Below, piece after piece: positions 1 to 38,401 of a stretch of 38,401 nucleotides of DNA. How positions within the stretch are numbered: position 1 is the stretch's first letter; every line of letters starts with the position of its first letter. A model generated the notes under the pieces. It was given only the letters and a program-made list of their open reading frames with translations, was not told the DNA's origin and did not search any database. The stretch is from an uncultured Clostridia bacterium. Its GTDB lineage: Bacteria > Bacillota > Clostridia > Christensenellales > Borkfalkiaceae. Both the position numbers and the translations under genes were made by a program. The stretch is taken from contig CANQOB010000015.1 of NCBI GenBank assembly GCA_947625385.1, forward strand, positions 1 to 38,401, in the 5' to 3' direction.

Positions 1-537
1 GGGCATCACCTTGCCGCTCCGCTCCGCCGCCTCCAAAAAGAGCTTTTCGATGGCGAGGGAGGAGGCGTCGTCGATGGCGCTCTTGGAGGAGATGAGCTCC
101 CCCGCCTTTCCCTCGCACACCGCGAGCATGCAGGAATCGGGCATGTAGTCGTTGCGCAAAAAGTAGTTGAGGTGGGCGATGACGTCCTCCTTCACCGTCT
201 CCTCGCCGAGCACGATGAGGTCGCAGAACACGAGTTTGGGCACCCAGCCCGTCTTGGAGAAGATGAGGGAGATGCAGTCGGAGACCGTCTCGCCCTCCGC
301 CTCGATCTCCACGGAGGAGGTGCCGCCCGTCGTGCGGTCGCTCCCCTTGGGCACGGCGATCTGCGCGGTGACGGAAAAGCCGCTCTCCGTCTTGTCGATC
401 CCCGCGGCGAGGATGAGCGCCGTCTTCTGGATGTCCACGAGCCCGAAGTCGTTGGAGAAGAAGGCGAACAGCACGACCGCCGCGAGGAGCAGATAGAGTT
501 TCATGGGGATCGTTTTGAGGAAATTACGCTTTTTCAC
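1..537 (-). CDS. Ger(x)C-family spore germination protein, 3' end cut by window edge
   Basis: Third gene of a minus-strand germination operon, encoding the C subunit of a GerA-type germinant receptor, which sits on the outer face of the spore inner membrane. Only the first 179 codons are present. I place the start at a GTG at 537 because a strong AAGGAGG lies four bases upstream; an in-frame ATG lies 11 codons later. The protein starts with a basic stretch and a hydrophobic segment (LLLAAVVLFAFF). It then shows GerAC-family features: AAGIDKTESGFSVTAQIAVP near residues 38-57, and later FSKTGWVPK and CDLIVLGE. GerAC proteins are normally lipoproteins, but no lipobox cysteine is visible after this hydrophobic segment, so it may be held by an uncleaved signal anchor. 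The start overlaps the end of the upstream GerAB-family gene by 14 bases, indicating translational coupling. The paralogue cannot be assigned. Confidence 0.85.
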   Translation of the reverse strand, partial: MKKRNFLKTIPMKLYLLLAAVVLFAFFSNDFGLVDIQKTALILAAGIDKTESGFSVTAQIAVPKGSDRTTGGTSSVEIEAEGETVSDCISLIFSKTGWVPKLVFCDLIVLGEETVKEDVIAHLNYFLRNDYMPDSCMLAVCEGKAGELISSKSAIDDASSLAIEKLFLEAAERSGKVMP

Positions 538-1579
538 GGGACCTCCTTGTGAGCAGCATCAATGCGGGCACGGCGATGGAAAAGAGGGGGAAGATCCAGA
601 AGAGCGCATATCCCGAGACGGCGTGCAGAACGTCGGCGAAGCGGTAGTCGAGGAGGAGGGAGAGGAGGAGAAAGAGGGCGGCGACGCACACGGCGAGGAC
701 GGTCGGGAGATACCTCTTTCTGCCGTACGCCTGCAAGATACATTCCACGCTCCCCTGCAGGGGAAGGGCGGAGGAGAGCGCGAACACGAAGAGGTAGTCG
801 ATGCGCCCGAGCATGGTGATGCCCGAAAAGTATTTGGACGTCGCCGTGAAGGCGAAGAATTGGTTGACCGCCGTCTCTTCGAAGATGCCGTAGAAGGTTG
901 CGAAGAAAAAGAGCACGGCGGCGGCCCCCGCGAGATAGCACAGCGCGCCCTTCCACGCCATGCCCTTGCGGTAGTCTATCTTCCCGAGCATTGGGATGAG
1001 AAGGGCGGCGTCGAAGAAGCGGCTCCACGCGCTCGCCGTGCCGCGCAGAAAGCCCGCCCCGCCCGCCCCCGCGGGTGCGAGCGCGCCGTAGTCCGCCGAG
1101 CCGACGGAGAGGACGAGGATGCCCGCAAGCCCCGCGATCGCGAGGGGGGCGAGGATGTCCCACGTCCGCCCGAAGGAGCCGAGCGGCTTGGAGCAGAGGT
1201 AGGCGAGGAACACGAAGTAGGGCGCAAAGGCGACGAGAGAGGGCAGCGTGTCGTAAAATACGCTCTGCACGAACAGCTTCTGTTCGAGGAGGGGCAGGAG
1301 CGCCGCATAGAGCAGGAACACCGCGAATACCGTGGAGAGAACGGTCGCAACGACGCGCCCGAAGGTGTTTTTCAGGAGGGAGTAGAAGCTCTCGTTGCGC
1401 TTTGCGAGAAGGAGTACGCAGAACACCGCGCCCGCCTGCAAGAGAAAGTGCAGGGCGGCGGGAAAGAGCAAGTCGTTCTTGGCCGCCTCCGCGAGTTGCG
1501 CGGGGAGCAGGACGAGTTTCCCCGCGGGCAGTACGCACGCGAGCAAAAAGAAGATCTGTCTCTGGGAAAAGCGGTTCAT
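524..1579 (-). CDS. GerAB-family spore germination permease (endospore germination permease)
   Basis: Encodes a 351-residue polytopic membrane protein of the spore-permease family (APC superfamily fold), the B subunit of a GerA-type receptor, which is thought to bind the germinant in the spore inner membrane. The ATG at 1579 follows AGGAGG by six bases and overlaps the upstream GerAA-family stop as ATGA, so the two are probably coupled. The protein begins MNRFSQRQIFFLLACVLPAG and continues with about ten hydrophobic segments, including FPAALHFLLQAGAVFCVLLL and LAVCVAALFLLLSLLLDY, ending in a short basic tail (TRRSREKA). The length is near the usual 360-370 residues for the family. The gene sits between the A and C subunit genes, the normal receptor order. 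Which germinant it senses cannot be read from the sequence. Confidence 0.9.
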   Translation of the reverse strand: MNRFSQRQIFFLLACVLPAGKLVLLPAQLAEAAKNDLLFPAALHFLLQAGAVFCVLLLAKRNESFYSLLKNTFGRVVATVLSTVFAVFLLYAALLPLLEQKLFVQSVFYDTLPSLVAFAPYFVFLAYLCSKPLGSFGRTWDILAPLAIAGLAGILVLSVGSADYGALAPAGAGGAGFLRGTASAWSRFFDAALLIPMLGKIDYRKGMAWKGALCYLAGAAAVLFFFATFYGIFEETAVNQFFAFTATSKYFSGITMLGRIDYLFVFALSSALPLQGSVECILQAYGRKRYLPTVLAVCVAALFLLLSLLLDYRFADVLHAVSGYALFWIFPLFSIAVPALMLLTRRSREKA

Positions 1580-3009
1580 TTCAACCTCCTGCGGTTGGGA
1601 CTTTTCAGCGTCTTGGGGCGGGTGGGGAGAGACCCGAGATTGTACTTTACGACGGAGTCGCGCAGGTCGCGGCCCACCATGGGGGCGAAGGGCGCGAGCA
1701 CGGGCACGCCGAAGTTCTCCGCGGTCACGAGATAGAGGATGAGGAAGGCGGTGAAGAGGATGATGCCGTACGTGCCCACGCTCCCCGCGATGAGCAACAT
1801 CGCGAGCCGCACGACGCTCGTCTGCTCGATGAGGTTGGGCACGGCGTACAGCCCGATGCCCGAGAAGGCGATGATGATGATCGCGGGCGTGGAGACGAAT
1901 CCCGCCGAGACCGCCGTCTCCCCGAGTACGAGCGCGCCCACGACGGAGAGCGCCATGCCCACGTATTTCGGCATACGGATGCTCGCCTCGTTCAGCACTT
2001 CGAGCACGAGCAGCACCCACAGCATTTCGAGGGAGGGCGAGAAGGGGATGTCGCGGATGCTCCCCGCGATCGTGAGCAGCAGCTTGACGGGAAAGAGTTG
2101 CAGTTTGAAGAGCTGTCCCGCGATATAAAAGGCGGGCAGATAGATGGCGACGAGCAGCGCAAACAGGCGCAAGAGCCTCGTAAAGGTCGCGCGGTAGGGC
2201 GGGACGAAGTAATCCTCGCTCGATTGGAAGTCCTCCACGAGAAGATAGGGCGCCGTGAGCGCGATGGGAGAGCCGTCCACGAGGATTCCCACCCTGCCCT
2301 CGGCGATCTTGGCGCAGAAGATGTCGGGTTTTTCCGTCGTCCCCACCTGTTTGACGAGCGAGAAGGGGCGGGAGGCGAGAAAGTGGGTGAGATAGGAAGA
2401 ATCGGGCACGATGTCGATGTCGATCGCTTCGAGCTTGGCTTTGATCTCTTTGAGGACGTTTTCGGGCGTCGTGCCGTCGAGATAGCAGAGCGCGACGCAC
2501 GTCTTGGAGCGTCTGCCGATCTCGATCATTTCGATGCGCAGTTCCCCCGTTTTGAGGCGGCGGCGGATGAGGGAAGTATTGATCTTGATGTCCTCGATGA
2601 ACCCCTCCCGCGGACCGCGGACGGCGACGTCGGTGGAGGGCTCGGCGATCGCACGGACGAACACCGTTTTCGTCCCCACGATGAGCGCCTTGTCCATGCC
2701 GTCGAAGAGGATGACGGGGTTGCCGCCGAGCACTTCGTCGGTGAGCTTGTCAAGGTCGCTCTCCATGCGCAGTTCAGGGAAATCCAGCCGCTTTGCGATC
2801 TCCGAGGAGACGGGTTCCCCCGTGTAGTGTTGGAGGGGGCGCACGACCTGTTCGCCGAGCGCTTCCTTATTGGTGACGGCGTCCGAAAAGATACAGGAGA
2901 AGAGAATCCCGTTCTCCGACGCAAAGTCGAAGGTGAGGATATCTTCCGCGGGGAGCCTCTGTTTGAGGGCGTCGAGGCTCGGTTTTCGTTCACCCGTGAT
3001 TTCTTTCAT
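1576..3009 (-). CDS. GerAA-family spore germination protein
   Basis: Encodes a 477-residue germinant receptor A subunit (GerA family). Residues 1-270 form the cytoplasmic N-terminal part, with the family motif RGPREGFIEDIKINTSLIRR near 131-150. The segment EKPDIFCAKIAEGRVGILVDG near 226-246, followed by FQSSEDYF, matches the conserved GerA region. Membrane segments follow from about 281 to 430, including LVLEVLNEASIRMP and VGALVLGETAVSAG, both family hallmarks, and the protein ends in a basic tail. Length is normal for the family. I chose ATG 3009 although no Shine-Dalgarno precedes it. The open frame continues upstream to 3108, but that part runs through a perfect hairpin and is probably not coding. 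A promoter resembling those used by forespore sigma factors ends a few bases before this ATG, so the mRNA may be leaderless. First gene of the operon. Confidence 0.92.
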   Translation of the reverse strand: MKEITGERKPSLDALKQRLPAEDILTFDFASENGILFSCIFSDAVTNKEALGEQVVRPLQHYTGEPVSSEIAKRLDFPELRMESDLDKLTDEVLGGNPVILFDGMDKALIVGTKTVFVRAIAEPSTDVAVRGPREGFIEDIKINTSLIRRRLKTGELRIEMIEIGRRSKTCVALCYLDGTTPENVLKEIKAKLEAIDIDIVPDSSYLTHFLASRPFSLVKQVGTTEKPDIFCAKIAEGRVGILVDGSPIALTAPYLLVEDFQSSEDYFVPPYRATFTRLLRLFALLVAIYLPAFYIAGQLFKLQLFPVKLLLTIAGSIRDIPFSPSLEMLWVLLVLEVLNEASIRMPKYVGMALSVVGALVLGETAVSAGFVSTPAIIIIAFSGIGLYAVPNLIEQTSVVRLAMLLIAGSVGTYGIILFTAFLILYLVTAENFGVPVLAPFAPMVGRDLRDSVVKYNLGSLPTRPKTLKSPNRRRLK

Positions 3010-3014
3010 AAAAG

Positions 3015-3043
3015 AAGTATGGGGAAGGAGGAAGATTCTATAC
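3015..3043 (-). promoter_or_regulatory. Sigma-G/sigma-F-like promoter of the germination operon
   Basis: Read on the minus strand, GTATA (3043-3039) is followed after 17 bases by CATACTT (3021-3015). This fits the forespore sigma-G pattern of GHATR and CATnnTA with one mismatch at the last -10 base. GerA-type operons are known sigma-G targets in Bacillus. The -10 ends only five bases before the ATG at 3009, so transcription would begin at or next to the start codon. The match is by eye and short, so it remains a prediction. Confidence 0.5.
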
Positions 3044-3045
3044 TT

Positions 3046-3258
3046 TCGCGCGATTTGTTTTGCTGGCGCAAAACAAATCGCGCGAGCGAATAGGCGTTTA
3101 TGCCTCAATAGGCTTGATTCCGATTATTCGTTTCATCGGACAGTGTGCGTACCGTGGTGCGCAAATGCAGTGAAAAAGCAAAAAGCGTGGTTTTTGCTTT
3201 TTCCTTTATTTTTAGAGCAAGGGGGCGCGCGGCGGCTTCGAAAGAAGCCGCCGCGCGC
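3046..3258 (+). repeat. Hairpin-rich dispersed repeat, copy 1
   Basis: About 213 nt of non-coding DNA with a string of hairpins. SL1 is an 18-bp perfect stem (3046-3085, loop TGGC). The 60-nt core (3085-3144) contains the stem TCCGAT/ATCGGA (3119-3140). SL4 is GCGTAC/GTGCGC with a four-base loop (3147-3162). SL5 is a 13-bp A/T-rich stem (3172-3203). SL6 is a 15-bp GC-rich stem with a GAAA loop (3225-3258). The copy on the minus strand at 5186-5386 has the same order of hairpins and a core matching at about 51 of 60 positions by eye. Pairs 3, 4 and 6 of SL4 differ between copies while still pairing. The family is not recognised. It could be a structured RNA, a palindromic intergenic repeat or a remnant of a small mobile element. 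It lies between divergently transcribed genes. Confidence 0.75.
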
Positions 3259-3267
3259 TTTTCTTTT
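3225..3267 (+). terminator. Strong intrinsic terminator at the end of repeat copy 1
   Basis: A 15-bp perfect stem (GCGCGCGGCGGCTTC and its complement) closed by a GAAA loop is followed by TTTTCTTTT on the plus strand. No plus-strand protein gene ends just upstream, so it would terminate a short transcript from the repeat itself, or shield the lipoprotein promoter from read-through. Confidence 0.75.
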
Positions 3268-3355
3268 CGCCGAGGATTTTTTTATCCTCATAAAATGGTC
3301 ACGCGCGCGTGAAAAAAATTTTCATGAAAAATTTTCAAAAAGTGCGTGAAAATGC
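3268..3355. other. Short-palindrome spacer before the lipoprotein promoter
   Basis: This stretch holds a GAGGAT/ATCCTC hairpin (3272-3289), a perfect 12-bp palindrome CACGCGCGCGTG (3300-3311) and an A/T-rich near-palindrome around TTTTCATGAAAA (about 3317-3337). No gene is visible. The palindromes could be operators for the promoter at 3356, but nothing identifies a regulator. Confidence 0.4.
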
Positions 3356-3382
3356 TTGACAACGCGGGGGGGGTGATATAAT
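3356..3382 (+). promoter_or_regulatory. Promoter of the His/Cys-repeat lipoprotein, with G8 spacer tract
   Basis: A consensus TTGACA (3356-3361) and TATAAT (3377-3382) are separated by only 15 bases, and the -10 carries an upstream TG (extended -10). The spacer contains eight consecutive G residues (3366-3373). The spacing is two bases short of optimum, so changes in G-tract length could alter promoter strength. Confidence 0.75.
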
Positions 3383-3388
3383 AGATAG

Positions 3389-3404
3389 TGTCATGAAAAT
3401 GACA
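3389..3404 (+). promoter_or_regulatory. Small 5' UTR hairpin with GAAA tetraloop
   Basis: TGTCAT/ATGACA closes a GAAA loop close to the predicted transcription start, about 17 bases ahead of the AGGAGG at 3421-3426. It probably caps and stabilises the 5' end of the lipoprotein mRNA. No ligand-binding structure is visible. Confidence 0.4.
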
Positions 3405-3431
3405 AAAAATAACATTTTATAGGAGGAATGT

Positions 3432-4940
3432 ATGAACACCAAGAAATGGCTCGCACTGGGGCTCTCCGTGGCGCTCGCCGCCACCGCGGCACTTGCCGCC
3501 TGCGCTCCCGAACAGCCCAAAGAACCGGACGAGGGCGACAAGCCCTCAACTCCCCACACCCACACTTTCACAAAGTGGGATTACAGTGACACCGAGCACT
3601 GGAAGGTCTGCCCCGACGACGGGGAGCTCGACGTCAGCTCCCGTGCGCCGCACAAGGTCGACAAGAAAACCCACACCTGCGAATGCGGGTACGTGGCGCC
3701 GCACACCCACAGCTACACCCAATGGGCGCACGACGCCGACCAACACTGGAAAGTCTGTCCCGATGACGGCGCGGTCGACCCCGACTTCCCCAAAGCCGAC
3801 CACAGTTTCGACGGAGACGGCAAGTGCGAATGCGGGTATCAAAAGCCCGAAGTCTATCTTGTCGGTATGATAGCCTCGAAACCGACAAGCAAGCTTCCTA
3901 ACGTATGGCAACAGTTGGGGGAAAACGTCACCGAAGCAGTGCGCAAGAACTGCATCAAAATGGAACTCGGCGAGGACGGCGAGACCTACGAAGTGGAAGT
4001 TCTGCTTTCGAAAACCGATCAGATCAAAGTCTATGACTGCTCGTCAGCAGAAGCGTATCCGAATAATGTGTCGTGGGTGTCTGTTAGTGAGAAAAACGGC
4101 TACCTTGTGAGCTGGAAGCCGGGCGACGCCGAACCCACCTTCCGCGTGCACGACCATACATTCGGGAAGTACGCAAGCGACGCCGGCAAGCACTGGAAGG
4201 TGTGCACCCTCGACGGGACGGTGGAACCGGGCGTCGAAAAGCAAGACCACGACTTTTCGAACGGAGACTGCGTTTGCGGACAGAAGGCGCCCGAGGCTTG
4301 CAAACATACGAACGGATATTCTTTCGCCTATACGGAACTTCCCGAAGCGTCTGCCGAGGGCGGCACGCTGCAAAAGACCTGCCCCGATTGCCACGACACG
4401 CAGGACGTCCATTATGATAAAGGACTCGGAACTGCTTGTAACACCGGAATAGGCGGCAAGACCGTTCTTACGGCGGGTACTTATTATTTGAGAGGTACAA
4501 ACGGATTCCGTTTTGAGACGACCACGGCGGGAACCTATACGTTCCGTTTCGAGGGCAAGTTGATACCCACGATGGCAGACGTAAAGTTGCATACCTTTTA
4601 CATCGGCAGTAGCTATCTCTCTATGTTTGCAAACGCGAAATGTGCAATCCAAGCCTGTGGAGAGGGTGGTAAATACAAGGAACAAATTGCGGCATATGAT
4701 GTTCAGATAGACGGTTTTGTAAACGGACAAAGTAAACAATTCAATTCGCTGACATTCACCGTCAAGGATACCGATGTGGCGGACGGCAAAAAGGTTTGCG
4801 TGCAGGTAGTATTCTATATTAGTAGTTCGGCTCAAAGCGTAAATACCGATGGATATTTGATCACGGTCGAATGCCCCGCGCCCGCCGCCGCTGCTTCCGC
4901 CCCCGCCGAAGTCGCCATGTTGCCCGATACCAAACACTAA
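3432..4940 (+). CDS. Secreted lipoprotein with HWKVC-type His/Cys repeats
   Basis: Encodes 502 residues starting at an ATG six bases after AGGAGG. A signal peptide ends in the lipobox ALAAC, with the lipidated cysteine at residue 24. Three related units (about 42-87, 91-136 and 240-284) have the pattern HTHxFxxW, HWKVCPDDG and CECGY or CVCGQ. Their spaced His and Cys residues could bind a metal such as zinc, but this is not shown. A fourth degenerate Cys/His unit (CKHTNG, TCPDCHDT) follows. Residues 140-238 (EVYLVGMI..) look beta-rich and faintly like a SusE-type carbohydrate-binding domain; this is low confidence. The C-terminal part is beta-rich and ends in an Ala/Pro stretch. One HWKVC unit recurs in the lipoprotein at 24084. 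The gene stands alone with its own promoter between two inverted copies of a hairpin repeat. Its function is unknown. Confidence 0.88.
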   Translation: MNTKKWLALGLSVALAATAALAACAPEQPKEPDEGDKPSTPHTHTFTKWDYSDTEHWKVCPDDGELDVSSRAPHKVDKKTHTCECGYVAPHTHSYTQWAHDADQHWKVCPDDGAVDPDFPKADHSFDGDGKCECGYQKPEVYLVGMIASKPTSKLPNVWQQLGENVTEAVRKNCIKMELGEDGETYEVEVLLSKTDQIKVYDCSSAEAYPNNVSWVSVSEKNGYLVSWKPGDAEPTFRVHDHTFGKYASDAGKHWKVCTLDGTVEPGVEKQDHDFSNGDCVCGQKAPEACKHTNGYSFAYTELPEASAEGGTLQKTCPDCHDTQDVHYDKGLGTACNTGIGGKTVLTAGTYYLRGTNGFRFETTTAGTYTFRFEGKLIPTMADVKLHTFYIGSSYLSMFANAKCAIQACGEGGKYKEQIAAYDVQIDGFVNGQSKQFNSLTFTVKDTDVADGKKVCVQVVFYISSSAQSVNTDGYLITVECPAPAAAASAPAEVAMLPDTKH

Positions 4941-5185
4941 CGCTCATACATTCCCTTCTTCAATGAATTGGGGACGCGGGGGTCACCCTGCGTCCCCCCC
5001 TGTGGGGGGGGACTTGGGTTTCCGCGTCCGCGTGGGCGGCAGGGACCGCCGCACGCCCCCTCGCGGATGCCACCGCTCATGTCGCGCCGCCGCTCACAGT
5101 GCACTGCACTGTTGAGCGAGAATTGCGGCGCTCCACCCGAAAGGGGAGGGAGATGAATAACACTGCGAAATATCGCAACAACTCC
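4941..5185. other. Hairpin-dense GC-rich intergenic block
   Basis: No believable gene is present. The block contains an 11-bp stem GGGGACGC-GGG/CCC-GCGTCCCC (4970-4997), an overlapping alternative hairpin of C7 with G8 (4992-5012), a stem joining GCGT-GGCGG with CCGCC-ACGC (5030-5056), and a long imperfect palindrome CGCTCACAGTGCA/TGCACTGTTGAGCG with one bulge (5091-5118). None has a U-tract, so none is a standard terminator for the lipoprotein gene. The density of palindromes suggests one or more degenerate intergenic repeats. An open frame crosses it on the minus strand but shows no protein-like composition. Confidence 0.55.
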
Positions 5186-5386
5186 GCGCGGCGGCATCAT
5201 TCGATGCCGCCGCGCTCCTAAATTCCAAATTTTGTGCCTTAGGCGGAATTCACTTCCGCCGTGGGCGACACAAGTTGCCGAACCCTTTCGGCTTACTGTC
5301 CGATGAAACCTCGAATCGGAGCCAAACCTATTGAGGCATACACGCCCATTCGCTCGACGAAAATATTTCCGCAGGAAAGATTTTCG
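5186..5386 (-). repeat. Hairpin-rich dispersed repeat, copy 2 (inverted relative to copy 1)
   Basis: Minus-strand counterpart of the repeat at 3046-3258, about 201 nt long. In minus-strand order it has a 13-position stem with one mismatch (5386-5358), the 60-nt core (5354-5295) with the stem TCCGAT/ATCGGA, a 6-bp stem GCCGAA/TTCGGC with a four-base loop (5292-5277), a 7-bp stem GGCGGAA/TTCCGCC (5260-5242), and a 12-bp GC-rich stem GCGCGGCGGCAT (5215-5186). The last stem lacks the U-tract seen in copy 1. It begins only nine bases past the stop codon of the gene at 5395-5838, so the first hairpin could double as that gene's 3' structure. Confidence 0.72.
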
Positions 5387-5394
5387 CCGAAACC

Positions 5395-5838
5395 TTACGC
5401 TATCAGTTTTTTCCACACCTTTTCGAACTCTTCCTCGATGTGCAGAAGCTCTTCGGCGAGCGCTTTGACCTCGTCGTCCGCGCAGTCGTCGCACATCTCG
5501 CCGATGGTGGAGCGCAGCGCAGTCACGCCCATGACGGTGCCCTGTACCATCATTTCCGCGATATGGGAGCGGGAATCGTCCTTCATCGCGCTCATCTTGA
5601 TGCTCCCCCACATCATCGCCTTCTTGAAGGGGTTGGGGTTTTTGAGTTCGATCTCCCGTTCCTTGGCGAGGAGCGTCGCCCTGCCGCTGATGCGCTCGTA
5701 TTCCTCATGCTGGCGCAAGAGCTCCGTCTTGATCTCTTCATCGTCCGTCTCGGGCAGAATGTCCGAAATAGACTGTTTGGCGTACTCGCAGTTGCGGTGG
5801 ATCTCCGCCAATACTTCTTCGCTTTTTTTGATGTCCAT
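5395..5838 (-). CDS. Small helical hypothetical protein, possibly ferritin-like
   Basis: Encodes 147 residues starting MDIKKSEEVLAEIH. I chose the ATG at 5838 because GGAGG sits about seven bases upstream; the frame has another ATG six codons earlier that would lie over the ribosome site. The protein is almost wholly helical and charged, has no signal peptide, and contains several long amphipathic helices, for example SEEVLAEIHRNCEYAKQSI and VKALAEELLHIEEEFEKVW. A more hydrophobic helix pair surrounds MMVQGTVMGVTALRSTIGEM, followed by CDDC. The size and helix spacing resemble a ferritin-like four-helix bundle of the small Clostridial DUF type, but no clear metal-ligand pattern was found, so this is only a suggestion. 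It is transcribed divergently from rplU and ends next to repeat copy 2. Confidence 0.75.
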   Translation of the reverse strand: MDIKKSEEVLAEIHRNCEYAKQSISDILPETDDEEIKTELLRQHEEYERISGRATLLAKEREIELKNPNPFKKAMMWGSIKMSAMKDDSRSHIAEMMVQGTVMGVTALRSTIGEMCDDCADDEVKALAEELLHIEEEFEKVWKKLIA

Positions 5839-5905
5839 AATCCTTCCTCCCATCAAAAGATTGCGAAAAAAATCCGACTTCTATGCAAATCGCCGCAAAA
5901 ACCGC

Positions 5906-5934
5906 TTGACTTTTGATGTTTTATATGGTACATT
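5906..5934 (+). promoter_or_regulatory. Promoter of the rplU-rpmA operon
   Basis: TTGACT (5906-5911) and TACATT (5929-5934) are separated by exactly 17 bases, a good vegetative promoter match, and they lie immediately ahead of the probable L21 leader. The divergent small gene starts at 5838, so its control region overlaps this one. Confidence 0.7.
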
Positions 5935-5937
5935 TAT

Positions 5938-6016
5938 CTCCGAGCCGCTAAGAACGGGCAAGCAGAAGTATTCCCGGAGGGGAGTCGCCTAAGTTGTCTT
6001 GCGAGACCGGAGAGAG
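5938..6016 (+). ncRNA. Probable ribosomal protein L21 leader
   Basis: The 5' UTR between the promoter and rplU is structured. CTCCG (5938-5942) can pair with CGGAG (5975-5979), enclosing a CGGG/CCCG helix, and a second small stem lies near 5997-6007. Firmicutes rplU mRNAs commonly carry an L21 leader here that lets the protein regulate its own operon. The position and size fit. I identify it from context and folding by eye without a covariance-model match. Confidence 0.55.
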
Positions 6017-6024
6017 GAGGTAAA

Positions 6025-6336
6025 ATGCGAATGTATGCGATCATCGAAAACGGCGGAAAGCAGTACAAGGTAGCCGAGGGCGATCTCGTCAAGGTCGAAA
6101 AGATCAAGGGCGAGGTCGGCGCGGACGTCACCTTCCACGCTGTACTCATTGCCGACGGCGACACCGTGAAAACGGGCGACGAAGTCAAGACCGCACAGGT
6201 GACGGGGACCATCGAAGCGCAGGATAAGTTCAAAAAGATCATCGTCTTTAAGTACAAAGCGAAGAAGAACGAGCGCAAGAAGCAGGGTCATCGCCAGCCG
6301 TACACCGCAGTCAGAATCGGAAAGATCTCTGTCTGA
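6025..6336 (+). CDS. rplU: 50S ribosomal protein L21
   Basis: Encodes 103 residues, the usual L21 length. It opens MRMYAIIENGGKQYKVAEGD, matching the conserved L21 N-terminus, and contains the later family block KFKKIIVFKYKAKKNERKK and the C-terminal QGHRQPYTAVRIGKI. L21 binds 23S rRNA in the large subunit. AGGAGG ends four bases before the first ATG; the second ATG two codons later would give the more typical MYAIIE start, and either could be used. It is followed after 30 bases by rpmA. The gene sits behind its own promoter and probable autoregulatory leader. Confidence 0.97.
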   Translation: MRMYAIIENGGKQYKVAEGDLVKVEKIKGEVGADVTFHAVLIADGDTVKTGDEVKTAQVTGTIEAQDKFKKIIVFKYKAKKNERKKQGHRQPYTAVRIGKISV

Positions 6337-6366
6337 ACACCACACCGAATATAAGGAGAGAAAATC

Positions 6367-6633
6367 ATGATCTTCATCAAATTGTTCGCTCATAAGAAGG
6401 GGACCGGCTCCTCCCACAACGGCAGAGATTCCAACGCCAAGCGTTTGGGCGTCAAGCGTCAGGACGGGCAGGAAGTCCTTGCGGGGAGCATTCTCGTGCG
6501 CCAGAGGGGCACGAAGATCCACCCCGGCAACAACGTCGGCATCGGCGGAGACGATACGCTCTTCGCGCTTAAAGACGGCGTCGTGCGGTTCGAGCGCCTC
6601 GGAAGAGACAAAAAACAGGTCAGCGTATATTGA
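6367..6633 (+). CDS. rpmA: 50S ribosomal protein L27
   Basis: Encodes 88 residues with the conserved L27 sequence, including [43 protein letters not shown] and [16 protein letters not shown]. The N-terminus of mature L27 reaches the peptidyl-transferase centre. Here it has a short extension, MIFIKLFA before HKKG, resembling the Firmicutes extension that the cysteine protease Prp removes. In many Firmicutes the prp (ysxB) gene lies between rplU and rpmA, but here only 30 bases separate them, so prp must be elsewhere or missing. AAGGAG precedes the start. A terminator directly downstream ends the operon; obg, a frequent neighbour, is absent. Confidence 0.97.
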
Positions 6634-6642
6634 GAACTCGGG

Positions 6643-6672
6643 AAGGGTCGCGCCGCGGGCACGACCCTTTTT
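6643..6672 (+). terminator. Intrinsic terminator of rplU-rpmA
   Basis: AAGGGTCG (6643-6650) pairs with CGACCCTT (6662-6669), with a run of five T residues at 6668-6672. It begins ten bases after the rpmA stop. Confidence 0.85.
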
Positions 6673-6745
6673 CACGACTTTCGCCCCCGCTCGCATAGGA
6701 TACAGAGAATTTTTCCGAAAAATTTCAAAACGCGGGAAAAAATGC

Positions 6746-6774
6746 TTGCTTTCTTGCCGAGATTATGGTATAGT
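6746..6774 (+). promoter_or_regulatory. Promoter of the tRNA operon
   Basis: TTGCTT (6746-6751) and TATAGT (6769-6774) are 17 bases apart, 12 bases ahead of the first tRNA. This is a good vegetative promoter match. Confidence 0.7.
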
Positions 6775-6786
6775 AAACAAGCAATC

Positions 6787-6862
6787 GGAAGTTTAGCTCA
6801 GCTGGGAGAGCACTTGCCTTACAAGCAAGAAGTCGTAGGTTCGAGCCCTATAACTTCCACCA
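6787..6862 (+). tRNA. tRNA-Val (anticodon UAC)
   Basis: Seventy-six bases that fold as a full cloverleaf. The acceptor stem GGAAGTT pairs with AACTTCC, the anticodon stem CTTGC/GCAAG closes the loop CTTACAA, giving anticodon TAC at 6820-6822, and the T arm contains GGTTCGAGCC. The CCA end is encoded. It reads GUA and probably other GUN codons. First gene of a three-tRNA operon. Confidence 0.97.
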
Positions 6863-6884
6863 ATACAGCGCGGTAGGCTAACAT

Positions 6885-6959
6885 GCGGGAATAGCTCAGT
6901 GGTAGAGCGCCACCTTGCCAAGGTGGATGTCGCGGGTTCGAATCTCGTTTCCCGCTCCA
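6885..6959 (+). tRNA. tRNA-Gly (anticodon GCC)
   Basis: Seventy-five bases with acceptor stem GCGGGAA/TTCCCGC, anticodon stem CCACC/GGTGG and loop TTGCCAA, giving anticodon GCC at 6917-6919. The T arm has GGTTCGAATC and CCA is encoded. It reads GGC and GGU. It lies 22 bases after tRNA-Val. Confidence 0.97.
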
Positions 6960-6962
6960 AAC

Positions 6963-6984
6963 ACAGCTCCGCGCTGTTTTTTTT
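6963..6984 (+). terminator. Terminator-like hairpin between tRNA-Gly and tRNA-Cys
   Basis: ACAGC (6963-6967) and GCTGT (6973-6977) form a five-bp stem followed by a run of eight T residues (6977-6984) that abuts the first base of tRNA-Cys. The stem is short, so it may terminate only part of the transcripts or guide processing. Confidence 0.5.
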
Positions 6985-7059
6985 GGCGCCATAGCCAAGT
7001 GGTAAGGCAAGGGTCTGCAAAACCCTGACTCCCCGGTTCAAATCCGGGTGGCGCCTCCA
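6985..7059 (+). tRNA. tRNA-Cys (anticodon GCA)
   Basis: Seventy-five bases with acceptor stem GGCGCCA/TGGCGCC, anticodon stem AGGGT/ACCCT and loop CTGCAAA, giving anticodon GCA at 7017-7019. The T arm has GGTTCAAATC and CCA is encoded. It reads UGC and UGU. No separate promoter is visible, so expression depends on read-through of the preceding hairpin. Confidence 0.97.
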
Positions 7060-7063
7060 ACCT

Positions 7064-7090
7064 CCCCGGGACGAAAGCCCCGGGGTTTTT
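7064..7090 (+). terminator. Terminator of the tRNA operon
   Basis: CCCCGGG (7064-7070) pairs with CCCGGGG (7079-7085), followed by five T residues. It sits five bases after the encoded CCA of tRNA-Cys. Confidence 0.85.
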
Positions 7091-7286
7091 CTTGCCCTTT
7101 TTGCCCCGAAAGCATGTACGGCATATACAAAAAATGTTTCCTCAAAACATACAACGATTTTTGCATATATTCATTAAAAAATTTATTGAGAAGCCCATAC
7201 AAGATAAAATCTACATTATAATAAGAAAAAATTGTAGATTTTGCGGAAAATAACCCTTGAAGAGGGAGGAACGCCTGTATTTTTAC
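7091..7286. other. AT-rich intergenic region with a 10-bp inverted repeat
   Basis: No gene is visible. The composition is much richer in A and T than the rest of the window. It contains a small ATGTTT/AAACAT hairpin (about 7134-7150) and a perfect 10-bp inverted repeat, AAAATCTACA (7206-7215) and TGTAGATTTT (7233-7242), around a 17-base loop. The inverted repeat lies about 45 bases upstream of a strong promoter, so it could be a regulator site or an upstream activating sequence. Confidence 0.5.
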
Positions 7287-7315
7287 TTGACTTCATTGCA
7301 TGATGAGAGTATAAT
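7287..7315 (+). promoter_or_regulatory. Strong promoter of the lipoprotein-opp-protease gene array
   Basis: TTGACT (7287-7292) and a consensus TATAAT (7310-7315) are exactly 17 bases apart. No equally good promoter or clear terminator was seen downstream, so this may drive much of the 31-kb same-strand array. Confidence 0.75.
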
Positions 7316-7331
7316 TGAATAACAAAATTTT

Positions 7332-7409
7332 AAGAAGGGGCGCGCCCCTTCTTCGTGCGTACCGGTACGCACGAAAAACCCTTACCCGCTCCCGGATGAA
7401 AAACGGGAG
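7332..7409 (+). promoter_or_regulatory. Palindrome-rich leader with three consecutive hairpins
   Basis: Within the predicted 160-nt leader lie a perfect 22-bp palindrome (7332-7353, arm AAGAAGGGG around CGCG), a perfect 24-bp palindrome that overlaps it by two bases (7352-7375, arm TTCGTGCGTA around CCGG), and a six-bp hairpin CTCCCG/CGGGAG (7389-7409). None has a U-tract. The tandem perfect palindromes could be RNA hairpins controlling mRNA stability or binding sites for dimeric regulators. Confidence 0.6.
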
Positions 7410-7481
7410 AGGACTTGTTTGAAATTCACAACCCGATTCCGCGGGAGAAGGCGCTCTTGCGCCGTGACGGAAAGAGGAACT

Positions 7482-8726
7482 ATGAAGAGAAAACCGACGT
7501 TGACCATTCTGATCGCACTGCTGGCTGCCTTCCTGCTCGGAGGGGCTCTGTCGGCGTGCGCGCCGGAGGGGGAATTTGCCCAAACGGACTATCCGGGCGT
7601 CAAAGTAGTGTACGAGCTGGAGGGCGGCAAGTACGGGAACAGCACGCGCGCGGTGCGGCGGTACTATCAGTTCCCCGAGGGCGCGGCGAAGAAGATCACG
7701 GCGCTCCTGAACGAAAAGGGCGCCCCGCCCGAGCGCGCCGGGTACCGTTTGGACGGCTGGTACCGCACGCGGACGGAGGACGGCGAGCATGTGGAGTACT
7801 CCGACCCGTGGGATTTTGCCAAGGACACGGTGGAGGGCGACTCCCTCACCCTCTACGCCAAGTGGCGCAAGCTCGTGGAATACACCTTCGACGTCGTTTA
7901 CTTCACCGAGGAGGGCGAGGAAAAGCTCGTCACCTCCTATCCCGTGGACGAGGACGCGCTCGGACAGGGCACGGCGACCTTCTCGGACTATTTGAAGAAG
8001 TCCTACCTCAATTACGCGTCGGTCTATCCCGGGCACACCGTCCTGTGCGCGCTCGACGGCGCCTCCGCGATCGGCGTCTGCTACTATTCCGACCCCGACT
8101 GCACCGAGCCGTGGGATCCCGCGTTCACCCACCCGGGCGGCGAACAGCTCTCCGTCAAGGTGTATGTCAAGTTCATGAAAGGCGTCTTTACCTACGTCTC
8201 CACGCCGACCCAGCTCGTGAATGCGGCGGACGCCGGGGAAAACATCTATCTCCTCTGCGACATCGACATGTCGGGCAAGACCTTCTACGGGTTCCGCAAC
8301 GCGAAGCAATACAAAGCGACGCTGCTCGGCAACGACCACACGATCTCCAACGTGACGCTCTCCTACGACGCGACGGTCAGCGGGCTCATCGACGACAACG
8401 AGCTCGGCGGGAGCGGGGTCCTGCTCATCGGGCTGTTCGGCAATCTGTCGGGCGCGCATATCGAAAACGTCACGTTCGAAGGTCTCTTTATCGACGTCAA
8501 GACCACATTCAGCAAGACAAAGCGCATCATCGTTGCGCCGCTCTCGGCGAAGGCACAGGATTCGACGGTGAAAAACGTCACGGTCAAGGGCTCTTACAGC
8601 GTGAGCCGCCTGCCGCAGGGCTTTGCCGGCGAAGATCTCGTCATCGTCGGGGATGCGTACTATCTCCCGCCCGACGGCTGCACCTTCGAGGGGAACGAGA
8701 TTCAATTTACGGAACAGACCGCGTAA
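7482..8726 (+). CDS. Lipoprotein with InlB-type repeat and GLUG-like region
   Basis: Encodes 414 residues from the ATG at 7482, preceded by GAGGA; an upstream in-frame ATG at 7419 would give an atypical signal peptide. The lipobox LSAC places the lipidated cysteine at residue 26. Residues 40-128 form an InlB B-repeat-like (Listeria-Bacteroides) unit with the hallmarks AGYRLDGWY and LTLYAKW. A beta-rich middle follows. Around residues 300-345 the sequence IGLFGNLSGAHIENVTFEG resembles GLUG motifs, which are often seen in surface adhesins and IgA peptidases. It is the first gene after the strong promoter at 7287 and lies 60 bases ahead of the peptide-binding protein gene. It may bind substrate for the transporter, but this is inferred only from position. 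Confidence 0.85.
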   Translation: MKRKPTLTILIALLAAFLLGGALSACAPEGEFAQTDYPGVKVVYELEGGKYGNSTRAVRRYYQFPEGAAKKITALLNEKGAPPERAGYRLDGWYRTRTEDGEHVEYSDPWDFAKDTVEGDSLTLYAKWRKLVEYTFDVVYFTEEGEEKLVTSYPVDEDALGQGTATFSDYLKKSYLNYASVYPGHTVLCALDGASAIGVCYYSDPDCTEPWDPAFTHPGGEQLSVKVYVKFMKGVFTYVSTPTQLVNAADAGENIYLLCDIDMSGKTFYGFRNAKQYKATLLGNDHTISNVTLSYDATVSGLIDDNELGGSGVLLIGLFGNLSGAHIENVTFEGLFIDVKTTFSKTKRIIVAPLSAKAQDSTVKNVTVKGSYSVSRLPQGFAGEDLVIVGDAYYLPPDGCTFEGNEIQFTEQTA

Positions 8727-8786
8727 GCCGCGGAAACAAATCAAACAAAGTTACGCGAACAGTGTAAGGAAAAAGGAGAAATGACT

Positions 8787-11426
8787 ATGAAACGATTCAC
8801 GAAATGGCTCTCCGTGCTCGCCGCGCTCGTCATGGCGGCGGTGACGCTCACCGCTTGCGGTCCGAACGACGGCGGCGGGAACGACAACTATGACAGAGAC
8901 CCCACGGGGAAGGTGTACGACAACGAGAACGACCCGCTCATCTTTTCCACGCTCGAGGTCGACCGCGTGTTCAATCCCTTCTTTTCGACTTCGGCGACGG
9001 ACTCCAACGTCGTCGGGCTCACGCAGATCTCCATGCTCGGCAACGACGAAAAGGGCAATCCCACCTACGGCGACGACGAAGAGGTCGTCGTCAAGGATTA
9101 CGAGATCATACCCCACGGGGAGGACGGCTCCGAGGACCAGACGACGGAGTACCGGTTCGTGCTCAAAAACAACGTCCGATTCTCCAACGGCTCCTATCTC
9201 ACGATGAAGGACGTGCTCTTCAATCTCTACGTCTATCTCGACCCCGCGTACACGGGCTCCGCCACCATCTATTCGACGGACATCGTGGGGCTCAAAGAGT
9301 ACCGCACCCAAGCGGACTCCGACGAGGAGCAGGACGCCTTCATGGTCCAGTTCGAGCAGGCGGCGCAGACCCGCATCGACGCGCTCACCGATGCCGCTTA
9401 CACCATTCTCGACGAGGATCCGGGGCTTACGCCCGACGAGTTCATGACCGCGCTTGAAACCTATCAGGAGGAGACGCCGAGCGCGCCGCACGTCGTCGAT
9501 GACTACGAAAAGGCGCTCGAATACTTCTCCAAGGAGCTCGAAAGCGACTATTCCAACGCGCTCAACAGCTATGAGGACACCGTGTTCACCGACGACAAGG
9601 GCGTCGAGCACAAGGGACTGTTCACGACGGACGTCGAGCAGTTCCTCTACAACGAAAACATCATCCAATGGAACAAAAAAGCCAACAACGGCGACGGCGA
9701 GCTCACCTATCCCACGAGGACGCCCGAACAGACGAAGGCATGGACAAAGAAACAGGCGATCGACTACGTTTACGCGGCGAATATCCCCTCCAAGATCGAG
9801 GAAGTCGTCACCTATTGGATGACGGCGAGCGACCTCGCCACCTACCTCACCAACGAGGCGATGGAGGAATATTTCAAGACCAATACCAAAAAATACACGA
9901 GCATTTCGGGCATTCAGTTCCTGAACAGGACGCAATCCGCGACCGTCAACGGCAAGACTTACGCCGTTCCCTCCTATGCGGCGGACGGGCACGTGGAGAC
10001 GGGCAACGAGGTCCTCTCCATCACCATCCACAAGATCGACCCCAAGGCGATCTGGAATTTCGCCTTTTCCGTTGCGCCCATGTACTATTATTCCAGCCCG
10101 GAACAGATCGAGGCATTCGACTATGTTTCCCACTTCGGCGTGGAGCAGGGTTCCCAGACCTTCCTGCAATCGGTGGTCAACGCCTCCTCCAAGACGGGCG
10201 TGCCCGTCGGCGCGGGGCCCTATGCGGCGAGCAAGTCGGGCGGCGGCATCGAGAACATCACCCCCGGCGACTTCTATTCTTCGAGCGTCATCTACTTCGA
10301 GCGCAACCCTTACTATCTGATGGGTCCCGCGAAAGTGAAGAAGGTCCGCTATCAGGTCACGCCGTCCAACCAGATGACGAACTCGCTTTACAGCCACACG
10401 GTCACGTTTGCCGAACCCAACGCCAAGCCTGAGCTCATCCAGGAGATCGAAGGGAAGAGGAACGAGGGCTTCCGCACCAAACAGGTCGCGACTCTCGGCT
10501 ACGGATACATCGGAATCAACGCGGGCAAGGTGCCCACCCTCGCCGTGCGGCAGGCGATCATGCACTGCATCAATACGCAGGAATGCGTGGATTACTATCA
10601 GAATACGGCAAAGAACATCTACCGCTCGATGTCCCGTGAGAGTTGGGCGTATCCCGAGGACGCGACGGCGTACTATCCCTACATCGGCGACCCCGTTCCC
10701 GAAAACCTCGACGTCGTCAACCCCGCCTACGCGGAGTTCGTGACCGCAAAGGGGAAGAAGGCGGGCGACAAGCTCACGGAAGCCGAGCAGAAGGAATTCA
10801 TCACGGGTCTCGTCGAGGGCGCGGACTATACGCTCGATGCCTCGGGCGTGTACGTGAACGGGACCAACCGCCTCAAATATACGTTCACCATCGTCGGCGA
10901 AGAGACGGACCACCCCGCATGGCGCGCGCTCAACCACGCGAGAGAGATTCTCAACAAGTGGGGCTTCAACATCAACGTCAAGACGGACATCAACGGTCTG
11001 CAAAAGCTCGCCGCGGGCGAACTCACCGTCTGGGCGGCGGCATGGGGCGCGACCATCGACCCCGACATGTATCAGGTCTATCACAAGGATTCCACTGCCT
11101 CCTCCGTCCTCAACTGGGGGTACAAGCAGATTCTCCTCAATGCGGGGAACCGTTACTCGCAGGAGAACCGCATCCTGAACGATCTGTCCCTCCTCATCGA
11201 GCAGGCGCGCGAGACCAACGTGCAGAGCGAGCGCAAAGAGATCTATTCGCTGGCGCTCGACAAGGTCATGGAACTTGCGGTGGAGCTGCCGACCTATCAG
11301 AGGAACGACCTCTTCGCGTACGACGCATGGAAGCTCGACGCGAGCACGCTCACGCCCGAAGAACAGCTCTCCGCGTTCCGCGGGCTGACGAGCAAGATCC
11401 ACAACGTCTCCCTCGTCATCGCATAA
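8787..11426 (+). CDS. oppA: Oligopeptide ABC transporter substrate-binding lipoprotein, with a large insertion
   Basis: Encodes 879 residues of the family-5 extracellular solute-binding type, which captures peptides outside the membrane and passes them to OppBC. I prefer the ATG at 8787, eight bases after GGAG; the ATG two codons earlier is too close. The lipobox LTAC gives lipidated Cys24. Family features include FSTLEVDRVFNPFFST near the start, FVLKNNVRFSNGSYLTMKDV, later GAGPYAASKSGG, YFERNPYYLMG and AVRQAIMHCIN, and near the end AAWGATIDPDMYQVYH. Usual members have 530-620 residues. The excess is mainly a charged helical segment at about residues 172-372 that interrupts the fold. The symbol is by family and context, and the true substrate is unknown. 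A hairpin separates it from oppB. Confidence 0.92.
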   Translation: MKRFTKWLSVLAALVMAAVTLTACGPNDGGGNDNYDRDPTGKVYDNENDPLIFSTLEVDRVFNPFFSTSATDSNVVGLTQISMLGNDEKGNPTYGDDEEVVVKDYEIIPHGEDGSEDQTTEYRFVLKNNVRFSNGSYLTMKDVLFNLYVYLDPAYTGSATIYSTDIVGLKEYRTQADSDEEQDAFMVQFEQAAQTRIDALTDAAYTILDEDPGLTPDEFMTALETYQEETPSAPHVVDDYEKALEYFSKELESDYSNALNSYEDTVFTDDKGVEHKGLFTTDVEQFLYNENIIQWNKKANNGDGELTYPTRTPEQTKAWTKKQAIDYVYAANIPSKIEEVVTYWMTASDLATYLTNEAMEEYFKTNTKKYTSISGIQFLNRTQSATVNGKTYAVPSYAADGHVETGNEVLSITIHKIDPKAIWNFAFSVAPMYYYSSPEQIEAFDYVSHFGVEQGSQTFLQSVVNASSKTGVPVGAGPYAASKSGGGIENITPGDFYSSSVIYFERNPYYLMGPAKVKKVRYQVTPSNQMTNSLYSHTVTFAEPNAKPELIQEIEGKRNEGFRTKQVATLGYGYIGINAGKVPTLAVRQAIMHCINTQECVDYYQNTAKNIYRSMSRESWAYPEDATAYYPYIGDPVPENLDVVNPAYAEFVTAKGKKAGDKLTEAEQKEFITGLVEGADYTLDASGVYVNGTNRLKYTFTIVGEETDHPAWRALNHAREILNKWGFNINVKTDINGLQKLAAGELTVWAAAWGATIDPDMYQVYHKDSTASSVLNWGYKQILLNAGNRYSQENRILNDLSLLIEQARETNVQSERKEIYSLALDKVMELAVELPTYQRNDLFAYDAWKLDASTLTPEEQLSAFRGLTSKIHNVSLVIA

Positions 11427-11429
11427 ACC

Positions 11430-11446
11430 TCGGGGGAGAGCCCCGA
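11430..11446 (+). promoter_or_regulatory. Intercistronic hairpin after the binding-protein gene
   Basis: TCGGGG and CCCCGA form a six-bp stem with a GAGAG loop three bases past the stop codon, with no U-tract. Hairpins at this position in ABC transporter operons often protect the binding-protein mRNA and give it higher expression than the permeases. Confidence 0.5.
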
Positions 11447-11468
11447 ATAACACGACTTTGGTGAACCG

Positions 11469-12476
11469 ATGTTCAAATATATTGTAAAACGGCTCCTGAT
11501 CTCCATCATCATTCTGCTGGGCGTATCCGTCATCATCTACACGCTCGTGCGGCTGATGCCGACGGACTTTTTGACGCAAAAGTACGGTCCGATCTTGCAG
11601 ACCAATTCGGGATTCAGGGAGCAATTCGAAAAATTCAAGGAGATGTACGGACTTGCGGACAGCTCGTTCGCGGGCATCATGTCGGGCTATTTCCAGTGGC
11701 TGGGCAACCTGTTCAAGGGGGACATGGGGACGTCGTTCATCTACCAGAAACCCGTCGCGCAGATCATCGGCGAGAACATGTGGATCTCCTTCGCCATCGC
11801 GGTCGTCGCCACCATCCTGCAATTTCTCATCGCCATCCCGCTCGGCATCACGAGCGCGACGCACCAGTATTCCGTGCGCGATTACGCGACGACGGTGTTC
11901 ACGATGATCGGCATCTCCCTGCCCACGTACTTCTTTGCGGCGATCGTCATCAAGATCTTTGCGATGGACCTCGGCTGGTTCCCCAACACGGGTCTCGTCG
12001 ACCCGAGCAAGGATTTCGGAAGCGATTTCGCGGGGACCATGACCAAGATCGGGGACATGGCTTACCACCTCATCCTGCCCATCTTCGTCAGCGTCATTCT
12101 CTCGATCGGCGGGCTCATGCGCTATACGCGGACGAACACCCTCGAAGTGCTCAATGCGGACTACATCCGTACGGCGCGCGCCAAGGGGCTCTCCGAAAAG
12201 AAAGTCGTCTATAAGCACGCGTTCCGCAACACGCTCATCCCGCTCGCGACGCTGCTCGCCGGCATCCTTCCCTCGCTGTTCGGCGGCATGCTCATCACCG
12301 AGCAGGTATTCGGCATCGACGGTATCGGCGGACTTGCCTACAAGGCGCTCAGACAGGGCGATATCCCCTTCATCATGGGATACAATATGTTCCTTGCCAT
12401 CCTCACCGTGATCGGTACGCTGCTTTCGGACATCATGTATTCCATCGTCGACCCGAGAGTCAAACTCGGCAAATAA
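11469..12476 (+). CDS. oppB: Oligopeptide ABC transporter permease OppB
   Basis: Encodes 335 residues, normal for OppB/DppB. It begins with the N-terminal membrane helix MFKYIVKRLLISIIILLGVS followed by VIIYTLVRLMP, typical of the family. A periplasm-side loop and five further membrane segments follow. The cytoplasmic EAA loop that contacts the ATPases is clear: YIRTARAKGLSEKKVVYKHA, then RNTLIPLATLLAG and GGMLITEQVFGIDGIGGL. The ribosome site is weak (TTGGTG), so translation may be lower than that of the binding protein. It is followed 11 bases later by oppC. The product forms half of the transmembrane channel for peptides. Confidence 0.96.
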   Translation: MFKYIVKRLLISIIILLGVSVIIYTLVRLMPTDFLTQKYGPILQTNSGFREQFEKFKEMYGLADSSFAGIMSGYFQWLGNLFKGDMGTSFIYQKPVAQIIGENMWISFAIAVVATILQFLIAIPLGITSATHQYSVRDYATTVFTMIGISLPTYFFAAIVIKIFAMDLGWFPNTGLVDPSKDFGSDFAGTMTKIGDMAYHLILPIFVSVILSIGGLMRYTRTNTLEVLNADYIRTARAKGLSEKKVVYKHAFRNTLIPLATLLAGILPSLFGGMLITEQVFGIDGIGGLAYKALRQGDIPFIMGYNMFLAILTVIGTLLSDIMYSIVDPRVKLGK

Positions 12477-12487
12477 CAAGGTGCACT

Positions 12488-13576
12488 ATGACTGAACAAG
12501 ACAAGACAATCGAAGAACTCCCCCCCGCAGATCTTGTGACCGGCGCCGCAGAGGATGTTCACGCCCCCGACCCTCCCGAAGAGGAAGAGGAGGCGACCTA
12601 TAAGGAGATGAGCCCGATCAGGCTCGTCCTGCGCCGCTTTTTCCGCTCCAAACTCTCCATCGTGGGGCTTGTCATGATCGTCGCGCTCTTCCTCTTTTCC
12701 TTCCTCGGTCCCGTCATCTACCAGCGTTGGGGCGAGGAGACAGTGGACAGACCCGAAGGCGGCGTCATCTCCGAGATCAAGAGCACATACGACTACGAGG
12801 AGGACGGCGGGAAAGTCACCGTCACCGAAGTGGTGGAGCACGTCAGCACGGACAACCTGCTCGCAGGACCCAGCGCAAGCCACCTGCTCGGCACCGACGA
12901 CAAGGGCATGGACGTGTTCGTGCGCCTCATGTACGGCGGACGCATCTCCCTGCTCATCGGCTTTATCGTCGTCATTTTGGAGACGCTCATCGGCGTGATC
13001 CTGGGCGGGCTGTCGGGGTATTTCGGCGGCTGGGTGGACAATATCATCATGCGAATCGTGGATATCTTCAACTGTATCCCGACGCTGCCCATCCTGCTCA
13101 TCGCCTCGGCGACCATCGAATCGTGGGAGCTGTCGCCCGACCAACAGATCTATGTTTTGATGGCGATCATCACCCTGTTCAGCTGGAGCGGGACGGCGCG
13201 GCTCGTGCGCGGGCAGATCTTATCCCTGCGCGAGCAGGAGTATATCACGGCGACCGAGGTCATGGGGCTCTCGGTCTGGCGGCGGATCTTCAAGCATCTC
13301 ATTCCGAACGTCATGCCGCAGCTCATCGTCTCGATGACGCTCGGGCTGGGCAGCGTCATTCTCTACGAGTCCACGTTGAGCTACCTCGGGCTGGGCGTCC
13401 AGCTTCCCAAGGCGGCGTGGGGGACGATGATCGCAACGGCAAACGACAACGTCGTTTTGCAATACCATGTCAACATGTGGCTGCCCGCGGGCATTCTCAT
13501 CGTCATCGCGGTGCTCGGCTTCAACTTCATCGGAGACGGTCTGCGCGACGCGATGGACCCCAAAGCAAAGAAATAA
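12488..13576 (+). CDS. oppC: Oligopeptide ABC transporter permease OppC
   Basis: Encodes 362 residues, longer than the usual 300-320. An acidic N-terminal tail (PPEEEEEATYKEMSP) precedes the OppC N-terminal domain, RRFFRSKLSIVGLVMIVALF. The loop after the first helix is long and charged, with about 75 residues before the diagnostic LGTDDKGMDVFVRLMYGGRI. The permease core follows, with the EAA loop EYITATEVMGLSVWRRIFKH, LIPNVMPQLIV and ESTLSYLGLGVQLPKAAWG, and a last helix ending NFIGDGLRDAMDPKAKK. It pairs with OppB to form the channel. AAGGTG precedes the start. It lies 40 bases before oppD. Confidence 0.96.
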   Translation: MTEQDKTIEELPPADLVTGAAEDVHAPDPPEEEEEATYKEMSPIRLVLRRFFRSKLSIVGLVMIVALFLFSFLGPVIYQRWGEETVDRPEGGVISEIKSTYDYEEDGGKVTVTEVVEHVSTDNLLAGPSASHLLGTDDKGMDVFVRLMYGGRISLLIGFIVVILETLIGVILGGLSGYFGGWVDNIIMRIVDIFNCIPTLPILLIASATIESWELSPDQQIYVLMAIITLFSWSGTARLVRGQILSLREQEYITATEVMGLSVWRRIFKHLIPNVMPQLIVSMTLGLGSVILYESTLSYLGLGVQLPKAAWGTMIATANDNVVLQYHVNMWLPAGILIVIAVLGFNFIGDGLRDAMDPKAKK

Positions 13577-13616
13577 TCGGCAGAATTTTTCAACGGTCTG
13601 ACAATCGAGGAATTTC

Positions 13617-14777
13617 ATGGCAAAGAAAGCATCCAACTATCTCACCCTGCGCGAGAGCCGCAAGATCATCCGGTACAATCTGAAACAGATGAAGTACTAT
13701 GAGAAGCTCAAACGGCGCAAGCGCGCAGCGGAAGAATATACGACGGTCATGCGGGACGAAGGGAACCTTCTCGAGATCGAGGGGCTCAAAACGTGCTTTT
13801 TTACAGACAGCGGCACGGTCATGTCCGTCAACGGCGTTACCTTCGATGTCCCCAAGAACAAGGTCGTGGGAGTCGTCGGGGAATCGGGCTGCGGAAAGAG
13901 CGTGACGTCTCTTTCCATCATGCAGCTCGTACAGGCGCCGCAGGGGCAGATCGTGGACGGGCAGATCAGGTTCAATTCGGAGAGCTTGGGTCGCGATGAA
14001 GAGGGGAGAAAACTCGCCTACGACATCGTGCGTATGCCCACGCAGGAGATGTACAGCATCCGCGGCAAGGACATCACCATGATCTTTCAGGAGCCCATGA
14101 CAAGTCTCAACCCGGTGTTCACTATCGGGTCTCAGCTCGACGAGGTCGCCTTCCTCATGAATCCCAAGGCGACCAAGGAGGAGGCGAAGGCGCAGAGCAT
14201 CGAGATGCTGAAAAAGGTGGGTATCTCGATGCCCGAGCACACCTATGACTGCTACCCGCACGAGCTTTCGGGCGGCATGCGCCAGCGCGTCATGATCGCC
14301 ATGGCGCTCGCGGGGAATCCCAAACTCATCATCGCGGACGAACCGACGACCGCGCTCGACGTCACCATTCAGGCGCAGATTCTCGAACTTCTCCGGGAAC
14401 TGCAAAAGTCGCAGGGCTGTTCCATCATGCTCATCACGCACGACCTCGGCGTCATCGCCGAGATGGCGGACGAAGTCGTCATCATGTATGCGGGGCGCGT
14501 CATCGAACGCGGGACCGCGCAGGAGATCTTCCATTCCCCCCTGCATCCCTACACCGTCGGCTTGCAGAAGAGCAAGCCGCTCATCACCTCCAAGGCGGGC
14601 GAGCCGCTGTATTCCATCCCGGGGCAGGTCCCCAATCCCATCAATTTGCCGGATACCTGCTATTTCAGGAACCGTTGCGACCGCTGCGTGCAAAAATGCG
14701 GGGAAAAATATCCCCCCGATATCCGCGTGACGGATACGCACACCGTGGCATGCTGGCTTTACGGGGAGGAGGAATAG
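13617..14777 (+). CDS. oppD: Oligopeptide ABC transporter ATP-binding protein OppD
   Basis: Encodes a 386-residue ATPase with all catalytic motifs: Walker [10 protein letters not shown]-loop [10 protein letters not shown], signature LSGGMRQR, Walker [13 protein letters not shown] and the H-loop THD. The C-terminal oligopeptide-transporter domain has the cysteine cluster [14 protein letters not shown]; such clusters have been reported to hold an Fe-S centre in some dipeptide transporters. A basic N-terminal extension of about 48 residues ([20 protein letters not shown]..) comes before the usual [11 protein letters not shown] start. It is predicted helical and is unusual for OppD. GAGGAA precedes the ATG. 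The stop lies one base before the oppF start, so the two are tightly coupled. Confidence 0.96.
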
Positions 14778-14778
14778 T

Positions 14779-16095
14779 ATGAGCGAAAAATTCGAAAACG
14801 GCACAGCTCCCGCGACCGGTGAGGGGACGGCTCCCATCCTCCGCGTGGAACATCTGAAAAAATATTTCCCCATCAAACGCAACTTTTTCGGGAGACCCGT
14901 CGCCTTCCTGCGCGCGGTGGACGATGTAAGCTTTCAGGTCGAAGCGGGCTCCGCCATCGGCATCGTGGGCGAATCGGGCTGCGGCAAGACGACGCTCGGC
15001 AGAACCATCTTGCGGCTCTACGAGACGGACGGCGGCGAGATCGTCTTTCACGGCGACAATATCACGAAACTCAAACGCAAGGGTATGCAGAAGTACCGCA
15101 CGGAGATGCAGCTCATCTTTCAGGACCCCTATTCCAGTCTTTCCCCCCGCATGACGGTGGGGGCGATCATCGCCGAAGGGGTGCGCGCGCATCACATCGT
15201 GCCCCGCGAAAAGGTCCACGACTATGTGTTGGAGGTCATGAAGAAGTGCGGTTTGCAGCCGCAGTACTACGACCGGTATCCCCATGAGTTTTCGGGCGGT
15301 CAGCGCCAACGCATCTGTATCGCCCGCGCGCTCGCCGTCAGACCAAAACTCGTCGTCTGCGACGAACCCGTCTCCGCGCTCGACGTCTCCATCCAGGCAC
15401 AGATCATCAATCTGCTCAAAGAATTGCAGACGGCGGACGGTCTCACCTATCTCTTCATCTCCCACGACCTTTCCGTCGTAAAGTACATCTCCGACCAGAT
15501 CATGGTCATGTATCTCGGGAACGTGATGGAGCTCGGCGGGACGGAGAAGATCTTCGAAGAGCCTCTCCATCCCTATACGCAGGCGCTGTTCTCCGCCGTC
15601 CCCGTTCCCAATCCCGACGTGAAGATGAACCGCATCATCCTCGAAGGAGACATCCCGTCTCCGGCGAATCCGCCCGCAGGCTGCAAGTTCCACACGCGCT
15701 GCTCGCGGTGCATGAACGCCTGCCGGTTCCTGCAACCCAAATATACCGAGGTCGGCGAGGGGCACTTTGTCGCCTGTCACCTCTATGACAAAGAGATCGC
15801 CGCCGATGCGGAGCGCATCGACGCCGAATACGTCGAATGGCTGCAAGGGCAGATCGCCGCGGCGAAGAAATTCGCGCAGAAAGAGCCCCATCTCAAAGAG
15901 CTCGAACGCATGCGTCCCGACCTGTACACCAAGTGGCTCTCGGATGCCCTTTTGAGCGGGAAGCGACCCCTTGCGGGGAAGAAGGTGCGGGCACACCTCT
16001 TTGAGGAATTGGAGCGCATGGACGCGGAAGAATACGCCCGCGTCAAAGCGTGCGAAAACCCCGCGAAGGGGGAAGAGGAGGACTCGGATGCCTGA
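14779..16095 (+). CDS. oppF: Oligopeptide ABC transporter ATP-binding protein OppF, with C-terminal extension
   Basis: Encodes 438 residues. The ATPase part has Walker A GESGCGKT, Q-loop FQDPYSSLSP, signature FSGGQRQR, Walker B LVVCDEPVSALD and SHD. The family C-terminal domain carries the cysteine cluster GCKFHTRCSRCMNAC. OppF normally ends about 320-330 residues in, near VACHLY. Here about 100 more residues follow, mostly charged helix (DAEYVEWLQGQIAAAKKFAQ.., ELERMDAEEYARVK). This tail may contact the small membrane protein encoded next, whose start overlaps the end of this gene by eight bases; that contact is inference. GAGGAGGA precedes the ATG. Confidence 0.96.
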   Translation: MSEKFENGTAPATGEGTAPILRVEHLKKYFPIKRNFFGRPVAFLRAVDDVSFQVEAGSAIGIVGESGCGKTTLGRTILRLYETDGGEIVFHGDNITKLKRKGMQKYRTEMQLIFQDPYSSLSPRMTVGAIIAEGVRAHHIVPREKVHDYVLEVMKKCGLQPQYYDRYPHEFSGGQRQRICIARALAVRPKLVVCDEPVSALDVSIQAQIINLLKELQTADGLTYLFISHDLSVVKYISDQIMVMYLGNVMELGGTEKIFEEPLHPYTQALFSAVPVPNPDVKMNRIILEGDIPSPANPPAGCKFHTRCSRCMNACRFLQPKYTEVGEGHFVACHLYDKEIAADAERIDAEYVEWLQGQIAAAKKFAQKEPHLKELERMRPDLYTKWLSDALLSGKRPLAGKKVRAHLFEELERMDAEEYARVKACENPAKGEEEDSDA

Positions 16096-16345
16096 GAGTC
16101 CGCAGCCTCCCAAGAAGAAAAAGAAGAAAAGAGCGAAATACATCGACGACGGTCATACCGTGTACAGCATGGCGGGGCTCGACCCCGATGCGGAGCGAAA
16201 GAAGGGCGAAAACGTCCGTCTCACGCGCAAGGAACGGTGGGCGGCGATCCGCGCGGGACTTGCCCGCTACCTCCCCGTTCTGTTTCTGGTGCTCGCGTGC
16301 TTTCTCGCGGCAGCGGCGCTCCTGTATTTTTGGTTGATGTATTGA
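16088..16345 (+). CDS. Small single-span membrane protein linked to the opp operon
   Basis: Encodes 85 residues from ATG 16088, preceded by GAGGAGGA inside the end of oppF. The order is a very basic N-terminus (PPKKKKKKRAK), the segment YIDDGHTVYSMAGLDP, a charged linker (LTRKERWAAIRAGLARY), and one C-terminal membrane helix (LPVLFLVLACFLAAAALLYF). The YxDDGxT motif followed by a membrane helix recalls a family of small uncharacterised Clostridial proteins that I know only as hypothetical. Its overlap with oppF suggests equal production and a possible accessory role in the transporter. The subtilase gene starts 17 bases downstream. No function can be assigned. Confidence 0.82.
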   Translation: MPESPQPPKKKKKKRAKYIDDGHTVYSMAGLDPDAERKKGENVRLTRKERWAAIRAGLARYLPVLFLVLACFLAAAALLYFWLMY

Positions 16346-16362
16346 CACCACGGAGTAGAAAT

Positions 16363-19300
16363 ATGGCAAATTTGAAAAGGACAATGTGTATCTTGCTCGT
16401 ATGCGCGATGGGGCTGTTCTTTGCCTCCTGCGCCCCCGGGGACTCTTCTGCGGACACGCCGCAGATCGACCCCGAAAATCCGCAGGAGCTCCAACTGTTG
16501 CAGAGCGATTTCCGCCTCACGCCCGAGCAGCAGCTTTCGCGCATCAAGGCGGACCGTCTCATCGAGAACCAAGGATATTCGGCGGATGACGAAGTGGTCG
16601 CCGTGCTCTCTTTGAACGGGAACGCTCTCATCGACAGCTATCTCGACGGCGTTCGCGACGGCTCTGCGGGCGTCGCGGAGTATGCGCGCACCCAGCGGGG
16701 CGCGGAGGAAGAAAAGCGCATCGAGAGCGAGCAGAGCGCGCTCATCCGGAACCTGTATGCGGCAAATCTCATCCGCTCGGTAAATTACACCTATACGACG
16801 GTGCTCAACGCCGTCGCGGTGACGACGACCTATGCAAACTTTCTGCGGCTCGAAGGCATGGCGGGATTGAAGTCCGTCGCCCTCTCGGACACCTTTGACC
16901 GCCCGCAGGCGGCGGAGGGCGCCGATGCGTCCGCGATCGTCAACCCCGTCGATGTATATGAGACGGGAATCTTCAATTCGGGCACCGTGTCCGACCTCGG
17001 CATCACGGGAAAGGGGACTGCGGTCGCCATTCTCGATTCGGGGTTCGATTGCAGCCATCAGGTATTTCAAAAACAGCTCGACGAAAGCAAATTGCTGCTG
17101 ACGAAAGCGGGCATTGCGGAGATTCTTCCCGATTTCAACGCCAAAAAGACGACGGACGGCTTGAAGATCACCGATGTCTTTTACAGCGACAAGATTCCCT
17201 ACGTCTATGACTATGCGGACAAAGACCCCGATGTGTTCCCGTACGATTCCGAACACGGCACGCACGTTGCGGGCATCATCGGCGGCAGCGCGGAAGGCTA
17301 CACCGACAAGGACGGCAATCCCGCTCTCGACGGGGACGGCGAACCCATCCCCTTCCGCGGCGTTGCGCCGGACACCCAGCTCGTGCTCATGAAGGTGTTC
17401 CCCGATCTGAGCGAGGGCGCGGATACCGACGACATCCTTGCCGCGCTCGAGGACGCCGTGCGCCTCAACGTCGATGCGATCAACCTCTCTCTGGGCTCCT
17501 CCTGCGGATTTGCGCGCGAGCCTGACGGAGACGTCATCAACGACGTTTACGACAAGATCGGCGAGAGCGGCGTGAGCCTGCTCACCGCGGCGAGCAACAG
17601 TTACAGCGCAAGCTACGGCGGCGAACAGGGCAACACCAACTTCGTGACCAACCCCGATTCGGGCACGGTCGGCTCTCCCTCGACCTACGAGACGGCGCTC
17701 TCCGTCGCCTCCATCAGCGGCACCAAGAGCAAATACCTCGTCGCAAACGGCGAACAAGTCGTGTTCTTCGACGAATCCAACAACATGGCGGGGCTTCCCA
17801 ACGATTTCTTCAAGGAGATCTATGCTCAGAAGGGCTGGGGGCTCGATGAAGAGCACACGATCGAATATGTCACCGTCCCCGGGGACGGGCTGCGCGTCAA
17901 CTATACGACGCTTGTCGACGAAAACGGGGACAGCCTCGTCGAAGGCAGAGTCGCCCTCGTCCGCCGCGGGAACACTACCTTCGAGGACAAGGCGCTCCAA
18001 GCCAAGCGTGCGGGCGCGCTCGCGTGCATCATCTACAACAACATCGAGGGCGATATCCTCATGTCGATGGGCAAGAGCGACCATATCCCGACCGTTTCCA
18101 TCTCCCGCACCGCGGGCGTGCAAATGGCGCAGCGCGACGTCGGCACGCTGAAACTTTCCTATCACCAGCAGGCGGGTCCCTTCATGTCCGACTTTTCGAG
18201 CTGGGGACCGCTTCCCGACCTCACCCTCAAACCCGAGATCACGGCGCACGGCGGCAACATCACGTCCTCCGTGCCGGGCGGCGGATTCGACGAGATCAGC
18301 GGGACTTCGATGGCGACGCCCAACCTTTGCGGCATGGTCGTGCTGATCCGCCAATTCCTCAAAGAACAGCCGCGTTACAGCGAGTATTCGTGGAAACAGA
18401 TCTCCGACCTCGCCAACCAGATGCTCATGTCCACGGCGGGCATCATCCTCAACGAGGAGGGGATTCCCTATTCGCCGCGCAAACAGGGCGCGGGGCTTGC
18501 GAGCCTCTATAACGTCGTCCATGCCGAATCCTACCTCACGGTGGACGGCATCGACCGCTCCAAGATAGAGCTCTTCGACGACCCGGACAGAACGGGCGTG
18601 TACGAGATGGAGTTTAACGTCGTCAACGTCTCGGGCAAGGCAGAGACGTACGACCTCTCCCTGTTCGGCATGACGGAGACCGTCTCGACCTCGGACAACA
18701 AGCATGTCGCGGAGACGGGGCAGCAGCTTGCGGGCAGCTACACCGCGCAGATCGCGGAGGGCGGCGGCTCCCTTGCGGGAGACAGGCTCACCGTTCCCGC
18801 GAACGCGACGGTGAAACTCAAACTCGTCTATACGCTCACGCAGGCGGATAAAGATCTCATCGACGACCTCTTCCCTTACGGCATGTATGTCGAGGGATTC
18901 GTCAAACTCGAGGCGGCGGGGGAGACCGCGGTCGACCTCAATGTTCCCTTTCTCGCCTTCTACGGCGACTGGACGCAGGCGCCCATCTTCGACAAGACCT
19001 ACTACGAGGTGGAATCCGAGGCGCACGACGCGTCCATCGACGATGAGGACAAACTCAAAGCCGATTACTACGCGACGACGCCCTACGGCTCCTATCTCTA
19101 CAACTATCTCGTCGCGCTCGGCACCTATCTCTATGATATCGACACCTCCAAGTACGACGAGATTCCCGCCACCGAGGAGCACGCCGCCATCTCCGATGTG
19201 CGCGGCACGGTGGACGGCATCAGCGTCGTCTATGCGGGGCTTCTCCGCAACTGCAAAACGATGTCCTATACCATCACCGACAAGGTGACGGGGGAGGTCG

Positions 19301-22300
19301 TCTATGAATACGGGCTCACGAACGCGCGCAAGGCGTTCTCGCAGGGCGGCGGACCCATCCCCAACTATGAGATGCTGCGCATCAACGCGCTCGAACAGGG
19401 ATTTGTGAACAACCACACCTATGAGTTCACGATGAAGGGTCTCCTCGATTACAAGCGCGACGGGGCGCTCACGAATGTGCGCAACACATTCACCTTCAAC
19501 TTTACGCTCGACAACGAGGCGCCCATCATCGAATCGACGACCTACGAGAAAGAGTACGACCGCACGCTCAAAAAGGACCGCTATTATCTCAATCTGACGG
19601 TCTCCGACAACCAGAACGTCATGTCCGTCGCGCCCTTCATCTTCACCTCGTCCAGCATCAACAACCCGTCCATCTCCTATCTTACGGACAATCCCATCCC
19701 GGTGTACGGCGAAAAAGGCGAGGCGTCCACGGTGCGCATCGAGATCACCGATCTCCTCGAGGACGTCCGCTTCGACGAACTGGTCTCGAACGGCATCGGC
19801 ATTCTCGTGGACGACTACGCCCTCAACCAGAACGTATATATCTGCACGCTCCCGGGGACGGGCGGGGACTTCCAGTTCACCCGCACGGGGGCGCCCGACA
19901 GTTCGAGGAAGGCGACGCATTCCCTCGAAGTCGGCGAGATCGTCGACCTCACGCAGTATCTCTCCACGACGGATTCCACCGTGGACGAGGGCAAAGACTA
20001 TCTCAAATATCTCAACTGGACGTCGGATAACGAAAATGTTGCGACCGTACAGGAGGGGCAGGTGCTCGGAATCGCACCGGGCAGAACGACGGTCACCGTC
20101 CGCGACCCCATGATGGGCAAACAGGCGAGCATCATCGTCTCCGTCTCCGCACGGGCGGCGTCTTACACGCTCGATGAGGACGCCTATCTTGCGGAGCCCG
20201 TCTCGAAGAACGACGTCCCGGACGTGAACGGCGAAGCGCTCCGTTCTCTGCGGTTCGCCTACCTCGAAGCGGTGCACGCCCATGCCCGCGCGGGGCAGAC
20301 CGCGGGGCTCGATACGAGCAATATCGGCACGACGGGCTCGCGCACGTTCCTTTCGAGCCTGCCGGGCGGCGTCAGCTGTTACCCCGGGGAATCCTTCCGG
20401 CTCTACTACGACCTCGACCCGTGGTATGTCGCGGACCGCTATGAACTCACCTACGAATCGAGCAATCCCGACGTTGCCGATGTCGACCAAAACGGCATCG
20501 TCGTGGCGATGAAGCGCGGCTCGGCGACGATCACGCTCCGCGCGGCGGGTTCCAACATCCGCGCAAGCGTCCGCGTCACCGTCAACAGCGAATTCGTCAT
20601 CGACGATACCCGCACCCTTGTCGCCTATAAAGGGCGGGGGGGCGACGTGGTCATCCCCGACGACGAGGGCATCCTCTACATCGGCTCCTTTGCATTCAGC
20701 CTCTATACGACGGACTACGATTACGGCAAGGAACTTCCCGAGGACGACTTCGATGCGAACAAGATTCCCGCCGTCAACGAGAGCGTCCGCTCGGTGAAGG
20801 TCCCCGAGGGCGTCGAACAGATTCAAAAATACGCGTTCTACAACTGCACGGAACTCACCGAAGTGGAGCTCCCTTCGAGCATCAAATTCATCCGCGAATT
20901 TGCCTTCTATGAGGACGCGAAGCTCGAAAAAATCAACCTCGGAGACGTCGAGGTCATCGGCAGGAACGCCTTCTTCAAATGCGCGAAGCTCGGCACGACG
21001 GTCGGCGGACACGAGGGGACGGTCGATCTCGGCATCACGTATGCCATCGGCGACTCTGCGTTCGAAGGCTGTACCTCTCTCAAATATATCGACCTCACCG
21101 CCCTTCGCAACACGGGCGCACGCGCCTTTGCGAATTGCACCTCTTTGGCGCAGGCGGTGCTCGCCGAAAACACCAAACTGTCCGAAGAGATGTTCTGCGG
21201 CAGCGGGCTCGCCTCCGTAGACATCTATGAGACCAACGTCGTGCCCGTCCGCGCCTTTGCGGAATGCAAAGACCTCGTCAGCGCGGCCTTGCACAGCAGT
21301 CTCAATACCGTCGGCGACTTCGCCTTCGCGAATTGCCCGAACCTCTCGTCGGTGACGCTCCCCAACGGCGCGTTTGCCTTCGGAGAGGGCGTGTTCTCCG
21401 ACTGCCCCGAGCTGACGGAAGTGATCTTCCAAGCCGAGACAAGGCTTTCGCAGGCGTCCGCCAACGTGTTGAAGGGGACGAACGTCTCCAAATTCTCGGC
21501 AGACGGCAGCACGCTATACGCCGCCGGGGGCGACGGGAAGCTTCTCGTCACCAAGGACGGCACCACCGTCGTCCTTGCGGTGCCTAACGTACAAGACCCC
21601 GCCCAAGCTCTCGTGCTCGACGGATACACGGCGATCGCGAGCGGCGCATTCAGCGGCACCAACGTCACGGAGGTAGACCTTCGCTCGGTGACGAACATCG
21701 GCAGCTACGCCTTTGCGGGCTGCGAAGCTCTTGCGAGCGTCAAGCTCTCTCCGGACATCTCGCGCATCGGCGCACACGCGTTCGAAGGCTGCACCGCGCT
21801 CACATCGGTCAATCTCGACAAGGCGACCGCCGTGGACGCGTATGCGTTTGCGCGGACTGGGCTCAAAGCCGTCACGGTCGCCGCGAATGCGGTCTACGGC
21901 GAGGGCGCATTCCTCGAAGCGGCGCTCGAAACGGTCACGGTCGGCGCGAAGGCGAAATTCGAGCCCGATGCGTTCCAAAGCTGCGCTTCCCTGCATACGG
22001 TCAATATGCCGGCAGAGGGCGGCGTTCACTTCGGCGCAGGTTGCTTTGCCCATGACACGAAACTCGAAACCATCGACCTCTCCAAGATCGACGGAATCGT
22101 CGAATCGGAGTGCTTTCTCGACTGTACTTCCCTCACGGAAGCCAACCTCACGAATACGACCGACATCGGCGACAATGCCTTTGCGGACTGTTCGTCCCTG
22201 CGCACCGTGAACATTCCCGTTGCCGTGTCCATCGGCGAGGGTGCGTTCTCCCGCGCGACCGAGGGCGGCAGAGGGGCGGCGTTCACCGAGATCGTGCTCC

Positions 22301-24036
22301 CCGATTCTCTGAGATCGCTCGGGGAAGGCGCGTTCCTCGGCTGCGAAAACCTGCTCTCCGTCACGATTCCCGCGGGCATCGGGGAACTTCCGCCGTTTGC
22401 CTTTGCCTACTGCCTTGCGCTCGAAGAGGTCGTCCTCCCCGACGACGTGACCCGCATCGGCGAATGCGCCTTTTTGGGCTGTTCCGTCTTGGGGGACATC
22501 GACCTCGGCAAGGTCAAGACCATCGGCGTTGCGGCGTTCATGTCGAACTATGTGTTCGGCATGCTGACGGGCTCCTCGTCCTCGGGGACGATCGTCATCC
22601 ACACGCTCGAACACATCGACCTGTCCTCCGCCGAAGAGATCGGTCTGGGCGCGTTCGCGGGCAGCATGGTGACGGGAGAGATCTCCGCGCCCAACCTCAG
22701 AACGCTGGGAGGATACGCGTTCTATAAAGTCAACCGCTCAAATTATAACGGCGAGGTATATCCGACGGTGCTCTCCTTCGACGCGCCCAAGCTCGAAAGC
22801 ATCGGGATCTCCGCCTTCGAGGGCAACGTCAGCATGACGTCCTTCAAGATCTATCCCTCCGTCAAAGAGATCGGGGCGCTCGCCTTCTACGGTTGCGAGA
22901 AGCTCACCGCATTCACGGACGGGGACGGCAATGCGACCGCGGACATCAACGGCTATGCGAGCGTGAAGGACGGCGTCCTGTACACCCGTCTCTCCAACGG
23001 AAAGCGCATGCTCGCCTCCGTACCCGCCGCAAAACAGCTCGATTCGCTCATCGTCGAAGAGGGGACGTACCGCGTGGACGACTATGCGGGCAACGAGAAC
23101 AAGAACATCTCGACGATCGTTTTGCCCGACTCTCTCGAATATATCGGCGACCATGCGTTCTATAACTACACGGGGCTCAAAACGGTGGAATTCCGCTCCG
23201 TCACGGCGCCCGCTTTGGAGAGCGACGACATCAACTACGTCTATGGGCTCTATACGCTCAGCGAGGGCGACCCCGGATACGAGATCTTGCAGAACCGGTA
23301 CAGTCTCAACGGGTTCGAAAAGTACTATTTCAACTTCATCGGGTTGCTCGGCAAGCGCGCACCCATCACGATGGTGCTCCCCGCCAATGCCGACCTCTCG
23401 GGGTACGACTCCGTTGTCTATCTCGTCTACTTCGGCAGGGTGGAGGACGCGCCGCGCAGTACCTATGTTGCGATGGAGCAGAGCATGAAGCAGTTCCTCA
23501 CGCTCGCCGAGCGCGTAGCTTCAATCGAAACGGTCACGATGGCGGACGAACGGCTGATCTCGGAAGCCGTCGCCGCGCTCAACGCGACCAAACAGGACCC
23601 GACCGAGTTCGGCATCGACAGAGCGCGGTGGGATGAGCTGGCGGCGAAAGTGACGGCGGCGAACGAAAGAATCGCGCGCATCAAGGTCGAAAATGCGCCG
23701 AAGGCGGTGCGCCTCGTGCAGGCGCTGCTCGACGGATTGCCCGAAGTCTATGACGGAACGGCGGCATGCAAGGAGAAGTTGGACGCGGCGACGGCGGCGA
23801 TCGAATCTCTCTCCGTCGACGACAGAAGCGTGCTCATTCTCGGCAGATACAATTCGCTCATGAGCTCGTACGAGAACTACGGGCAGGGCGGCGGCGATAC
23901 GCCGGGCGTCCAAGGCGGCGAAGGGGGACTGAGCGCGGGCGCCATCGCGGGCATCGCGGTCGCATCGGCGGCGGTCGTCATCGGCGCCGTGGTCGCCGTC
24001 CTCCTCATACGGCGCAAAAAGTCCGCAAACAAATAA
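16363..24036 (+). CDS. Giant subtilase (S8) lipoprotein with BspA-type LRRs and C-terminal membrane anchor
   Basis: Encodes 2557 residues from ATG 16363 (GGAG upstream; the longer frame has no signal peptide). The lipobox FASC gives lipidated Cys23. A subtilisin-type serine protease follows, with Asp225 (AVAILDSGFDC), His298 (EHGTHVAG), oxyanion Asn412 (TAASNS) and Ser649 (SGTSMATPN). A protease-associated domain near 490-600 is inserted before the Ser motif, as in lactocepin and C5a-peptidase types. Fn3-like and beta domains come next, then two Big2-like domains near 1200-1265 and 1335-1405. About 870 residues (about 1415-2285) are LRR_5/BspA repeats of the IGxxAFxxCxxLxxVxLP kind. A helical region (about 2380-2510) and a membrane helix (about 2526-2550) end in RRKKSANK. 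It would therefore be tethered at both ends and cleave bound extracellular protein. All catalytic residues are present. Confidence 0.95.
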   Translation: MANLKRTMCILLVCAMGLFFASCAPGDSSADTPQIDPENPQELQLLQSDFRLTPEQQLSRIKADRLIENQGYSADDEVVAVLSLNGNALIDSYLDGVRDGSAGVAEYARTQRGAEEEKRIESEQSALIRNLYAANLIRSVNYTYTTVLNAVAVTTTYANFLRLEGMAGLKSVALSDTFDRPQAAEGADASAIVNPVDVYETGIFNSGTVSDLGITGKGTAVAILDSGFDCSHQVFQKQLDESKLLLTKAGIAEILPDFNAKKTTDGLKITDVFYSDKIPYVYDYADKDPDVFPYDSEHGTHVAGIIGGSAEGYTDKDGNPALDGDGEPIPFRGVAPDTQLVLMKVFPDLSEGADTDDILAALEDAVRLNVDAINLSLGSSCGFAREPDGDVINDVYDKIGESGVSLLTAASNSYSASYGGEQGNTNFVTNPDSGTVGSPSTYETALSVASISGTKSKYLVANGEQVVFFDESNNMAGLPNDFFKEIYAQKGWGLDEEHTIEYVTVPGDGLRVNYTTLVDENGDSLVEGRVALVRRGNTTFEDKALQAKRAGALACIIYNNIEGDILMSMGKSDHIPTVSISRTAGVQMAQRDVGTLKLSYHQQAGPFMSDFSSWGPLPDLTLKPEITAHGGNITSSVPGGGFDEISGTSMATPNLCGMVVLIRQFLKEQPRYSEYSWKQISDLANQMLMSTAGIILNEEGIPYSPRKQGAGLASLYNVVHAESYLTVDGIDRSKIELFDDPDRTGVYEMEFNVVNVSGKAETYDLSLFGMTETVSTSDNKHVAETGQQLAGSYTAQIAEGGGSLAGDRLTVPANATVKLKLVYTLTQADKDLIDDLFPYGMYVEGFVKLEAAGETAVDLNVPFLAFYGDWTQAPIFDKTYYEVESEAHDASIDDEDKLKADYYATTPYGSYLYNYLVALGTYLYDIDTSKYDEIPATEEHAAISDVRGTVDGISVVYAGLLRNCKTMSYTITDKVTGEVVYEYGLTNARKAFSQGGGPIPNYEMLRINALEQGFVNNHTYEFTMKGLLDYKRDGALTNVRNTFTFNFTLDNEAPIIESTTYEKEYDRTLKKDRYYLNLTVSDNQNVMSVAPFIFTSSSINNPSISYLTDNPIPVYGEKGEASTVRIEITDLLEDVRFDELVSNGIGILVDDYALNQNVYICTLPGTGGDFQFTRTGAPDSSRKATHSLEVGEIVDLTQYLSTTDSTVDEGKDYLKYLNWTSDNENVATVQEGQVLGIAPGRTTVTVRDPMMGKQASIIVSVSARAASYTLDEDAYLAEPVSKNDVPDVNGEALRSLRFAYLEAVHAHARAGQTAGLDTSNIGTTGSRTFLSSLPGGVSCYPGESFRLYYDLDPWYVADRYELTYESSNPDVADVDQNGIVVAMKRGSATITLRAAGSNIRASVRVTVNSEFVIDDTRTLVAYKGRGGDVVIPDDEGILYIGSFAFSLYTTDYDYGKELPEDDFDANKIPAVNESVRSVKVPEGVEQIQKYAFYNCTELTEVELPSSIKFIREFAFYEDAKLEKINLGDVEVIGRNAFFKCAKLGTTVGGHEGTVDLGITYAIGDSAFEGCTSLKYIDLTALRNTGARAFANCTSLAQAVLAENTKLSEEMFCGSGLASVDIYETNVVPVRAFAECKDLVSAALHSSLNTVGDFAFANCPNLSSVTLPNGAFAFGEGVFSDCPELTEVIFQAETRLSQASANVLKGTNVSKFSADGSTLYAAGGDGKLLVTKDGTTVVLAVPNVQDPAQALVLDGYTAIASGAFSGTNVTEVDLRSVTNIGSYAFAGCEALASVKLSPDISRIGAHAFEGCTALTSVNLDKATAVDAYAFARTGLKAVTVAANAVYGEGAFLEAALETVTVGAKAKFEPDAFQSCASLHTVNMPAEGGVHFGAGCFAHDTKLETIDLSKIDGIVESECFLDCTSLTEANLTNTTDIGDNAFADCSSLRTVNIPVAVSIGEGAFSRATEGGRGAAFTEIVLPDSLRSLGEGAFLGCENLLSVTIPAGIGELPPFAFAYCLALEEVVLPDDVTRIGECAFLGCSVLGDIDLGKVKTIGVAAFMSNYVFGMLTGSSSSGTIVIHTLEHIDLSSAEEIGLGAFAGSMVTGEISAPNLRTLGGYAFYKVNRSNYNGEVYPTVLSFDAPKLESIGISAFEGNVSMTSFKIYPSVKEIGALAFYGCEKLTAFTDGDGNATADINGYASVKDGVLYTRLSNGKRMLASVPAAKQLDSLIVEEGTYRVDDYAGNENKNISTIVLPDSLEYIGDHAFYNYTGLKTVEFRSVTAPALESDDINYVYGLYTLSEGDPGYEILQNRYSLNGFEKYYFNFIGLLGKRAPITMVLPANADLSGYDSVVYLVYFGRVEDAPRSTYVAMEQSMKQFLTLAERVASIETVTMADERLISEAVAALNATKQDPTEFGIDRARWDELAAKVTAANERIARIKVENAPKAVRLVQALLDGLPEVYDGTAACKEKLDAATAAIESLSVDDRSVLILGRYNSLMSSYENYGQGGGDTPGVQGGEGGLSAGAIAGIAVASAAVVIGAVVAVLLIRRKKSANK

Positions 24037-24044
24037 GACGAACA

Positions 24045-24058
24045 GCGCCGCAAGGCGC
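24045..24058 (+). promoter_or_regulatory. Intercistronic hairpin with GCAA tetraloop
   Basis: GCGCC/GGCGC closes a GNRA loop (GCAA) nine bases after the subtilase stop, with no U-tract. It could stabilise or mark the 3' end of the upstream mRNA segment after processing. It is unlikely to stop transcription by itself. Confidence 0.4.
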
Positions 24059-24083
24059 ACACGAACACCCAAAGGAGACAGAT

Positions 24084-26291
24084 ATGAAGAAGATATTGCA
24101 TATTCTCACGGCGCTTGTCCTCACTGCGAGCTTTGCATTCGCGGCGGCATGCGCTCCGGAGGACCCGGACCCCGGGCAGCCCCATACGCACGATTATACG
24201 GAATGGAGATATGACGAGGAAGGGCACTGGAAGGTCTGTCCCGACGACGGCGAAGCCGACCCCGCGGGCAAGAGCGCGCACGATTTCAGCGGCGGCAACT
24301 GCGTCTGCGGGCAGAAGGCGCCCACGCCTGTCTCCGTCAGGATCTCCGGCAAGGACGAGGTTTTCAGCGGCAAGACGGTCAAGCTCACCGCATCCGTCTC
24401 GGGCGATGCGTCCGACCGCACCGTGAAATGGTCGGTCGTTGACGGGGGAGATTACATCTCCGTCGACGGGACGGGGCTCGTCACCGCAAAGGAGGTGTCC
24501 GTCGACCGCGATGCGACGGTGCGCGCCACGAGCAATGCCGATACCTCCAAATACGCGGAGTTCGGGCTCACCGTCGTCGCAAGGACGACGCTCACGCAGG
24601 CGATGCTCGACGAGGCTGCCTCGCACACGACCGTCGAATTCAGCGGCACGATGAACATCGACCTCTATTCGCTGGGGCTCTTCCCCACCCTCGAAGAGCA
24701 GACGAGCGTCACCGTCAAAACGGCGATGGACGGCGAATATTGGTACTCCGAGTACGAGGACAGCGCGACGGGGTATGTCCGCGATATGTACGCCAAAAAT
24801 GTGAACGGGTTCGTCAACGAGGCGTATCTCAGCCTCATGAACGAGGAGACCTACTATCCCATGACGGATTCGCGCGGCAACCGCATCCCGTGGGCGGAAG
24901 GGGGACTGTACAACAATTTCGAGGGGCTCAAAGCCGAGGACTTTGTCTTTGACGAGGATACGTTCGAATGGGTATATCAGCCCAAGGGCACGGACGACAC
25001 CCTCATCGAGCGCATGGTCTCCTCCGCCAATCCCTACGAATTCGACGCGAAAAACCTCTCTCTGCTCATTTTGGGCGACGAGATCATCGGATTCCGTTCG
25101 GAGAGCAACCCGGACTACTCGCTGCAAAGCAATTACGAGGCGCGCCTCACGCTCACGACCACGCTCAACTATGAAAATGTCACAGTCCCCAAGGTGCAGA
25201 AGTTCGAGCACGAGGATTTCCACGACAGATTGCAGACCGCGATCGACAAGATGAAGGCGCATACGAGCTACACGCTCGACTATACCAACGATATGTACAC
25301 CTATTATGCGCCCGAAGCCGCCGAGATGCACTATGTCGAGACGGTCACGCCCGACCTCGTATACTATCGGGAGGACTTGGTGAGCAACGGCGTCCCCTAC
25401 GTCAGCGAATACGGCTATAAGAAGGTGGGCGACGGGCTCGTCAACGAATTCTACCGCACCGACGGGGGGGAGACCGCCGAGGACGCGGTCTATGAGGCGT
25501 CCCGCGCCTATCATGCGTCGATAGACGAGATGAAACCCGGGTTCAACTTCTCCGCGGATATCTTCTATCATTCGCAGAGCACGGGGGAGGGCACGACGGA
25601 CTACTATGTCCACCCTTCGATGGTCAATGTCGCACGGGAATTTTACTTCGGCGTCGGCACGGACGAGGCGCTGTACGGGCTGTACGCGGCGGCGCTCTCG
25701 ACGGAGCTCGGAACAATTCTTCCCTTCGTCACCGTCGACGACGAGACGAACGAGATCGTCGGCACGGGCTTCGGCTACGACATGGGCATGATCATCCGCG
25801 GAGTCGTCTTTATCAACTATTCCGATTACGATACGGCTTCCGTGGACACGCCGGTGGAGTTCAAGCTCCGTGAAGTCCCCGCTTCGTGGGACGGCTTCAT
25901 CCGCCACATCGCGGGGGAATCCGCGGAGGACAGACAGCCCTTGACGGAGCTCTTTACCGAGACGTTCGGAGAGGGCGTCGAGGTGCCCTTCTTCGGCGCA
26001 GCGCTCGGCGACACGTACGGGTTTGTCACGGACGACGTATACCGCCCCAAGACGGAGAGCGGTTCGTCCTCGCCCCGCATGTACGAATGTCTCGCGTTCT
26101 TCTATGACGTTCCTCTCGACGAGGACTACACCATCACGAGTTCGATGGATGCGGTGGGGCAGTATCTTGTCAATGAATGCGGCTTCACCGAGACGGTGGA
26201 ATACCAATACACGAACGGCACGCTCGGCGTCGCCGTCACAGACAGGGATCAAGACTTCTACATCTATGTGTGGAAGTGGATACAGGGATAA
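24084..26291 (+). CDS. Lipoprotein with one HWKVC unit and an Ig-like domain; paralogue of next gene
   Basis: Encodes 735 residues. AAAGGAG precedes the ATG, and lipobox AAAC gives Cys23. Residues 33-75 form one His/Cys unit (HTHDYTEW, HWKVCPDDGE, CVCGQKAP), nearly the same as those in the lipoprotein at 3432. A Big2-type Ig-like domain follows at about 78-170 (VSVRISGKDEVFSGKTVKL..). The remainder, roughly 540 residues, is beta-rich and acidic. It contains VQKFEHEDFHDRLQTAIDKM followed by KAHTSYTLDY, a pattern faintly like LolA/LppX-type lipoproteins. The same layout recurs in the next gene, which points to an old tandem duplication. Thirty-three bases separate the two. The function is unknown; surface location is well supported. 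Confidence 0.88.
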   Translation: MKKILHILTALVLTASFAFAAACAPEDPDPGQPHTHDYTEWRYDEEGHWKVCPDDGEADPAGKSAHDFSGGNCVCGQKAPTPVSVRISGKDEVFSGKTVKLTASVSGDASDRTVKWSVVDGGDYISVDGTGLVTAKEVSVDRDATVRATSNADTSKYAEFGLTVVARTTLTQAMLDEAASHTTVEFSGTMNIDLYSLGLFPTLEEQTSVTVKTAMDGEYWYSEYEDSATGYVRDMYAKNVNGFVNEAYLSLMNEETYYPMTDSRGNRIPWAEGGLYNNFEGLKAEDFVFDEDTFEWVYQPKGTDDTLIERMVSSANPYEFDAKNLSLLILGDEIIGFRSESNPDYSLQSNYEARLTLTTTLNYENVTVPKVQKFEHEDFHDRLQTAIDKMKAHTSYTLDYTNDMYTYYAPEAAEMHYVETVTPDLVYYREDLVSNGVPYVSEYGYKKVGDGLVNEFYRTDGGETAEDAVYEASRAYHASIDEMKPGFNFSADIFYHSQSTGEGTTDYYVHPSMVNVAREFYFGVGTDEALYGLYAAALSTELGTILPFVTVDDETNEIVGTGFGYDMGMIIRGVVFINYSDYDTASVDTPVEFKLREVPASWDGFIRHIAGESAEDRQPLTELFTETFGEGVEVPFFGAALGDTYGFVTDDVYRPKTESGSSSPRMYECLAFFYDVPLDEDYTITSSMDAVGQYLVNECGFTETVEYQYTNGTLGVAVTDRDQDFYIYVWKWIQG

Positions 26292-26324
26292 AGAAAAGAA
26301 ATCAATAAAAGGAAGGTAACCAAC

Positions 26325-28832
26325 ATGAAAAAGTCGAAGATCAACAAGTTGTTTTCGGGCATTTTCACACTCGCTCTTGCCGGGATCCTGTTCCTCGGAG
26401 CCGCGGCATGCGCCCCCGCCGACAACGGCGGCAACCCCAACGACCCCGGCAACCCCAACGACCCCGGCAGCGAGGTCCAAGAGGTCGGTATCACGATCGG
26501 CGACGCGCCGTCCGTGATCTCCAAGGGGACGACCGTCACGCTTACGGTCACCGTCACGGGTACGACGGACACGGGCTATACTTGGTCGGTGGATAACTCG
26601 GACATCCTCACGGTGAGCAATACCAACGTCGTCTCCGTGCTCGACGATGCGGTCGTCATGACCGATATCGTCGTGACCGTCACGGCAACGGCGAATGCGG
26701 ACACGAGCAAGACGGCGTCCAAGGCGTTCACCGTCCGTCCCGCGGTCGAAGGACAGCTCGACGATCTCACGGCGGAGCTGATCGAGGAAGTCTCGGGCTA
26801 TAACATCACCTTCGAGGGGACGATCACCGACATCTACATCGACAACGAAAACGACGTCAATAGCAGCACCACCGTCTACAATTCCAAAGTCATGATGGAC
26901 GGCATCGCGGACGGCGACGACGCGGGCGGCACCAAGTGGTACGGCGAATGGAGCATGGTCCCCGAGTTCGAGGAAGATCTCGCGGGGGACGTCGTCACCT
27001 CCAACTACCAACGCGGCGAGGCGGAGCAGTCCTCCGGCAAGCACCCGCTCCTGCGCCAATACATCAATTTGCAGAACGAGCTCGAGACGGTCAGCGAGAC
27101 GGATTACGACAGCACACCCTTCTATTGGGATGACAATCATCTCTGGAACCATTTCAGCGGGCTCGGGGCGGACATCACCAACAAGTTTATACACGATAAG
27201 ACCAACGACGTGTATCGCTACAACGCCGACCTCAAACCCAAGGAGAACGAAGAATATACCGCCGACGCATTGCTTCTCACCTATCTTGCGGTCTCCATGA
27301 CGCCTCTTCTCACCACCGAGGAAACGTTTGCGAACGTGTATCTCAAAATCGAGGACGGGCACATCACGACGTTCTACGGCACCACCGTGGCGCAGTCCAA
27401 TGTGGATGAGAACGGCAGCGTTTTGCAGACGAAATATTCCACGGTCGAGCTTGCGATCAAGGACGTCGGCACGACGGTCGTTCCCTCGCCCGCGCCCTTC
27501 GAAGCGCCCGATCACGTCGACCTGCTCACCCAAGCGATCTCCAAGATGAAGAGCGCAAAGAATTACACCTTTACCTCCGTCCAGCACGACGTCTCCGTCC
27601 CCGTTCCCGACGAAGGCGAGTACGAATCCCTCTCCTCCGTCTCGACGGTCGCCAACGCCGTTCCCGCGGCTTCCGTCTCCGGGTATTATTCCCACGATTC
27701 CGCGACGGGCACGGTGGGCGTCGTCGGCAGGGTGACGGATGACATCATTCTCCTGCAAAATACGACCGCGTATACGAGCTACGATACCAATCCCTATCGC
27801 ATCGACTACGACGGCTACCGCCAGTACGACGGCTATTTCGAAGAATTCACCAGCCATCCCGTTTGGGGCGTGGAGGTGGACGGCGAGCGGTTCAAATATC
27901 TCGTCGGCGACCGCCGCATCACGGGCGACATGTTCGCCAAGGTGACCCCGCAGTGGGAGTTCTCGCCCAATCTGTTTGCCTACGGCGGCATGAACGAAGA
28001 GCTGGTCAGCGGGCATCTCGTCGCGACCTATAAGTTCGTGCTGCGCGATACCTCTATCACCGCGGACATGGCGATGCAGATCTCGATGCACGACTATGCC
28101 GAAGACGGCGCGCCGGCTTCCTTCAAGACGCTCACCATCTATGTGGACGGGGACGGAAACATCACCAAGACGGAGTTCCCTTACGATATCTTGGGCAACT
28201 ATATCGGCTACATCACGACGACCTATTCCCACTTCGAGTCGACCACGCTCGACGCAAACCGCTTCACGAGCGAGTACTACTATCCGAGAGAGTACAAGGA
28301 TACGTGGGACAAATACGCGATGCGCTACTACTATCCCGGGCACGGCGACGAAGAGGACAACAACTACAACTGCGCGCAGGCGATGAAGGAGATCTTCGGC
28401 GCCGATGCGTACGACCTGCTTCCTCCGCCCACGGTGCTCATGGAGATCTTCGGTGACGTCATCTACGGACCGTTCTACGATTATACGACCTATTACAAGG
28501 ATGAAGACCACACGGTCGTCGACCGGTATGTGGATGTGGTCTGCATCAACACCGAATTCTTCCGCATGGACTATCCCGACAACGTGGACAGCAACGACCG
28601 TCCCGTCAACATCCAAGAGATCATCGGAAAGGACAGCCCGCTCGCGACCAAATTGGCGCAGTACGGGTTCGTGTACAGCGCCAACAACTCGGGTTGGGGG
28701 ACCAACGGCAATTACTTCGGCTCCTACCTCAACCAGACTGCCGGGCTCATCATCAGCTTCGAAAACAACAACACGCTGAATATCTCCATCAAGATTCATA
28801 AGATCGGCGACTGGACGCTCGACAAGAGATAA
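26325..28832 (+). CDS. Ig-like-domain lipoprotein, paralogue of the preceding gene
   Basis: Encodes 835 residues. GGAAGG precedes the ATG and lipobox GAAAC gives Cys29. A short linker repeat (NPNDPGNPNDPG) follows, then an Ig-like domain (EVQEVGITIGDAPSVISKGT.., about 47-140). It lacks the His/Cys unit of its neighbour. The long C-terminal part aligns by eye with the neighbour: the WYGEWS and WYSEYE regions, LWNHFSGLGADITNKFIHD against LYNNFEGLKAEDFVFDED, and DLLTQAISKMKSAKNYTF against DRLQTAIDKMKAHTSYTL. It has extra Tyr- and Asp-rich segments towards the end. It was probably produced by gene duplication and then diverged. It is followed 18 bases later by a third large lipoprotein gene. The function is unknown. 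Confidence 0.88.
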   Translation: MKKSKINKLFSGIFTLALAGILFLGAAACAPADNGGNPNDPGNPNDPGSEVQEVGITIGDAPSVISKGTTVTLTVTVTGTTDTGYTWSVDNSDILTVSNTNVVSVLDDAVVMTDIVVTVTATANADTSKTASKAFTVRPAVEGQLDDLTAELIEEVSGYNITFEGTITDIYIDNENDVNSSTTVYNSKVMMDGIADGDDAGGTKWYGEWSMVPEFEEDLAGDVVTSNYQRGEAEQSSGKHPLLRQYINLQNELETVSETDYDSTPFYWDDNHLWNHFSGLGADITNKFIHDKTNDVYRYNADLKPKENEEYTADALLLTYLAVSMTPLLTTEETFANVYLKIEDGHITTFYGTTVAQSNVDENGSVLQTKYSTVELAIKDVGTTVVPSPAPFEAPDHVDLLTQAISKMKSAKNYTFTSVQHDVSVPVPDEGEYESLSSVSTVANAVPAASVSGYYSHDSATGTVGVVGRVTDDIILLQNTTAYTSYDTNPYRIDYDGYRQYDGYFEEFTSHPVWGVEVDGERFKYLVGDRRITGDMFAKVTPQWEFSPNLFAYGGMNEELVSGHLVATYKFVLRDTSITADMAMQISMHDYAEDGAPASFKTLTIYVDGDGNITKTEFPYDILGNYIGYITTTYSHFESTTLDANRFTSEYYYPREYKDTWDKYAMRYYYPGHGDEEDNNYNCAQAMKEIFGADAYDLLPPPTVLMEIFGDVIYGPFYDYTTYYKDEDHTVVDRYVDVVCINTEFFRMDYPDNVDSNDRPVNIQEIIGKDSPLATKLAQYGFVYSANNSGWGTNGNYFGSYLNQTAGLIISFENNNTLNISIKIHKIGDWTLDKR

Positions 28833-28850
28833 AAAACAGGAGGCAAGCAC

Positions 28851-31800
28851 ATGAAACGCCCGATGAAAAAATTGGGGATTCTGTGCGTCTTGCTTGCTCT
28901 CGTGCTTTCCGCCTGCGCCCCCGCGGCGCCGGCGGAAAAGGACGTCGTCGTGACCGCGCTCAAAAGCAGCGTACAGATCAAGGATACCGAGGTATCCATC
29001 TATGACTATACCTCGCTGTTTTCGGTGACGGTGGACGGAATCGCCATCGTGGTACAGCCGTCCTTCATCGACGACTCGGCAGTGATCGAGACGCCGGGGA
29101 CCTACAAAGTCACTTGCACTTATGAAAATCAAACGGCGAGCGCGGATGTGACCGTCGTGTATGCGGACTACGCCCTCACGCTCTCCGCAGCGGAGATCAC
29201 CCTCAAAGCCGCCGAGGTGGCGGGATATAACTTCAAAGCGCTCTTCCGCGCCGAAGTGGACGGAATGCGCGTGAATATCGACGACGCCATGGTGACTTCC
29301 GACGTCAAGGCGGAAGCGGGGGATTACACTTACACCGTCTCCATCGGCGACTGCCGCGAGACGCTCACGGTGCACGTCGTACCCGATCACGACGTGGAGA
29401 TCGTGCTCTCCTACGCGCTGTATGAACTGCCCGTCAACGAAAAGGACGGCTTCGACCCCGCGGTGCTCTTCTCCCTCTATGTGGACGGCGCCGCGACCGA
29501 GCTGCCCGCAGACGCCATCGACGCCTCCGCGCTCGCAAATGCGGGGGAGGGGGACGAGGTCGAGATCGTCTGCTCGTACACCTTTGCGGGATTTACCGCG
29601 ACCGAACGCGCCCGCGTGAAGATCGCAGAGGCGCGGGAGATCGCGATCACGGCGCGCGACGTCGTCACCTATCCCAACGCCGCGGAGATCGACCTCACCT
29701 CGCTCTTCACCGTCACATACGGCAAAGAGACGATTCCCGTCACCATCGACATGATCGAGGGGACGATCGACTATTCCTCGGAAGGGGAGAACCCGATCGT
29801 GCTCCGTTACGGCGGAAAGACGGCGACGGCGACCGTCACGGTCAGGCGGGGGGTCATCATCGACTACGCGCATGCGGACACCGTTACGGTGCGCGTCGGC
29901 ACGGACAAGAGGACGTATCCTTTCGCAGAGGATTTCGTCGTCATCATCAACGGCGCGCGCTACGTCAATATCCCCGATTCCTACTTCGACCTCTCCGAAG
30001 CGGATTTCAGCGAGGAAGGGGAATTTTCCGTCACCCTCACCATTCCCTACGGAGATAAAAAGCCGACGCTCAGCGGCGGGTGGCCTGTGACCGAGTATTC
30101 CAAGACGATCAAGTACATCGTCCGTTCGGCGGAATACAGCCTCGGCGTGAAACAGGACGTCGTCGAGCTCGAAAAGGGCACGGCGAGCTACAATCCCTTC
30201 AAAAATCTCACGCTCGTCGTCAACGGCATCAACACCGCCTTTACCGACCGCAAAGAGGACGTGGACATCACCTGCGTCTATGCGGAGGTCAAGACATCCA
30301 TCGACTTTACATCCCTCGAAGATCAGACCGTGACGGTCGCCGTCTACGTGTTCGGCGCCGAGCGGGAACCCGTGGAGATCTCCTTCACGGTGCGCATCAA
30401 GTCCGATCTCAAAGTCGAGGCGGTCGACCGCGTCGCCTTCACGGGCGCAACGCTCTACACGAGGGACCTCTTTTCCATCACGGACGGCGGGACGCCGGTC
30501 GAGGTCACAAACGAGATGATCTCGGGCAAGGTGGATACCTTCAAGCCCGGCATCTATGAGGTCTCCATAGAATACCGCGGGCTCACGGCGACTTCGCGCG
30601 TCGTCGTCTATTCGGACGAAATGGTCGGCAGGTACAAGACGCTGCTGCGCACCATTCCCGAAGAGGAAGAGGACGACAGCGAGGATTACGGCGAAGGCGA
30701 CTGGGGCTACACCGAGGGCGGCGACGATTACGATCTCTATGCGGGCGGCGCCATGGCGATCGCCGAGACTTCGCAGCTTGGTGACCTCGTCATCACGCAG
30801 AACGGCGAGATCGAGTTCAACGGCATCAAGGCGTTCTCCGTGACGGGCGTCGACGAGCACACCATGTTCATCAGGACGGGCTCGGGGAGCACGGGAACGG
30901 AGTACACGCTGCACTTTGACGACGGCATCATCGTGCTCGACGTGGACAACCGCAACCGTCTCGGATTTTCCGACTACATGCGTCCGCTCATCTATTTCTC
31001 CGAGACTCTCTGGACGCTCAACGAGACCGTCGTCATCAACTACGGCGCAAAGCACGTCCTCGAAACGGACACATCCGGCAACTATTCTCTCAACACCTTC
31101 CGCATCACTTCCAAGGAGGACGGCTCCGAGAAGTGGTACGGGCTGTATATCGGGCTCGTGCTCCACACTTCGGGCGACACGATTTACGAAGTGAAGTGGG
31201 GCGAGGTCGTCTTTGACGAATCCTTCTCCCACAAGACGGGTTCCTCCTCTTCCCTCCTCTTCGACGGCAAGACGTACGCATTCACCATGGAGGGATACTC
31301 GACGGGCAAGATCGACCGCAACGAGAACGTTGCGCCCTATGAGGGCAAGACGTTTACGGGCTCCATCGACGGCGAGCAGGGCAGAATCGTCGCGGCAAGC
31401 GGCGGACAGTACAGCGTCTACAAGGGCAATTCGCTCATTCTGCGCCTGACTTCCTACGAAGTCTCCTCGATGAGAAACGGCGGCGTGCTCCCGGGGGACA
31501 TCCTGTTCTTCTATGCGAGCGAGGCGGGCGACGGCATTGCCGCGCCGTGCTCCTACAAATTCGCGCTCGACGTGGAGCATAACACCTTCACGACTCTCGA
31601 AAGGGACGCCTACTTCGGGAAATACTACCGCGGAGAGCAGTGGTTCTTCTTGGACGGTTACGGGACGGGGAGATTCTTCGGCGGCACGTCCACCGTGGAC
31701 ATTGCGTACACGGCGAAAAACGGCGAGATCGCCGTCTCCTTCCGTGACGCCGACCCCGCTTCCAAGTTCGGTTCGGCGGCGGCGTTCTACATCTCGCCCC

Positions 31801-32612
31801 TTCTGAACGTGCTGACGGTCAAATCCTCAAACGGACTTGCGGGTGACCCGTTCGTCAACACCATCATCACCGACGGCGCCATCGTCACCGTGTCGACGAC
31901 GATGGTCTCGGGCGCTTCCGCCAACGCAAAGAACCAGCTTCTTTCGGGCATCACCATCGTCACCGCGAACGGCGAGGTCTCGGATTCCGCAAAATCTTCC
32001 TATGTGGACACTTCTGCGGTCAACTTCGGCAAGGCGGGATTTTATCAGTTCAAAGTCACCGTGAACGTGGGCGGCAAGGCGGTCGAATCCTACTATGCGG
32101 TGCAGGTGATGAGCGAGATCTATGACGGGAACCCCGTCGTGGGCGCCTATCCCTCGGGGGTGCTTTCGCCGTCGCTGTCGTTTACCGTCGACAAATCGGG
32201 CAGAGCATATATCTCCGTTTCCGGCGTGACCTACATGGGCGTTGCCACGATCTACGAGGACAATTCGTTTGCAGTTAAGGCATACGGACAGGACGGCGCG
32301 CTGCTGACGGCAACGGGCAAGATGCTCGCCCCCGGGCTGCTCGAAGTCCGCTTCGAAGGCGCTCTCCGCACCGCGGATTACTTCACGACGGGACAGCGCC
32401 GCGTCGCGGCGGGCAAGGACGGCGCGCTCTATGAGTTCGTCACCGGCGGGCAGACCGTCTACGTCTATGCCAAGTCGGCAGTCTCCATGGGCGAGGTCGT
32501 CACCGCCGTGAAGGATGGCAACTCGTACACCCTCACGTTTGCGGACGGAACGTCCCGCACGGCGGATGTCGCATGGAGCAATACGACCTCCGGGTTCACA
32601 TTCACATCATAA
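28851..32612 (+). CDS. Large lipoprotein with tandem bacterial Ig-like domains
   Basis: Encodes 1253 residues. AGGAGG lies seven bases before the ATG, and the lipobox LSAC gives Cys22. The N-terminal half (about 30-590) is a chain of five or more Ig-like units of about 80-100 residues, each resembling YDYTSLFSVTVDG, then TPGTYKVTCTYENQTASADV and a linker strand. A very acidic linker (PEEEEDDSEDYGEGDWGY) separates it from the second half, which has repeated beta modules with cores such as FLDGYGTGRFFGG and SLSFTVDKSGRAYISVSG. These resemble modules in the next gene. There is no catalytic motif and no membrane anchor other than the lipid. The architecture suits a rod-like surface protein holding a binding head away from the membrane. 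That role is inferred. Confidence 0.88.
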   Translation: MKRPMKKLGILCVLLALVLSACAPAAPAEKDVVVTALKSSVQIKDTEVSIYDYTSLFSVTVDGIAIVVQPSFIDDSAVIETPGTYKVTCTYENQTASADVTVVYADYALTLSAAEITLKAAEVAGYNFKALFRAEVDGMRVNIDDAMVTSDVKAEAGDYTYTVSIGDCRETLTVHVVPDHDVEIVLSYALYELPVNEKDGFDPAVLFSLYVDGAATELPADAIDASALANAGEGDEVEIVCSYTFAGFTATERARVKIAEAREIAITARDVVTYPNAAEIDLTSLFTVTYGKETIPVTIDMIEGTIDYSSEGENPIVLRYGGKTATATVTVRRGVIIDYAHADTVTVRVGTDKRTYPFAEDFVVIINGARYVNIPDSYFDLSEADFSEEGEFSVTLTIPYGDKKPTLSGGWPVTEYSKTIKYIVRSAEYSLGVKQDVVELEKGTASYNPFKNLTLVVNGINTAFTDRKEDVDITCVYAEVKTSIDFTSLEDQTVTVAVYVFGAEREPVEISFTVRIKSDLKVEAVDRVAFTGATLYTRDLFSITDGGTPVEVTNEMISGKVDTFKPGIYEVSIEYRGLTATSRVVVYSDEMVGRYKTLLRTIPEEEEDDSEDYGEGDWGYTEGGDDYDLYAGGAMAIAETSQLGDLVITQNGEIEFNGIKAFSVTGVDEHTMFIRTGSGSTGTEYTLHFDDGIIVLDVDNRNRLGFSDYMRPLIYFSETLWTLNETVVINYGAKHVLETDTSGNYSLNTFRITSKEDGSEKWYGLYIGLVLHTSGDTIYEVKWGEVVFDESFSHKTGSSSSLLFDGKTYAFTMEGYSTGKIDRNENVAPYEGKTFTGSIDGEQGRIVAASGGQYSVYKGNSLILRLTSYEVSSMRNGGVLPGDILFFYASEAGDGIAAPCSYKFALDVEHNTFTTLERDAYFGKYYRGEQWFFLDGYGTGRFFGGTSTVDIAYTAKNGEIAVSFRDADPASKFGSAAAFYISPLLNVLTVKSSNGLAGDPFVNTIITDGAIVTVSTTMVSGASANAKNQLLSGITIVTANGEVSDSAKSSYVDTSAVNFGKAGFYQFKVTVNVGGKAVESYYAVQVMSEIYDGNPVVGAYPSGVLSPSLSFTVDKSGRAYISVSGVTYMGVATIYEDNSFAVKAYGQDGALLTATGKMLAPGLLEVRFEGALRTADYFTTGQRRVAAGKDGALYEFVTGGQTVYVYAKSAVSMGEVVTAVKDGNSYTLTFADGTSRTADVAWSNTTSGFTFTS

Positions 32613-32713
32613 GACCCCGAAAAGGGGCAAACACGATCGCAGCGGAGGTTTCGCGGCACGGGAAAGTGTGAGAAATTAGCCGTAACGATAAAAATATCAA
32701 AAGGAGAAGAAAG
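32613..32713. other. Longest gap within the surface-protein array
   Basis: This 101-base gap has a small CCCC/GGGG hairpin with a GAAAA loop (32615-32627) just after the stop and no U-tract. No convincing promoter was found. The downstream ribosome site AAGGAG is at about 32701. Transcription probably continues through, but this is the most likely place for a new start. Confidence 0.4.
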
Positions 32714-35700
32714 ATGAAAAAAGGCAAATTGTCGGTGCTGGTTGCCCTCGTGTGCTCGTTCGCCGCACTCTGTGTGTTCGCGGCGTGCGCTCCCGAGGAG
32801 AGCGAACACACGCACACTTACGGTGCGTGGACGATCACCCAAGAGCCTACGCTCGAAGCGGGCGGCAAGGCGCAGAGAAAATGCACGGCAAACGACGACG
32901 GCGTGGACACGAAAGACCTCCCTGCATTGACCGATACGACCGTCTGGACAAAAGACGCCCAAAAGAGCACGCCCGCAGGGCATGGGACCCCCGGTTCCGA
33001 CGTCTACACGTCCGAATACGGCGATGTGACCGTGCCCGTCGAGGCAACGGGGCACACCTACGGCGCGTGGACGATCACGAAGGACCCTACCCTCACCGAA
33101 CAAGGGCAGGCAAAGCATGACTGCACGGAGAACGACGAGGGCACCGAGACGGTGGACATTCCCGCCCTCAACGACAGCAAGACGTGGACGAGGGACGACG
33201 ACAGAAGCACGCCCGCAGGGCATGCAACTCCCGGTTCCGACGTCTACACGTCCGAATACGGCGATGTGACCGTGCCCGTCGAGGCGACGGGGCACACCTA
33301 CGGCGCGTGGACGATCACGAAGGACCCTACCCTCACCGAAAAAGGGAAAGCAAAGCATGACTGCACGGAGAACGACGAGGGCACCGAGACGGTGGACATT
33401 CCCGCCCTCAACGACAGCAAGACGTGGACAAAGGGAGACGAGACGGTCGCCGACTACAACCACGGCGGCAGCGTGACCTATTCCTCCGTCTACGGCGAAG
33501 TGACGCTCACCTCTCCCAAGAAAGAGGCGCCCTATGACAACAAGACATACGGCAGCGTCGAGATCGACATCGGCGAGGACGGCGAACACCTCAACGGCGC
33601 CAATTTGCTCTCTACCTCGTGGACGGCGGCAAGGCTCACGCTCGATGCTAACAGCAGCGGCGAGGGCGCGGCTGCTCCCTTCACGGTGGGCACAAAGATC
33701 ACCTTCCGCATGGTGGACCCCGCAACGGGCGAGATCGAGATCGAGTTCATCGACGGCTCGTGGGCGGACGGCGACGACGGCAGAGAATTCACGCCCGACG
33801 TCCCCGAGTCCAAAAAGATCGTCAAGGGTTACGTCAACATGGAGACGGGCTACGTCATCATGGCGAACAGCGGCACTGCGCTTAGTAAGTTCAGCGTTCT
33901 CATTCCCGCGGACGACATGACGGACGACACCGCGCTCCGCACGAACTGGAAGATCTCCGCTTGGGGCGAGAGCATCTTCGACTATTCGATCGCGGCAAGC
34001 TATGCAACGCAGGCGGGCGCGACGCACACCTTCTTTGTCCGGAACGACGTCGCACACTTCGGCGTGACCTTCACCGATCTCGCGGGAGAGAGCGTCGCGG
34101 CGAACGAATGCTATCACAACAGCTATGTATATGTGAAAAAGGGCACGGAGACCCTCGCAAGCTTCGGCTATCACGGCGACAAGATGGTCGTGCTCGACGG
34201 CATCGAGGGCACCTATACGGCGCCCGAGGGTGCGGAGACGGGCGATCTCTTCCTCTCCGGCTTCGGCACGCTCACGCTGAACGGCAAGAGCGGCACCTAT
34301 ACCGCTTTGGACGGCGGCAAGCTCGGTATCATCGTCGCGGAGGACGGCGGCGACGTCTACTATGAGACGACGGTGGGCAGCGGCAGCTATACCGCGCTCG
34401 ACAAGATCATGGTCACCGTGCACTACCATTACAAAGGATTCGGCGGCACCGACGGCGACGTGCAGTACAACAAGAACATCCCCGTCGCTTTGGCGACGCC
34501 CGCAGAGGAGGAGGTCTACCTGTTCAGAGGTTGGTTCACCGACGAGGACTGCACGCAGCCCGTCGATCTCGGTGAAGGGAAATACACGCCGACGGCAGAG
34601 GTACATCTCTATGCGAAGTGGGAGGAAAAACTCCACATCGTCGTCTATCTCGAAGGCGAGGGGGACGAGGCTCCCGTCACGGTGTACGGCAGCGAGGAAG
34701 ATCTCATCGTCGAGAAGCTCAACGAGCTGCTCAATTCCCGCATCGAAGGGCTCGTGAATAACGAATACGACCCCGAAGCCGGCCGCGTCCTTCAACGCTG
34801 GTTTGCAAAGACGGGAGACAGTGAGCTCGACATCCCGGCAGAGATGACGTTCGATGCGGGCGCAGACGGCACGCCGATCTATGCGGAATGGGCGCCTGTT
34901 CCCGCCTACATGGGCGACTACAAGGGCACCGAAGTCTGGAACGCGTCAAACGTCCGCTCGTCGTCTTACACGATCTCTATCAGCTATAACGGTGCGATCA
35001 CTTCCAACGTCAGTGATGTGAACGGCGCCCGCCTCAATAGTTACGACCCGAACACGCAGGTCATCACGGGGAAGAAGGGCAACGATAGCATTATTTACCT
35101 CTTCTTCGATGAAGCGAGCGGAATCATTGCATTCAACTACAATGGTCCCACCAGAAACTATCTCGGAAACGACATCTATGTGTTCGGCAAATATCAGGAG
35201 ACGAACACGTTTGCGGCGTACTACGGCGTCACCGCGGCGTCCAAACACGGCGGAGGCGACGGCTATTATGCCCTGTTCCTCAACGCAACGGTGGAGGGCG
35301 GCACGCAGAAAGACGTGTTGCTCTACGACAACGCGATTTATTCGAATATCACCATTCAGGACGCGTTCGGCGTTTCGTTGGCGATTGCCGACATCAAAGA
35401 TTCCAAGACGATCGTTGTCACGAACGAGGACACCGAAGAAGTCGTGCTCGCACGCGCGGCGACAGGAGAATCTTTCAGCGCCAAGTCGGACAGCACGAAA
35501 GATCTCGACAGCTACTACGGCGCCTACACCAAGGCGGAGGGCAGCGCGGGTACGGATACGCTCAAACTCGACGGCGCGGGCGCGGTCAAGTGGGGCGAGT
35601 ATGAGGGCAGCTACGCCAAGGCGGAGGCAGGCGACAGTTTCGACGTCTTTGTCACCGAGGGCGAGACGAAGGTCTACTACTCCGTCACGCTCGACCTCGC

Positions 35701-38401
35701 CGCCAAGACGTACACCGCCGAGAAGGTGATGGTAAACGTCACCCTCGACGTGGACGACCTCGACGCGACGATCGCGGCAGAATGGACGGACAAATCCGTC
35801 AACAAGAACATCGAGATCGTCCTTCCGACCCCGACAAGCGACACGCATGTGTTCCGCGGCTGGTTCACGGACAGCGACTGCTCGCAGGAGGTCTCCAAGA
35901 ACGACGACGGCGACTACTACATCGTCCCGACCGACGCCTCCACGACGGTCTACGCGAAGTGGCTCGAAAAGGTCACCCTCACCATCCACTACAACGCCGG
36001 GACGACGGAAGCTAAGACCGTCGAATACGGCAAGGGCGAGACCGCCGAGGTCGAACGCCCGATGTATGCGGGTCACGGCTTCAACGGCTGGTTCACCGAC
36101 GACACGACCTTCGCACAGGCGTGGGGCACGATGGACGACGACACGCACGTCACTTCCGCGGAGATGACGGCAGACGTCCACATCTATGCGAAGTGGGGCG
36201 AGCCGCCCATCTATTCGGGCAGCTTCAAACTCTATCTCTATGATGGGGAAAGACCGGAGAATGGCGCCACCGACAACGGCGACGAAGGCAAGATCATTTT
36301 CATCGACGAAGTCGGCAACATGAATGCAGTCACCGGCGCTACCTATCCGTTCGCGCAGAATCTCCTCGTGACGGAGTACAATGAGGAAACAGGAGAGCTC
36401 ACCTTCCTCCGCGTCGGGTATTCGTCGACGTTTGATGCCTTCATCGACAAGACGACGGGTATCATCGTGTTCATCTCACGCGGCACACCTTACAGCGAAG
36501 TTCTCATCCTCGTGCCCGAGACCTATGCCGAGGGCATGACTGCGACGGGTGCGCACTGGAATTCGGGAGAGACCCGCGTCATCCGCTTTGCCAAGGCGGA
36601 AGAGACGTTCGGCATCTACCTTACGAACGGCGAAGCGCCGCACTTCGGCGTCACCTTCACCGACATGGACGGCGAAGAGATCTCCAACCTCTCCGACGGC
36701 TACAAGACAGACATCCTGTATGTGCATTCGGGCGACAAGATCATCGCGCGCTGGGGCTTTAACGGCACGACCATGGTCGGGCTCGACGGCAACGAGGGCA
36801 CTTACACCCTCACGGGCGGGGATACCGCCGGACTGGGCAGCACGCTCCTTCTCGACGGCATCGGCAAAGCGACGTTCGGCGACAAGGTCGGCACCTACAC
36901 CGTGGCGGAGGACAAGGATTGGACTCTCGACGTGTATGTGGACGGGAAGTATATCCGCGTGACCCTTGCCGAAGCGACCTATTCCTACGACCTTCCGATG
37001 GTGCAGATCACCTTCACGAGCGATCAGACGCCGGTGGAGGCGCAGACCGTCAACGTCAACATCCCGATCGTCCTTCCGACCCCTACAAACGACAACTATG
37101 TGTTCCGCGGCTGGTTCACGGACAGCGCTTACCAAGAACCCGTCGTTCTCGGCGACGACGGCAAGTACACGCCCACGGAGGCGACCGTACTGTACGCAAA
37201 GTGGCTCAAAAAGGTCACGATCACCGTCCACTACGGCAACGACCTTCCCGACGGCGAGTTCGTGTACGGCGAAGGCGAGGCGGGCAACCCGAATCACCCG
37301 GGATACACCAAAGGGCAGGTTTGGGACGGTTGGTACACCTCGCAGAACTACTTGGAGGGCGAGCTTTGGAAGGACGGCACCGCTGTGGACGCCGACCTCG
37401 AACTCTGGTGCAAGTGGATAGACGCAGTGCCTGTCTACGGCGATTGGGTCGGCAGAGAAATCTTCGGCTCCGGCAGCAGTGGTAGCAACTCAGACGGCTA
37501 TACGATCGACCCGCTCGGCAAAACCACCGGCGAATTCACGGGTACGTTCCAAAGCTATGACCCCACCACGGGCAGGGTTGTCTTTAAGCGCGACAACTAT
37601 GAGCAGTACTATTACGGCTCCTTCGATATCACGAATCTTGTCCTCGTTATCAACGATTCTTCTAGCTCGTCCGGAGCCGCTTTCGATTTGACGAGCGACG
37701 TTCACATCACCGTACCGAAGGGAACGTTTGACGGTGCCGTCACCTTCACCACGGCTTTGGCTCTCGGAAACGGCAATAAGGACAGATTGCTCGTCTTGAA
37801 CAACACGTTCACCGTTCTTATCTGTAACGGAAGAGCGTACGGCAACGTACAGGTCAAGACTGCGGGCGGTCAGCTCCTCGAACCTTCCCAGGCGAGCGGG
37901 TCGGATGCGTTCTCTGTTTATTCGAGCGCGGGCGAGCTCATTGCGAACTTCAAGAAGGATTCCGGCTCTTGGGTAAGCACCGACGGCTACGAAGGCAGCT
38001 ACACCGTCGAAGGCGGCACGGTCGTGCTCGACGGCAAGGGCGGCATCACCTACACGGTCGGCGAGAGCGAAAAGACGGGCACCTACACCCTTGCCCCGCT
38101 CGGCTCCGACTATACCTTCGACGTCTATCTCGAAGAGGGCACCGAGTACTACGAGCTCACCGTCCGCATCGGCGAGAGCGATTGCACGCTCACCAAGGCG
38201 AACGTGAACATCACCTTCACCGTGAAGGATTCCACGACGGGACTCATGCAGGATACGCAGTCCTACAACAAGAATGTGCCCGTCCTGCTCCCGACCCCCG
38301 AGAACGACACCGAAGTCGGCACGGGTTGGTTCACCGATGAGGCCTGCACGACGCCCGTCACCCTCGACGAGAACGGCAAGTACAAACCCACCGAAGACGT
38401 G
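32714..38401 (+). CDS. Very large repeat lipoprotein with InlB-type repeats, 3' end cut by window edge
   Basis: An open frame of 1896 codons runs from ATG 32714 (AAGGAG upstream) to the window end without a stop. The lipobox FAAC gives Cys25. Residues 34 to about 250 are three 80-residue units (HTYGAWTITKDPTLTEQG.., ENDEGTETVDIPAL). They resemble the common GHTYGxW surface repeat but keep only one cysteine. Further on, InlB/Listeria-Bacteroides-type units recur: LFRGWFTDEDC..LYAKW (about 602-636), VFRGWFTDSDC (about 1046), FNGWFTDDTT (about 1125), VFRGWFTDSAY (about 1461) and WDGWYTSQ (about 1535), with another starting near the edge. Between them are beta modules of the type LLLDGIGKATFG..VGTYTVAE. 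These are typical of long adhesive surface proteins; no enzyme motif is seen. It is the last gene of the array in view. Confidence 0.9.
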   Translation, partial: MKKGKLSVLVALVCSFAALCVFAACAPEESEHTHTYGAWTITQEPTLEAGGKAQRKCTANDDGVDTKDLPALTDTTVWTKDAQKSTPAGHGTPGSDVYTSEYGDVTVPVEATGHTYGAWTITKDPTLTEQGQAKHDCTENDEGTETVDIPALNDSKTWTRDDDRSTPAGHATPGSDVYTSEYGDVTVPVEATGHTYGAWTITKDPTLTEKGKAKHDCTENDEGTETVDIPALNDSKTWTKGDETVADYNHGGSVTYSSVYGEVTLTSPKKEAPYDNKTYGSVEIDIGEDGEHLNGANLLSTSWTAARLTLDANSSGEGAAAPFTVGTKITFRMVDPATGEIEIEFIDGSWADGDDGREFTPDVPESKKIVKGYVNMETGYVIMANSGTALSKFSVLIPADDMTDDTALRTNWKISAWGESIFDYSIAASYATQAGATHTFFVRNDVAHFGVTFTDLAGESVAANECYHNSYVYVKKGTETLASFGYHGDKMVVLDGIEGTYTAPEGAETGDLFLSGFGTLTLNGKSGTYTALDGGKLGIIVAEDGGDVYYETTVGSGSYTALDKIMVTVHYHYKGFGGTDGDVQYNKNIPVALATPAEEEVYLFRGWFTDEDCTQPVDLGEGKYTPTAEVHLYAKWEEKLHIVVYLEGEGDEAPVTVYGSEEDLIVEKLNELLNSRIEGLVNNEYDPEAGRVLQRWFAKTGDSELDIPAEMTFDAGADGTPIYAEWAPVPAYMGDYKGTEVWNASNVRSSSYTISISYNGAITSNVSDVNGARLNSYDPNTQVITGKKGNDSIIYLFFDEASGIIAFNYNGPTRNYLGNDIYVFGKYQETNTFAAYYGVTAASKHGGGDGYYALFLNATVEGGTQKDVLLYDNAIYSNITIQDAFGVSLAIADIKDSKTIVVTNEDTEEVVLARAATGESFSAKSDSTKDLDSYYGAYTKAEGSAGTDTLKLDGAGAVKWGEYEGSYAKAEAGDSFDVFVTEGETKVYYSVTLDLAAKTYTAEKVMVNVTLDVDDLDATIAAEWTDKSVNKNIEIVLPTPTSDTHVFRGWFTDSDCSQEVSKNDDGDYYIVPTDASTTVYAKWLEKVTLTIHYNAGTTEAKTVEYGKGETAEVERPMYAGHGFNGWFTDDTTFAQAWGTMDDDTHVTSAEMTADVHIYAKWGEPPIYSGSFKLYLYDGERPENGATDNGDEGKIIFIDEVGNMNAVTGATYPFAQNLLVTEYNEETGELTFLRVGYSSTFDAFIDKTTGIIVFISRGTPYSEVLILVPETYAEGMTATGAHWNSGETRVIRFAKAEETFGIYLTNGEAPHFGVTFTDMDGEEISNLSDGYKTDILYVHSGDKIIARWGFNGTTMVGLDGNEGTYTLTGGDTAGLGSTLLLDGIGKATFGDKVGTYTVAEDKDWTLDVYVDGKYIRVTLAEATYSYDLPMVQITFTSDQTPVEAQTVNVNIPIVLPTPTNDNYVFRGWFTDSAYQEPVVLGDDGKYTPTEATVLYAKWLKKVTITVHYGNDLPDGEFVYGEGEAGNPNHPGYTKGQVWDGWYTSQNYLEGELWKDGTAVDADLELWCKWIDAVPVYGDWVGREIFGSGSSGSNSDGYTIDPLGKTTGEFTGTFQSYDPTTGRVVFKRDNYEQYYYGSFDITNLVLVINDSSSSSGAAFDLTSDVHITVPKGTFDGAVTFTTALALGNGNKDRLLVLNNTFTVLICNGRAYGNVQVKTAGGQLLEPSQASGSDAFSVYSSAGELIANFKKDSGSWVSTDGYEGSYTVEGGTVVLDGKGGITYTVGESEKTGTYTLAPLGSDYTFDVYLEEGTEYYELTVRIGESDCTLTKANVNITFTVKDSTTGLMQDTQSYNKNVPVLLPTPENDTEVGTGWFTDEACTTPVTLDENGKYKPTEDV
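32813..33472 (+). repeat. 240-bp in-frame tandem repeats inside the last lipoprotein gene
   Basis: Units begin at 32813, 33053 and 33293, exactly 240 bases apart, each starting with the codons for HTYGAW. From about 32966 to 33430 the DNA of successive units is nearly identical, with only scattered differences (for example GAACAAGGGCAGG against GAAAAAGGGAAAG). The first half of unit 1 is clearly diverged. This indicates recent duplication, and the copy number may vary between strains. Confidence 0.92.

Follow-up and report, generated by a model that had tools for sequence, protein, structure and literature searches.

A probable genus-specific family of hairpin-built dispersed repeats with shuffled modules in uncultured Clostridia

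The window, a 38,401-nt stretch from the genome of an uncultured Clostridia bacterium (assembly GCA_947625385.1, contig CANQOB010000015.1), carries two copies of an element from a family of dispersed repeats that is confined to one genus in the genomes sampled and built of hairpin modules. Its members are probably non-autonomous, spread to gene 3' ends and have their modules shuffled by re-copying or conversion. The best reading is a BOX/BIME-like, non-autonomous repeat family with unusual combinatorial shuffling. A unit consists, in order, of an S1 hairpin, a core of at least two types, an S4 hairpin, an S5 hairpin and sometimes a GC-rich palindrome, S6.

The two related copies reported in a preliminary description of this DNA are present, copy 1 on the plus strand at 3044-3258 and copy 2 on the minus strand at 5186-5392 (Table 1), and re-alignment of their cores returns the figure given there, identity at 51/60 positions. 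As also described, each copy has a 6-bp stem (S4) two bases downstream of CAGT; of its six pairs, three differ between the copies and all still pair. RNA folding of copies 1 and 2 beats 200/200 dinucleotide shuffles (z-scores -4.85 and -5.02), but for copy 2 the opposite strand scores lower still (z -7.44). In copy 1, S6 and its T-rich stretch may be terminator-like. The start of copy 2 lies 2 nt past the TAA of a gene for which no NCBIfam family and one sub-threshold Pfam match were found; a 25-mer of the copy 2 S5 (5236-5260) recurs exactly in several species of the genus, and the GGAGCGCCGC..GCCGCCCACGC block behind copy 2 fills the S5 slot in other copies. The lipoprotein-like gene between the copies has no Pfam family and is one of about 37 related genes.

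Table 1. Modules of the two repeat copies and adjoining genes in the window
Feature	Position	Strand	Basis
Copy 1 S1, 5' hairpin CGCGCGATTTGTTTTGC / GCAAAACAAATCGCGCG, variant a1	3044..3084	+	family-wide S1 stem test
Copy 1 core: S2, S3, conserved GTTTCATCGGACA	3084..3146	+	alignment; profile R1 match 3084-3166
Copy 1 S4, 6-bp hairpin GCGTAC-CGTG-GTGCGC	3147..3162	+	covariation, 75 copies
Copy 1 S5, hairpin GAAAAAGCAAAAA-GCGTGG-TTTTTGCTTTTTC, recurrent hexaloop	3172..3203	+	
Copy 1 S6, GC-rich palindrome, then T-rich stretch	3225..3258	+	
Lipoprotein-like gene between inward-facing copies 1 and 2	3432..4940	+	
Additional shared modules downstream of copy 2: TTGCGATATTTCGCAG hairpin; GGAGCGCCGC..GCCGCCCACGC block	4975..5185	-	limits by eye
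Copy 2 S6, GC-rich palindrome	5186..5218	-	
Copy 2 S5, CGCCCACGGCGGAAGTGAATTCCGCCTAAGGCA variant	5232..5268	-	
Copy 2 S4, GCCGAA-AGGG-TTCGGC	5277..5292	-	alignment, covariation
Copy 2 core (S2, S3)	5293..5355	-	alignment
Copy 2 S1, 5' hairpin, variant b1 (CGGCGAAAATCTTTCCTGCGGAAATATTTTCGTCG)	5355..5392	-	
Gene of unknown function, stop codon directly before copy 2	5395..5856	-	

The element is not a two-copy RNA but a dispersed repeat, present dozens of times per genome. The genomes compared are drafts of tens to hundreds of contigs, with several units at or close to the end of a contig. The search for further homologues found 46 core matches at E<=1 in the window's genome (G000, 1.66 Mb), where 69 non-overlapping units were mapped, and 73 matches at E<=0.01 in another species of the genus (G005). 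Type-1 units match in 58/101 same-genus genomes; some of the remaining 43 have type 2. In an order-wide sample, 8/396 genomes match, all in this genus. One 23-base match in another family from the first DNA search (G049, E 0.006) was taken as chance, and with profile R2 a single weak match fell in another genus (E 3.8e-4). A profile scan of 120 named loci from a 14-mer search of genome contigs yielded no unit at E<=10. Units occur singly or in head-to-tail arrays on one strand with a period of about 166-172 nt, inverted pairs are seen where units face each other, and other repeats sit inside the S1 loops of some copies. Phage and plasmid collections gave no match to the units, nor did viral contigs to one gapped pattern.

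Covariation lies above both shuffled and slid controls, as expected of a structured element under selection. Across 75 copies, 99.1% of S4 cells are paired and five of the six pairs carry changes on both sides. Paired cells, double-change cells and the covariation score all exceed 500/500 shuffles, and alignments slid out of register are 28-57% paired versus 80% in register, while the number of pairs with a double change (8 vs 7.4) and of pair types (22 vs 21.6) is not above the shuffles. The signal is that of S4, S2 and S3 being weak, and S4 is the only stem predicted by RNAalifold on 52 copies. S1 forms 7/7 pairs in 65/167 units versus 5.4% in shuffled flanks, and S5 presents the hexaloop GCGTGG on several different stems. 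The proposal that structure is kept through change is supported for S4, S1 and S5. It fails for the core stem TCCGAT/ATCGGA, which is paired in 79% of cells over the 75 copies, a double change occurring in a single cell; this decay without covariation rules it out as a conserved stem. Much of the difference between copies 1 and 2 is replacement of whole hairpins from a limited set, not pair-by-pair mutation.

Mispairs in S4 favor GU on the sense strand (61 GU vs 14 AC cells); S1, whose register is disturbed by bulges, has no clear excess (113 GU vs 91 AC). These tallies count copies rather than independent events. The structure that is kept may be that of RNA or of single-strand DNA. The distance from GAG to the end of S4 varies from 81 to 84 nt, so that no reading frame is kept; protein coding is therefore rejected.

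Each slot draws its modules from a limited set, and these are combined almost independently among the copies of one genome. Linkage among 52 copies of G000 falls from r2 0.41 at 1-3 nt to 0.023 beyond 40 nt, versus 0.021-0.022 in shuffled data, with all four gametes at 93-95%, and it decays similarly in G005. Small residual linkage beyond 40 nt appears when one unit per G000 array is used (48 units; 0.044 vs 0.024) and among all G005 units (0.062 vs 0.030). Seven-slot combinations are distinct in 61/63 units, and only S2-S3 and S4-S5 are clearly linked among the 21 slot pairs. Orthologous sites can hold different modules: at alaS, the hosts are 96% identical and S5 is different. An exact 25-base module allele is common to species in which the host proteins, where compared, show about 60-97% identity.

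Many units abut gene ends. Among 105 leading units, 42 start within 12 nt behind a same-strand stop codon, against a baseline of 3.2% and 2/105 in the opposite-strand control; copy 2 belongs to this group, copy 1 to the other 63, and 44 units have no stop codon within 60 nt. Of the 32 units that start with TTCACG, 20 lie directly at the end of a gene, 11 come after another unit (judged by eye) and one does neither. Units behind a stop have the orientation of that gene. Named hosts include galE, ruvC, ftsY, trmD, alaS, lepA, ffh, dnaK and prs, and some host genes are followed by units in two or more species. The same 3' site may be empty in some species and carry differently built units in others; downstream of rpsP, 14 of the 25 readable loci are occupied, 10 empty and one unclear. 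Against a mobile origin, an occupied site could also be a functional UTR passed down by descent and not an insertion.

Several known systems resemble the units in part. In Streptococcus pneumoniae and S. suis, according to PMC3049150, BOX elements combine boxA, a variable number of boxB, and boxC, with further modules in S. suis; they have predicted stem-loops, are transcribed in some cases and are thought to be non-autonomous mobile elements. As BOX is described there, the units share the character of a modular, stem-loop-forming dispersed repeat of varying length and differ in having several alternative hairpins in most slots, combined almost freely, and a 5' end that often abuts stop codons, a comparison of plan and not of BOX sequences. 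REP/BIME repeats, as presented in PMC2817692, are extragenic palindromes in mosaic arrays, kept by complementary changes, and in these respects the units are alike. By contrast, the units are directional multi-hairpin chains placed head to tail without alternating orientation, and Y1 transposase genes do not follow their distribution, PF01797 matching in 23/101 genomes at E<=1e-5. Under the definition of MITEs quoted in PMC3049150, the units qualify as small, highly base-paired, multicopy and devoid of a coding frame of their own. A possible difference from MITEs lies at the ends: judged by eye, the units have an S1 hairpin at the 5' end and a ATTTAGAA-like module or S6 at the 3' end, and neither terminal inverted repeats joining these ends nor a clear target-site duplication in the flanks was noticed; the empty rpsP sites have diverged too far for a duplication to be defined. 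The units recall lineage-specific structured RNAs in Rfam in having covarying hairpins and recurrent loops, and differ from them in dozens of copies per genome, tandem arrays and varied gene partners. The family is indeed unrecognised, as first described: at gathering score, Rfam finds only three tRNAs in the window and nothing at 16 loci of other species, and the 20 matches around the copies at E<=10 are all below gathering (lowest E 0.0016, 26 bits vs 163 required), which rules out a known RNA family. Nothing in the titles and abstract openings returned by a literature search was recognised as this repeat family.

In a non-autonomous repeat family of this kind, units would spread to new gene 3' ends and be re-copied or converted from one another by short tracts or template switches, yielding shuffled modules. 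Retention of the hairpins may reflect a need for them in copying or mobilisation, or in the transcript. As parts of mRNA, the units would form structured 3'-UTR or intercistronic segments, possibly altering the stability or expression of neighboring genes. More tentatively, the family might be a mobile element of a new kind, a chain of exchangeable hairpins copied directly behind stops and re-assembled at each copying from several donors by template switching at short constant joints, giving combinatorially diverse 3'-UTRs and module alleles common to species. The search for a mobiliser covered two families, Y1_Tnp and RVT_1. By hand tally, type-1 units occur in 12/23 Y1-bearing and 13/23 reverse transcriptase-bearing genomes versus 58/101 overall, and neither gene was found in G005 with its 73 units. 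Gene presence does not track type-1 units, and RAYT or reverse transcriptase is rejected as the common mobiliser.

A host-selected, cis-acting 3'-UTR or intercistronic RNA, kept for a function in stability, attenuation or protein binding, is possible though doubtful. The sense orientation directly behind stop codons, the named host genes, the presence of units in two or more species behind some host genes, the GU-rich S4 mispairs and the S5 hexaloop on varied stems would all fit, and variety of modules would be tolerated because mainly shape and loops matter. Yet the 10 empty rpsP sites, the 43 genomes without a type-1 match (even if some have type 2), the tandem arrays and the repeats inside S1 loops speak against it; the antisense strand folds equally well, and the GU counts, being copies and not events, find no clear counterpart in S1. 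That the copies are instead the ends of a composite mobile cassette carrying lipoprotein genes is improbable. The gene at 3432-4940 is bracketed in the arrangement seen more widely in G000, where 34/69 units lie near one of 37 lipoprotein genes, a number obtained by merging 68 matches by hand; those upstream of the gene are sense in 11/14 cases and those downstream antisense in 19/20. However, half of the G000 units adjoin no such gene, many of the 37 genes lack a unit at the distances considered, and a motif scan found no lipoprotein gene of this kind at 42 G005 loci or at loci of other species, although its reach is limited, the same scan finding only 8/30 G000 loci.

Mobilisation as REP/BIME repeats by a RAYT (REP-associated Y1 transposase) is very improbable. 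Dispersed palindromic extragenic repeats in mosaic arrangement would suit it, as would the single Y1_Tnp match in G000, about 200 nt from a unit (C20), but at E<=1e-5 Y1_Tnp matches nothing in G005, G006 or G023, with the proviso that draft genomes may lack a gene, and Y1-bearing genomes are not enriched in type-1 units, as tallied above. Least credible of all is that the mosaic is a short-read assembly artefact of draft genomes, as the units at or near contig ends might suggest. Assembly words were presumably longer than about 40 nt. Linkage decays within about that distance, below the presumed word length; a second genome shows the decay too, and orthologous sites differ in modules.

The usual view of small dispersed repeats is one of families divided into subfamilies. 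In the present case, paralogous copies within a genome act like a recombining population at the scale of tens of bases, and with this population-like shuffling and the shared 25-base allele, the way in which such repeats are copied can be tested from sequence data. Where a unit directly follows a stop codon, the terminating ribosome would come close enough to meet folded RNA, and the stop-adjacent units form a natural set of 3'-UTR variants.

The two multi-hairpin copies in the window are units of one dispersed repeat family, in which modules are strung together in a fixed chain: a hairpin that closes at GAG (S1), a core (with S2 and S3), a 6-bp hairpin (S4), a slot filled by one out of several hairpins (S5), and an AT-rich end, often followed in units of the genome of the window (G000) by a GC-rich palindrome (S6). 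Core and S4 together span 81-84 nt in units of core type 1 and about 82-90 nt in type 2; units can succeed one another head to tail with a period of about 166-172 nt, and other dispersed palindromes can sit within S1 loops. Two further abundant palindromic repeats, of TGTCATTCCGAGCGAAGTCGAGGAATCTC type and CCACCCCTTGAGGGGTGG type, adjoin units or occupy S1 loops and are located at L160, L163, L168, L315 and other loci.

Features of the window discussed in the text
Feature	Position	Strand	Remarks
Copy 1	3044-3258	+	no gene end immediately before its start
G-run promoter	3356-3382		before the lipoprotein gene; 8-G run between TTGACA and TATAAT, spacer 15
Lipoprotein gene	3432-4940	+	between inward-facing copies 1 and 2; no Pfam family
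Copy 2	5186-5392	-	adjoins the TAA of gene 5395-5856, directly behind
Host gene of copy 2	5395-5856		product without an NCBIfam name in the scan of ten hosts

As the preliminary description held, the aligned copies agree at 51 of 60 core positions, and three of the six pairs in the stem after CAGT have changed between them with pairing intact in both. Each copy folds better than 200 of 200 shuffles (z -4.85 and -5.02 for copies 1 and 2); with z -7.44 for copy 2 read on the opposite strand, folding alone is uninformative on strand. S4 pairs in 99.1% of cells across 75 copies, and in five of its six pairs both partners have changed; its stems take 23 sequences among 137 units, some imperfect. 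For the whole tested structure, paired cells, double-change cells and the covariation score all exceed 500 of 500 shuffles; the number of pairs with a double change (8 vs 7.4) and of pair types (22 vs 21.6) does not. The core stem proposed earlier pairs in 79% of cells and has a double change in one cell only; it shows no covariation. All seven S1 pairs form in 65 of 167 units vs 5.4% in shuffled flanks, and six of seven in 87 of the 167 vs 39%; S1 has 20 stem sequences, several of them single and doubtful placements. GCGTGG recurs as a hexaloop with four or more closing pairs, 49 times in 158 units, on eight listed stems, two being near-duplicate or very short.

The 80-nt core yields 46 matches in G000 at E<=1, and the genome total is 69 non-overlapping units, one truncated by a locus end, obtained from profile hits on fetched loci and six further places from the genus search with R1, a type 1 covariance model built from 75 copies of four species. 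G005, another species of the genus, has 73 R1 matches (E<=0.01). R1 matches 58 of 101 same-genus genomes (E<=0.001), with at most 45 candidates scored per genome, so that large per-genome counts are lower bounds; order-wide, 8 of 396 genomes match (E<=1e-4), all within this one of 142 genera. The second core type, GAGGGGTTA..CTCAAAGACA, is accompanied by S1, S4 and S5 modules of the kinds found with type 1; its model, R2, matches 23 of 301 family genomes, 22 of which belong to this genus, while the remaining match, a weak one (E 3.8e-4), is in a different genus. The genome lists of the two types are counted separately. A possible third core type lies behind rpsP at L306, where it reads GAGCGAAAGTGCTCGGTTCATCAATCG.., and at L311; both loci have S1-like hairpins and L306 an S4-like one.

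Placement was analyzed for 105 leading units, those in which S1 is clear and the upstream sequence spans 330 nt or more, against ORFs of at least 90 codons, a length criterion in lieu of a gene caller. Forty-two start within 12 nt behind the end of a same-strand ORF (17/41 in G000, 25/64 in other genomes), most commonly at gaps of 2-8 nt, against a baseline of 3.2% in the same flanks (p 9e-35) and 2/105 in the opposite-strand control; for 44, no same-strand ORF stop lies within 60 nt. Twenty of the 32 units starting with TTCACG adjoin a gene end; of the other 12, 11 were judged by eye to come after a preceding unit, which leaves one with neither neighbor. Nine of the ten host proteins scanned have NCBIfam names: GalE, RuvC, FtsY, TrmD, AlaS, LepA, Ffh, DnaK and Prs.

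In G000, 34 of the 69 units have a lipoprotein gene nearby, from a set of 37 obtained by merging 68 matches by hand; units upstream of such a gene are sense in 11 of 14 cases and those downstream antisense in 19 of 20, the arrangement seen in the window. A motif scan that detects such genes at 8 of 30 G000 loci gives no match at 42 G005 loci; the link is taken as local history, not as the nature of the element. The roughly 37 lipoprotein-like genes, including that of the window, have in common a signal peptide, HxH..HWKVC repeats and a C-terminal tail that recurs among them. G-run promoters number 13 in the scanned G000 loci (the window and 12 further); 12 have G8, the remaining one G7 and a spacer of 14. 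They are candidates for phase variation of surface lipoproteins by strand slippage.

Sites behind one gene, rpsP, which was found in 56 of 61 genus genomes, were compared across species. Thirty loci were fetched and 25 were readable by script: by eye, 14 are occupied by a GAG-ending hairpin whose start lies 0-16 nt past the stop codon; in three of these (L307, L308, L312) no further part of the unit is recognisable, and two (L306, L311) resemble the third core type; ten are empty, including one with a short hairpin (L324), and L304 is ambiguous. The distance from rpsP to the next gene, which we take to be khpA, is 14-176 nt at eight empty sites measured and 163-1472 nt at occupied ones. Comparison of 83 host-bearing units yields 11 cross-species pairs with related hosts, mostly differing in S1, S4 or S5, which may reflect either re-occupied sites or units overwritten through conversion. 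An exception is a unit shared almost unchanged, flanks included, by three species (L234, L236, L238), in what resembles a recent transfer of DNA; the upstream gene body in L236 is different DNA.

Linkage within units decays over short distances. In the 52-copy G000 alignment, r2 for pairs of informative sites is 0.41 at 1-3 nt, declines to 0.105 at 26-40 nt and, beyond 40 nt, reaches the column-shuffled value of 0.023, with four-gamete pairs reaching 93-95%; in 38 G005 units it starts at 0.31, is 0.049 at 26-40 nt and, past that distance, 0.062 vs 0.030 shuffled. When each array contributes a single unit, r2 is 0.056 vs 0.048 shuffled in G005 (26 units) and 0.044 vs 0.024 in G000 (48 units); a small linkage remainder persists in some unit sets. 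Sixty-three G000 units typed at seven slots show 61 distinct combinations. Slots S2-S3 (p 0.002) and S4-S5 (p 0.001) are linked, linkage of the slot pairs S1-loop and S3-loop is marginal (p 0.032, 0.049), and the remaining 17 of 21 slot pairs show none in tests of 50-55 G000 units each, untyped units dropped. Exact copies of an S5 25-mer are present in six order genomes out of 297, every one a member of this genus; of eight chosen genus genomes seven have it, in up to 23 copies, and its reversed control has zero matches.

The nearest known kinds are BOX (PMC3049150) and BIME/REP (PMC2817692). The likeness to BOX elements is one of plan, and by the tests made the units are not RAYT-linked REP; searches of part of the literature turned up nothing recognised as the same family. 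Y1 transposase and reverse transcriptase genes do not track the family, and each was rejected as a common mobiliser. At one G000 locus (L025, on C20), one unit is followed after about 200 nt by a Y1 transposase gene, and a second unit is located about 300 nt further upstream.

The units are multicopy and directional, favor positions behind stop codons, carry modules near equilibrium and have both empty and occupied sites. The favored reading is a mobile but non-autonomous repeat whose units exchange short tracts: they would move to new sites, would be copied with template switches and, lying behind genes, may affect the mRNA.
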